Shown in pieces: positions 1 to 64,000 of a DNA stretch of 64,000 nucleotides. The notes beneath the pieces are model-generated. The model worked only from the letters and a program-made list of their open reading frames with translations. It ran no database searches and was not told the DNA's origin. Both the position numbers and the translations under genes were made by a program. Each line of letters opens with the position of its first letter. Within the stretch, counting starts at the first letter, position 1. Source of the stretch: Lepraria neglecta (Eukaryota > Ascomycota > Lecanoromycetes > Lecanorales > Stereocaulaceae); the NCBI GenBank assembly GCA_033220425.1, contig JASNWA010000001.1, positions 37,625-101,624 of the forward strand. The letters run 5' to 3'.

Positions 1-1
1 G

Positions 2-1700
2 TCGAGAATCGAGGCAGAAAAACGCATTAAGTCCGAGGGAACCGCTCGTATCAGGCTCAAGTGGCTACGTTTCCAATTGAACCGGCCAAGGGAGCTCGAC
101 GATAAGAACATCGAGAGATTAAAAGCAGATTCTCGAAAGGACTGTCGACGACTTGACGAGCACAATCACATCCCCGCTGTTACTGATTAGCAATTATTCG
201 ATACTGCTGAGGAGCTTTCGGGGGCTTCCGCGCGGCGAATAGGAAAATATCCGCAGGGCGGGTATCCGGAGCTGGTTTTTCCGGCCGGCTACCAGGTGGA
301 ATACCTGTACGGGCAATATCGTATTCAGGCGGCAAAAGAGTTGGGGTTAGAGTGGTAGATGGTGGATCTATACCTGGTAGGTAGGCTTATTCTTTTCGCG
401 TAAATCATAACGATTCTAACGGACCCCTGGAATAGATGTGGACCCCAACCTGAAAACATGCCTAGTCGAGGAATATTCTAACGAAAAGAAGGCGAATAAT
501 GGCGAGATCTACCGCAAGATCCGTTAGTACTATTTCCAACAGAATTTGCGATTTAAATGGCAGTGGTAGAGCCGACTGAGCCCTTATAGGAAGCGGTGCC
601 TCAAGCAGCTTCTCGGGCATGAGGAGCTGACTGTAGCTTTGGATTCCCTCTGTAGGATCCCCGGGTTATAGGGAGGCATGAGGCTCTACACGTGAAAGAC
701 GATATTGGCTATCAAATGCGATAATGTGAGTGGATACCCTAGCTAATGCTATAAGTTTGCTGAAAGTAGGACAGCTAATCTTGTACTACCTGCACTATAT
801 TAAAGATGTTTAGAGGAAGCTTCTCCAGCACGACGCGAGCACTTTGTAATATGTAGATAAAGTCACCGTGAAAGCTTTGGAGCTTCGAGTACCAAGTGTG
901 TCCATAAGGGACGCTGACGAGTTACGGGGTCCAGTACTAGGAGGGACAATCTTTAGCGCTTTCAGCGAACAAGATCGCGTAGGAACATGGGCGAGGCTGC
1001 AGGCTGTGGACGGTTTGATTCCTACTTTGTATACCCTCTTCGAGGATCTGAACTACCTTAAGGCGTTATTTGATTATATAACGAGGCTGATTAGGCCTTC
1101 ACCTGGCGATACGGTGTCTACCGCCCTTTTCAAGGCTTTTTCCGATACTAATCAAAGCCCTGACCGCGCTGTCATTCAGGTTACAAAATCCAGCTTCGCG
1201 TCCAGCCCGGCAAGCTCGGCAGATCGTGCAGATCTAGGCGTTCGACAGTTATATGCCTACGCTATACGCTACTATCTCCAAATACCCAGGGATCTCAAAG
1301 GAAAAGAGCTCCTAGCTCGGTATACTACCAACGCGGACCGAATAGTACTGCGCAAGTTCGCTAATCTCGCTGAACGCTTAGGCTTCGAAAATCGCGAGAT
1401 CGCGTACGACTTGCTCTAGGCTTTGTTCAAGCCAAACATGGAAATATATACGACCGTTCTTAATACTGAAAAGCCAGCTTGAAGATAAAGATGCGAAGTA
1501 GCCGGAGGAGTCGGTATTATTCCAGAGTAAGATTAGAATTAGAAGCGTGACGGCTGCGAACAATCGATGTATTAAAGAAATCTGCCGGGGCGTTTCTCCG
1601 CCGAAGAAGCAGTTCGAAGGGCCTCATCGATTGTATCCCTACGAACCTCTCTGCCGTTATTATGAATGGACTATAGAGGCTATCTAAGCTTTGGTTAGAG
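2..1700 (+). pseudogene. DUF3723-type protein, RIP-degraded pseudogene
   Basis: The translated plus strand follows the order of fungal DUF3723 proteins, whose function is unknown. Early signatures are 'RRLDEHNHIPAV', 'ELVFPAGYQVEYLYGQYRIQ' and 'LVEEYSNEKKANNGEIYRKIR', broken by stops and frame changes. From 868 to 1419 there is a clean 183-codon stretch containing 'FSAFSEQDRVGTWARLQAVD', 'LIPTLYTLFEDLNYLKAL' and 'RKFANLAERLGFENREI', all typical of the family's second half. A probable short intron lies near 377-435 (GTAGG donor, TTCTAAC branch-like site, ATAG acceptor), though phase does not resolve cleanly. Stops elsewhere are TAG or TAA at expected Trp or Gln positions. The 5' end lies outside the window. 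Assignment rests on remembered family signatures; the pseudogene state is directly visible. Confidence 0.65.
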
Positions 1701-2119
1701 CACAAGTTATCTAGCTATGATCGTGGGCAATGATCTCGTTTGAGAGTAGTAATATGTAATGATTAAACGCTAAGTGTCGAAATGGCTAATAAAGAAGTTT
1801 CCCTGTTACGGTCTTCAATGTGCGTGCCTAAAAGCAGGGAAGCACGATTTGATATTGTTATGAGTCCAATTTATTACTATGCCGAATATCTACTTAGGAC
1901 AGATCGACCTATCTAGATTCATCTATACCTGCTCACGAATATGCTGTATTTTATCTACTTTAGTAGTCGTGGGTTAGTGTTATAAGAAGCAGCTCTGCGC
2001 AGGGCAAGCAGGGCTTCCTGAGTGAAGGATGGTATGGACAACCCGTATCTTGAAGCGGGCTTACTAGTTCAGTAGGTGTATTAGAGGATAGCTCCTACGG
2101 TCGGAAGGCGAACCCGTTA

Positions 2120-2425
2120 TATAAGAAGAAGTTTAAAGAAAAAGAGAATATACTTTTATATAAGGGAATCTAAAAACCCTTCCCGTCGAATATAAACCTA
2201 CCTAGTATATCTTCTACCTCGGCAATGAAGAGCTATCGGTACCTGATCGCCTGGAGACTTTTGCTAGTCGCGGCGACCTTAAGAAGTACTTTAATCGCAA
2301 GTATCTCCGCCACTATCCGGACTATTAGCCGATTACATATCCGCATCCTAGGTGCGAAGCTACCTTGACAGGAAAAATGCACTTGCAGAATCATACAGAT
2401 GTGGTATACAAAACCCCTACGTGAC
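2120..2425 (+). pseudogene. C2H2 zinc-finger tail of DUF3435 type, fragment
   Basis: One frame reads 'YLGNEELSVPDRLETFASRG', then 'DLKKYFNRKYLRHYPDY', then 'PHPRCEATLTGKMHLQNH'. This is the paired zinc-finger-like C-terminal region seen in many fungal DUF3435 proteins. Several expected Cys and His are Tyr (C to Y and H to Y by one transition), matching RIP. The N-terminal tyrosine-recombinase part that defines DUF3435 is not recognisable upstream, so this is only a remnant. It could also be the tail of another repeat-associated zinc-finger protein. It lies on the same strand as the DUF3723 relic and may or may not have belonged to the same insertion. Confidence 0.4.
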
Positions 2426-2429
2426 TATC

Positions 2430-3845
2430 CCTCGCTTTCGCGGATAGATCGGCTGTTTCTAAGTCCTCTGGAGATTTTTATGAATCCTTCAAGCACTCTA
2501 TCCTTGATGATCGAGCTTGGCTAATCTAGTATCTTTGTATTACTGTATAAACGTCGTATAGCGCTGTATTTGCTCATTCAAGCGTCGTAGCGTGGTTCAA
2601 AGATTAACTTATGAATTATATATATCGAAGGCGACTTATCTAGTTAGTCTTCTCTCGAGTCATATCCTGCTAGTAGTCCTACTCGATCAGCCTAATTTTT
2701 ACTAGTCCACTCCTATTACTCTCGTTGCTGAGCGGTCCTATTTTTTTCGCTGCGCTTTTATAGGGCTGCCAGTGCTAGCTTTATCCTGTACTCTTTATAT
2801 ATTAGAGGTTCATATAACTAACTATTAAAAAAGGAGCCCTCTTTTCGGGGTCAAACGTATACCTACTTATTTTCTATCTTTCTGCCTTCTGCCGACTACT
2901 TCTAGCCTTACTACTTCTTTACCTAACGTCCCTCCCTATATACCGAGAAACCCGCCGTACCGAGAAAACCGATGGGTACTTCGACTTCGAGCAGCTTATA
3001 CTCTATATACTCGTCGATATTTCTTTTCTTAATATATAAGTCCTATACTATAGCTACTTCTAAGTACTAGAGATACGTTCTTCCCAAAAAATTACGCTCG
3101 CGTTATTACCCTTACGCCTGTTTTATATAGAGCCTCTCTTAATAGCGAATCGTGATTTTTACTTTATAGGCCTACTATTAAGTTTATAATATTATCGAAA
3201 TTTATAGATAGCTTTTATCCGAGTCTAAGGAGGCTTTAGTAGTACTAGAGAGTTACTATTAACCTTATAGTTATTATAGCGTATATATTAACTCCCCTAA
3301 TTAGTATAAAATACCCTTGTACATTTTATACGATGATAATAATGTAATTTAAAGTTGTATAGTAATAAGATCTGTGGCTGATACGATCCAGGCAGCCTTA
3401 TGAGGCTGACCGTAATAGGCCTAGTGCCGACTTAAACCTAATTGCCAGTACGATTTAAGCTTGCGCAGCCCAGGTATCTCTTCCCTTATTAATTCTTTCT
3501 TTGTCTTAAATATATATTCTTAATACTTACCGAGAAGTAAAACTTCTATCTGAGTTAAAAAGCTACTTGAGGCTAGCTGTGATTACCAAATATTAGTTAA
3601 TATAAGTAGGAACCCTACTCCGTCTATAAAGACTAGCCGCTGGTAACGAGTTCTTGTACACCTTCCTTTTAGGGGCCGTACTTTATCGCTATTACTATCC
3701 CTATTATCTCAGTCGAACCAGACTGTTACGTCGTTAACAGCACAGATAATAAATTTATCGTCTACCTAGGCTGTATCCTCGAGTACAGCACTAGCCGGGC
3801 CGGTCTTAACTAATTTATTAACCGCTGGCGCTGCCCCCTATTATC
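2430..3845. other. AT-rich RIP-mutated sequence without a recognisable gene
   Basis: Six-frame reading shows only short frames broken by TAA and TAG. Pyrimidine-rich patches alternate with TA-dinucleotide-rich patches. The last ~250 bases may hold the ruined 5' end of the NLR pseudogene that follows. Confidence 0.5.
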
Positions 3846-3849
3846 ACCG

Positions 3850-6800
3850 TAGACGACCTCTACTCCCTCTTCGAACCTAAATCTCCTTTATAACGTACTC
3901 AAACAACTCTTAGATAATAATCGAGTAACCCTTCAAGATTATATATTCTATAACGCCAGCGATATCGACTTAGCGCTCGAATAAGCCTTAGCCGCGGCGA
4001 AGGAGAAGTAATAGTACTATATCGAAAAGAGGTAGATATTTATATTTACGGGGCGAACCGTCGTTATAAAACAGGAGGCTGATAAAGTAGTCGGCTAGCT
4101 GAACTAATTCAAGGCGGTTAGAGATATCGCGGCTAATATTAACCCCGTGCATGTGGGCTTACTATAGGCTGGCATTCGCCTACTACTCGAGGTAAAAGCC
4201 CGCGCTTCCAAATAAACCACCCAGAGATCTTATATTTCGATTGACAGGCTGCCGTATCTAAGGCGAATTAGATAACTTCGCTGCTTATCGGATGCGAGAT
4301 TGCCCTATATATAGCGAACAGACTCAGGGCGTATATCGAGTTTCTCCGTTAGCTGCTGACGACGCTAACCCGAACTAACTTTAAGACGGCCGTAACAGAG
4401 CTATATACGCATATCCTTAGATTCTTGGATCGCGCTATTCGGATCTACTAGACTTCGACCCCTTATCGTGCGCTTTATGCCTTTTAGACGAACGGCGATA
4501 TTATAGATTTTGAAAAAGCGTACAATAAGCTCGAAAGTAGGGTAGAGATCGAGGCGAGTAACTATAACCGTATACTCGGTGCTTAAGACCGAGAGTAGGT
4601 CGGAAAGCTGAACTAAGATCTACAGGGAGTGCTCGAGGAACTCAAATAATCCTATCGGCTTTAAGAAGCGCTAGATCGGCTTAAGACCAAGATTAACCTA
4701 GATAAGTTACCGTACGCGAAAGGAGTAATATACAATTCCTACGGAGATAATTATATTACCTGCTATCCTGCTACCCGAGTCGATTTACTCTATGAAATTT
4801 ACGATTAGGCTCGAGATCCTTACAGTAAGAGTATCTTCTAGTTAAGCGGCTGGGCGGGTATCGGCAAATCGATAATTTCTCGAACCGTAGCTGAGTGGGT
4901 AGCCGGTTAAGGTAGCCTTAGTAGTATCGATCTTAGTACCAGCTTCTTTTTTAAACGCGGTGAAGGTAATTAAGGTTCGGTATTACAATTCTTTCCTACT
5001 ATTACGCGTGAGCTTATATTAAAGATACTAGGGCTCGATACTTTTATCGCAGAGGTAGTTACCTAGGATCTATTAATCTTTAATAAAGTGTTGGGTAAAT
5101 AATTTAATAAGTTAATTTATTAGCTATTACGCCAAGTAAAGTTTATTATAAATAGTTCTTCTACCTTTATTATAATCGTCGATACTTTAGACGAGTATAA
5201 GAAAGAACGGGACGTAAAAGTAATTATCGATTTATAGTCTCGATTAGCCTATCTTACTACTGTCCGTCTCAAATTATTCCTTACGAGTCGGCCGCAATTA
5301 CCTATTCAGCTAGGATTCAGGAATATATCTATAGCCGTTCATTAGGATATAGTTCTCCAGGATACAGTCCCTTACATAACGATATAGTATAATATCTTGA
5401 TTTTTTTCGAGGATATATTCGGGAAGATTCGTAATTCCTATAACCTGGACCCCTTATTAGGAATACCCTTAGATCGAGACTGGCCCGGTGATAAAAGGCT
5501 TTAAGCTCTGGTCGATATAGCTGTCCCTTTATTTATTATTGCGGCGACTATATATCGTTTCGTTAATAACTCTGACTAGGACCCTTGAGAACGACTAGAG
5601 ATGATTTTATAATTCCCAAGTATTGGGGAATCAGAATAGATGGCACAGATATATCTGCCCGTTCTAACCTAATTATCGGTACGATTAAAAATTGTATATA
5701 ACAAGGAGAAGTTACACCAAGAGTTTCGTATAATCGTCGGATCTATCGTCTTACTTACCGAACTACTTTCTATATAGTCCCTAGCGGTCCTTCTGAATAT
5801 CTCTCCAGATACGATTGCGCTCTGTCTCCGACCGTTATACTCTATACTACAGATTCCTACTAACTCGGATATACCGATTCGAACTCTTTACCTGTTATTT
5901 AACGAGTTCTTACTAAGTAATCAGCTTTAATTAGAACCGTTTAGAGTTAATGGTTAAGCTATTTATCGTATACTGCTCTTAAAATACTTATAATTACTAT
6001 CTAGGCCTAGAGGTCTATAAGAGAACTTATATAAGCTCGAGTATCCTAGTAAGCTACGACGAGAGATCGGCTAAACTACGATCAATAATCGCCTTTCGCC
6101 TGTATTTCAGTATATATATCGGTACTGGATTCAGTATATTATATATAGTAAGCTCGAGATTTATGATTAAGACGACGTGTATATTTTCTTACAGAAGCAC
6201 TTTCTCTATTAGCTTAAAGCTATAAGTTTAATAAATAGACTCGCCGAAGTTATCGAATAAATACGTATATTATAATTGCGCGTATCGGTAAGTAGTTATT
6301 TAAAAAAGAACTTTCGATTAAGGATTCAATTTTGATATATTTTGGGGTAGTTAAATAATTTATCTTATCTGTCAGATTTCCTCTAGGACGCGTAACGAAT
6401 TATTTTGGCTAATAGATATTTTATCGATCTTGTACCGCTTTAGATTTATTCGTCGGCGATAATTTTCGTACTACTGACGAGCGTAGTAAGAAATATCTGC
6501 GGTCGAGTTCTATTATGGATACGGAGATTCCTAATTACCCTACTAATATAGAGTCTGGAGCTATAGAAGCTCGAGGGATATACTAGTTGGGTTAGTACAG
6601 TGGCATTCTCGCAGGACGGCTCGTTGCTCGCTTTAGTATTAGATAATAAGACTATTAGACTATAGAACCTAACGACAGGCCAAGAAGTACAGAAGCTCGA
6701 GGGATATACTAGGTAGGTCAGAGTAGTATTATTCTCGCAGGACGGCTTGTTACTCGCTTTAGCATTAGAGGATAAGACTATAAGATTATAGAACCCAACG

Positions 6801-7785
6801 ACAGGCCAAGAAGTGCAGAAGCTCGAGGGATACACTAGTTGGGTCAGAGCAGTAGCATTCTCGCAGGACGGCTCGTTGCTCGCTTCAGTATTATATAATT
6901 AGACTATTAGACTATAGAACCCAACGACAGGCCAAGAAGTGCAGAAGCTCGAGAGATACACTAGTTTTGTTAATACAGTAGCATTCTCGTAGGACGGCTC
7001 GTTACTCGCTTTAGTATTAGATAATTAGACTATTAGACTATAGAACCCAACGACAGGCTAAGAAGTACATACACTGGTTTGGTCAGTACAGTAGTATTCT
7101 CGCAGGATAGCTCGTTGCTCGCTTCAGTATTATATAATAAGACTATCAGACTATAGAACCCAACGACAGGCCAAGAAGTGCAGAAGCTCGAGGGATATAC
7201 TAGTTAGGTCAGTACAGTAGTATTCTCGCAGGACGGCTCGTTACTCGCTTCAGTATTACGTAATAAGACTGTTAGACTATAGAACCCAACGACAGGCCAA
7301 GAAGTACAGAAGCTCGAGGGATATACTAGTTTTGTTAGTATAGTAGCATTCTCGCAGGACGGCTCGTTGCTCGCTTTAGTATTACGTAATAAGACTATTA
7401 GACTATAGAACCTAATAATAGGCTAAGAAGTGCAGAAGCTCGAGGGATATACTCGTTTGGTTAGTGCAGTAGTATTCTCGTAGGACGGCTCGTTACTCGC
7501 TTTAGCATTAGATAATAAGACTATTAGACTATAGAACCTAACGACAGGCTAAGAAGTATAGAAGCTCGAGGGATATACTAGTTTTATTAGTGTAGTAGCA
7601 TTCTCGTAGGACGGCTCGTTGCTCGCTTCAGCATTATATAATCAGACTGTCAGACTATAGAACCCAACGACAGGCTAAGAAGTGCAGGAGTTCGAAAATA
7701 TAGGGTATATTAGGACGCTTAATTTTACGAACGACGATAAAAACCTACTCTCTAATCGTAGAACTATAAATATTAAGAAGTAATC
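3850..7785 (+). pseudogene. NACHT_N-NACHT-WD40 NLR (HET-E-like), pseudogene
   Basis: This is a fungal NOD-like receptor of the class that controls heterokaryon incompatibility or non-self sensing in the cytosol. In order: an NACHT_N-type helical domain (around 3960-4200) with 'GRTVV' and 'NPVHVGLPWAGIRLLLE' after correcting a Trp-to-stop; a linker with 'CYPATRVDLLYEI'; a NACHT NTPase with Walker A 'GWAGIGKSIISRTVAEW' near 4850 and Walker B-like 'FIIIVDTLDEY' near 5170, then 'LKLFLTSRP'; winged-helix and helical spacer to about 6250; and WD40 repeats from 6570. Dozens of in-frame TAG and TAA stops sit at expected Trp and Gln. The start codon cannot be fixed. A 13-bp loss inside the fifth WD40 unit shifts frame. 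Domain order is confident; the exact subclass is inference. Confidence 0.8.
6570..7690 (+). repeat. Nine near-identical 126-bp (42-codon) WD40 repeats
   Basis: Units begin with CTCGAGGGATA-like sequence at 6570, 6696, 6822, 6948, about 7061, 7187, 7313, 7439 and 7565. Spacing is exactly 126 bp except around the fifth unit, which has lost 13 bp. Each encodes 'LEGYTSWV', 'AFSQDGSLLA' and 'KTIRLWNPTTGQEVQK', with the Trp codon as TAG in every unit. High internal identity indicates recent unequal exchange before or during RIP. Confidence 0.9.
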
Positions 7786-7789
7786 TGAT

Positions 7790-8799
7790 TTTATTTTAAC
7801 TCCTGGATTTTTCTTAAGTTAAACGTTAATAATAAAAAATAGTTGGATTCGACGAGATAATTATAACTTCCTTTAGCTCCTATAGGAGTATCGGAACGGT
7901 CGTTTAGCTTTTTATAATAATACTTTCGCATTTAGGTTATACTCAGGTTAAGTTAGTATTTTAAAGTTCGTTTTTTCTTTTTAATTATCTCATAACTAAA
8001 TTAAATTATAGTTGATTATTATTGATTATTATTAATTGCGTACTTTAAGTATTAACCCGTAGTTTTTAATAAATAACTTTTATTATTTAGTAAACGTTCG
8101 TATCCTAAGATAAATCTTACGAATGTGTCTAATATATCTGATTTTATAATTTTGATTTTGAAATTATTATATGAATTATCTAATAGCATGTGAATCTATA
8201 TATGTTATATTCGGTTTATTATTGTAAGTTACCTAATATATTAATCAGCCCTAAAAGTACGACGAAGGCCAACTCTCTGACTATACGCTCTCCCGACGAC
8301 TCCTAACTTGGTTAATCGGCGAATTTTGGCTTCGTTATTCATTTTAAACAGGAATTGAGTTTAATCTCGAAGTAGAGTACGTTCGGCAGAGGATATATAA
8401 GCGGCGTTGGCAAGCTTCTATATATATCTCTGTAGACGCTGTTTACTCGTCTTATTAAGCGTATAAATATATTATATAATTAAACTATACAGCGACGTAA
8501 GAGTATCTAATATTACTAGGGTCACTGGTGTTATTAGGGTCTGAAATACTCCGCGAACGCCGACCGTATATACGATAGTAGAGCGTAGTAAGAGGTACGT
8601 CGCCCTGTTCTACTAGGGCAGTATATGTCCTAGGCACGTCGGGAGACAGACCTTGAATTAGTACTTGGCTGGCTCTGTCTATACTGGCTTACTGTAGTAG
8701 CCGCCTATAGATACTTCTAGAAGCCCGCCGCGGTACGCTATACTTTAATAAATTTAGAATAGTATGAAATATAAGATACCGCTGGACTATTCGGAAAAA
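7790..8799. other. AT-rich decayed sequence, no gene recognised
   Basis: It follows the WD40 pseudogene. A more GC-balanced patch at about 8230-8760 may be an old coding relic, but no frame on either strand gives a recognisable protein. Confidence 0.4.
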
Positions 8800-9275
8800 A
8801 TCTAATTTTTCTACCCCTAAATACTTCTACCCCCCGGAAAAACTCCTTATTCCTAACTCTCTTATCCTTTAAACCCCCTAAAAATAATTATCCCCTTTAA
8901 ATAATTTAATCCTTTTTTTACTTTTCCCTTTCTAAAAATCTCTTTCCTATACTTTTATATTTCTTTTTTAAAAACCTTTCTTTTTTAAAAATCTTTCTTT
9001 TATAACTTTTCTTCCTTTTTTTTATCTTCTATCTTTTATTTTTCTATTCTCTTTAATTCTATTTTAAATTCTATTCTTTTTTTATTTCTATTATAATATA
9101 TTTTCTTTATTTTTACTTTTTATTTTTAAATTAAATTAAAATAATCTCTTTCTTTTAGTTAATATAAATCTTTTTAAAACTTACTATTATATTAATTATT
9201 TAATTACTTAATTATTTAATTACTTAATTACTTTATCTAATATATTAAATATATTTACTATTATTAGTGTTCTCA
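8800..9275. other. G-poor, pyrimidine-rich AT block (segment 1)
   Basis: The plus strand is made almost wholly of T, A and C, with very few G. The same composition recurs at 13441-13546, 30727-30980, 31767-31880 and 33746-34167. That suggests one ancestral block split by insertions. Confidence 0.6.
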
Positions 9276-9299
9276 CTCCTGAAGCTATATACACCGGCA

Positions 9300-10440
9300 C
9301 AAGTGGATATGTAAATAGATGCTTGGGCGGTCTAACGCCAGGGCTAGCAGGCCTAGAAAGGCTACAACAGGTGCCCCAGCGCTAGAAAACTCCCAAACAA
9401 CACCCAAATGACGCCCCCGTAGAGGGTTTCCGAGGAAGGCCTCGCAGGGTGGCTCCTGGCGAGTATCGCCAGTACTAGCGCTGCTGGTGCCGACGTAATG
9501 CTATGAGTATTCGCTCGGGATAAGTGACTATATATAGACGATAGGAGTCCGACTTCCATCGCCCTAGTAGCTGGATTTCTTCGTCACTGAGGCCTGCCTC
9601 TTGTGCGGAGGTGGCGGCCCCCCTGCGGAAGGAGTGTCCTGAATAATGACCTTCTACCCCGAGTGATGTGAGTACTTAACGAAGGTAACTCGTAGCGATC
9701 TCCCTTATGAATGCGGAGCCTCCCAGCTGGAAGAGGGGACTGTTTAGTACGGTCTTCTACTTGAACAAATAGCGTAACGCCTTGACTGCGTATGCTCTAT
9801 CGCCGGAAGCTGCGATGGTGAGGGTAATACCCCGCCTGAAAGGGTCCGTTTTTGATGCTGGGAGGGTGAGCTCCAGATGGTTCTCGTATAGCCTTACTGA
9901 GCGACGAGTCAGGAACTACTGGCTGAATTCGTAATTATTGCGATCTTTTGCGGTGTAGGTAAACTCCCCTATACGGAGGAATGCGGCGAATACAAGGCAA
10001 AAGGCCGTATATAATGTTGAACTAGTCTCGTTATACTGGTCAAAATAAGGGAGGATCTGTAGCAGTAGATCCTTGGTAATAGGACGTCTTTCTTTTGTCC
10101 CGGCCTCGCCCTGTAGGCGTCGTATACCCGCTATTATGCGTTCCAATTATAGGTTATGAAATACTGCGAGGCCCCTATAGCCCATATCCACATGCGTTGA
10201 TCTGACGCCTGTCAAGTAGGCCTTGACTGTCTTTGCCTTGACCCGTTTTATACTGAGATCTGCTATCCAGCTGGCTAATAAGTTCACCGTCGCTGGGAAG
10301 GGAGGTATACTCCCCCTGAGTGCACAATAGGTGATATATGACTGCGTTGGTGTAGCATACGTTTTTCGGGTTTTTGTTGCTAACCCCCACTATAGGAGTC
10401 GAGCGGCTTCTCGTAGCAGTGCGGTCTGACTGTACCACGA
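9300..10440 (-). pseudogene. DIRS tyrosine recombinase (YR)
   Basis: This enzyme would integrate the circular DIRS cDNA by site-specific strand exchange. In one minus-strand frame: core-binding-like 'RKTYATPTQSYITYCALRG' and 'KTVKAYLTGVRSTHVDMGYR'; then 'FCLVFAAFLRIGEFTYT' with the box I Arg; then 'YSGHSFRRGAATSAQEAGLS' with HxxR of box II; then 'DEEIQLLGRWKSDSYRLYI' with the Trp and the nucleophilic Tyr. Catalytic residues therefore look conserved. Five or more in-frame stops (near 10390, 10147, 9913, about 9752 and one further TAA downstream) interrupt it, all TAG or TAA. The frame overlaps the 3' end of RT/RH. Confidence 0.85.
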
Positions 10441-12101
10441 TTGTGGTGGGTCCCGCCCTGACTCGGCGGGGATGTAGCTAGGTGACCTAGCTGAGGGTAT
10501 CTATCAGCGATTTTTCGATATCGGAATCGCGAGAGGTCATCAGCCAGTTGGTTGGCTCCTGTTGGGATCCATTCCGGAACCAAATGGATGTCATATCTAG
10601 CCGTGAGCATAGCTATATCCCTCAGTGGGGCCATGGCTGGTCCACGGATCGAGGATTTATGCAGCCCATGGATACAGGCATTGTTGTCGCAATAAAGGGT
10701 TAATTTTGATCCCCGGAGTCGTTCTAACCATAGCTGTATCGCGTGAAGAACAGCCTTCATTTCTTTGAATTGTATATCTTTGCGACGATAGCGTGTAGCG
10801 ACCGGTATACTAAAGACGTCCTGGACCGAGTGTAAATGGGCTGGGTGATTAAGAATGTAGCCCCCTATACCAAGCCTCCCAGAGGCGTCAGTCCATATAT
10901 GCCACGATGGTCGACTGACGACGTGACGTAGTAGTTTGAGGCCATTCCAGTCCTTCAGGAAGGTATACCACCATAGTAGATCAGCCCTTATAGCTGCGGT
11001 GATATGTAGGATAGCCATTGGCCTCCGAATTGCGTCAAAAAGTCGCCTTAAGAAGGCCCTTCCTAGAACCATAATTTTGGCAGCAAATGATAGAAAACCG
11101 ACTGCTGACTCAAGTTCCGAATATGGGATTATGGGCCTTTTGAGGAGGCCTTGCACTGTATTTCTTGCCCTGTCTAGCTTGTCCGGAGGGAGTCGTGCCT
11201 GTATAAGGATACTATCGAATTCAATTCCCACAAAGTCGGCTTTTGTACCTCTCGCATCCTTCGAATGGTTGACTGACAGGCCTAATTCGTTATATACTTG
11301 ATCGAATTGATGGCTATATGCGATAGCGTCGGCTTGTGGTGCCAGAATGGCGAAGAAATCGTCCAAGTAGTGTAATACTATAGCCCATAGCAATACTGCG
11401 GTTATAATCCAGTTGACCGCCTTCGCAAACAGGTTAAAGAGGAACGGTGCTATACGTAAACCAAAGGGTAGATAGCGTTCTTTCCAGTAGAAACCATTGC
11501 ATTAGAAACCCAGTAGCCACTGGTCTAAAGTAGCCACTAGAATATGACGAAAGGCGTCTTTCAGGTCTCGCTTAACGAATTGAGCCCCTGGACCTTGTTG
11601 CAGCAGCGCATCCACGGCGTCATCGTACGTTATATACTCTAAGGCACCCCAATCGTGAGGTATACCATTATTGACTGAGCTGCCGTGTGGAAACGAGAGG
11701 TCATGAATGCGTCTCCAGCCCCTATCGTGCTTCGGGACCAAGCCTAGCGGCGAACAGACGTACCGGGGCTCCGTCTGATGGTCTACTGGAGTTAACCAGT
11801 TGTGCTGAAGCTGTTTTTGAAGGTCCGCAGTTAATATATCTGGTGCTGCACGTGCTGATTGGTGGTTTTGACTGAGGTGTTGGATGTCTATGCCTCTATA
11901 CCCGATTTTTGCCCCCTTCCGAAGAATAGCCGCTAGGGTCTTGGCGAAGGTTTGATCGGGGTGATTCTTTAACCATTTATACCAACTATCGACGCGCAAC
12001 GGGCCCTGATAGGGTAGATCTGGATCGGATAGATCGACGAGTGAGTATGGAAAACCTTCTGCTACGCACAGTAGCGATATAGGCACCTGCGGGTACTCTG
12101 G
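10380..12101 (-). pseudogene. DIRS reverse transcriptase-RNase H
   Basis: Reverse transcriptase copies element RNA into DNA; RNase H removes the RNA strand. Visible RT motifs in order: 'SPLGLVPKHDRGWRRIHDLS', 'QFVKRDLKDAFRHI', 'LPFGLRIAPFLFNLFAKAV' and the catalytic 'HYLDDFF' (YxDD). RNase H follows with 'WHIWTDASGRLGIGGY', 'DIQFKEMKAVLHAI', 'LYCDNNACIHGL' and 'ANQLADDLSR', which hold the usual D-E-D-D acidic residues. One TAA at 11499-11501, in a Gln or Trp position, breaks the frame just after 'WLLGF'. It is in the same frame as the Gag stops. The C-terminus overlaps the recombinase frame by about 60 bp, typical of DIRS coding layout. Confidence 0.85.
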
Positions 12102-12104
12102 GAG

Positions 12105-13164
12105 TTATTCCGACTTGGAAATTCGATTTGCTAGTAGTATCAAGTTGGCGTTGTTCGAGGCCGAGTTAGCCCTTGAGCACGTATTCGCTAGGTGATTCTG
12201 CTGATATATGGAACAGATATGAAGATACCTGCAGCGGTCGCGTGGACAGTGGCCGCTATTGAACGATCTACACGTAAATGGGCCTGAAGAGGAGGATTTT
12301 GAGGTACTACCACCTGCGTATGACCTAGTATCGCCCTGTGCGGATATCCTTCGGACCAAGAGGTCTGAGCAGCGTCTATCGTCGATCGACCAGGCTACTG
12401 GATCATCCTGGCCACTCAGGATGCGTGTAGTGACGAACACGTGATGGTATGCGCGGATGGAGTCAAATTTATAGTGTATATACAGCTCCGCAAGGCGAAG
12501 GCGGTAGTCCGAAAGGGCTACCTGCAACCGTATACTTACTATGGGGTGCGCATAGTGATAAACGGCCTGGCCATATACCTCGAAACACTGCAGGAGGTGT
12601 ACTAACCCGTTAGTCTCCTGGATAGTATCGCTATCTGTACGATTGGTGTAGTTATGGGCCAGCTTTGTAAGGTGTTCCGTTTTAAACGTTCCAAAGAAGA
12701 TTTACTTGAAATACTTGATATTAACAGCATGATAGCGCTTATAAAGACTAAGAAAGGGTTTCTTACCTTCGGCATACCTGAAAGAGACTATTAGGCTATC
12801 CCCCTCCTCCGAGTCTGTACTGGAAACAGATAAGTAGCGATGACGATGACGGCAACAGCGACTATGTAACTTATGGACTCGATAGCGATCCTGGTGATCG
12901 CGCTGGTCCTTTAGCGCCGCCAGGCGGTGTTCTAACTCGCGAATTTGATCACGGTGACTAGGAGGAGGTGTTTCGTCGATGAGGCTTGGGCTGATAGTTC
13001 CCGAAGAGGTAGCAGATACCTGTAATTCGGGGGGGGGGTATAGCATCCCTCCGAGTGGCTGTTTTGGCTTGTTTGCGGTTCTTGGAGGAGGTCTTAGGGG
13101 CCGTCTTGGAGGCTTTCTTGGAGGCTTTCTTGGAGGTAGCTGATTTACGTGTAGCGACGGCCAT
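12105..13164 (-). pseudogene. DIRS Gag-like protein
   Basis: The ATG at 13164 opens a Lys/Ala/Thr-rich basic start ('MAVATRKSATSKKASKKASK'). A nine-G run at about 13029-13037 then shifts the frame by one base. The next frame carries 'HRDQIRELEHRLAALKDQRD' (probable coiled coil) and 'GTFKTEHLTKLAHNYTN', and ends with a Cys/His cluster 'CRSFNSGHCPRDRCRYLHIC' like the nucleic-acid-binding motif of DIRS Gag. A TAA at 12699-12701 interrupts it, and a second TAA at 12102-12104 separates it from the RT. Both fit CAA-to-TAA change. Without these stops Gag and RT would be one open frame, so a Gag-Pol fusion is possible. Confidence 0.6.
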
Positions 13165-13440
13165 AACTAGGTGATACTGAGGTGTTTATACTTAGAAAGA
13201 GGGGGGAAGAATATGAGTATAGATGGGATGAAAGGATAGATGGACTAATATATATATAGGCTTAATTGTTGTGAAAAGAACTGCTATGGCTCTGAAAGAG
13301 ATGAACTCGACTAAAGAGCCAACTGCTGGTGGGATACTCATACAAATAGTGCTCTCAGGAAGCACGGATCTCTCGCTATGGCCCATGGTCATGGCGTATA
13401 GCTGAAACCGCATCTGATCATGAGATACACTAACCCACAG

Positions 13441-13546
13441 TCCTACTGTAGCGAATTATTTATTAAAATTAATTTAAAATATATATATTAAATCTTAATC
13501 CCTTTTAATCTTCTTTATTTTATTATATTCTTCCTTATTTATTTTT
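13441..13546. other. G-poor AT block (segment 2), left flank of the giant TIR element
   Basis: This is a 105-bp T/A/C stretch, nearly G-free, between the DIRS relic and the left TIR of the Plavaka-like element. Its composition matches the flank beyond the right TIR at 30727. Confidence 0.55.
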
Positions 13547-13565
13547 CATCGCGCTTTCCCAAAAG
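13547..13565 (+). repeat. Left terminal inverted repeat of the Plavaka-like element
   Basis: CATCGCGCTTTCCCAAAAG; exact inverted match to 30708-30726. Confidence 0.8.
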
Positions 13566-14000
13566 ATTATATCATTAGTGTCACAGCTAGTTTTGCGCTA
13601 TCAGCAGGCCGCATGGCGATCAGGGTCTGCATCCCATATCGATTGCGGACCGAGAAATCAGCCAAATCAGTAACTCGAGGTTGCCGACAGCAGCATCTGC
13701 AACCTCAAATTGCTGCGCTGGGCGCCTATAACATCAGTATCAAAAGTTGCTTTCGTAGACCAACGCCACCATTGCGCATTTGTTCCGGAATGCGAAACAT
13801 ATGCGCTCAGGTAGTACATCGACAACATCAGTAGATGAGAAGTCATCCGAGTCGGATAGTTCGGACACATCCTCCGCTGTAGTGGGTATATTCGAGTCGG
13901 ACATCTTATCTAGAATTAACCTGCAGGCAGTATTATCCGAGCTAGGCGATTTTAAAAGATAATGCGATAATCATTTTCATATTATACGTTTAATAGCTAC
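13566..14000. other. Left subterminal region of the Plavaka-like element
   Basis: This stretch is GC-balanced. A 60-codon plus-strand frame (13780-13962) is Ser/Asp-rich ('KSSESDSSDTSS', 'FESDILS'). It includes two CCGAGTCGGA-type motifs (about 13847 and 13892) that are read as Glu-Ser-Asp. It could be a C-terminal exon remnant or non-coding subterminal sequence. Confidence 0.35.
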
Positions 14001-16777
14001 ATATTCGATTACTAACAGCTTGATTCCGTTAGGCTTCCTCCCGCCCAAGCTTTATACTCTATTAATCCATTCTCTATCCCCTCCGTAGTATCCTTAGCAG
14101 CCTAGTCCTCAGGTTCTTCTCCTATTGGAACAATATTCAGATATACTGTTTTATCCTCTATAATCTACCTCTCTACCGACCTACTCTACTCTTCGACGTC
14201 TATAATATAATCCTCTTCCTAAAGACTCTTATCTGCTCGTAGGCCGGCCTCCTTCTGTATACGCTCGAAGTCCCATATTGAAAACACCTGGATATCTGTT
14301 ATCTCCGCTGAATTATTACCGAAGGTAAGGGAAGCGAAAAAACTATCCTGGTTTCTAAACTCTGAATTGGTCTCGTCGAGACCCTCCTCAGGAGATAGTT
14401 CTTTAGCCTTAATTTCAGTATTAGCTAATAATACATGCCTATAATCGCTTCTTATATATACCGCATATTCTTTATCATTTCCGTACTCTTCTTCTTAGCC
14501 TATTATACCAGTATCATTTATTCCTATCTCCTCTAGAACGCTCTGAAGGTCCGGTTAATTTTTCAGATCTTCTAGGGAATCCTTGAACATATTGGTGACT
14601 GGTGGTCGATAGTTCTTACTATGCCTATTCGTATAGTAGTGGTCCATTATTCGACGATAAAGTAGTCCCGCAACTATCCGCGTTTTGATTTCACCTATAT
14701 TGTACTATACCTCTATTATATATTCGAATATAGCTCAAGGTATTATCAGTATATAGGTTATTCTTTGAGTATCAGGTTGACTTACTACTAACTAATATAC
14801 CGTCCTATCTCTTGATCCTACGGGAGCCATATTCATATTCTTCGAATATATAATGAAGCGCTGTTATAACGAAAATAATAGTACCAGTAGGTAAAGGTTT
14901 CTATAGATCTGTACTCTTATGCCTGAGTCTAATAGCGCTTATTCTATTAGAAAAAAAACGCGATATAGACTTATTATAATTATCGGTACCAGAAAATAAC
15001 CCTTATCTTAGACCTGTTAGCCATATATTTCGTTCTCGTTTAGGAAAGAAGAATACTTGTACCTTTCTCTAGATCTGCGAAAGTAAATCGCATATCAAAT
15101 AGTAGGTTCGATATATTATTCTTCCGGTCCTCGACTATTAGGTATAGCTATTCTACTACTATTTTAATAGTTAATCTTATTTTCCTTATTATAAAACTTC
15201 TGAATTCGCTTAGGCTATCTATAAGCTGCGAAGATGTTAGCTATTACGCGGCGTTATATAAATAGGTAGGGGTTTAGGAGTAATAACCTTGCGAGCTTCT
15301 TCAGGAGTTAGTATATTACCTAAGGTATCTAGATCGCCGATAACTTGAGGCCCCTTCGTTCTTTGGAGCTTAGCCTTCTATTCTCTCTATATTCTTATTA
15401 TAAGGTTACTCAGAGCTACCGGGTTATATTCTAGCCACAGTGATAGGCTATCGGTATTATTGCCGCCTATAATCTTAGAGAGGAATGTAGGCTTCGTTGC
15501 GTAGAAAATATGTTGATGTTCCCGTAAGGATTGGTATCTTTGCGCTTGGCGACGCCTAGAACTACCCTAAGCGATAGGTCCCGCCGCCTCCTCCGCGGTT
15601 ACCTCCTTATAGTCGTCTTCAGATTTAATATCCGATGTATATATAGGTGTAGGCAACGAAGTCGATAATGGTCTAGGCCTTGTCTTTTTAGATGATAGAA
15701 CCCGATTATCAGGATTAGATGATCGTCCCGTAGTCGCGGTACTGGAATTCGGCCGCTTGCGCCGTGTAGGTGGTACGGTGCGGGTTGGCTGTCGCTACTT
15801 ATATTGCACCGACTATAACGATCAGTTATTGTAAGACCTATGTGCTGAGGTAAACATACTATTGATTCATCCTTCCGTCTGCTGATTAGATTCTCTCTCG
15901 ATTTTCGATGTTTCTTACTAGCAGATTTAAACTTATCAGTTGTTGTCTGTTAGGGCGTCTAGGTGGGTCGTCCGGCACGCTGGCCATTCTGCTCTGTATA
16001 TGAAGATGTTCGGTTTTATTGTTCCTGCACTATCGGCTGTTTCAGCTATATTTGATGAATACGCGTCTCTAATTCATCATTTACCGAGCTGCGTAGGTAG
16101 TTCCTAGTGTCTATATTCCCTTGAGGACCTCGTTTTATTATATAGTTCTGTATTGTTTCCTTCTTTCTATATTAGCGTATTGAATATACGTGTGACGTTG
16201 ATGGGCAACTTACGGTCTTCTTTTGGGTAATACTCGTATCGCTTTGTAATACGGTATCGATTCTAGACGTCGACGGCCGCGTCTGTTTACGCTGTACGGT
16301 CAATAGGTTATATCTATTATCACACACTAATCGTACTTACAACGGAGAAGCCCATCTTTTCCGTCTCCTAAATATAGAGTTATCCAACGGACCGAATATA
16401 GGAGTGTAGGGAAGTCATACCCCTATAACGATAGCAGGCACTGGTCTCTTCGCAGGGCTGGTTATAGGGTTATTAGAAGATATTTCGATGTCCTCGACGC
16501 TGGTTATCTTTAAAGAGACCTCTTCTTTACGTGTTTTTTTAGAGATATCCTCGCTAAGGTTACTATTACGTCTTCGACGTTTCCTAGGCTCTACTACTCC
16601 GTCGTCCCCTTCGGTACTTCTCTCGGGTTCTGGCTGCTTTTCTTTAATGGCCTTAATCTACTAATATATTAATATATAGAATAAGTTACTCGGTTCGAAT
16701 CGTACCTTTCGCTTGTTCGCTTTGGTCTCCTGGGCTTTTCTAGTAGCTACTAGTCGTTCTCCCTTTATCTTAGCCAT
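14000..16777 (-). pseudogene. Unidentified gene inside the Plavaka-like element
   Basis: I do not recognise this protein. On the minus strand an ATG at 16775-16777 starts a basic protein ('MAKIKGERLVATRKAQE', then 'VEPRKRRRRNSNLSEDISKK') that stays readable for several hundred codons, interrupted only by TAG and TAA. Later stretches include 'LREHQHIFYATKPTFLSKII', 'GDLDTLGNILTPEEARKVI' and a Gln/Lys-rich region. Expected length is roughly 800-900 residues. The basic, low-complexity first third suggests a nuclear DNA- or chromatin-associated protein, but that is inference. It points the same way as the two helicase relics upstream. The 3' end near 14000 is approximate, and possible introns were not resolved. 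Confidence 0.45.
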
Positions 16778-16849
16778 TATCAGAAGATCTCTATTATCTA
16801 TCTAATATATACATGGGTCTTTACTAGTAACGAGGTGGTATAAGGTATT

Positions 16850-17750
16850 AAGGAGTATGATCCACGACGATATAGCTGGTTGTAGGTAGCTGGACGGGCG
16901 AGGTTCTCAGGGGAAGAAGGCGAAGGTTTTCAGAAAGGGACAGGCTTCTTTAGCGTGTTATTGTCGTATTGTTTTGATTAATATAATATTAATATAAAAT
17001 CGAGTTAGCTTAAAGACTATTAACTGAGTCGGATAGAAACTTAGCCGAGTCGGACAAAAGTCTGTCCGAGTCGAACGAAATTTTCCTACCTTTTCGAACA
17101 GGTTGCTACTAGGACTATATCTCTAGCTATAGTTCTCCTACGTATAACGAATATCGCCGTTTCTTCTATATCCTCGACGAGTACACGCCGCCTCCGCCCC
17201 ATTGGCCCGGGACCTCAAGACCTCAGATACCACCTACTCGAGTATCTATCGATGAATATATGCGGAGCCGGACTCACTGGATTCGCGTTAATAATATATA
17301 CTTTGCCGCCGGCTCTTGAGTTGTACGGGTGGGATGTAGAGTTACGTTATCAGCTTAACCGATTGAATTAGTTCTTCGACTTGGTTAATAATGATTAGAT
17401 ACCTCCTTCCATTCATAACACGTCCTATAAAGAGAATCTCTACTAGCGGATACATATTGAGTTAGCGGAACTATATCCTCTGTAGCGGCGACGGCGTTTG
17501 GATTTGTTGGAGAAGACGAATCTAGGTTGGGAAAAGCGGCGGGTAGTGTTGGCTGGGTCTTTATAGCGGGATTCTGGGATATAAATATCATGTCGGTGAC
17601 GTTGAGTTGAATAGTATGGCTTCTCTAGTCTCCAATTCGAATGACGGGGTCTACTATTTACAATATTTAAACTAGTCCTCAAATTTGCTGCTGGCAATAC
17701 CTATAGGTTGATTCTGTTATATTATACCTACTCTTACTAAGAGCTTTCTA
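16850..17750. other. Intergenic interval within the Plavaka-like element
   Basis: It separates the unidentified minus-strand gene from helicase copy 1. At 17024-17075 there are three GAGTCGGA-like motifs in about 50 bp, upstream of the unidentified gene's start. The plus strand at 17150-17600 holds proline-rich and charged readable stretches ('YILDEYTPPPPHWPG', 'LDLLEKTNLGWEKRRV') broken by TAG and TAA. This may be a small extra relic, which I cannot identify. Confidence 0.35.
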
Positions 17751-20700
17751 TCCGCCTATCTAGATAATAATCGAATCAAGATCCCTTTGCCTTATCCAGA
17801 AATGTACCGTACTCGTATACCTTCTATCTTTACTATTACTACCGAACGACCCGCCCACAGCATCAAATCCTATAGTACTTTATCTAGTCCGCATCTATAT
17901 TTACGCTTCTAGAGGTACGGGTAAGGGTAATACCGGTTTCAAGAACGCAGTTCGTAGGGGGAATAAAGTGATGATGGTTATCTCCTTGGCATATCTGTAC
18001 GAACAATTCATCTCGTTTCCCGGAAGGTAAGGCTGAGCCACGCTATAGTCATTTATCAGGATAATACCTTTTAAACTACTAGAGTAAGGTTAGTGCGAAG
18101 CCAAGGCGAAATAGCGGAAGAGCTATAGACCTACTATCGCCAGAATATATACAGTAGTAGATGGCTTGGTAATCATAGACAGTTGTTGCGGTCTTCCGAC
18201 GATGTCCTCCCTTAGTTTAACGATCAAATCCTTCAATACAACCAACTTCGGACTATTGTCAACAAAATATTCGATGTGATAGATATAGATGCTAGCCAGC
18301 GGGTATTCAGTCTAGTCTTCTCTTAGATTAGCCAACTCTGCAAAGTTCGTGCGACCCTCGCCGCCGTTATATGAATCCCCCCTTCGAGCTTATCCGTATG
18401 TGGAGATAGGTCATCGAGCCGAGCGAATCCCAGAAGGCTTGGGACTATAGTAGCGGCGCGTAGTTCATATATACGTTTGAAGTGGTTAGTAGTCGTTGGC
18501 GCAGGTATCTCCTTGCTAGCCTTGCGAGCAATTACGTATTGTCTAGTATATTTTACTTTCGCTTTGTCTTAGATCCTTTGATCCTCGGTGCGAAGAGCTA
18601 TATTTTATACTGGCGAAGGCGGGTATATAATATAACGAATCTTGTAGGGAGGTAGTCATACTAGATCGGTAGTCCCAGAGATATCTTGAGTGTATAGCGT
18701 CCGCTTTATGTCGATTATCTTCGTCTACTATTGTAACCAATTGCCTACTACTTTCGCTGGCACGATAGTAAGAATAATGCCTGACTTCGCTGCGCTAATA
18801 TTCCGGGTGGCGCTGTTCTTGACACACGGATAACTGACATTCCATTTGTGAGCCGATAGATATACATCGTAATGACTCCGTGGCTTTAATCTCTCTAGCG
18901 AGAGATGCTTGTTGTAATAAGGCGACGTTTCGAATTGTTGGATGATTTTGTATATATGGATTTCGATCTAGATGGAGTCGGACGTTGGCGTTGCCCGAGT
19001 CGAACATCTGTATTGTCCGAGTTGACTAGAGTCCTTGATAGAAGTAATAATTCAGTTTAGACATCCCCAAACTAGAATCTCGCCCGTAGATGGCTCCCCC
19101 CTATTAGAAAGCCTGCTGTCTTATCCAAGCCGCGTAGTATAGCTGATGAATAAACGGTACGATCTTCTTTATTTTGCCGTTGGGGGCTGTAATAGATAAT
19201 AACCCACGGAGGTTTCGTATATTCTGTATAGACCGGTTTCCCTTCTGTAGCTGAAATAATGACTCTATGTACCACTACGTTTTCTGAGACTATTACGGAC
19301 AGTCCTCTACCTTGGTTATATTAATACTAGGGTAGTATTTAGTAGTAAGCAAACAGTAAGGCAGAGGTTAAAGCACTTATATCCTATCGCGATCCTCCTG
19401 TTCTAATACCTCCAGATCTTTCGCAGCTACTCTAGCTACTACTACCCTACCTATCTCGATATTATATAACTTCGGAACCCTACTATTATAGGCCTTGCTA
19501 ACCTTTAACGCCTTCTCCTCGTCCTCTTCTATAGTATCCCCTTCCTCCTCTTACTCCTTCTCTTCCTAATTACTGGTATAGCTACCGTTATTTATATTAG
19601 AACGGATAAGTATAGGATCGTTTGGAGGCCGGGTGGGAAATACCAGTAGGCTTGCTTGATTGAGGGGGAGAATTCATAAGGCTTTGGGGCGGGGAATTTA
19701 GCGGGAGAGGTGGTAGAGTCTTTGCGTAGAGGATTCTGTGTATTATAGGTTATATTCTTAGGTTATACCGTAAGAGAAGAATATCTAGCCTAGTAAGGTT
19801 ATATAGAGGTATAATAGGGATAGTAATAATAGGAAGAATGAAATACAAAGAAGTAGAGGCCCTTCGCTAAGTTGGAACGAAGAAGAATACTAGAGTGCGT
19901 GATTTAGTGGTATCGGCGTACCGTAATTAACTGGGTTTACTAATATACCGCGGAAACGGACGTGAGGTGTGCCTATTGTTCAATATTTCACGCGGGCCTA
20001 CTGTTTTACTGGAGTATAGTTAGTAGGAGTACGATCGAAGCAAAGCATGAGATACGTACCTTATAGGCGCGTCTTAATATGAAACGAGATAGGATTCTCG
20101 CCTATATTATATATCTGTAAGGCAGCCGCCTTGAATTTACGGGCGTGATCAACTTCGACGTCGTTTTTGCCAATACGACAAAGAATTCGGTCGGTCGAGC
20201 TATTATAGATACCGTCCTCGCGCAAGACCTCTTTAAATATTCTAAATTCGATCTCGTCTAATATAATACTGGCCAGAGGTTTTTTCTCCTTAATAATATC
20301 GGAGGCGAAGAAAAGCGTATTCGCCGTCGTCTCTGTTGACCGGATATAGAATCCTATTTCACTGAAGGTAAGCGGACGCGCTATATATAGAGTACTATCT
20401 GTAGAGAGAGACGGTATAGTACGCCTTCTGCGATTGCGATAGTGATTGTAGGTATTGTTAATCTTTCTGGCCATACCCAATTTGTAACTCTCCAGCTAGG
20501 GTTAGGGGATTCTAGGTGTGAAAACGGAGGGAAATACTGTTTCTAACTGCTGTAAGGCCTCGCCGAGTTTAGCCTGGTTCTCCGGTGTCCCTAGGGACGT
20601 GCCAACGATATGTCTCCTTTCTATCTCTTTCTTTAATACTGCTCGAATCTCCTTATAGTAGGCCTGTTCGACTATAAGGCCACGCGAAATAACCGAGACC

Positions 20701-20830
20701 GTCCAATTCCCGGGGTTAGTATTTTCGTAGAATTCGGTAGAAGGTGAAGAGGCTAGAGAGGAGGGGAAAACGTCGGCGGTGACGGCTGCGGGCTCGTACC
20801 GGTGTTCTATAGCGGGTATATATATAATAT
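17750..20830 (-). pseudogene. SNF2-like helicase, copy 1, internally deleted
   Basis: This is a paralogue of the downstream helicase copy in direct orientation. Minus-strand matches to copy 2 include 'VHRVIISATEGKPVYTEY', 'IIYYSPQRQNKEDRTVYSSA', 'ARKASKEIPAPTTNHFKR' and, in the C-terminal helicase lobe, 'LETGITLTRTSRSVNIDAD'. Relative to copy 2 about 665 bp is missing: sequence matching 23243 is joined to sequence matching about 22575. That removes the motif II region, so this copy could not be an active ATPase. The N-terminal part (20061-20830, 'YYKEIRAVLKKEIERRHIVG', 'LDEIEFRIFKEVLREDGIYN') is diverged but similar in layout to copy 2. TAG and TAA stops are frequent. Confidence 0.55.
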
Positions 20831-20839
20831 ATAGAGTGT

Positions 20840-21500
20840 TGATTGATACGTCGGTAGTAAGAGAAAGGAGTATAGGAAAGGATTAAAAGGTCGATATATA
20901 ATATATAAAGAATAATTCCGTACTAAGCCTATAGTAATTAGCGTGTAATAAGCGATGTCTGACTCGAATGCCAAGTATATCAAGCGCTGTTCGACTCGGA
21001 TATCGAGAGTTATCCGACTCGAACACTATCTGATGCTCGATATTGTTCGACGCGTAGGCTGTTCCCTATACAGTATCTATATTGAGTGTAGGTATGACTA
21101 CTTGACTTTCGAGTGGGTTTCTCCCTTTATTTAATAATGGTCTTAGTTGAAAGAGTCTGTATTAATAGAAGGGTATTACAAGGAAGATCGTAACTTAAGA
21201 CAATACGTTACAAAGGAGCATAGTAGCGTATATAGTTCGTATCAAATACGATCACAATCTAGCAAGTTAGGGCTATAAATTATATTCCCTTTTACCTACA
21301 GCTTGTATTTAGTATATAAGTACGTAGTATATCCAGATTTTGGTGGCGGATATTCAAGGAAGACTACAGCGCGAAATATCTACTAAAGATAGGAGAAAGC
21401 AAAGGGGAATAGCTAGTAATCTAAGTACTTTCAAGTCTTCCCGAACCAGTATAGATTAGATTTAATATTACTGTAGAAGGGTAATAAGAGTCTTATATCT
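20840..21500. other. Spacer between the two helicase relics
   Basis: AT-rich, with no gene seen. Three CCGA(G/C)TCGG-like motifs cluster at about 20950-21030, upstream of helicase copy 1. Confidence 0.4.
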
Positions 21501-24500
21501 ATCTTATACGAAGTTAAAGCACCGCCGAGCAGAAGAAAAGAAACCCGTAAAAGCGCGCTATTGCTTAGCTAGAAATATCTAGCTTATTCATACGCCTATT
21601 GCCTCGTTATGTTATCTCTGCTCTGTTTGAATAATACCTTCTGATCTACTCTATGTTCATCGTCCGTAATGAAGTAGTAGTTGTACGTCTTTGGATTTCG
21701 CTGAGATAACCGAACTACCCGCCTATCGTACTGAATATTATAGAATTGTATCCAGTCTGTATCTATATTCATACTTCTGAATGTATGGGTCAGGGTAATA
21801 CTAGTTCCAAGGATACGTTTCGTAGAGATAAGGAAGCGCTTGTCATCCTCTTCTTGGAATGGCTGTATATATAACTTATCTCGCTTCTCGGAAGGTACGG
21901 TCGAGCTATACTATAGCCATTTACTAGGAAAATGCTTTTTAAACCAATAGAGCAAGGTTAGTACGAGGTCAAGGTGGAATAGCGGAAGAGATGTAGACTT
22001 ACTACCGCCAGAATGTATGCGATGACAGGAGAACTGGTGAATATAACCAGTTTCTCTGGTCGCCCGTAGATGTCTTCCCCCAGCAAGCCGATTAACTCTT
22101 TGAGTTTCACTAACTTCGGTGTATTACTGGTGAGTTTATCGATATGTTTAGTATAAATACTATCCAGCGGTATCTTGGCCCAATTCTGTGTCAGGCTAGC
22201 CAACTCTGTAAAATCTGTGCGACCCTTTCCGCCGTTATATGAAGGCCCCCCTTTAAGCTCGTCCTGAGTAAGAGTGAGGTGGTTACGCCGAGAGAATTCT
22301 AGAAGGCTTGGGACAATAGTGGCAGCGCGTAGCTTATGGGCGCGTTTGAAGTAGTTGTTGATCGCTGGCGTAGGTATCTCCTTGCTAGCCTTGCGAGCAA
22401 TTGCGTATTCTCTGGCATATTCGGCTTTTGCTACGTCTTGGATCCTCTGATCCTCGGCGCGAAGAGCTGCCTTTTACTCTGGATTAAGTAAGTATATAAT
22501 ATGACGAGTCTTGTGCGGAGGTAGCTTAATAAGCTCGGTGGTCCTATTAATATCTGTAGTTATAGGCGTCCGCTTGATTTCGATAGAGTTTAAGATAGCC
22601 TTTATATCTGCGATATTCTTGTTATTCTCGCTCTTATTAACCGGATTCTTTCGCTTTCGGTAGCTAGCGGTTAGTTTCCTAACAACCTCGACTTCGTCGT
22701 AAGTTATATATTGATACTCTTTAACGGCGTACCACCAAGGCTGCTCGATCATACAGATTATAGCTGAGTAGTTAGTCAGGTCGCGTGTCTACGGTATAGC
22801 GGAGAAACCCTATACCCAGGGCAAAGATGATCGGTATGTTTTTATACGCCGATTATCTATAGTATTCTACTCGTTCTCGTTATCCTCTGGTATTTTTACT
22901 AGGACTCGGGTACTAATCTCATCCTTGATGCCAAGGACTATCTTGGGATATTCACCCTTTACTGTCCTTATCTTATGGAACTCGTTAATAAAGATCTAGC
23001 CGATACGGAAGTTGTAGACGAATGGATACTCAGAGTCCTGTAGTACTTCCTTGATATGCCTATTATATAAGCCCTTAGTCGTAAGGAGTAGAATATACTC
23101 CTGTCCAGGTTTGGGTTTTCTATCCTTTTCATATCGAAGTAGTTCAGCATTTTCCGATGTGAGTGGGGTAGCGTTAATATTATTGTATATTTTGCCTGTA
23201 TAGGCATAGAAGCACCGTAGCTTCAATGTTGGATATTGAGTGTCGATTATCTTCGTCTACTCTTGTAACTAGTTGCCTATCACTTTCGCTGGTATAATAA
23301 CAAGAATAATACCTTGCTTCGGTACGCTAGTTAAATAGGCGGCGCTTTTCTCGATACACGGATAACCGATATCCCATTTATTAGTAGAGGGACATATATT
23401 ATTACCGCTCTATACCTTTAATTTCGAGGGTGGGAGATACTTAGTATAATAGATTGACGCTTTAAACTGTTCGAGATTTTTATAATCCTACTTGCGTATT
23501 TCGAAAACCTCGCGCTATCGCAAGGAGAGTTAATACTCGAGGATATATATGATAAAAATCGTCAGAGTCTAGTTCGAGTCGGATATCAGTATTGTCCGAG
23601 TCGATAGCAGGTTTTATTAAAAGCTAGGAATAGATACGAACCTTGCTAAAGCCGGGATCGTCCCTATTAATGCCCCCCCCTGCTAGTAAGCACGCCGGCG
23701 TATCCAAGCAGCGCAGTAGAGTTGATGAATATATGGTGTAATCTTTTTTATCTTGCCGTTAGGGGCTATAATGGATAATAACCTACGGAGGGTTCGTGTG
23801 TTCTTAATAGACTGGTTTCCCTTCTGCAGTTGGAATAATAACTCTATGTACTACTACGTTTTCTGAGACCATTACGGACGGTCCTCTACCTTGGTTATAT
23901 TAACGCTAGGGTAGTATTTAGTAGTGAGCAAATAATAAGGTAGAGGCTGAAGTACTTATATCCTGTCGCGATCCTCCTGTTCTAACGCCTCTATATCTTT
24001 CGTAGCTACTCTAGCTGCTACTACCCTACCTATCTCGATATTATATGACCCTAGAGTCCTGCCTATATGGGCCTTATTGATCTGTAACGCCTTCTGCTCG
24101 TCCTTATCTATCAAATCCCCTTCCTTTCTATTATTCTCTTCCTTATTATTTGTACCGCTACTACTATCCGAGCTAGAGCTAATATCTATAGGCTCCTTTA
24201 GATTCCCGGTAGACGGACTAGTATACTTATTAGTAAGAAGGGAAGGATCGACGAAAGGCTTTAGGGTAGAGGGTTTGGTGGAAGAGGCAGCAGGGTCTTT
24301 GCCTGGAGGATCCTGTGTGTTAGGGGTTTTCCCTTTAGGTCCTGCCGCAAGAGAAGAATGTTTTAAGCGGTGGGAGAGGGTAAAACTGCCTCGGTAAGGT
24401 TGATTTGGATGGGCCGTATTGCCCTCGATGGATACTATTACACCTGTCAGTTAATATCCTGACCATTAATTGACGTGGTATGACTGACGGAGTGCCCCTC

Positions 24501-25287
24501 GCACGACATAAAGCTCGTAGCGCCGGTAACCACGTGAATACATGTCGCGGATAGCATTTTGTAGATCTTCGTTTGTAGTTACCTCCATAATCCTATTGGA
24601 TATATAGATGAGGGTGCTCCCCCGGGCATCATCTTCGGCGGTCCAGAATTTCTTGGTTTCTAGGAACTGGATCAGAGTATCGTAACTGAGTTGGTCCCAG
24701 AGCTGGTTGGCGTTAGTGAGCGAAGTATCACGTATGATATACCGTAGTTGGACAAGATGGAATTTATCATCGCGCGTATAACCGATTCTAAGGATGATAT
24801 AAGGCGGGTAGGTGTCGTCTAGGGCTAGAGCTGGTGCGAAGAATGGTCCAGTGTAATCGGGTTACTCAGTACAGGTATTATCGTGTCTGGGCTTTTTTGA
24901 ACTGAACGAGTTGTGAGACTCCTCTAAGGGTCGTTTGCTAGTACGTCGGTTGGCTACTCTAGGTACTTCATTAAGTAGTCTTGCGAATATACGTATTACT
25001 TCGTCTCTGAAAGGTAGTGTATGGTCGGGTAGAATGAAGTTAGTGGTAACGGAGTTGAGGACCTTGGTGAAGTCCTGGCCAGAACCTCGAAGATTTTCGC
25101 CCTAAATAGCGGTACCCCGCAGGCGGTCTTCAAGCACTTGACGGAGGGCATTGAACAAGCTATTACTGTACCGTAAGCCTCTACGGACATTGGGGAGGTT
25201 CTATGGGATTCCAGGCGGATTGCCAGACTTTGGCCTGCCAATAAGCGTATAGAAATTGGCCTCGGTTGGCGCAGGCTCTGGCGTCAT
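21500..25287 (-). pseudogene. SNF2-like helicase, copy 2
   Basis: This is a probable superfamily 2 (SNF2-like) DNA translocase. From the ATG at 25285-25287: an N-terminal region with 'TEANFYTLIGRPKSG' and 'SYDTLIQFLETKKFW'; a disordered Ser/Pro/Thr linker (about 24400-24150); then helicase lobe 1 with 'PKQGIILVIIPAKVIGNWLQ' (motif Ia-like), 'TSENAELLRYEKDRKPKPGQ', 'INEFHKIRT' (DEAH-like motif II with D to N) and 'LPWVWGFSAIPQTRDLTNYS' (motif III-like). Lobe 2 has 'EKLVIFTSSPVIAYIL', 'STKRILGTSITLTHT' (motif V-like) and 'YDRRVVRLSQRNPKTYNYYF' (motif VI-like). I could not find a clean Walker A; the expected place reads 'CIEKSAA'. Stops are TAG or TAA, with at least one frameshift. The 3' end is approximate. 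It may assist transposition or chromatin access, which is inference. Confidence 0.6.
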
Positions 25288-25289
25288 AT

Positions 25290-26235
25290 CGACCTGAGGG
25301 TCGATCAGAGAAGGACCGGCTATATTAGATAATGTTGTAGATGATTCTGACGCGTCTATAATAAGAAGAATAATGATAGGACGAATAAAATAGGGAGAAG
25401 TTAAGGATTCTTCGCTGAGTTGGAGGGATAAAGCAGGTAATACGACTAGTAGGGTCTATACCGGGTTTTTATTCACAACAGCGATTGGTCGGTAGTCAGT
25501 GAATATAATACCAGTAAGGTAAATATATTACGAAATAGTTCAACACTTAATGCAATTAGGCGATATAGACCCTTCTCTGTAGAATAGCACGTCGGAGTAG
25601 TTATAAGCAGGTAAGTTTAGCCGTCGAAAGATTGAAAGCAGCGAGCTTTAATATAATAGATAAAGATATTGATTGAAAGCGGAACTTATGTATATACAGT
25701 GCGTAGAAAGCGAACAGCTGATTTCAAACGTACTGCATCTAGCTTTATACTTAATACCCAATGTCTAGTAAAGATAGAGTGTCAAAACTTATTATCTGCT
25801 CGTAAAGATTGATTAGATTTCTTCTTCCGTTCTTCGAAATGTAAGTCTTAATCAAGTACTCTGTTATAAAAACAATCCAAGTTCGACTCGGACGTACATT
25901 TTGGTAACAGGGGTATGTACCGCAAGGTTTGTGACCAATTATATTTCCTAATGAGATAAGTAACCGGGGCGTTTATTAAATATATCGTACAGAAAGAAAA
26001 TCCCCTTAAACCATCTATTAATCAACGCCTTCTATAGGATGATACTCTACTGTATATATATTGTAATTTGATTGATAGTAACGGTTAAAAACAGGCTATG
26101 TGAGGCGACGTGAGGATAGATTTATCCTAACCTATAGCGGGTTAGCTTGAAGGATCTAGTAGCGAATATGTTTACTGATACCTGCCTGGACGCGTTGATC
26201 TCGATAATAACACCTCTATATTACGCCCGAGCCAG
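25290..26235. other. Divergent promoter interval between helicase copy 2 and the transposase
   Basis: This ~0.95-kb AT-rich interval separates two divergently oriented genes. It holds one GTTCGACTCGGACG motif at about 25880. No gene is seen. Confidence 0.4.
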
Positions 26236-29200
26236 ATGGATCGACAGTGTAAACGTTACCAGAAGCAGTGCAGCAGCGGAAGCGGCCTAACTAGGCATCT
26301 ACCACGCTGTAAGGGCCGGGACCCCAATTGGACGCGCAGGAGACAGGTACGCCTCGACGAAGATGAAGTCGAGGGCCCTATTCATGAACGCTAAAGAGAC
26401 GAGGTCGACGTGATCGGCGATAGTCCCCGTGAGGGCGAAGGTAGATGAGTCCCCTAGGAGGACCTGACTATTTTAATGGATAACGATGCTCCAGGGCGAT
26501 TGCTTGAACTTACCGACTCTACTAACGAGATCTGGCACCAGCAAGATAAGCTAGATATAGTACTCGATCAATCGAAGTCGATAACGGCGTCAAGTGCCAT
26601 AGGCACTATCTCTACCTTGACCGTTAGCTCTGTGGAGTACTACCTACAGGAGCGAGGTGCCGGGAGGCCTTTAGAGGAAGAGGACATAACCCTGGCCGAG
26701 TCGTTGTCCATGCCCCTGTCCGAGTCGATGTCCGAGTTGATACCCGAGTCGAACCCGGACTGGCACCCTTTCTATTCAGAAGCTGATTATGCCCTGGCTT
26801 TATGGATGTATGACGCCCGACTGTCTAGCGGTGCAATAGATAATTTCTTCAAAGATACTCGATTACGACCTTTCTACGGACCCTGCAGCTTTAACAGCGC
26901 TCTACAACTAAAAGCCAAGCTATATACCATAAATCATTCTGCTGCTACCAGTGGATGGTCTCGGCAAGCGTTTAGTGTCCCATCGATTCAACCGGACGAG
27001 ATGACTAGAATATATTATATACTCTACTTCGACATAATGGGTATAATACGAACTCTCATCGGATATAAACCTTTTAATTCGAGTATTAACTATATACCGA
27101 TACGCTAGCGAAACCTCGACGGGGGTCTGATCGTTAGTGAGATGTGCACAGCCCGCTGGTGGTGGGAGACATAAGATAAGCTCCCTGATGGCTCAACAGT
27201 GGTACCGGTTATAATATCGTCAGACAAGACCCATTTGTTACGGATACACGGAGATTAACAGGCGTGGCCAGTCTATATTACTATCGGTAACCTCGATCGA
27301 GGTATTCGGCGGGTACAGGTTCGGCCGGGGATGATATTGCTTGGACTGGTGCCATTAGTCTATAACAGTGTGAAAGCCGAGGTGTATTACTACGCTATAG
27401 GGCTTATGGTCGAGGGTAAGCCGGCCGAAATACGGATCTTACTTAATATACTAATAATACTCTTTTAAAGTACTTAAGGAGCTGGCGCCGAAGGGGATCC
27501 TTATTATATGTGTAGACGGACGAATACGACGATACTACCTAATACTCGCGTCTATGCTAGGCGACTACGAGGAACAAGTTTTGATAACCTCGATCAAGAG
27601 CGGTAAACACTATCCGGTCTACTTGGTACCGCTAAATGAACGGGAATGACTACGTCCTGAAAAACCGTATCCAAAGCGAACACCTGAATAGACTATAGAG
27701 TAGTTATAGATGCAAAAAACGTACGATAAGAATACGCCCAGGGTGTTACTGGATATGATAGTATATAACCGGCCCAACTTCACAGACGGCTACTTCGCAG
27801 TTAACGTCTACTAACTATAGACGTTTGATATATTATACTAATTAATGGTTAAAGGGCTATTGAACTACCTCCTGGACTGGCTTAGGGAGTATGTCGGAGA
27901 GGGACGAACAAAGCTTGAGGTATAAGCCTTAATCGACGCCCGGTTTCGAGCTATACCTAAATTCACTAAGCTGAGGCGATTTCGGGAGTTTAGTAAGCTG
28001 AGCCAATGGATAGGAGAGGAGAGCAAAGAGATGTTATAGATTATAATACCCGTCTTCGCTCCTCTATTGTCCGAAAAAAACCCAGATATACTATATACAG
28101 GACGAGCTATTGTTGACTTTATTATGCTTGTAAGATACTGATCCTACGACGAAGCGATACTGGAATATATGAACGTAGCGTTGGAAAGGATTGATCTACT
28201 CAAGGAGGTATTTCGAAAATACAGGCCAGTCAATAAGAAAACGGGCGAGCAAACTTTCAACTTTCCCAAATTCCATAGTATTAGTCATTATATTAATATG
28301 ATCAGATACTACGGTCCGCCGGATGGATACAGCACCTAAGCCTCGGAAAGGGCACATCCGATATTGCTAAAGAATTACTATAACCGAACAAATAAGTATA
28401 AGGATTACTAGGAGCAATTGATGGAATATAACGAACGCCATGTTAAGTTAATAATCATGCGGGATATTAAAAATTTCTAAGAGACGGAGCCTGTGTCACT
28501 TAGTTAGAGGAGAAAACAAGAAGACGAGAAAAGTATAAAGGCCGGGGTCCTCCTAGATCTATACTAACTAGGATGGCGAGTAGACGCGGAAGAGCGCTAT
28601 ATGTTAAGATACCTATATAAATGCGATAGTCGTTACTGGCGAACGGCGAGAGATGTGGCTGAATGGCTGAACATAGCTGGGTTTCTCCAAAGCCTGGCTG
28701 CGTTTCTTAAGGCGCACCGAGCGAAAACGCTAAGCAGAGGTAGTACAACCTCGAACCTAGATATCGATAGAAGGGAGGCAGACTGTAGCTGGGTTGAGAG
28801 CTACCCGGTCTGTATCTATTCGGGCCTTGTATGTTGGAAGACTACAGGAGAGGACTCCTCTGATTTGGGACGTCTCTATAAGGATTTGGTGGTCTGCAGA
28901 CCTTATAAACATTCGCAGTATTTTACCTGGCGCAGAGATTACGTATAGGTCCGAGAATAAGACTATAAGAGTCGAAACCCGGAAACTACACAGGAGGGAA
29001 AGTTGGTTAGCAAGGTCTTGGTCGTCGTAGAGGTAAAGGATCTTAGTAACAGGGACTTTAAGCAACGACCTACTCGTATACAGGCTGCCCTTGTAGAAGT
29101 CTTTGATTATCGACATCTGGGGCAGGTACAAGACTACTATAGAATGGTCGAAGTTGAAAAGGCACGGGCGTCGCTTGTACTTAATCCTCGAACGATAGGC

Positions 29201-29412
29201 GCTCGCCGCTTCTATAGACTACTAAATATCGAGCGAAGTACTTATCTGGTACCGGGAACGGTTAGAGGAAAAGAGATATTCTATATTAACAGTTTCATCG
29301 ACTGGGACCAATACACCACGATATATCACCCTAAATTCCTAACAAACAATTCTAAGGCAGCGCGACGAATCCACGCCAAATTCCTACTAAATCCTTCTCA
29401 GGCAACGCTATA
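26236..29412 (+). pseudogene. Plavaka-like transposase
   Basis: This is the transposase of a fungal cut-and-paste DNA transposon. The ATG at 26236 gives an N-terminal zinc finger of the family type ('QKQCSSGSGLTRHLPRCK') whose second Cys is now Tyr. The clean stretch 26476-27108 holds 'DARLSSGAIDNFFKDTRLRP' and 'LIGYKPFNSSINYIPIR'. Hallmarks follow: 'EMCTARWWWETQDKLPDGS' (TAG at Gln), 'PVIISSDKTHLL', 'AWPVYITIGNLDRGIRRVQ' and 'CVDGRIRRYYLILASMLGDY'. After a frame change: 'LIDARFRAIPKFTKLRRF', 'FNFPKFHSISHYINMIRYYG' and 'ASERAHPILLKNYYN'. At least one frameshift lies between about 27450 and 28600. Length (~1050 codons) suits the family. Assignment is from remembered family patterns and is fairly confident. 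Confidence 0.8.
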
Positions 29413-30480
29413 AACCTAAGTAAAAACCCTTAAAAGGAAGAGAGATAATACTATAAATATATCTGGCTCGATAGAGCGGAAGAGACGCTGCTACTAACCG
29501 CCCTCGCCGCGTCTAAAGTCAAGGCTTTAGTCTTAAGGAAAACCTCTAATATAAAGAACCAACCTACAGTTTCAATTACCGTAGCGGTATCAATCCTCTC
29601 TTCGGCATATTTAATCATAGCTATATCACGTTAGCAGGCTACATAGTGTCTTACGCGTGCAATATTTGCTTACTTCAGTATCGAGTCTACGGCCCTCGCA
29701 CGTTACTAATATTCGGGTACTTCGGTAAGCTGAGGAGTAGGGAGGTTATTAAGCTCGCGGTATCGTATATGAAGTCTATCGGGGAAGACAGGGAGCAAAT
29801 TCGTCGGATATTGAGTATCTATAGCAACACTTTGCTGAAATAATAGCGACGAGACCGCAAACTACGAGAAGAAATATTGAGAAACGTCCAGCCAAATATT
29901 CATCCGACTCGGACAGGGCAAACCCGAGTCGGACACTACTCGGACAGTGCAAAACCCGAGTCGGACACTAATCGGACAAGGGCAAAAAAGGGCGAAATAC
30001 ATGCGCCCCTGATCTACTGGAGTTTTGCCAGGTGCCGCTGACAGTTCGGTGACTAGGCGTCGCAACTCTCTATCTCGGTTATTTACTCGAATTGTAAGGA
30101 GTAGAAGATATAGTCGGATTGGCGGATGATGGGTCGTTACAGAATCGAGGAAAGCGTGGTTGAATAACCCGTAAAGAAGTTGAAGAAGGATTAGTATGAG
30201 CGCGAGTTAAACTTATGTTGATATTACTGATAACGAGCTTTTATGTACTGAAGGAGCTGTCGGCAGTGGCTATGTTTCAAACGGATTGTACATATGGAAG
30301 ACTTTATTTAGATTCGACTGCCTACTTACATCTTGCATAGAAGATATACAGCCACTAATTAGTAGAAATGTATAGACTATATGAGAAGTAATCAATCATA
30401 ATAAAAGAAAACTGGCAGCTGTATATTAGCAGCGTTGTATTATTGATTGAGCTGACAGCTGGCTGAACGCATAATGGACA
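29413..30480. other. Right subterminal region of the Plavaka-like element
   Basis: It follows the transposase. A 65-codon plus-strand frame (29646-29843, 'LRSREVIKLAVSYMKSIGED') is readable but unidentified. The tightest cluster of the CCGA(G/C)TCGG motif is here (29903-29980). Confidence 0.4.
29903..29980. repeat. Cluster of CCGA(G/C)TCGGACA motifs
   Basis: Three full copies (one as CCGACTCGGACA, two as CCGAGTCGGACA) and two partial TCGGACA copies lie within about 80 bp. The core is a 9-bp near-palindrome. Other copies occur at about 13847, 13892, 17024-17075, 18986-19022, 20950-21030, 23572-23607, 25881 and 26695-26760, all inside the element. Confidence 0.7.
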
Positions 30481-30481
30481 T

Positions 30482-30681
30482 GCTAATTGGTTAGACATTA
30501 CACTGACAGTAACATCTAATTGCTGATTGGTTATACATTATTCTAACAGCAACATCTAATTGCTAACTGACCTAACATCGTTAAATCAGCAGTATTGAGT
30601 TGCAGATCGAGCTGATTTGATGCTGTTAGCAACATTGAGTTGCTGATTCCGCTGAACGTAACTGTCAGCCCTACCGGCGCG
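30482..30681 (+). repeat. About five imperfect 40-bp tandem repeats at the right end
   Basis: Units start near 30482, 30522, 30562, 30602 and 30642, with the pattern GCTRATTGGTTA then ACAGYAACATCTAATT. The first two are close; later ones are diverged. They sit just inside the right TIR, as subterminal repeats do in many DNA transposons. Confidence 0.6.
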
Positions 30682-30707
30682 CTCGGCAACTCGGGATTTC
30701 CCAGCAA

Positions 30708-30726
30708 CTTTTGGGAAAGCGCGATG
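30708..30726 (-). repeat. Right terminal inverted repeat of the Plavaka-like element
   Basis: CTTTTGGGAAAGCGCGATG; exact inverted match to 13547-13565. Confidence 0.8.
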
Positions 30727-30980
30727 TTTAATAATTTTATTAAAATCTATTTAACTATTTAATTCTTATTTTTTACCTAAATTATTTATATTCTTTAAAT
30801 AAATAACCCTGAATCCTCTTTTATAATTATTAATTTCTAACTTCTAATTTATTTATTATAATCTATAATTTAATTACCTATTAATATAACTTCGGGAAAC
30901 TAAATTAAATTATTTAAATTATTATTTTTTATAAAAATCTCCTCTATCTTTACTCTTATTTTCTCTAATAACTTTTTTAA
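30727..30980. other. G-poor AT block (segment 3)
   Basis: T/A/C-rich with few G. It continues the composition of the flank left of the Plavaka-like element. No gene. Confidence 0.55.
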
Positions 30981-30982
30981 TA

Positions 30983-31764
30983 CATCTGCGAATTATATTT
31001 CTGCCTCGGGGGTGCCTTAGTGGCCTCCGGGGCTATGAGCGGGGTGTGCCAGAAAGCTAGCTCAGGAGCGCCTCTAGGGGCCACTGAGGCACCCCGAGAC
31101 AGTCACGAGGCAGCAAGAGGCAGCCCCAAATCGATTCCGTTGGGCCCCAAATTTCAAGGCCAGCTACACAAGACCTATACGATAACGCTCCTAAAAGCGC
31201 TTTCCCGATAGTAGCTTATTGCGCGAGTTATTCGACTGCGCAGCGTTGAAATGTTGATTTTTTGGGGCTGCGGGCGCTAGGAACGCGCCCAGGAACGCGC
31301 CCAAACATCAACAAAGCTAAGGCCTTAGCAGCCCCCTAACGAGCGCCACAAACGTCAGCGTAATCAGCGCAATCAGCGCAATCCGCAATCTGCGCAATCT
31401 GCGCAAGTCCACCGAATACGCATAGATTAACACCGACGATATGTGCTGTACAACTTGTACAGGCGCACCCCCCCGCGAGAACTTTGGCTGAATCACCCGA
31501 ATCTGAGCAGATGTTGGGGCTACGACATGGCTCTGTTAGGAGGTAGAGTACCCGAGTGCCCCCGCCGATCATGCAACTTCACGGCTTTCGGGGTTAAGCT
31601 GCTTGGCAGTTGGCCCTGAAGCTTGGCGCTTGGGAGCTGCCTCAGAGCTGCCTCTGCTGTCTCGGAGCATTGCGCATTGCGCTGAGGCAGCGGGGCACCC
31701 CTAAGAGCTCCGGGCGCTATGCGCGGAAGCTAATATTTGCCGAGGCAGAAATAATTTGCAGATG
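30983..31764. mobile_element. 782-bp MITE-like element with TA target duplication
   Basis: Left end CATCTGCGAATTAT... and right end (inverted) CATCTGCAAATTAT..., both running on to TTCTGCCTCGG, form a ~25-27-bp TIR. TA flanks both sides (30981-30982 and 31765-31766). The interior is GC-rich, with many GAGGCAG-type words near both ends and short tandem runs (GCGCAATC-like at about 31356-31410, AGGAACGCGCCC twice at about 31280). No transposase is encoded. A non-autonomous TIR element of Tc1/mariner-type target choice fits best. Confidence 0.75.
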
Positions 31765-31766
31765 TA

Positions 31767-32160
31767 ATTAATAAATCTAAAAACTACTCGATTCTATTTA
31801 TTATCTAAAATATTCGATTTCTTTCTTATTTCTCTTTATATTTACTCTTTTATAATTTTAATTTTTTATTATACTTTACAAGTGAGTGCCCGTAATCTTC
31901 ACAGAAGATTACCGTAAAACGGATATATCTCGCTTATTTTATATTCTATTTAGAAAATTTAAGCGAAATTAGAAAGTAATCTATCTATAGTATTGAATTA
32001 TAAGCTTACCTATAACTTTATATAATAGCAACGGTTTTGGTATATATAAGAGCTGGCTATTTAGATAGCTCTAGGATACAGAAATAATCTTTGAAGCTTT
32101 GCATGGTTTGGATGGTTCCAGGATACTTTTCGCCCCCGGAAGCCATTGGAATGCCCCCGG
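31767..32160. other. G-poor AT block (segment 4) and left edge of the minisatellite unit
   Basis: It is G-poor to about 31880. Then comes a short hairpin (GTAATCTTC, ACA, GAAGATTAC at about 31892-31912) and AT-rich sequence up to the minisatellite. Confidence 0.45.
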
Positions 32161-32164
32161 AACG

Positions 32165-33045
32165 AATAGGCAGCATACCGCCATATCGCCATATGCGAAT
32201 GAGCAATCCGGTGCCATATCTCCATGTGCGAATAGGCAATCTACCGCCATATCGCCATGTGCGAATAGAGCAATCCGGTGCCATATCTCCATGTGCGAAT
32301 AGGCAATCTACCGCCATATCGCCATGTGCGAATAGAGCAATCCGGTGCCATATCTCCATGTGCGAATAGCCAACCTGCCGCCATATCGCCATGTGCGAAT
32401 AGCCAATCCGGTGCCATATCGCCAACTGTGCGAATAGGCAATCTACCGCCATATCGCCATGTGCGAATAGGCAATCCGTCGCCATATCGCCATGTGCGAA
32501 TAGAGCAATCCGGTGCCATATCTCCATGTGCGAATAGCCAACCTGCCGCCATATCGCCATGTGCGAATAGCCAATCCGGTGCCATATCGCCAACTGTGCG
32601 AATAGGCAATCTACCGCCATATCGCCATGTGCGAATAGGCAATCCGGTGCCATATTTCCATGTGCGAACAGGCAACCCAGCGCCATATCGCCATGTGCAG
32701 AATAGGTAATCCAGCGCCATTTCGCCATGTGCGAATAGGCAATCCGTCGCCATATCGCCATGTGCGAATGAGCCACCCGGTGCCATATCGCCATGTGCGA
32801 ATAGGCAATATATCGCCATATTGCCATATGCGAATAGGCAATCCGGTGCCATATAGCCAACAGTGCGAATAGGCAATCCAGTGCCATATCGCCATGTGCC
32901 GAATGGGCAATCCTATGCCATATCGCCATGTGCGAATAGGCAATCCGTCGCCATATCGCCATGTGCGAATGAGCCATCCGGTGCCATGATCGCTATATCG
33001 CCATGTGCGAATAGGCAATCCGGTGCCATATCGCCATGTGCGAAT
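32165..33045. repeat. 33/34-bp minisatellite, about 26 units
   Basis: The unit is close to CGCCATGTGCGAATAGGCAA followed by TCYRSYGCCATAT. Most units are 33 bp, some 34. A higher-order block of about 170 bp (several units) is repeated at about 32327-32460 and 32497-32630. Because 33 is divisible by three and the unit lacks stops in several frames, long spurious frames appear on both strands (11-residue repeats such as 'MAIWRRIAYSH'). Confidence 0.9.
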
Positions 33046-33640
33046 ATTGCTTATAAGTTTTGCGCAAATAGACCGATTTTGAAAATTTCGACGGTATTGG
33101 AAAGCGCATGCTTGGTTCCAAAACTGATAAGATTATCTCGATATCATATGACATATGTGGCGCGGGGCATTACTGCGAAGAAGTTGCGGTGCGTATTCAA
33201 CTTTTGATGTTCCAGGGTCCGGAGGCGCCAAGCTCAATGCTTGGCATTTGCTACTGAGCTCGCACTGCCTGTAAAACATAGTGAAAACGCTTCTTTTGCT
33301 CATAACTATTGCGCAAGTGGACTGATTTTGAAATTTTTGACGGTGTTGGAAATCGTATGCTTGGTTCTAAAACTTATGAAATCATCTCGATATCATATGA
33401 TGTATGTGGCGCGGGGAAGTCCTGCGAAGAAGTTACGGTGCGCAAGCAAAACATGGCGAAAACGCTTCTTTTGCTCATAACTATTGCGTAAATGGGCCGA
33501 TTCTAAAAATTCTTGATGCGTAAGCAAGCTAATGATTAACTCCAAAACATATGAAATCATCTCGATATCATATGGCGTATGTGGCGCGGGGCATTACTGC
33601 GAAGAAGTGCGCAGCGTATTCAACTTTTGGTGGTTGAAGG
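33045..33640 (+). repeat. Three diverged ~190-bp direct repeats
   Basis: Blocks at about 33050-33200, 33292-33450 and 33472-33620 share GATTATCTCGATATCATATG-like and TATGTGGCGCGGGG-like segments in the same order, with GCGAAGAAGT following. No coding function is visible. Confidence 0.65.
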
Positions 33641-33745
33641 CGCTAGCTGAGAGAGGAAATGCAGCTCTAAAGAGATGTTCTGATTGGCTGCAAGTGCGGA
33701 ATTGCTCCGAATGTCGCGATAATCTGTTATTAGAAGAAAGATATC

Positions 33746-34167
33746 TTCTTCTCTAATATTAATATTATAATAACCTCTTCTGATATCTATAATTCTAAAA
33801 TCTAAAACCTCGATTTTATATCTCTTTAATAATTTCTTTTATTTTACTTTTTCTTTTTTTCTAATTAATTATATCTTAAAATCTAATATTAACTTTATAC
33901 CCCTAATTTTTATAATAATTATTATATAAATTTCTTTTATTCCTTTCCGGGAAATTTTTCGGTTTCTCTTTTTAAAAAATCCTAATCCTTAATTTTCTTT
34001 TTTTATTTAAATTTTATCTCTTTAATTTCTTTTAAAAATAACCTTCTAAAAAAACCTTTTATATTCCTTTAATTTATTATTAATCTATTCTATTTAAATC
34101 TTTATAATTATTCTATTTCTTTATTTTCTATATTTCCTAATTTATCTCTAATTTTCTACTCTCTCTC
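33746..34167. other. G-poor AT block (segment 5), left flank of the chromovirus
   Basis: T/A/C-rich, ending in CTCTCTC directly before the 5' LTR. A short palindrome (AGAAGAAAGATATCTTCTTCT core, about 33735) marks its left edge. Confidence 0.55.
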
Positions 34168-34619
34168 TGTAATACCAACTATCATGTTGGAAGGGGTCTG
34201 CCTTGTTAGTGAAGCTGTTCCGATGTCTCTTAGTGCGCGGAGCGCTGGCGTGGATCGGAATGATGTTCGACCAACTTGGCAGCTGTCAGGAGCTAGGTTC
34301 TCAGTGGTGCGCTAGCTGGCTGATAGCGGCTATGTGTTACCCGCAGGAAGAAGCTTAAGGAGCGGTCTGCCCACTTCTTTCCTGAGGATCCTTAGTGATT
34401 AGTTCTAATACAGAACCATCTATACTGTGCCAGTGATATGACTACTTCACGTCTTTGAATACCTTTGTATGCAGTAGCGTAACGCCAGCGAAGAGCTGAG
34501 CCGCAGTCCGACATCGTGGCGCCCGCGGGACGCAGATCCTAGGGCGCAGCAACGGTCCGCTAGCGAGGAGCCTAGTTCACGGAGCGATAACGGCCCGCTG
34601 ACGGGGAGCATACCTCACA
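34168..34619 (+). repeat. 5' LTR of the chromovirus
   Basis: 452 bp, starting TGTAATACCAAC and ending CATACCTCACA. The seven differences from the 3' LTR are six transitions and one G/C transversion. Confidence 0.93.
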
Positions 34620-34667
34620 GTTCTAATCACTCCAACCTTTGAGGCCAAAGGCCCGGAGTAGGATATT

Positions 34668-35819
34668 ATGGCAAGACAACCGCGCTCTTCAGAAGAACCA
34701 GAACCGGAGACTACGCGCCCCGATAACCCACCGACAGTAGAGTCCTCGGACTCGACCCTTTCATCTCCGGCACTCCAGCAGAGGATTACCCAACTTGAGG
34801 CAGAAAACCAATACTTATTGGAAGAAAAACGCGTCCGGGAGTTAGAAGCTCGGAACGCGGAGCTTCGACTGGGAGCTAAAGCCGATACAGAAGACTTTAA
34901 GGGGCTTAGCGATAGCGAGGCGCCATCGGTCTTGCTGGCGGCAAAGATAATACGCCCTGAAAAGATGTGGCTCTATCACGGCAACAGCGAAGGAGAGCAT
35001 ATCCGCTGGTTCGCCGACGTCGAAATCAAATTCCTCCTGAGTCCTGAATATTTCACTACCGATAGGGCGAAAATCCTCTACTGCATGTAGTCCCTAGAAG
35101 GGGATACAGCGACGCAGTAGCGCCAATACTTTCGGAAGGAACAGCTAGACGATTACTCTTTTGAGAACTTTTCTCAGTTTCTCTTGGATTTAGTAGCAGA
35201 CCCAGTGAATCGCCGACTGCTTGCCTACGAGCGCTTGAATAGCGCCAAGCAACAGCAGGGACAGAAGGTTTCCGTCTTCAAAGCTTACCTGGAAGAACTA
35301 GAAAGCTATATTACTCCCCTATCGGAAGAGTTCCGGGTGAATAGCTTTTTAACCAAACTCCGCCCTGAGTTGAAGTCTAAAATCCTGAGTACCGGCAGCG
35401 TCCCGACGACGCGTGACGGTCTCTTAGCACTTGCGATTATACAGGAAAAGAACCTTGAGCGTTACCTATCAACGCCTAGGTCCAGTGGTAAGGGTAGGCC
35501 TTTAGAAGAACGGGTGTCTGGTACTCCGACTGAGTCCGCTAGCGGAGAGCCAGCGGGACGTCAGCGAGGTGGCAAGAGGAGACGAAATTCCAAGGCTCAT
35601 CCAGTACCTAAGGCTGACCCTGACCACCGTAATGATAGTTATTATCATTGCGGTAAGACGGGGCATTAGAAACCAGAATGTCCCCATAGGGATGATCCAA
35701 GCTTCACCCCTATCAATACGGTGCAGTCAAAAAAAGACAGCACCCCGCCACCGCCAAGTAAGCGGGGGAAGACAGACGAATAGAAGCCTTAGAACCTCTT
35801 TACCTTACGGGACAAGTAA
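34668..35819 (+). pseudogene. Chromovirus Gag
   Basis: Gag forms the virus-like particle and binds element RNA. The ATG at 34668 opens an acidic, Pro/Ser-rich start, then a coiled-coil-like stretch ('RITQLEAENQYLLEEKRVRE'), then the capsid-like core ('MWLYHGNSEGEHIRWFADVE', 'FKAYLEELESYITPLSEEFR', 'FLTKLRPELKSKIL'), and a basic tail ('GGKRRRNSKAH'). It ends with a zinc knuckle read as 'YYHCGKTGH', stop, 'KPECP': the first Cys of CX2CX4HX4C is Tyr and the following Trp is TAG, both single G-to-A changes. Other TAG stops occur near 35088 and 35118. The frame closes at TAA 35817-35819, overlapping pol, which is in the -1 frame. That suggests ribosomal frameshifting in the ancestor. Confidence 0.85.
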
Positions 35820-38800
35820 TCCTCCCGGGTAGTCGACAGCCCGTCAAGGGGCTGATTGACCCTGGGGCGACGATTAGCTTGGTCTCTTAGCGGTTCGTGG
35901 TACAATATGATTTGCAGCCAGAACGCGCTGTCTTGCCGACGCCGGTATAGCCGAGCGGATAAGGCGCCTTTTGTTATGGGGCGTTTCAGTTAAGCTATAT
36001 AGCTACTGATAACTGGGGGCAAGAAAAGGAATGTAGTTCCTTGTTCTACGCCGTAGACCAGGAGGGTCCCGACTTGATTATCGGGATGCCAGCGCTTCAT
36101 AAGTCAGGTATTATAGTCGATACGCTGGCGCGCTAATGGCGGTACCAAATAAATCCTAGGCTAATACAGCTGGATGGACCGACCGAATTTGGCAAAGTTT
36201 TGCAACAGGAATAGAAAGTGTTCGCTGTAATTTGCGCTGGCGCCGCGATAGCGGAGCGACCTCGGACTGACGAGTTCGATACAACCCTTCCTCCTGAATT
36301 ACGGGAGTTTGAAGATGTCTTCTCAAGTAAGAAAGCAGGGATCTTGCCTGAACAAAAGCAGGGAGACCACGCTATTAAGTTAGACGGTAGGGAGCCACCT
36401 TATAGTCCTATCTATAATCTGTCGAGGACGGAGCTGACGGAGCTTCGGCGGTACCTTGACGATACGCTGGGAAAGAAGTGGATTCGCCACTCTGTTTCGC
36501 CGGCAGGAGCACCTATACTTTTCGTACCGAAAAAGGATGGGGGGCTACGTCTTTGCGTGGATTATCGAGGGTTGAATACGGTGACGATCAAGAATCGGCA
36601 CCCATTGCCCCTAATCACCGAGACGCTAGACCGCTTAAGCGGTGCCAAAGTATTCTCAAAGTTGGACCTCAAGGATGCGTATCACCGTATCCGAATTAAG
36701 CGTGGTGATGAATAGAAGACAGCGTTCCGCACGCGTTACGGTCACTTTGAATATCTTGTCATGCCATTTAGGTTAGCGAATGCCCCTGCCACTTTTCAAG
36801 CGTACATCAATCGGGCCCTTGTAGGCCTGGTCGATGTGACGTATGTGGTATATTTGGATGATATCTTGGTTTTTTCGGAAACCCCAGCGGACCACTAGAG
36901 GCACGTCAAAGGAGTGCTCCAAAGACTTCGGCAATTCCAACTCTATGCGAACCGGAAGAAGTGTGAGTTTTTTACGACCCAGGTTGAGTACTTAGGCTTT
37001 ATCGTCTCTACCGCTGGTGTGGAGATAGATACGCGCAGAGTTGAGATAATTGGGGATTGGCCAACACCGAAGACTTATCGAGAAGTCCAGGTATTCCTAG
37101 GCTTTGCGAATTTCTATCGTCGTTTCATCTATCATTATTCGGCTATTACAGCGCCACTTACTAGCCTACTGAAAGGTAGTAAGGATGGAAGGAAAACGGG
37201 ACCACTCGAGTGGTCCGACAACGCGTAGACGGCGTTCTAACAACTGTGTAGGAAGTTTACCGAAGCCCCCCTACTGTAACATTTCAATCCGTCTCAGAAA
37301 ATCAGGGTTGAGACCGATACATCGAATTTTGCTGTTGCAGGTATCCTGTCACAACCGGATGACCAGGGGAGCTGGCGGCCAGTTATATTCTGGTCTCGCA
37401 AAATGATTCCTGCTGAGCAAAATTATGAAGTGCATGACTAAGAATTGCTCGCAGTTATCGCGGCGTTCAAGCAGTGGCGACACTACCTAGAAGGAAGCCT
37501 TTTCCCGGTGGAGGTTCTGACGGATCATAATAATCTGCGGGGATTCATGAAGCTGAAAGAGTTGACGCCGCGGCAAGCACGCTGGGCACTGAAGCTCGCA
37601 GCTTATGACTTCGAGATGATCTATAGAGCGGGCAAAACCAATCCCGCTGATCCTCCTTCCAGACGCCCAGATTATGAAGGGGCCTCGCCATTGAATACTA
37701 AGCTATTACCAACGTTGCAGAACAAGCTGGCACTTTGGTCTATAGAGGATGCAAGTGTGTGTAAGCGCGCCGATGAGGCGATGCTATAGCTAGGGTCGCA
37801 AGTTGCAGGTGTTTAGGTGGTTATACCAAGGAAAACCGTTAGAGATCTTGAGGAAGGGCCTTATATAGATACCCAAAGACTACTTAAGTCGCTGATTTCT
37901 GATTTACAACGCTATGACAAGTGGGTTAGGAAATGCAGAAGTAACAGCGTGGAGTCAGAGGGGTGCCCGCGCCTTCTAGATCAAGATTGGTCTTTCGATA
38001 ACGAGAACCTCCTTCGGTACAAGGGACGACTATATATCCCTGAAGATAGTGCTTTGAGACAAGAATTGATTGGTAAATGCCACGACGACCCCCTAGCAGG
38101 ACACTTTGGAGCCGAAAAGACGCTGGAGCTCCTGCAGCGCAAGTACCATTGGTATAATATCGCGGAGCAGGCGCAGAGCTATGTGCGCATATGCGATATC
38201 TGTCAAAGGGTCAAAGTGGCTAGACATCGTCCTTATAGCGAATTACAATCATTGCCGTTACCAAAAGGTCTATAGCAGGAATTGACTATGGATTTTGTGA
38301 CGGGATTACCTCCGAGCAAACGGGGCGGCGTCGTGTATAACTCGATTTTGGTGGTGGTGGATAGATTCACCAAGATGGCTCGTTATCTGCCTACCACTAA
38401 AACCATCGCCGCCGCCGAGCTAGCGGAACTCTTCTTTGATGAAGTTGTCTGCCGATATGGTATACCAACTGGCATTGTGAGCGACAGAGGCTCTGTGTTC
38501 ACAAGTGTGTTCTGGTCAGCGGTTTGCTATTATACAAAGATCAAGCGGCGTATGAGCACCGCTTTTCACCCGCAGACGGATGGTCAGACAGAACGCCAAA
38601 ACCAGACATTGGAGTACTTCTTGCGGACGTTTGCGAATTCAGAACAAACAAACTGGGCAAAGCTCTTGCCCGTAGCCGAATTTGCTTATATGAATAGCCT
38701 CCATAGCTCCGTTGGCTGCTCGCCGTTTTTTGCGGGATACGGTTATAACCCCGAAATTCATTGGGAAGCCGGGGACGGTTCCCTAAGGGGGGAGATACTA

Positions 38801-39370
38801 TCAGCAAAGGAACGGGTGGAGCGGTTGCAGTACTATCGTAAAACGATTGAGGAGTATTGGCGGGGAGCTGTCGAGGCGCAGGCGAAGTATTATAACCAAG
38901 AACACAAGCCCAAAGAGTACCAAGTAGGCCAATTAGTGATGCTGTCGGCCAAAAACCTTAAGCAAAGGCGGCCAAGCAAGAAGCTATCCTATCGGTTCGT
39001 CGGCCCTTTCAGAATTGAAGATAAGGTCGGAGCGCAGGCGTACCGACTTATACTACCCCCGGATTATCGTATCCACAACACCTTTTATGTGTCCTTACTT
39101 GAACCCTATTATTTGCGCGATGGCGCGGAGTCAGCGGATTTCATGTAGCCCCTAGAACTTATCGATGATAAAGAATAGTAGGAGGTAGAAGAAATCGTTG
39201 ATAAGGTAAAGAACAAGGAAGGTGTATAGTATAAGGTCAAGTGGACTGGATAGGGTGATATCTACAACCAATGGTTACTAGAGGATGAACTTGTTAATGC
39301 GCCAGTCCTTAAGCGCAAGTACGAGGAGTATACGGGACGCGGAAGGAAGCGTAGGAGAAAGTCATCTTGA
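35780..39370 (+). pseudogene. Chromovirus Pol: protease-RT-RNase H-integrase-chromodomain
   Basis: One frame throughout, broken by about fifteen TAG/TAA stops. Protease: 'GLIDPGATISLVS'. RT: '[20 protein letters not shown]', '[17 protein letters not shown]', '[17 protein letters not shown]' and catalytic '[12 protein letters not shown]'. RNase H: '[16 protein letters not shown]' and 'LTDHNNLRGFM'. Integrase zinc-binding HHCC: 'GHFGAEKTLELLQ' to 'ICDICQ'. Integrase DDE core: 'TMDFVTGLPPS', 'GIVSDRGSVFTS' and 'HPQTDGQTERQNQTLE'. After 'YRIHNTFYVSLLEPY' there is a chromodomain-like end ('WEVEEIVDKVKNKEGV', 'YKVKWTG', 'WLLEDELVNAPVLKRKYEEY') that defines chromoviruses and would guide integration to modified chromatin. 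It ends near 39370, 84 bp short of the antisense gene's stop. Confidence 0.9.
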
Positions 39371-39453
39371 TTGAATGTAACTATGAAACCCTGCAGTTCT
39401 ATCGCCGAGCCGCTAAACGCCAGAATGCCAAAAGGAAAAAGCAAGAATACAAT

Positions 39454-40486
39454 CTAAGAGGACCGAGCCTGGAAAGTCAGTATAAGCGGCGGTGGCGGAG
39501 CGATATCGCTTACCCTTTTCGCTGCTTTTGCAGCTCTCCTCCTCTCTTTTCTCTTCTCCCTCCTTGCCCTCCTCTCCTCTATCCTCCTCTCCTCCAGATC
39601 CTCCAACACGGTACCTCGAACGACGTCGCTCCGAGGTTGGCTTGCAGGCAGCTGCATAACTTAGTATATAGCGGTAACAGGCGGTGCGCTGGAGCTTACC
39701 TCCTCTTCCTCTACCTCCTCTTCTTCCTCCACCTCCTCTTCGTTATCCTTCCTACTTTCCCTAAACCCCTCCCACTCCTCTTCCTCTTCCTCTTCCTCTT
39801 CCTCTTCCTCTTCCTCTTCCTCTTCCTCCTCGCTCTCCTCTTCCTCCTCCTTACTCTCCTCCGCCGCGCTCGCCTCCGCGCTTGCGACGCGCAGCCCTTC
39901 CACCTCATCCTGGAAGAAATCAGTCGGTATACACGTGGCGTACAAGGCGTATAAGCGGAGTTAAGAAAAGCGGTATAATGGAAGGATAGAGAAGGAAAGA
40001 ATAGGATATGACTTGCCTCCTGCGGCGAGTTAGCGGAGTCAACTTGCAGATTCGGAATTCTTACTAATACCCGCACCCTCCCCTCCAGGTCGGCCACCTG
40101 CCGAGCCGACCGATGGCCCGACGTGGCGGGGGTCATGCTGTGGTCCTTGCGCTACTGGGTGACCTGCCGAAGCAGGTCCCCAATGCGTTGGACCAACGGG
40201 CGTGACACGCCTGCTGCCGCCACACCACCGGCCGACTCGGCGGAGAGCGCCCGGGCCTCTGCCCCAAACTCTGGTGGTATCTTTGACGTCAGCGGAACGC
40301 AGGTAGAATGTTAAGTGATACCCATACCATGACACAACGGTTCACTCTATATCGTACCCCCTTGCACCGAGTGCAAGGAGGTGCCAGCCCACGGTGGCAC
40401 TGGACTTGTGCCCGAAGGCACGGCCCACACGGGAGGTCCGCCACTGCGAATGTCAGCAGCGCCCCGACAGCGGGGCTCTTGCGCAT
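39454..40486 (-). pseudogene. Antisense four-exon gene with Zn2Cys6-like motif inside the chromovirus
   Basis: Minus strand, between pol and the 3' LTR. Proposed exons are 40486-40328, 40280-40017, 39909-39700 and 39651-39454 (159, 264, 210 and 198 nt), so every intron is phase 0 and the coding length is 277 codons. Intron 1 (47 nt) has GTATGG, GCTGAC and AAAG. Intron 2 (107 nt) has a GCAAGT donor (GC-AG type), with TTCTTCCAG. Intron 3 (48 nt) has GTAAGC, TACTAAG and ATGCAG. Exon 1 reads 'CGPCLRAQVQCHRGLAPP' then 'CTRCKGVRYRVNRC', a CX2CX6CX7CX2CX9C spacing like fungal Zn2Cys6 DNA-binding domains. Exon 2 ends helix-like ('VADLEGRVRVLV'), exon 3 is a Glu-rich acidic tract, and exon 4 is basic ('REKRKERRRAAKAAKR'). 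One in-frame TAG occurs in exon 2. The function is not known; a regulator is inference. Confidence 0.6.
39530..39870. repeat. Pyrimidine-rich (CTCTTC)n-type microsatellite
   Basis: A hexanucleotide-like CTTCCT/CTCTTC run, densest at 39780-39835. On the minus strand it encodes the Glu-rich part of exon 3 of the antisense gene and continues into exon 4. Confidence 0.85.
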
Positions 40487-40975
40487 TGAATCACACTCAC
40501 TTCTGGTGCTGCTGCTGTTGTTGACTGTCAAGATATCAATGGCATTCCACGACGACTCCGCGATGGCTCTGCTTACTCGGGAATCGAAAATTGTTATAAT
40601 GAGATGATCTGTTATTAATCAGAGTCTATACCTATTAAAGGAGTGTCAGATCATAGGTTACGTACTATAAGTGGTAGGAGTTGCAAAGGAAGAAAGTAAA
40701 AGGGGAATCTACAGGGTTTTTAACATTGCGACGGCGGTCAGCCAGCATTACACGAGATTCACTTCGAAACAAATTCACCTTGTAATCTCGTCACCACGGT
40801 AGCAAATATACTCGCGTTATTTCGGAGCTTGTGTGAAGTAGAGACTCTTTTCCCTCCTTTTTCCCATCGGGTTTTAGAAGGTTTTTAACGAGCTCTACAT
40901 GCAACTATCTAGCCCCACTGTCGGTGTGCGCTGCGAATGCGCGCCGCTGCAGGTTTGTACTGGAGGGCCAGTGCT

Positions 40976-40991
40976 TAAGGGGGGAGATAAT
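40976..40991 (+). promoter_or_regulatory. Polypurine tract
   Basis: AAGGGGGGAGATAAT lies immediately before the 3' LTR, the expected priming site for plus-strand DNA synthesis. Confidence 0.75.
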
Positions 40992-41443
40992 TGTAATACC
41001 AACTATCATGTTGGAAGGGGTCTGCCTTGTTAGTGAAGCTGTTCCGATGTCTCTTAGTGCGCGGAGCGCTGGCGTGGATCGGAATGATGTTCGACCGACT
41101 TGGCAGCTGTCAGGAGCTAGGTTCTTAGTGGTGCGCTAGCTGCCTGATAGCGGCTATGTGTTACCCGCAGGAAGAAGCTTAAGGAGCGGTCTGCCCACTT
41201 CTTTCCTGAGGATCCTTAGTGATTAGTTCTAATACAGAACCATCTATACTGTGCCAGTGATATGACCACTTCACGTCTTTGAATACCTTTGTATGCAGTA
41301 GCGTAACGCCAGCGAAGAGCTGAGCCGCAGTCCGACATCGTAGCACCCGCGGGACGCAGATCCTAGGGCGCAGCAACGGTCCGCCAGCGAGGAGCCTAGT
41401 TCACGGAGCGATAACGGCCCGCTGACGGGGAGCATACCTCACA
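40992..41443 (+). repeat. 3' LTR of the chromovirus
   Basis: 452 bp, same ends as the 5' LTR. It is directly preceded by the polypurine tract. Confidence 0.93.
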
Positions 41444-44280
41444 GTATAGATATCTATCCCTCTCATCCGCTTCTACCGCTGGAACGAGGCGTCTTCGGCT
41501 TCGTTCCCAAAGGGCGCCGGCCGCTTTTGCCCCACGCCCGCCGCCGTATCCTGACCGAACCCCAAAAACTGGTGCCACTCTACGCTCGCCGCGCGAAACC
41601 GCTGCCGCCTACTGGCCACGACCCCACTCAATTCCGTGATCCCCCGCGCATATACCATCCCCGCTATATGGGACGTGTAGGCCGCCTGTTCGTCCTGGAT
41701 CGCACTGGCCGGGTCTTCGGGGAAGTCCCCGTCTTCGTCATCCTCGTCCCGCTGGAAGATATGCTCGCTCCGCAAAAACTTCCGGCTGATCCCAATAGAC
41801 AAATCCCGCCATGCCTGGATCCCTACCTTTACCCCCATCCCGCTTTCGCTAGCGCTCTGCATACATTTCGTCATCCGACTGGCGGTCCATCCCTTACCGT
41901 CGCCGTCCGCCGGCTATAGGAATGGCGACGTAGTATACTGATCCCACCCCTCGGCCTCGATCAACTCCTGGAAGGGGCGGACCAGCCATTCGTAGTACAC
42001 GAACGATTCGCCAACCGGTCGGGGCAAATAGCGGTGGATGACCTTCTCGTTCCCGTGCGCGTGATACCCTTTATAATATCGGGTCACTAATACCACCATT
42101 CCATCTTCGATAAATACGTTACGGTGTTCGCCTTTAATACTATTCTTGTACCGGATACTCAATATCTCGGGAGCCCGGGCGGCGTACCCGCCAGTCATAT
42201 GCAGTAACGGTAAGGACCGCTCTCGATATGCCACCACCTGATCCATATACGCCCGGATCCCCGCCTTCTTCCACTTTAAGACCGGACCGTCTTCAATAAA
42301 TCTTCGCCGCAGGGGTTCGTCTTTCCCTATACGATCCCTTAACCATACTCGGCCGTCTACCGGCCATAGGTTGCGCTCGTCCCGAACGAAATTCCACCCC
42401 CGCTCCCCGTTAACGGGGTTATCCCGCAACGACGCCCATGGGATCCGGGGGAGCCGGCCGGGATCGGCGAGAAACATCAGCTCCTGAACCAAGATACGCC
42501 TCGTCTCGGCGGCCAGTCGGTGGATCATCCCCCGCAGTTCGGCCATAGTAAATTGAATATTCTTATACACGACCTGGTCCCCGACCCAATCGATCGTCCC
42601 CTCGGCGGTGGTGGCATAATGGATATTCAGCCCATAGGTCCGCAGATCCAACATCCACTGCATAGGGCTGTGGCTGCCCCGGATCATAAAGCGATCCATG
42701 GCTTCTTTGACCAACCCCAAACAATCCTTTCCGGACTCGGTATTATCATAGTCCGAGCGAGATAGCGGATCGCCGTTATCTTCGCCGCCGCCGCTGCTGC
42801 TACTACCACTGCTACCGCTGCTGTTACTGCTGCTGCTGCTGCTGCTCGAGCGGGGTTCTATCGGCCCTACCGTTTCGAACGCATCTTGGATAACCATAAA
42901 CCGGCTGATCTTGATGATAGCCGATAAAATAGGCGGGTATCGATCCGGCCCTAGCCAGCCGTCTTGCTTCACCCCTAACACGGCTAATGCGCATACCATA
43001 ACGCTATCGTATTCCTTCCGCGTAATCTGCTCGGCCAGTAATGACATACAGAATTCCAAACATGCCTTGGGAAGCGCGGCTAACGCGGGATAATCCTCGT
43101 GGTCGGACTTGGCATTCTCCGCACCGGCGTCCCCGGCGGACTGGGAGCCCTCCGGGTCGGGATCGACCTCCTCCTGGCCTTCTAGCCTATTCTCGTTATC
43201 TTCTTGCAGCGATTCCCGCGCTTTAGCCAGTAGATCCTTCCACGCCCGCCGTTGCCTACCGTTCAGTCTATACCGGGGCACCTTCCACCCCCGCTGGCGG
43301 TACGTGCGCCCGATAAACATCACCATCTGCTTCCACGGCCGCCCATACTCCTGCACCAATTTCGCGTTCATATACCCTTGCAAGGGCTGGTACCGGGTCT
43401 GATGCTTCTCGGTGCGTACGGCTTCGAACCGGACGAAGATGCTCACTCGCGTAGTCGCGGTACGCTGGCAATACCGAATCATTTCACCCATGGCTTGCCA
43501 TACGGCCGTCAACACGGGCTCCGTCTCTTTATCGGGATGGTCTACCGACTCCAATAACTTCTCTCGATCTAGTCCGGCCAAATACGTATGCCATCCGGCG
43601 CGTTCCAGCCATGGGTTAACCTCGTAGACCTCTCCTTCGGTAATGATCTTCTGTTCTCTCCATTCGATCGCTTGCTTACGCTGCGCCAACGCCTTCGTCG
43701 CCTGCTCCCACACGGGTACGATACGCTGGTTGGCGGGTATGGGGACTGGGTCGGGCATAGTGACCTCGAAATACTGGGAACCCTCCCGGCTGGGGAAAAA
43801 TCGCTGGCACGCAACGGTCTTCCACTGGGCCTGGCCGGCTTCAACACGCGAACGCTGGCTCCGACTGGGTCTTCCCCGTCGTCGATATCTAGACGCGCCA
43901 TGCTTCTGGTGTATATGCTTTCGGATCTTCTCTTGACTGCGGCATACATAATGGCAACGGTCGGGCTCGATATCGCATAAAAACGCGTCCCGAAACAACT
44001 CCAACTGCGGGATCGGCTGCTCGACCGCTTCGGGAACAGTTAATTCCACGGGGTGCCGGATCAATTGGGTCCATGTGCGGACCACGCGGATGATATCATC
44101 GGTGATCGGAAGGGGAATGAGATGCTTGGGGCCATTGAAATGCCGTCGCAATTGCTGCGGCCATACCGTATACTGGCACCCCGTACACGCGGCCAACCGG
44201 TACCCGGGGATATAATCAATATATTGCGCAACTCTTTCTACGGTCTCGGTGGGTATTGGAGCGTCTATTATATAGTTTAA
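41444..44280 (-). pseudogene. Telomere-linked RecQ-helicase-like gene, N-terminal part, cut by the chromovirus
   Basis: Minus strand. Homologues known to me from fungal subtelomeres carry C2H2-like fingers, a long middle domain and a C-terminal RecQ helicase. Here: finger 'CTGCQYTVWPQQLRRHFNG', a second Cys/His cluster near 'CHYVCRSQEKIRKHIHQKHG', 'KTVACQRFFPSREGSQYFEV', a Ser/Gly low-complexity insert (42780-42850), and a tyrosine-recombinase-like region: 'YAARAPEILSIRYKNS', 'YYKGYHAHGNEKVIHRYLPR', 'AWRDLSIGISRKFLR', 'TSHIAGMVYARGI'. The frame runs 44196-41473 with one TAG (41911-41913, at an expected Trp), then a TAG in 'SFQRWKRMRGIDIY', where the LTR begins. The whole helicase core is missing beyond the insertion. 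No ATG is found after the upstream stop near 44280, so the true start is uncertain. Confidence 0.75.
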
Positions 44281-44355
44281 TTATATAATAAAATAGTGAC
44301 GGTGTTGAAATCCAAGTGGTGGTAGGCGGGGTTTTAAGCGGGGTTTTAAGCGGTA

Positions 44356-46487
44356 AAAGATATCCCGGCCCGACCGCCACTCCGGCTCAACCGCCACTTT
44401 TTTAAATATCGTATAAATTACTTATCTAGCTTATTACATCACCATAATATCAATTGAAGCTCTAAAACTCATAGGGATGATTAATTAGTACTATATCAAC
44501 AAGCTATATATGTCACAAACTCAATACGCAAAGCGCCTAGGGCGTTGGACCCTCCTTCCGCTCGAAGTAGCTGAAATTACTCCTTCTCCTCGATTTATTG
44601 CTAATACATTATAAGGCCTGATTGGCTGCTTATTGCGCTCACTCCGGGCTTTCGGAAGCTTCGTTGATTGCTTTCGAATAGCTATTTGCTTCTTATTGGC
44701 TGATTTAAGTGATTCCTTAAGGGCTTTCTAGACCTGCTAATTGGCTGCTTTCTGTATTCTTCGTTCGATAGCGATTTGCTACTTCTGAACCTTCTCTTCT
44801 TCCTTCTGAGCCTTCTTTATAGCTGCTATAGCCTTCCTATCTTATATTCCTTGCTGCCGCTGTACTTCTTTAGTATCTTTGACTGCTTGCCAAGCCCGAG
44901 CAGCTTCTACTCGGGCTGGGGAGAAGAATTAAGGCCCTATATCCTTATCCCCCACTAAATTTAAGCGTTTACCTCGTCGCCTCTTCTTCTTCTCATCTTT
45001 TAAGGTATTAACTAAGCCTTTAAGCATATATTGGTCAATGGAATGTTGTGACACGAGGCGTTCATTGGCTCGGAAGACTTTGGCTATTAATGGCGAGCTC
45101 GGGGCCTTATGGTACTGCTGTTGAATGCGGCGAGCAGCATGGCTTGTCATCGGTGTTCTTAGTCCTTGATAAGGAAGAGGAGCTTCCTGTAAGGGTAGCT
45201 GTGTGATTTTCGAAAGGACTAATGCAGGGTTGAATGGCCATATACCTGTTTTGGTAAATCCGGATATAATGTTCATTGGTACGAAGGCCTGTTGCCAAGC
45301 AGGCCAAAATACGCCCCAGAAGCTCCGTTTAGATAGTGAGGTCATACCTAAGCTATTGGCCATCAAACTATTGAGGTTGTTTGTATAGAACCGTGCTAGA
45401 GGTGCGAATAGTGACACATCGAGCGGCTACAATCGATGCGTAGAATGAGGAGGTAAAATCAATAGCAGAATTCGCAATCGATCGCATGATTCAATAAACT
45501 GCAAGTTAATATGGCTCGAATGGCCGTCAACTATTAGTAAACGGCGACTTCTCTTTACTATCTCAGTAGTATAGTGTTAGAAGATGGTTTCTAGCCAATA
45601 CAGACCGAAGGTATTCGAACTCCACCCATTAGATAAGACAGCGAAGTGAGTAATATCTCCAGGTACCTAGTCCTCTAGCCATGTATTATGAAGAGAAGAG
45701 TCACCCTTATATATCAATGCGGGCGGTAGAACAGCTCTAATAGCGCTGATGCATGCGAGCAAGCTAATGAACTCCCGGCTACCATCTTGAGAAGCACGAG
45801 TGATCCGGCCTGATTCGAGGGCTTTACTGTTCATTATGCGCTGGGTAGCTGTTGCTTGACCAATTACAAAGCCCTTCTCGTCCCAATTGTAGATGTTTTC
45901 ATATTTTTCGACTGCAGCGATCAACTAGTCAAAATATTAGCTATTTGATCTAATTCAATATTATCAAATGTTTAATCTACGTTACCAAGTCGTAGAACTG
46001 CTTGAATGATGGAGCGTACTCTGATTTTGTGCGCTGGCTATCGATATTGCGAAGATGTATGCTTGTAAGCCTATTTTTGTAGCGTTTGACAAAATCTCCA
46101 GTCCAGTTCTTCCCTACAGGGCCACCTATTATCTCTTCTACTAGATTTCGTACAATTCGGCTTGTGGGAGGTAATCCGCGATTGGTCAAGCTATTGATAT
46201 GCTTGATAAGGGTCTCTTCTTGTATAAAAGTGAGTCGTTGGCGATATTTAGAAGCTGCAGCTTGGATAGAGAGCGTTTGGCCGAGATATCGCTGGCGCAG
46301 GGTCGTACGGCCCACTGAGTACTTTTTTGCTGTCGCCTTGTAATTGGGCTTGTCCTGATTGGCTATATCTGCCATTACGAGCTCCATTCGAGCGTTATAG
46401 GTGGATTGGGCCATATTTGAAGATGTTCGAATTGGTAGAGAAAAAGTGGCGGTTGAGCCGGAGTGGCGGTCGGGCCGGGATATCTTT
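44356..46487 (-). mobile_element. pogo/Fot1-type DNA transposon, 2132 bp
   Basis: Perfect 47-bp TIRs (44356-44402 and 46441-46487; outer end AAAGATATCCCGGCCCGACC) are flanked by TA on both sides (44354-44355 and 46488-46489), the target duplication of the Tc1/mariner-pogo superfamily. It encodes a DDE transposase on the minus strand. It is inserted about 75 bp upstream of the helicase-like frame. Identical TIRs suggest recent insertion, although the gene already has RIP-type stops. Confidence 0.93.
44521..46414 (-). pseudogene. Fot1/pogo-family transposase
   Basis: The ATG at 46414 starts a helix-turn-helix DNA-binding region ('DIANQDKPNYKATAKKYSVG', 'RTTLRQRYLG', 'LTFIQEETLIKHINSLTNRG'), followed by a CENP-B/Tc5-like second HTH ('GPVGKNWTGDFVKRY'). 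After a frame change near 45925-45977 come DDE-core elements: 'NIYNWDEKGFVIG' (first Asp), 'RRLLIVDGHSSHINLQFIES' (second Asp) and 'APLARFYTNNLNSLMANSLG', then 'KTGIWPFNPALVLSKI', all typical of Fot1-like enzymes. The C-terminus is a Lys/Gln-rich coiled-coil-like region continuing past a TAA (about 44926) to TGA 44521-44523 if the TAG/TAA stops are discounted. It excised and inserted the element at TA sites when intact. Confidence 0.88.
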
Positions 46488-46489
46488 TA

Positions 46490-46900
46490 TAGGAGGATTG
46501 AAGTTAATAGCTAGCCGATTCTGCTTTAAACCTTAGCCTTCATATCGTAGATAAAGGGTAGCCCCGGCAATAGTTTACCGGCTACCTCTGGCACCGTCTG
46601 ATCGAGGCCGTTTTGATTCCGTCCTCGGATTAAAAAACGGACGAGTCCTTGGTGAGATAGAGAGGGATCTAAGTCGATAGCTGGTTCGGAATCCGCTGGG
46701 GACCTTTGCCGCGACGTGCTAGGTGAAGGGTGGCCCCGGCAATAGTTTGGCGGCCACCTCTGGCACCGTCTGATCGAGGCCGTTTTAATTCCGTCCTCGG
46801 ATTAAAAAACGGACGAGTCCTTGGTGAGATAGAGAGGGATCTAAGTCGATAGCCAGTTCGGAATCCGCTGAGGACCTTTTGCCGTGACGGTCCCAGAGGT
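46490..46900 (+). repeat. 172-bp satellite, two units (forward orientation)
   Basis: Units carry GATAAAGGGT, CCCCGGCAATAGTTT, CCGGC(T/C)ACCTCTGGCACCG and CCGTCCTCGGATTAAAAAAC in order. They directly abut the right end of the pogo element, which therefore inserted at the edge of this array. Confidence 0.85.
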
Positions 46901-47257
46901 AAAGCGGTGTAGGATGGTTTCCGCAGCGCATAAAATCTCCCCTTCGACCGACCAACTTCCCCTTTAATCCAACTGCGAACTACAATATAGAATCCACTAT
47001 TCTTTCAGATCTAATCGATTTCGATCCGGTTCGATTTATGTCCTTAATTTGATATTAATCGGACCGGTCAAGGTAATTGGATCCTAGGTGGGAAATTAAT
47101 TGGACCCTACCCCCCGTTCCAGAAAATCCCCGCGGCGCGGGAAAACTTCAGCACCGGGAAAATAAATGGACCCTACGTAGGGTCCATTTACCGATAAGGT
47201 TAGTAATAAGTTATAATTCTATTATTCTTTAACTATCTACTAGTTCTATAGTAATCG
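46901..47257. other. Spacer with a 28-bp perfect palindrome
   Basis: No gene. 47163-47190 is a perfect palindrome (half-site TAAATGGACCCTAC). GGACCCTA occurs again nearby (about 47102), and GGATCCTAGG at 47081. From about 47192 rightward the sequence is homologous (inverted) to the right arm ending at about 56908. Confidence 0.7.
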
Positions 47258-48408
47258 TTACCAAGTTACCCGTACCCAATTATATCCTACAGGATTAGGT
47301 ATTATCGGCCTATAGCCGAGATACCGGCACGCCCACTAGCTACCTCGTAGATAAACCGGGTACCCTCTCCTATATATTGCTGCCTCGTATTCCCGCTCCC
47401 CGTAATCCATATCCCGGCCACAGTCAGTCCACGCCCCCGGACCGGATGGCCTTGCACCCCTCTAATAGGCGGATAGGTGGTCGATTGGGGGGTCCGTATC
47501 AACCGGATAATATGCTTAGTATTAATGTAGCCAGGCTGGCTCGAGAGCCGCGGGGGCGGGGACGAGGCTAGGTAATCCGCCGGATCGAACATGCTACTGT
47601 AGACATAATACTGCTACCCGGCCCGGGCTATCCCCACTGCGTGCCACTGCGCGAGGCCGGCGTTATCTTGGCTGGCGCTGTTCAGGTTGCTGTATACCAG
47701 CGCGGCGCTGTGGGCGGTCATGGCGCGCGCCGTAGGATTCAATGTACTGCAGGCCTTATAGCTCGCCCGTTCCGATATATCAACGACCGAGTTTAGGTAG
47801 CTAGATAGAGCCAATAAACGATTAGCCTTTAGAAAATAGGGAGGGGGAAAGAAGAAAGCAAGTGAGGAGGTAAATAAGTAGGTAAGTTAGTAGGCAAGTT
47901 AGTCAGTAAGTAAGTAGGTAGGTAAGTAAGTAAGTAAGTAAGTAAGTAGGTAAGTAGGCAAGCAGGTAAGTAAGTAAGTAAGCGAGTAAGTAGGTAAGTA
48001 GGCAAGTAAGTAAGTAAGTAAGTAAGTAAGTAGGCAGGTAGGCAGGTAAGTAAGTAAGTAAGTAAGTAGGTAGGTAAGTAAGTATATAAGGAGGTAAGTA
48101 ATCAAGCTAGCAAGCAAGTAGGTAAGCAAGTAAGTAAGTAGGTAAGTCAGTCAGTAAGTAAGTAGGTAGGTAGGTAGGTAGGTAAGTAGGCAAGCAAGTA
48201 AGGAGGCAAGTAAGCAATATCTATCTTACCTCTGCCTCTGTGCCTCGCTGGTATATGAAGCTACCTGCGGCCAGATGGCCGGCGGTCCAGCCAGGCCTGG
48301 AGCAGGGCTATACTGAGGGGCGCCGCTTGATCTGAGATCCCTTAACCAGGCGCCGACTATATCAGCGCCGGTCGCCGCGGTCCAGGTGGTAGGTAGCGGT
48401 AGAGCCAT
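47258..48408 (-). pseudogene. Gene B, copy 1: uncharacterised 240-aa protein with microsatellite intron
   Basis: I do not recognise the protein. Exon 1 is 48408-48230 (179 nt, 'MALPLPTTWTAATGADIVGA'), with donor GTAAGATAG. Exon 2 is 47800-47258 (543 nt, 'YLNSVVDISERASYKACSTL', 'SASQDNAGLAQWHAVGIARA', 'GEGTRFIYEVASGRAGIS'), with acceptor ATCTAG. The 429-nt intron (47801-48229) is almost all GTAA/TTAC-type tandem repeat. The mirror copy has 179 + 544 nt, an exact multiple of three; this copy has lost one base near its C-terminus ('GISAIGR' then stop). A TAG follows 'GIARAG'. No signal peptide or membrane segment is seen. The equal exon lengths in both copies make the gene model convincing even though function is unknown. 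Confidence 0.65.
47830..48220. repeat. Tetranucleotide GTAA/GCAA/GTAG microsatellite (gene B intron)
   Basis: About 390 bp of degenerate GTAA-type repeat. It creates a spurious Leu-Thr-Tyr-Leu frame on the minus strand. Confidence 0.95.
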
Positions 48409-48649
48409 AGAGGGTTAAAGGAACTGATTCACTAATGTAGAAAGGGCTTAAAGGATTCAGTAAGAAGAGAATAGACCGGAGAGTGTTAAGAAGAAGAGAA
48501 TAGATTTGAAAAGAACCAGCTTGCATCGAGGTAACCGCGGGGCGGGGTGTATGTTACACAAAAATCCAAGATGTCTATAGTACTGTCTAACTCCGGCTGT
48601 TCTAATTTTCAGGAATAAAAACTAAATAGCCCCTTAATAAATCAAGCAG

Positions 48650-49343
48650 GATTGAAGTTGATAGCTAGCTAATTCTGCTTTGAACCTTTGCCTTGATGTC
48701 CTAGATAAAGGGTGACCCCGGCAATAGTTTGCCGGCCACCTCTGGCACCGTCTAATCAAGGCTATTCTGATTCTATCCTCGGATTGAAAAACGGACCACT
48801 CCTTGGCGAGATAGAAAGGGATCTAAGTTGATAGCCAGTGCAGAATCCGCTGAGGACCTTTGCCTGTATGTCCTAGATAAAGGGTTGGCCCCGGCAGTGG
48901 TTTACCGGCCACCTCTGGCACCGTCTGATCGAGGCCATTCTGATTCCGTCTTCGGATTGAAAAACGGGCCACTCCTTGGCGAGATAGAGGGGGATCTAAG
49001 TCGATAGCCAGTGCAGAATCCGCTGAGGACCTTTGCCTGGATGTCCTAGATAAAGGGTGGCCCCGGCAGTGGTTTACCGGCCACCTCTGGCACCGTCCGA
49101 TCGAGGCTATTCTGATTCCGTCTTCGGATTGAAAAACGGACCACTCCTTGGCGAGATAGAGAGGGATCTAAGTCGATGGCCAGCGCAGAATCCGCTCAGG
49201 ACCTTTGCCTGCATATCCTAGATAAAGGGTGGGCCCCGGCAGTGGTTTACCGGCCACCTCTGGCACCGGCCGATCGAGGCCGTTTTAATTCCGTCCTCGG
49301 ATTGAAAAACGGACCACTCCTTGGCCAGATAATAGTGGCGGCG
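48650..49343 (+). repeat. 172-bp satellite, about four units (forward orientation)
   Basis: 'Aggacctttgcct' anchors recur at about 48857, 49031 and 49202, spacing ~172. Each unit contains CCACTCCTTGGCGAGATAGA and GGATCTAAGTCGAT. The array ends against the C-terminal helicase fragment. Confidence 0.9.
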
Positions 49344-49379
49344 GCGGAAAGGCGGGAATCGATAAATAAGCGGCATGGA

Positions 49380-50126
49380 CTACTCCTCCCTGTCGCATTT
49401 CACCGCCTCCCGGTATTCCCGCAGCAACCGGTTGGTCTCCAACCCTCCCCACTCGATTCGTCGCCCTAGATATCGGAGGAGATCATCTCCCATCGACTAA
49501 TCAGGACCCGCCTTCGTTAATCGTCCAACCCACCTGCCGCTAAACACCGGATCTTGCGTCAAGGCCACCGCGAAGCCCCCCAGTACCACGTCTTGATACT
49601 GGCATTTTCGTCCGGGCACCCTCTCGTACCCCCCTCCACCATCGTTCCCATCCTCCGCCTTCTCCTCCTTCCGTCGCCATTGGTCGCACCACTCTTACGG
49701 CACAAAGCACTCTATACATCCACCGAAGCGCTCCATCGCCCGTACATCTCGAATCTTCTTCTTCGTCGCCGTGTACAGCTCCCGGCTCCGCTTAGAATCC
49801 CCGAGACGGCATCGATACAACGGATGGGGCTCGTGCTCGATCTGCAGCCACCGACAAAACGGACATTGCCCTCGGACGGTATCTAAATATCCTTTTAACG
49901 CTATAACGTCTGCCCTTTCCGCCTGGACGCGCTCGCGCTGTTCGTGCCTGATCCGGGCCCGCATCTGTCGCTGCTGCCGAAAGACCCCTATCTCTGTCCC
50001 CGCCCGATCTGCCTCCTCCGCCAGCCCCGGCCCGCACCCCGGATCGAGTACCCCGTCTGGTATACTGCTCCGCCGCCGCCGTTGTATTCGACCGTCCTCT
50101 TCTACCGCCTGGCATCGATCGAGCAA
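49380..50126 (-). pseudogene. C-terminal fragment of a telomere-linked RecQ-type helicase gene
   Basis: The minus-strand frame contains 'LKGYLDTVRGQCPFCRWLQI', 'FGGCIECFVPQEWCDQWRR' (with a TAA at the Gln), 'GRKCQYQDVVLGGFAVALTQ' and 'LLRYLGRRIEWGGLETNRLL', ending at TAG 49380-49382. This Cys-rich tail, with paired CxxC motifs then 'CQY' and 'LG+R+EWGGLE', matches the C-terminal region I associate with fungal telomeric RecQ helicases. The ATPase core and everything upstream are absent: the frame meets a stop at the GTTAAC palindrome (50128-50143) next to gene A. One further TAG lies inside. Assignment is from memory of the family. Confidence 0.55.
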
Positions 50127-50127
50127 C

Positions 50128-50143
50128 GTTAACTTCAGTTAAC
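50128..50143. repeat. GTTAAC-N4-GTTAAC box (left outer)
   Basis: GTTAACTTCAGTTAAC. Similar boxes at 51813-51828, 52863-52878 and 54571-54586 bound the two homologous gene A bodies. Confidence 0.8.
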
Positions 50144-50154
50144 ATGGACCACTT

Positions 50155-50195
50155 CTGGCGTCTTCGCGCGCGCGCGCGCGCATACGCACACACAG
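50155..50195. repeat. Alternating CG/CA (Z-DNA-prone) run, left arm
   Basis: (CG)n then (CA)n lies just beyond the gene A stop. The mirror copy is at about 54510-54552. Confidence 0.85.
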
Positions 50196-50229
50196 GGCGC
50201 GACCTCTGAACCCTCTGATTCCGCCGTAT

Positions 50230-52824
50230 CTACTCGTCTGACGACAGCGGCACGGACGGCTCTCCCTCGGCAAGTTCCGAGATATCCTCTCTACCTTCCT
50301 TACTATCTTGCTCAACCAGCCTAAGGTACATCCGCGCGTCAAGAAACGTGTTGTCTAACGCGACCAGATTGCGGAATACGCCGCGAGGATATTTGGTGGC
50401 ATGGCTGTTGGTGTTGGTCAAGGTGTACAAGGGGCCGTCTCGGATAATGCGGCTGATCGCCTTCTGGGTGGGAGCGTCATTCACGGCGCGGTCAACCCGA
50501 TCGACGAAAGGATAGTGCTCGGCATCGAGACGGCAGGACAACCAGTTGGTTCGCTGGACCATCGGTGTCTTGTTGATCGTCTGTCGGGTGAAAACGGCAT
50601 TGTTGTCGTTCGCCTTTTGGATGCACGAGAGGTGGTCAGCGTCGTATTGGGGAATGATCAGCATCAGTTTGGAGGCGCGGCGTCCGAGATAATCCGTCCA
50701 CACGGGTTGACGCACGGTATGTGGAAAGGTCTGGTCGAAAATGGTCCAGAGTTGTTTGACGAGGGTCCGGAATTTGTATCGCTCCCATTTGCGCCCCCGA
50801 CCCGGTAATTCCGGCTCGTCGAATCCAAAGAGCGCGCGGACTCGATCCTGCCACAGGCCTAACTCGTGGTAGTGAGCGAAGAAGGCTTCTTTGCCGTTGG
50901 AGCCCGGGGCTCTCGCGCGAACAATATTGGGCTGGCCCCCGTAATCCGGGTCACCAACCCGGGCGTGAGCATACAGAGACCGTTTCGCGAGTCCTCGGCG
51001 TCTATTTGCGCGAGGAAGTGTTCCTTCTGTATCGCCTTGGAGGGCCACTCGTCTTGAACGGGGCAGGGTCCCGTCTTGCGCCTTTGAATAGCATCCTTCC
51101 AGTCTCTTTTAGCGATGTAGCAGCGCTTGGCGAGGATATCGAAAACTTCCAGATTATATTCCCTGACGACGAGTTGCGCGGCGAGATCCAGTGTGCGTCT
51201 CAGCCAGCGTTCCAATGGCTCGGACGTCTGCGGTATATATCTGTACGTCTCACAGTGCTCCCGCCAAAGACTGTAGAAATAATGTTCCTTGTTTAGGAGA
51301 CGGGCGATTCGGTATCTGCGGAAGGACTTCTGAAAGGCGTTATGATCCTGGGTGAGCCCAAGATTCTCGAGTGCGTGTTGGGAGAAGTACGGTAGGGGCC
51401 TCCATCGTATGAGATCGGCACGGACCCAGACTATACCGTACGTGTCTACGGAGCGACGATATCCTAGCCCGAGGCGGACCGTCGGGGTCCCGTCCTCGTG
51501 GTCGTGTCGTGGGTGGCTCATCGTCCAGTCGTCCCTCCACAAGGGCCGATGCGGGAACATCCGGGGATCGTCGCCTCCAAAGCTGAGGGCCAGGGTCCGG
51601 ACGATTGCTATGACCATCACCCTATGTATTTGCTCTTCCTTCTACGTCATCGCCGTGAGGTCCCTAACCCCGCCCTCTAGGCGTGTTATGATGACCTCGA
51701 GGTGCAGGAGCCAGCGGTTGGTGGTCGCGGCGATAAACTTGAGAACCTCTACGGTTGGCAGGATCCAATAGGGGAAATGAGGTGCACGTCGACGGTGAGG
51801 GCCAGAGTCGTTGTTAACTATAGTTAACGACGGGCTTAGGGCGGATCCATCGTCGTCGACGGCATCGAAATTCATATTTCGGAAACACGTCAAGTTCATT
51901 CGGCATTCCTGTCGGGCCCCGAAGTTTGTGGCTTGGTGCTCAGGAGCGTTAGGAGGCACGCGCCGGGGAGGGGGGAGCGGGAGCGGGAGCGGGAGCTGGA
52001 GCTGGAGCTTCGTCGTCGGATCCGTGGGGTGAGTAGGTCTCGTCATCCGACGTGAGAGCGTTATCGAGCGCGCAATCGCTGAGATCAGCGGGTTGGTTGC
52101 GGCGCTGGGGCCGTGGCGGGCGATAAGTGGTGTCTTCGGCGGACTTCAGGGCCGCCTGAAGCCGGATTTTGGTCGTGTTGTATTGACGAACGAGCTGCTC
52201 GTGTTTCCGTCGACGGGCGGATGATGACCCTTTGTGGTTAGCCTCGTACTAGCGCTCGAGATGCGACTGGCTGAACCCTAGAGCTTCGAAATGCGGGTTC
52301 TGGAAAGGCCCGTGTTTCTTGAGGGGTGTATCGAACAGATGTTTGATGAGATTGTACGCTTTCGGATATGCGATACCGCACTTTCGGTGGAGGTAGTTGT
52401 AGGGCCGGACGTCGACAGACATGGAGCCCGTATCCCGGGTTAAGAACCACGGGTATTTCGACTCCCGGGTGCGGGTAGCGCCCTGGGAGGGATCGTGGAA
52501 GGCTTCGGCCTAATGCTCCAGGCACCCGGGTTTGCGGAGAAGGGTGATGGCCTGCGACGTATCCCCGATCGGGGTATCTTCCACCCTAAAGTCCAGCCAA
52601 CAGTCTCCGGGTGGGAAGTATCCATCGCGGAAATCGAAATAGTCGTCTAGATGGGCGAGGAAATCATCGCGAGCCTGGGTAGGAGTCGGGCGAGATATAT
52701 AGATCTTGAGGTTATGGCCCTGGACAACCAGAAAGGGGTCCTTGAAGAGGGGGCGATCGCCGGCGTGACGGCACACCTCTCTCCAAAAGGCATCTAGATC
52801 TTGGGAGGGGATCGGGTACGACAC
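50230..52824 (-). pseudogene. Gene A, left copy: uncharacterised subtelomeric protein
   Basis: I recognise the pattern as a large, functionally uncharacterised fungal protein family often near telomeric RecQ genes, but cannot name a domain. Segments in order: 'DPFLVVQGHNLKIYISRPTP' and 'FPPGDCWLDFRVEDTPIG' (first third); an Ala-Pro-rich (GGGAGC)n coding repeat at about 51960-52005; 'WILPTVEVLKFIAATTNRWL'; 'LAAQLVVREYNLEVFDILAK'; 'YDADHLSCIQ'; and an acidic end ('LAEGEPSVPLSSDE'). Frame changes occur near 52050 and 50900-51050, and TAG stops at Trp positions. The 5' end is truncated at the junction with the right copy (about 52840), where no ATG is present. The region 51858-52824 exists only in this copy and forms the spacer of the inverted duplication. 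Confidence 0.55.
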
Positions 52825-52842
52825 GGCGACGGCGACGGCGAC

Positions 52843-54474
52843 GGATCCGCCCTAAGCCCGATGTTAACTAGAGTTAACGATTACCCCCGCCCTCACCGTC
52901 GACGTGTACCGTATTTCCTATATTGGATCCTGCCTACTACCGAGGTTCTCCAGTTTATCGCCGCGACTACTAACCGCTGGCTCCTGTACCTCGAGGTCAT
53001 CATGACACGCCTAGAGGGCGGAGTTGGGGACCTTACGCCGATGACGTGGAAGGACGAGCAAATGCATGGGGTAATGGTCATGGCTATCGTCCGTACCCTG
53101 GCGCTCAGCTTTGGAGGCGACGATCCCCGGATGTTCCCGCATCGGCCATTGTGGAGGGACGACTAGACGATGAGCCGCCTACAACACGATAACCACGAAG
53201 ACGACGGGACCCCTACGGTACGACTAGGGCTAGGATATCGTCGCTCCGTGGACACGTACGGTATGGTCTAGGTCCGGGCCGATCTCATCCGATGGTTGCC
53301 CCTACCTTACTTCTCCCAATACGCACTTAAGAACCTTGGGCTCTCCCAAGACAATAACGCCTTTCAGAAGTCCTTCCGCAGACCCCAAATCGCCAATCTC
53401 CTGAATAAGGAACATTATTTCTACCGTCGTTGGCGTAAGTATTATAAGACGCATATAACAGTACGGCGGGCGTACGAGCCGGTGGAACGCTGGGTGAAAC
53501 GCACACTGGATCTCGCCGCGCAACTCGTCGTCAAGGAATATAATCTAGAAGTATTCGACATCCTCGCCAAGCGCTGCTATATCGCGAAAAAGGACTGGAA
53601 GGCGGCCGTTCAAAGCCGCAATACAGGACCCTGCCCCCTTTAAGACGAGTAGCCCTCAAAGGCGGAGCAGAAGGAACACTTTCTGGCGCAAATGGACGAG
53701 GACTCGCGAAACGGTTTCTGTATGCTCACGCCCGGGTTGGTGACCCGGATTACGGGGGCCAGGCCCCACATCATTCACGCGAAAGCCCCGGGCTCCAACG
53801 GCAAAGGAGCCGTCTTCGCTCCCTACCACAGGTCAGGACTGTGGGAGGATCGGGTCCGCGCACTCTTCGGGTTCGACGAGCCGGAGTTAGAGGGTAGGAG
53901 GCGCAAATGGGAGCGATACAAATTCCGTACCCTCGTCAAACAACTCTGGACCATTTTCGACCAGACCTTTGAATATATCCTGCGTTAACCCGACTGGACG
54001 TATTGTCTCAGGCGCCACGCCTCCAAACTGATGCTGATCATCCCCTAATACGACGCTGACCACCTCTCGTGCATCCAAAAGGCGAAGGACGGTAATGCCG
54101 TAGAGACACGACAGAAAATCAACGGGACACCGATGGTCCAGCGAACCAACTGGCTGTCCTGCCGTCTCGAGGAGGAGCACCATGAGTTCGTCTATCGGGT
54201 AGACCGCGCGGTGAACGACGAACCAACGCAGAAGGCGATCAGGGACATCCTTCGAGACAGCCCCTTGCAAACCTTGACCAACACTAACAGCCGTGCGGCC
54301 AAATATCCTCGCGGCGTATTCCACAACCTGGACCTGGACGGTTTGGACGACACCTTTTATGAGGCGGAGATGCACTATATACTGGCTGAGGAAGATAGTA
54401 GGGAGGACGCTGGAGAGGTGGAATCAGAACCCGAAGAGGGAATACGGGACGATTCGTCATCGTCAGACGAGTAG
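52843..54474 (+). pseudogene. Gene A, right copy, lacking its N-terminal third
   Basis: Plus-strand mirror of the left copy from 'SALSP' onward: 'WILPTTEVLQFIAATTNRWL', 'MVMAIVRTLALSFGGDDPRM', 'LAAQLVVKEYNLEVFDILAK', 'CMLTPGLVTRITGARP', 'KWERYKFRTLVKQLWTIFDQ' and an acidic C-terminus ('EEGIRDDSSSSDE', stop 54472-54474). In-frame TAG, TAA and one small frame change (about 53190) interrupt it. It begins head-to-head with the left copy, so the two share no complete promoter or N-terminus. The protein's function is unknown. Confidence 0.55.
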
Positions 54475-54689
54475 ATGCGGTAGAATTAGAGGGTTCAGAG
54501 GTCGCGCCTCTGTGTGTATATGTGTGTGTGTATATATGCGCGCGCGCGCATGACGCCCGAAGTAGTCTATATTAACTGAAGTTAACGTTACTCGCTCGCC
54601 GTACCCTTTGAAGCCTATCTCGGTGCCGGTCGATGTAGATATCTGGTATTTATTCGCAAGGGCCCAACACGTCCATATTAAACCCTAAG
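54475..54689. other. 3' flank of gene A right copy
   Basis: It contains (TG)n then (CG)n alternating runs (about 54510-54552) and the ATTAACTGAAGTTAAC box (54571-54586). Homology to the left arm ends just past this box: the RecQ C-terminal fragment present at 49380-50126 is absent here. Confidence 0.7.
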
Positions 54690-55660
54690 CCGGTACTAGA
54701 GGTGGCCGGCAAACCATTGCCGGGGTCACCCTTTATCTAGGATATATAGGCAAAGGTCCTCGGCGGATTTAGAACTGGCTATCGACTTAGATCCCTCTCT
54801 ATCTCGCCAAGGAGTGGTCCATTTTTCAATCCGAGGACGGAATCAGAATGGCCTCGATCAGCCGGTACTAGAGGTAGCCGGCAAACCATTGCCGGGGTCA
54901 CCCTTTATCTAGGATATATAGGCAAAGGTCCTCAGCGGATGCTGCACTGGCTATCAACTTAGATCCCTCTCTATCTCGCCAAGGAGTGGTCCATTTTTCA
55001 ATCCGAGGACGGAATCAGAATGGCCTCGATCAGCCGGTACTAGAGGTAGCCGGCAAACCATTGCCGGGGTCACCCTTTATCTAGGATATATAGGCAAAGG
55101 TCCTCAGCGGATGCTGCACTGGCTATCAACTTAGATCCCTCTCTATCTCGCCAAGGAGTGGTCCATTTTTCAATCCGAGGACGGAATCAGAATGGCCTCG
55201 ATTGGACAGTGCCAGAGGTGGCCGGTAAACTACTGCCGGGGTGACCCTTTATCTAGGATATCCAGGTAAAGGTCCTCAGCGGATTCTCTACTGGCTATCG
55301 ACTTAGATCCCTCTCTATCTCGCCAAGGAGTGGTCCGTTTTTCAATCCGAGGACAAAATCAGAATCGCCTTAATTAGACGGTGCCAGAGGTGGCCGGCAA
55401 ACTACTGCCGGGGTGACCCTTTATCTAGGACATCCAGGTAAAGGTCCTTAGCGGATTCTGCACTGGCTATCGACTTAGATCCCTCTCTATCTCGCCAAGG
55501 AGTGGTCCGTTTTTCAATCCGAGGACGGAATTAGAATCACCTCAATTAGACGGTGCCAGAGGTAGCCGGCAAACCATTGCCGGGGTCACCCTTTATCTAG
55601 GATATCAAGGCAAAGGTTCAAAGCAGAATCAGCTAGCTATCCACTTCAATCCTACTTGAT
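54690..55660 (-). repeat. 172-bp satellite, about five to six units (reverse orientation)
   Basis: 'Ggcaaaggtcct' anchors at 54749, 54921 and 55093 are exactly 172 bp apart; later units are slightly more diverged. The sequence is the reverse complement of the array at 48650-49343. Confidence 0.92.
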
Positions 55661-55879
55661 TTATTAAGGAGCTATTTAGTTTTTATCCTGAAAATTAGAA
55701 AAGCCGGAGTTAGGTAGTACTACAGGATTTTTGTGTAACATACACCCGCCCCGCGGTTACCTCGATATAAGCTTCTTTTCAAATCTATTCTCTTCTTCTT
55801 AATACTCTCCGGTCTATACTCTTCTTACGAACCCCTTTAAGCCCTTTCTATATTAGTGAATCAGTTTCTTTAACCCTCT

Positions 55880-56852
55880 ATAGCTCTACCGCCACCTACT
55901 ACCTGGACCGCGGCGACTGGCGCTGATATAGTCGGCACCTGGTTGAGCGACCTGAGATTAAGCGGCGCCCCTCAGTATAGCCCTACTCCAGGCCTGGCTG
56001 GACCGCCGGCTATCTGGCCGCAGGTAGCTTCATACACTAGCGAGGCTTAGAGGCAGAGGTAAGATAGATATTGCTTACTTACCTCCTTACTTACTTGCTA
56101 GCTTGCCTATATACTTACTTACTTGTCTACTTGCCTGCTTGCCTGCTTACTTGCCTGCTTCCTTGCTTACTTACTTGCTTGCCTGTATACTTGCCTACTT
56201 GCTTACTTGCTTAATTGCTTGCTTGCCTGCTTACTTACCTCCTTACTTACTTTCTTCCTTCCCCCTCCCTATATTCTAAGGGCTAATCATTTGTTTGACT
56301 CTATCTAGCTACCTGAATTCGGTCGTTGATATATCGGAACGGGCGAGCTATGAGGCCTGTAGCACATTGAATCCTACGGCGCGCGCCATAACCGCCCACA
56401 GCGCCGCGCTGGTATGCAGTAACCTAAACAGCGCCAGCCAAGATAACGCCGGCCTCGCCCAATGGCACGCAGTAGGGATAGCCCGGGCCGGGCAGCAGTA
56501 TTATATCTACAGCAGCACATTCGATCCGGCGGATTACCTAGCCTCGTCCCCACCCCCGCGGCTCTCCAGCCAGCCTGGCTGTATTAATGCCGAGTATATT
56601 ATCCGGTTGATGCGGACCCCCTAATCGACCACCTATCCGGCTATCAGAGGGGTGCAAGGCCATCCGGTCCGGGGGCGTGGCCTGACTGTGGCCGACATAT
56701 GGATTACAGGGAGCGGGAATACGAGGCAGCAATGTATAGGGGAGGGTGCCCGGTTTATTTACGAGGTAGCTAGTGGGCGTGCCGGTATCTCGGCTACGGG
56801 GCCGATAATACCTAATGCTGCAGGATATAATTGGGTACGGGCGACCTGGTAA
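55880..56852 (+). pseudogene. Gene B, copy 2 (mirror copy)
   Basis: Exon 1 is 55880-56058 (179 nt), with the start codon changed ATG to ATA. The intron is 56059-56308 (250 nt; GTAAGATAG donor, CTATCTAG acceptor, TTAC/TTGC/CCTG repeat interior). Exon 2 is 56309-56852 (544 nt, ends 'GYNWVRATW', TAA). Together the exons give 241 codons with no length change relative to copy 1 except the latter's single-base loss. TAG in exon 1 ('SEA' then stop) and TAA in exon 2 ('LMRTP' then stop) are at Gln codons retained in copy 1. The protein is unidentified. Confidence 0.65.
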
Positions 56853-56908
56853 CGATTACTATAGAAATAGTCGATAAATAAATAATAAAAGAATTATAAC
56901 TTATTACT

Positions 56909-57027
56909 AGAATAATAGATACGAAAAGGAGGAAATAGTTAAACTTTTTATAAAGAATAATAGATGATTAGAATTAGAAATTAGATATTAGATATTAGAT
57001 ATTAGAAGTAGAAATAGATAGTAGATG

Positions 57028-57081
<54 letters not shown>

Positions 57082-57182
57082 AGTAGGAATAGATAGTAGA
57101 TATTAGGAGTAGGAATAGATAGTAGATATTAGAAGTAGGAATAGATAGTAGATAGTAGATATTAGATATTAGAAGTAGGAAT

Positions 57183-57213
<31 letters not shown>

Positions 57214-57295
57214 AGTAGAAATAGATAGTAGATAGTAGATATTAGAAGTAGGAATAGATAGTAGATAGTAGATATTAGATATTAGAAGTAGGAAT

Positions 57296-57326
<31 letters not shown>

Positions 57327-57582
57327 AGTAGAAATAGATAGTAGATAGTAGATATTAGATAGTAGATATTAGATAGTAGATGTTAGAAGTAGGAATAGAT
57401 AGTAGATAGTAGATATTAGAAGTGGGAATAGATAGTAGATAGTAGATATTAGAAGTAGAAATAGATAGTAGATAGTAGATATTTGTGGTAGGAATAGATA
57501 GTAGATAGTAGATAGTAGATATTAGATAGTAGATGTTAGAAGTAGAAATAGATAGTAGATAGTAGATATTAGAAGTAGGAAT

Positions 57583-57620
<38 letters not shown>

Positions 57621-57780
57621 AGTAGAAATAGATAGTAGATAATAGATTAGAGTTAGAGTTAAAAGATAGTAGATAGTAGAAAGTAGAAATAGATAGTAGA
57701 TAGTAGATAATAGAAGTAGGAATAGATAGTAGATAATAGATTAGAGTTAGAGTTAAAAGATAGAGTTTAAATTTAATAAA
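56909..57780. repeat. TAGATAG-type heptanucleotide satellite
   Basis: Long runs of GATAGTA units alternate with ATTAGAAGTAGGAATAGATA interruptions in a semi-regular pattern. It begins where homology with the left arm ends. Confidence 0.9.
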
Positions 57781-59305
57781 AGAATAATATTAGAAGATAA
57801 GTTATTAAGAATTATAAGAAAAAGAAAAAGAAGAAGAAGAAGATATAAATAATAAAGAAGATACTAAAGAGAAATATATTTAAAATTAAACTAAAGAGTT
57901 AAGATATTAGATTATAATAAAATATTAATAAGAATTAAGAAAGATTTAAGCTAAATTTAAATAAAATTAGAGTTAAAAGCTTAGGATTAGGGTTTAGAAA
58001 GATAAAAGAGTTAGAATTAGGATTTTAGGATTAAAATTTAATAAAGAGGTTAAATTAAAGAAAAATTATAAAAAGAAAAAGGATTAAATAGAGAGGAGCT
58101 AAAAAAGAATTTAGGAGTTATAGAAAAGATTTAAGAATAATAGATATAATTAAGAAAATAGATATAAAAGATTTATATTATTTAAAATTTAGAGGTTAAA
58201 GTATATAAATTAAAAGATAAGTAATTAAATAAATAGATATAAGATAGAAGTTTTAGATTTTAAGAAATAGATTAATATAGAGGTATTAGAGTTTAAGAGT
58301 TTATAGAAAATAAGAATTATAAAAGACTAAATATAAAGAAGTAAAGGAGTAAATATAATATTTTAAATAATAAATTAAATAGAATAGATTATAGGTAAAA
58401 TTAATTATTATAGAAATTATTAAAAGAATATAAAAAAGGAGATAAAGGAGGTAAATTTAGAAAAGATTTAATTTAAATAATTTTATTTTAAGTAGAAAAA
58501 GAGATTATATATATTAATAATTAATTAAAAGATTATATTTAAATAATTTTAATTTAATTTAGAATCAAGAGGTTATTAATATAATTTATTTTTTATATAA
58601 TAAATAATATTTAGGGTTAAGAATATTAATTATATTTATTTAAAGAATATAAATAATTCGAGTAAAAAAGAAAATTTTATAAATAATATTAAAAGAGAGT
58701 TAAGTTTAAGTTATTTTATAAATAATTAGACTAAATATTTTTAGAATATTAGATAAGTTAGTAGATTTAGGAATTAAAATATATTAATTAGAAGAGAGAG
58801 AGTAGATTTTAGTTTTATTAGAAGTAGAAATAAAAGAAAGAGAGTAGATAGAAATAGAAATAGAAATTAAAGAGGAATAAATAGAAATAGAAATAAAGAG
58901 TAAATAAGTAGAAATAAGATTTAGAGAGGAAGAAATTTTATTTAAATAAAGATTATAAGTTTAATATATTTTTTAAAGATTAGATAGATAAATATATATA
59001 TAAAAATAGAGAGAAAAGATTTAAAAGTAATAAGAATTAAATAAAAAAAGAATATAAAAAGAAATTAAAGTAGATTAGAAATTAAAAAGAGTTAGAAAAA
59101 GGAAAAAAGAAGATTTTTAATAAAAGAAGAAAAGGTTTTAGAGATAGAAATTAATAGAAATTAAAATTAAAGGGTAAAATAATAGAAAGGATTTAGAATT
59201 ATATAAAGAAGAATTAAATTAAAGAGAAAGAAAGATAGATAGAAAAGAGATTATTTATTTATAAAATAAAAGTTATTAGAGGTTATAAGATTAGATTTAT
59301 TAAAA
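57781..59305. other. C-poor, purine-rich AT block
   Basis: About 1.5 kb in which the plus strand is A/T/G with almost no C, the strand complement of the G-poor blocks between 8.8 and 34.2 kb. It includes isolated telomere-like words (TTAGGGTTTAG at about 58008, TTAGGGTTAAG at about 58613). No gene. Confidence 0.6.
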
Positions 59306-59343
59306 TCTAAAGTCTTGGGCAATGCCCGTCTGCCCTCACGGGA

Positions 59344-59367
59344 ATTAGGGTTCGCCCGAACCCTAAT
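59344..59367. repeat. Inverted telomere-like hexamers
   Basis: ATTAGGGTTCG, CC, CGAACCCTAAT: an 11-bp stem with a 2-nt loop, containing TTAGGG facing CCCTAA. Confidence 0.7.
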
Positions 59368-59515
59368 CCCGGTGAACCCCTCTCTGCTAATAATCAATCC
59401 CAGTCAACCCCTCCCTACCAATAATCAATCCCGGTGAACCTCTGCCCGCCAATCATCAATCCCGGTGAACCTCTACCCGCCAATTATCAATTCCGTTGAA
59501 CCTCGACTCTTAATA
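59366..59515 (+). repeat. 31-bp minisatellite, about five units
   Basis: The unit resembles AATCCCGGTGAACCYCT then GCCAATNATC. It lies upstream of the C2H2/YR-like gene and is followed by a CG-alternating Z-DNA-prone stretch (59520-59580). Confidence 0.8.
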
Positions 59516-59666
59516 TCTCTGCGCGCGCGCGCACACCTCCGCGCACGCGTGCGCGATATGTACGCGTACGCGGACGCGGGGTCTGTTTTGATGGTCGCGT
59601 CTATCGGCTATCTTTTAACTATTAAATAAAGAGATACTATCAGGGGGAGGGTCTACCTGATATACG

Positions 59667-62600
59667 ATGCCTGATGGAGCCGTCGAATGTTTTGAATACT
59701 ATGCCCCATTTCGTGTTATAATTTGCACGCGCTGTCAAGGCGGTGTTCCTAACCCCGGGCTAAAGGCCCACCTGAGGCGCTTCCATCCCGACCTTCTGTC
59801 GAGCCGCCGTCAGGCCGTCCTACAGTATTTTATCGACAAGGTCTCTCTAGCGCGGCGAGAGGACCTTCTATCCCTCCTCCCACGCTGCCTCGATATCCCT
59901 ATCCCCTATATTCCTCTCTTCGAGGACGGACTACGATGTCGCCAGTGCGATTCAACCACCCCCCGCCCCTTCATCGGCCGATCCGAGCGGACCCTTATAG
60001 ATCACTACCAGAGCGCCCACGGGGGTTACAGGCAACAAGGACGGGGCCGGCCGAGCACCGCCAGCGTCAGAAACCGAGGATCGGAGCCGTGGCGCTGCGG
60101 TGTTCGATGCCAGCGGCTATTCACCGCAGGTACCGGCAGCTTCTTCCTAGAAATTATTGAACCTGCTACGACTGCAGTAGCGGCGGCTGCGGCTGCTCAC
60201 CCTCCAGCTCAGAACCCGCCGGGTATCCCCACGGAGATCGAGATAGGTACCGAGACTGTATACACGGCGAGGATCCAGCAGCGCGTACGAACCCAGCTAC
60301 AGACGATCGCGACGGCGCAGCAGCAGCAGGATCATCTAGGTATCCTCGCCCCGGCCGATCGGACCGAGGCGAATCCCTGGCTCCGGATCACGCGGTGGGC
60401 CGAATTCCTCAAGGGCTACGAGCTACGGAAGATCCTGCCTCTGGTCGACCCCCCCGACCGACCGAGACGATCCTGCGCGAATTCAGCCAGAGCCTAGATC
60501 GGATCATTGAGGAAGCGCGTACCTCGGTCCTGACGGAACGGATCAACATCTTCGACCAGACCATGATCAATATGTTTACCGACCACGCAACCAAGGCGGG
60601 ACGACCGCTAACCACGCAGCTCCGAGAAGGGACGTACCGGGAGTACAAGAACGTATGGAAGCGCCTGCTGTGCTTCGTATATCGGTGCTTCTTATATCGG
60701 ACCGCGGATCCTGAAGTCTGGACCGCTATTGCCGCCGTCGAGGATCTTGATACTGATGGTATATCGAGAGACGAGGCCAATCCGACCTTTCCGTTTATCC
60801 TGACGCGGAATCAGTATACCGGACTGCGGCGGAGTATCCGCGAGGCCTATACGCTGGTCGGGCTTCAGGGCCGAGAGGGTGTTACCGTAGAAGCGCTGAA
60901 TGAGCGCCGTCAGAAGCTGGACCGAGTCCTGGCGCGGCTGTGTATGGCGCTGCTGGAGCATATCCTGCCCCAGAGCATCTACCAGTCCACCGTCGTCGGG
61001 TTCCTAGCGATCCTCGGGATCGACGAGAAGCAGGTACGGAGCTCCTCCCTCTCTTCCCTTCTCCTACCAACTAATCTCTACCGTTCCCCCTACCCCCCGG
61101 CCCTGCTGATCCAAGCTCGATAGGGTCGTTTCTACGACGCCTGCAATTACACCCCAACCCTATCCGCCTTTGTTAAAATCACCCAGCTGCTTACCATTCA
61201 GGCGAGCGTCTACGCCGAGGAGGCCGGTAAGGTAGAGCACGCCGCCGATATGCTTCGCGCCTACCGCGCCCGCTGCCTGCTTCGGGACGGCCATACGCCG
61301 TTTGGCTGGATTCTCACCTTGCGCTCCCAGGGTAGACGGATTCGGAACAATACGACGAGCGCCGGCTATATCACGTGGGCGGATGATCGGTCCAGTCTCA
61401 CCTTTAAAGATATCACTCTGGATATCAAAGCGTTTCGGGGCTTTCTGCGTCAGCAAACCGAGGCCCTCTGCGCCGAGCTAAGCGAGCTCTGCCTACCGCA
61501 GCCGTACGAGCAGAGTATCCCACGGTTCGATCTCGGTAAGCTGAGGGATAACCCCGCTAACGCTCAAACCGGCTGGTCCTTCCTGCAGGAGCCGCAGAAC
61601 GATCTGGCTCGGTGGCAGGAGTGGCTTATTAATCGCGTGCTGGACCAGCGTATACTACGCGAGCAGTTCTTCCAGTCAGAGCGGCGCGTCGCCGGTCAAC
61701 CACCGAAGGAGCCTCAATGGCAGGTAGCCCGCGTCCGACAGTATCTGGAGCTCCTTCGACGGTTTCTGACGCGGCTATCGATGCTAATCTTTATCCTCGG
61801 CGGGCAGCCCGCGAGGGGGACGGAGCTATTCAGTCTGCGATACCGTAACACCTTCCACGGCGGTTATCGAAACATCTATATCGAGCAGGGTCTGCTAGGA
61901 TTTGTCACCCTGTACCATAAAGGCTACTCCATCGGCGGATCCCTAAAGATTATCCATCGATATTTACCCCCGGCGCTCAGCCAGGTCGTCGTTCAATACC
62001 TTGTCTTGGTTCTACCCTTCTCCCAGCAGCTCAGCCGTCTTGTCTACGATCAGCCTGAGGATTCGGCGTTCCTCTGGGCCAGGGCGGAGACGACGTGGGA
62101 CCCGAGCCAGCTGTCCCACTTCCTGCGGCAGGAATCCGCGCGGGAGCTCCAGGTGCCGCTGACGATCTCGTCCTGGCGCCACACCGCTATCGCTATCTCG
62201 CGCGAGTTTATCCCCAAGGGGACGTATTTCGATCGCGAGGCCGACAGCGAGACGAGTCAAACCCTTGACCGGCAGGCTTGCCATTCGAACAACACGGCCG
62301 GCACGATATACGGGCGTCTAGTCCAGGACGGTGATGGGCAGATCAGGGAGTTTCGCGAGCGATATCGCCGGGTTAGCCTACTATAGCATACGCTCTGGCT
62401 GCAGGAGGCGCCCTCGGAGCCCTTAGAGCCCCCGGTAGAGGAGCAGCCAGCTGAGGAGCCCGCTCAACCATTACAGGAGGACCGAGGTGAAGATTCAACT
62501 ATTGAATCGGTAGGACGATCGGATAGCGTACCACCTGGAGATAATTCAAATCTCTCGGCGGAGGGTCCTATAAGTACCGCCGACGGTAGGTCCCACTTCC

Positions 62601-62887
62601 CAGGTATAGACGGGTCTGAACGTCTCGAGACAAGTCCTGAGCCCCGGGGTAGAAAACGACCCGCTCCGACGGATTCTCTCCCCCAGTTACGAGAGCCTGC
62701 GATAGAGGCAGCCGATCTCCCTCCGCCAACCGCCATATCAGCGCCGGCGACGCCGTCTCTACCGATAGACTTACAACAGCAGCAGCTCCTCCAGCAGCAT
62801 TTACACCAGCAGTCACTCCTATTTCAGCAGCATCAGCAACAGCAGCTACAGCTCCTTATTCAAATCATACAGCATAGGAAGAGCTAG
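59667..62887 (+). pseudogene. C2H2 plus tyrosine-recombinase-like protein with Gln-rich tail
   Basis: It is related to the N-terminal part of the helicase-like gene at 41.4-44.3 kb but lacks a helicase domain. The ATG at 59667 gives fingers 'CTRCQGGVPNPGLKAHLRRF' and 'CRQCDSTTPRP', then 'CQRLFTAGTGSFFLEI'. A one-base shift occurs in a seven-C run (about 60449). A 90-nt intron (61034-61123; GTACGG, AACTAAT, GATAG) joins 'LGIDEKQ' to 'GRFYDACNYTPTLSAFVK'. The recombinase-like part has 'GGQPARGTELFSLRYRN', 'YHKGYSIGGSLKIIHRYLP', 'SSWRHTAIAISREF' (WRHxxxAISR) and 'CHSNNTAGTIYGR'. TAG 62384-62386 sits at an expected Trp; reading on gives a Pro/Ser region and a Gln-rich end ('QQQQLLQQHLHQQ') to TAG 62885-62887. 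Apart from one frameshift and one stop it is nearly intact. Catalytic activity is untested inference. Confidence 0.65.
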
Positions 62888-62974
62888 TGTATCCTCCGTC
62901 TGGGAGGCGGTGAAATATAACAGGGAGTAGTCTATATAGCCTATTTATCGATCCCCTCCTTTCCGCCGCCGCTA

Positions 62975-63680
62975 TCTCGCCAAGGAGTGGTCCGTTTTTC
63001 AATCCGAGGACGGAATCGGAACAGCCTTAATCAGCCGGTGCCAGAGGTGGCCGGCAAACTATTGCCGGGGTCACCCTTTATCTAGGATATATAGGTAATG
63101 GTCCTCAGCGGATGCTACACTGGCTATTAACTTAGATCCCTCTCTATCTAGCCAAGGAGTAGTCCGTTTTTCAATCCGAGGACGGAATCAGAATAGCCTT
63201 AATCAGATAGTGCTAGAAGTGGCCGGTAAACTACTGCCAGGGCCACCCTTTATCTAGGATATCCAGGTAAAGGTCCTCAGCGGATTCTGCACTAGCTATT
63301 AACTTAGATCCCTCTCTATCTAGCCAAGGAGTGGTCCGTGTTTCAATCCGAGGACAGAATCAGAATAGCCTTAATCAGATAGTGCTAGAAGTGGCCGGTA
63401 AACTACTGCCAGGGTTACCCTTTACCTATACTATTAAGGTAAAGGTCCTCAGCGGATTCGGAACTGGCTATCAACTTAGATCCCTCTCTATCTCGCCAGG
63501 GAGTGGTCCGTTTTTCAATCCGAGGACGGAATCAGAATAGCCTCGATTAGACGGTGCCAGAGGTGGCCGGCAAACCATTGCCGGGTCTACCCTTTACCTA
63601 ATATATCAAGGCAAAGGTTCAAAGCAGAATTAGCTAGCTATCAACTTCAATCCTACTTGATTTATTAAGGAGCTATTTAG
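62975..63680 (-). repeat. 172-bp satellite, about four units (reverse orientation)
   Basis: Same unit and orientation as 54690-55660, again followed by the gene B 5' region. It makes a second direct copy of the satellite-gene B module. Confidence 0.9.
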
Positions 63681-63872
63681 TTTTTATCCTGAAAATTAGA
63701 ATAGCCGGAGTTAGGTAGTACTACAGGATTTTTGTGTAATATATACCCGCCCCGCGGTTACCTCGATATAAGCTTCTTTTCAAATCTATTCTCTTCTTCT
63801 TAATACTCTCCGTCTTCTTACTAAATCCTTTAAGCCCTTTCTATATTAGTGAATCAGTTTCTTCGACCCTCT

Positions 63873-64000
63873 ATAGCTCTACCGCCACCTACTACCTGGA
63901 CTATAGCGACCGGCGCTGATATAGTCGGCACCTAGTTGAGCGACCTGAGATTAAGCGGCGCCCCTTAGTATAGCCCTACTCCAGGCCTGGCTGGACCGCC
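63873..64000 (+). pseudogene. Gene B, copy 3, 5' part (runs off the window)
   Basis: The start of gene B exon 1, closest to copy 2 and likewise with ATA in place of ATG. Two further C-to-T or G-to-A changes create TAG. The window ends inside exon 1. The protein is unidentified. Confidence 0.65.

Follow-up and report, generated by a model that had tools for sequence, protein, structure and literature searches.

The 64,000-nucleotide stretch of DNA analyzed here (the window) contains a TIR-bounded DNA transposon of the Plavaka lineage, 17.2 kb in length, whose ends are most like those of PlavakaB. Very probably, this is a large cut-and-paste element of a RIP-active filamentous fungus, likely an ascomycete, which amplified recently, was silenced by RIP, and carries SNF2-like genes that most likely served the element itself. 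The initial annotation had likewise proposed a large Plavaka element bounded by TIRs; its observations hold, as does part of its interpretation, the exception being the treatment of "Plavaka/KDZ" as one group. The features on which this assignment rests are collected in Table 1.

Table 1. Positions of the element, its borders, and its genes within the window.
Feature	Position	Strand	Basis or remark
Whole element	13547..30726	.	17,180 bp; paired ends and alignment of 11 copies
Left 19-bp TIR, 5'-CATCG...	13547..13565	+	exact 19-mer
Right 19-bp TIR	30708..30726	-	exact reverse complement of left 19-mer
TSD TT, left copy	13545..13546	.	a third T is shared here as well
TSD TT, right copy	30727..30728	.	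comparison of 21 insertions
Left half of interrupted G-poor repeat	13447..13546	.	alignment to uninterrupted places
Right half of interrupted G-poor repeat	30727..30926	.	alignment to uninterrupted places
Possible coding stretches	14222..15958	-	stop analysis over 11 copies
SNF2-like helicase B, more damaged paralog of A	17842..19786	-	tblastn pieces 43-68% identical to A, E <= 0.002
Further open stretch, ~300 codons	19983..20882	-	stop analysis over 11 copies; may be a gene of its own or belong to helicase B as its N-terminus
SNF2-like helicase A, RIP-damaged	21590..25110	-	relatives P0027, P0028, P0029; sub-threshold SNF2/Helicase_C resemblance in C-terminal part
Plavaka transposase gene, RIP-damaged	26236..29413	+	Pfam PF18759; relatives P0001 and P0002; alignment
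Zinc-finger-like stretch, upstream in transposase gene	26236..26394	+	matched to P0001 and P0004 N-termini by eye only
Transposase reading pieces	26476..27420 and 27458..29413	+	frame change near 27430-27458
First catalytic Asp codon (SDKT)	27223..27225	+	column D330 of P0001
Second catalytic Asp codon (DYEEQ)	27563..27565	+	D443 of P0001; Asn in 4 of 11 copies
Catalytic Glu codon (SERAHP)	28346..28348	+	E704 of P0001

The exact inverted ends reported earlier were located at both borders and are perfect: the left 19-mer, CATCGCGCTTTCCCAAAAG, recurs at the right as its exact reverse complement. With up to two mismatches, this 19-mer occurs at 189 places in the genome (99 forward, 90 reverse), and the same pattern read backwards occurs at none. 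The element belongs to a dispersed, high-copy family: longer probes, allowing up to three mismatches, gave 76 genomic matches for the left end (38-mer) and 47 for the right (41-mer). For 36 of the 47 right ends, a convergent left end lies no more than 60 kb away, and 17 of these correctly oriented pairs are 17.1-17.3 kb apart, the spacing anticipated for whole copies, at which wrong-orientation pairs numbered zero genome-wide. TIRs independent of the internal genes, an observation that would have weighed against the element, do occur, in the form of ~0.6-kb derivatives that share these ends and look non-autonomous. No RNA family was found in the window at gathering scores, and scans of viral_contigs and genome_contigs returned no relatives.

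Comparison of 21 insertion sites (elements of 17.2-18.0 kb, two nested insertions being noted alongside) revealed an exact 2-bp TSD in 18, leaving three that lack one; a 3-bp TSD was seen in one of the 21. The matching G-poor flanks remarked upon previously proved to be the two halves of a single G-depleted repeat that the element has split. Elsewhere in the genome, three uninterrupted versions of this site occur, near the ends of contigs C5 and C7 and, on the 26-kb contig C11, 4 kb from one end; their alignments span the junction with 72-73% identity and leave ~20 bp unaligned close to it.

Classification rests chiefly on the transposase. The Plavaka profile PF18759 matched in two frames, at 26914-27357 and 27464-27883, with 106.6 and 48.6 bits (cut-off 26.3), and scored 221.1 bits against the relative P0001, to which the window transposase is 51% identical (48% to P0002); the best named relative comes from Letharia columbiana. 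The motifs SDKT, AWPVYITIGN, and SERAHP are all present, as first described, in a gene that is itself interrupted by 20 in-frame stops over a 973-residue reading and by one frame change. All three D-D-E residues are retained in the window copy, each being found in at least 90% of a 22-row alignment, and an H(3)H motif lies between the second D and the E. The C(2)C motif reads CPxC in P0001, P0002, and P0004 and YPVY or YLVY in the window and the 10 other copies; tyrosine at both cysteine positions in all 11 copies is the kind of change that RIP could produce. The zinc-finger-like stretch near the N-terminus had no Pfam match. The predicted fold of an uninterrupted relative matches RAG1, the enzyme that builds antibody genes, and Transib over residues ~183-750, in a model of mean pLDDT 56 with a Foldseek TM-score to RAG of 0.32 by query length and an rmsd of ~9. 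This predicted fold and the D-D-E and H(3)H layout are shared with Transib/RAG1, whereas the ~1,050-aa length with an N-terminal zinc-finger-like stretch and the 2-bp TSD (5 bp in Transib) are not.

Together with the predicted fold, the 5'-CA..TG-3' ends and a TSD within 2-5 bp place the element in the CMCT assemblage (CACTA/Mirage/Chapaev/Transib with RAG1). This accords with a recent survey, in which Plavaka is grouped with CACTA, Transib, and RAG1 and is described as lacking sequence similarity to the KDZ (Kyakuja-Dileera-Zisupton) transposases, and in which Zisupton TSDs are given as 8 bp (Kojima, 2025, PMC12730594). Membership in KDZ is thus rejected, and the joint "Plavaka/KDZ" label of the initial annotation is contradicted by that survey, by the 2-bp TSDs, and by the predicted RAG1/Transib-like fold. 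With PlavakaB, as that source presents it, the element shares a Plavaka transposase, 5'-CATC..GATG-3' ends, and TSDs of 2-3 bp (Kojima, 2025, PMC12730594). The PlavakaB termini are CATCA..TGATG and those here CATCG..CGATG, which agree at four of five bases; the element is therefore filed as Plavaka with PlavakaB-like ends rather than as PlavakaB. According to the same survey, PlavakaB was reconstructed from Agaricomycotina and carries TET/JBP accessory genes in some families, whereas the present element is 17.2 kb long, bears SNF2 helicases, and resides, heavily RIPed, in a probable ascomycete (Kojima, 2025, PMC12730594).

Beyond the transposase, the claim of three more genes inside the element is about right: there are two SNF2-like paralogs, A and B, both oriented head-to-head (divergently) with the transposase, and at least one further open stretch of ~300 codons, for which, as for the possible coding stretches near the left end, no significant Pfam match was obtained. 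The reading frame of helicase A shifts near 22000 and at a G-run near 23685, and an open stretch upstream of it reaches ~25527; paralog B is also found in other element copies. In the window, RIP and the frame changes mask the family of the damaged helicase: neither per-frame scans nor a joined read-through produced a Pfam match. When proteins were searched with the joined reading, none of 7,364 candidates matched; a profile of six helicase copies retrieved three protein relatives, P0027, P0028, and P0029, which span only the middle of the helicase, are 81, 69, and 37% identical to A, and score 30.0, 25.5 (barely over), and 39.6 against PF00176 (cut-off 24.9). The profile had no match among solved structures, and a single damaged reading gave weak matches (best E 0.057, four of five rows being SNF2 proteins) and 1% in hhalign. 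The DExH box reads DEFH in P0027 and P0028 and NEFH in P0029 and the window; Walker A reads GFSKV in the window and GFGKV in some copies, versus the canonical GKT, and the three relatives stop short of that stretch. A structure model of the SNF2 protein reached a pLDDT of 32.8 and was left out of the fold search.

That the helicases travel with the transposase, as originally suggested, is borne out by fixed spacing in the genomic copies. Among the 40 longest SNF2-A copies (the best 40 of 116 listed matches), a divergent Plavaka gene lies within 20 kb in 36 cases, spaced at 3.4-3.5 kb in 27 of these, and in four cases no such match does, a count made without a random-placement control. At least 116 SNF2-A matches are listed, with 86 of 171 candidates scored; they are 39-100% identical and seem to represent A or B copies.

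RIP of the saturated, CpA type is heavy in all 11 aligned copies, drawn from a set of 19 or more that are 17.1-17.3 kb long, and their genes are broken; of 3,511 columns that vary, 3,455 show nothing but C/T or G/A differences. Since the copies nearly agree apart from such changes, the family probably amplified recently. Near-identical, uninterrupted versions of the 3' part of the transposase and of the middle part of the helicase are present in other public assemblies; therefore, not all copies elsewhere are broken. The ascomycete setting proposed at the outset is supported as probable by the CpA-type RIP, the Letharia columbiana relative, and the DUF3435 genes of the genome, a family that marks such fungi.

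In the mechanism that we favor, a RAG1/Transib-like transposase would have bound to the ends, cut out the unit, and inserted it into targets with a 2-bp stagger, after which the family, having amplified, would have been shut down by RIP. The part played by the helicases in transposition is inferred: the SNF2 proteins most likely worked for the element by opening or remodeling chromatin, displacing the transposase, or aiding repair, and such action would let excision or expression proceed. Alternatively, the SNF2 genes may be passenger cargo, that is, a host gene for a Rad5-like helicase, captured a single time between the ends and duplicated, with no role in transposition, an explanation that we consider credible if somewhat short of even probability. 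In the window copy, decay has gone much further in B than in A, Rad5 is the best solved-structure match of P0029 (only at E 0.28), and the repeat X3X3R8 of Stagonospora nodorum, with Rad5/SNF2-like helicases, has been read as an endogenous gene cluster (PMC3017866). Against this, P0028 and P0029, by their divergence from A, suggest a long-lived helicase lineage, and neither the 41 PF00176 places in the genome (none on contig C9) nor the listed SNF2-A matches revealed a host SNF2 gene of close kinship.

SNF2 proteins act on chromatin, and it is conceivable, albeit rather unlikely, that the helicases counteract silencing, as SNF2 equivalents of the TET/JBP genes found in other fungal transposons. 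A role of this kind has been proposed for the TET/JBP enzymes that transposons, some PlavakaB elements among them, carry (Kojima, 2025, PMC12730594); the element described here is heavily RIPed nonetheless. A composite origin, in which an SNF2-bearing element inserted into an unrelated Plavaka element and was later co-amplified, is improbable. Among 58 Plavaka places (of 84 rows, 26 second-half matches having been left out), 22 have none of the 40 longest SNF2-A copies alongside, at least three of these having shorter SNF2-A pieces, and some Plavaka copies are therefore fragments, members of other families, or devoid of SNF2-A; nevertheless, 27 of 40 copies keep a constant spacing, both genes have relatives elsewhere, and, short of a systematic search, no second pair of ends was apparent around the helicase block. 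Finally, a Starship or another giant element of the tyrosine-recombinase type, suggested by the size, the cargo, the probable filamentous ascomycete host, and 36 genome-wide matches to DUF3435 (the Starship recombinase), is rejected with near certainty: none of the 36 lies on contig C9, a Plavaka DDE transposase is present between the paired TIRs, and the TSDs are of 2 bp.

The element invites comparison with other helicase-bearing or giant elements. Inton and Enton, mentioned as carrying an SNF2 helicase (Bao and Jurka, 2013, PMC3627910), are DNA transposons of other groups, likened by description only. AcademH and KolobokH are helicase-bearing DNA transposons that occur also in fungi and belong to other transposase superfamilies, with AcademH TSDs of 9-10 bp (PMC10799480, PMC10045372). 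The "giant repeats" of Amoebidium, a protist related to animals, likewise combine large size, a Plavaka transposase, and extra genes, and differ in reaching 50 kb, in their tandem gene clusters, and in the tyrosine recombinases that many carry (PMC11244446). An ascomycete Plavaka with SNF2 genes was not named in the titles and abstract openings searched, which lie mostly outside the subscription literature, and one may already be in print.

More speculatively, and with considerable doubt on our part, the element could be a two-part machine, pairing a transposase of RAG1 fold with SNF2 motors that the transposon itself encodes and cannot do without, and that would remodel chromatin or the complexes at the ends to make movement of a 17-kb unit possible; an old, transposon-only SNF2 branch would then have evolved jointly with the Plavaka of ascomycetes, and unrecognized remnants of such elements could account for some of the RIPed "duplicated Rad5/SNF2 gene clusters" reported from other ascomycetes.

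In summary, the range of Plavaka, described from mushrooms and relatives in the survey cited above (Kojima, 2025, PMC12730594), appears to extend to a RIP-active, probably ascomycete genome with SNF2 accessory genes, and the predicted fold lends structural support to Plavaka as a relative of RAG1/Transib. Given the uninterrupted stretches in public assemblies and the many RIPed copies, what a transposon gains from a chromatin motor becomes testable, as does the speed with which RIP shuts down the burst of a very large element.

The 17,180-bp Plavaka transposon is bounded by exact inverted 19-bp repeats, bearing out the perfect terminal inverted repeats (TIRs) proposed in the initial annotation, and the element is real. 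Across the assembly (42.0 Mb, 11 contigs), the 19-bp end is present, with up to two mismatches, at 99 forward and 90 reverse positions, and the reversed control returned none. Longer probes distinguish 76 left from 47 right ends; 36 of the latter have a facing left end within 60 kb, and 17 such pairs span 17.1-17.3 kb, a spacing at which the same genome-wide end set contains no wrongly oriented pair. The TIR search added two pairs of this size, at C2:1141749 and C5:1984092, with left ends beyond the probe's limit. The window, C9:37625-101624, stops at the end of a small contig (C9, 101,624 bp); the other contigs comprise eight of 4.5-6.3 Mb and two small ones.

Features within and around the element (window coordinates)
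Feature	Position	Strand	Remark
Left TIR	13547-13565		
Helicase B	17842-19786	minus	more decayed paralog of A
Helicase A	21590-25110	minus	SNF2-like
Helicase A frame	21961-23514	minus	518 codons
Helicase gene G-run	near 23685		at frame change
Right TIR	30708-30726		
Repetitive open frame	32057-32977		short repeated units, directly outside element
One-sided tract	56881-59320		2.44 kb; plus strand 16 C vs 453 G

Insertion of the element makes a 2-bp target-site duplication (TSD): an exact 2-bp duplication flanks 18 of the 21 paired insertions examined (17.2-18.0 kb; mean 5.1 and maximum 12 over 2,000 shuffles), the count rises to 19 when a transition is allowed, and only one insertion has 3 bp. 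A pair of ~0.6-kb elements whose ends are of the same kind (L068 and L070), nested inside 17-kb copies, are likewise consistent with a 2-bp TSD when compared with uninterrupted sequence, after allowing transitions of the repeat-induced point mutation (RIP) type. Together with L069, they form a MITE-like family (577-625 bases, from position 101 of each of the three loci) that shares 116-146 bp with the left end of the 17-kb element and may largely account for left ends outnumbering right ends. The window copy's own site cannot fix the TSD because a ~20-bp unaligned gap lies close to the junction. The matching G-poor flanks described initially are explained by a G-depleted repeat that the element splits and that is unbroken at three other places, two close to contig ends (C5 and C7) and one on small contig C11. 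One-sided tracts of 2.0-2.5 kb, comparable to the one at window 56881-59320, occur at L044 (C11), L045 (C5 end), and L046 (C7 start), and the element lies in a piece of such a tract.

RIP has broken all 11 aligned copies, which share 90-94% pairwise identity and differ nearly always by transitions (C/T-only or G/A-only in 3,455 of 3,511 variable columns); CpA sites are variable at 1,747 positions versus 21 invariant, and 470 CpG, 866 CpC, and 2,191 CpT sites are invariant. One pair is separated by 1,215 transitions and a single transversion, with no gaps; RIP aside, these two were therefore near-identical at the time of their spread. Of the 11, the window copy carries the fewest mutations, with the highest GC and lowest composite RIP index.

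The helicase A frame has 7-28 stops per copy, none common to all 11; the length of the nearby G-run differs from copy to copy (ten of the 11 could be read, one was unmatched). A profile from six copies matches three uninterrupted public relatives covering the middle of the helicase, P0027 (81%), P0028 (69%), and P0029 (37%), which all exceed the SNF2 cut-off (P0028 barely) and carry SATP with DEFH (NEFH in P0029). Their profile is colinear with six host SNF2 domains (92.8%, E 4e-7), with which the transposase profile is not colinear (0.2%); the RIP-damaged copies alone also failed SNF2-domain alignment (1%). Over 512 residues, P0027 and the window helicase differ at 95, and C>T/G>A changes could account for 83 of these. 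Each of the 116 matches listed for helicase A in the genome appears to be an A or B copy, and 36 of the 40 longest A copies have a divergent Plavaka match within 20 kb, 27 spaced at 3,400-3,489 bp. Plavaka matches also occur without a linked long helicase A (C5:3423943, C2:5957183, C6:956773, C3:227755, and others), some of which are probably other Plavaka families.

Related arrangements are described elsewhere: PlavakaB has CATCA..TGATG ends, 2-3-bp TSDs, and, in some families, TET/JBP genes (PMC12730594); Inton and Enton are mentioned as carriers of SNF2 helicases (PMC3627910); AcademH and KolobokH also carry helicases (PMC10799480); and Plavaka flanks giant repeats in Amoebidium (PMC11244446). 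The RIPed Stagonospora nodorum repeat X3X3R8, with tandem Rad5/SNF2-like helicases, was interpreted as an endogenous gene cluster (PMC3017866); it could be a remnant of an element of this type. Among the titles and abstract openings searched, in a set covering few subscription papers, none names a Plavaka-SNF2 helicase combination in an ascomycete.

What is seen here is a mobile unit that has defined ends, TSDs, a transposase, and helicases, together with its short derivatives and the marks of RIP; a RAG1-like DDE enzyme would move it by cut-and-paste. The helicases could be passenger cargo merely riding along, a reading to which we assign somewhat less than an even chance. We favor helicases that would serve the element, with excision, repair, and escape from silencing as candidate roles.
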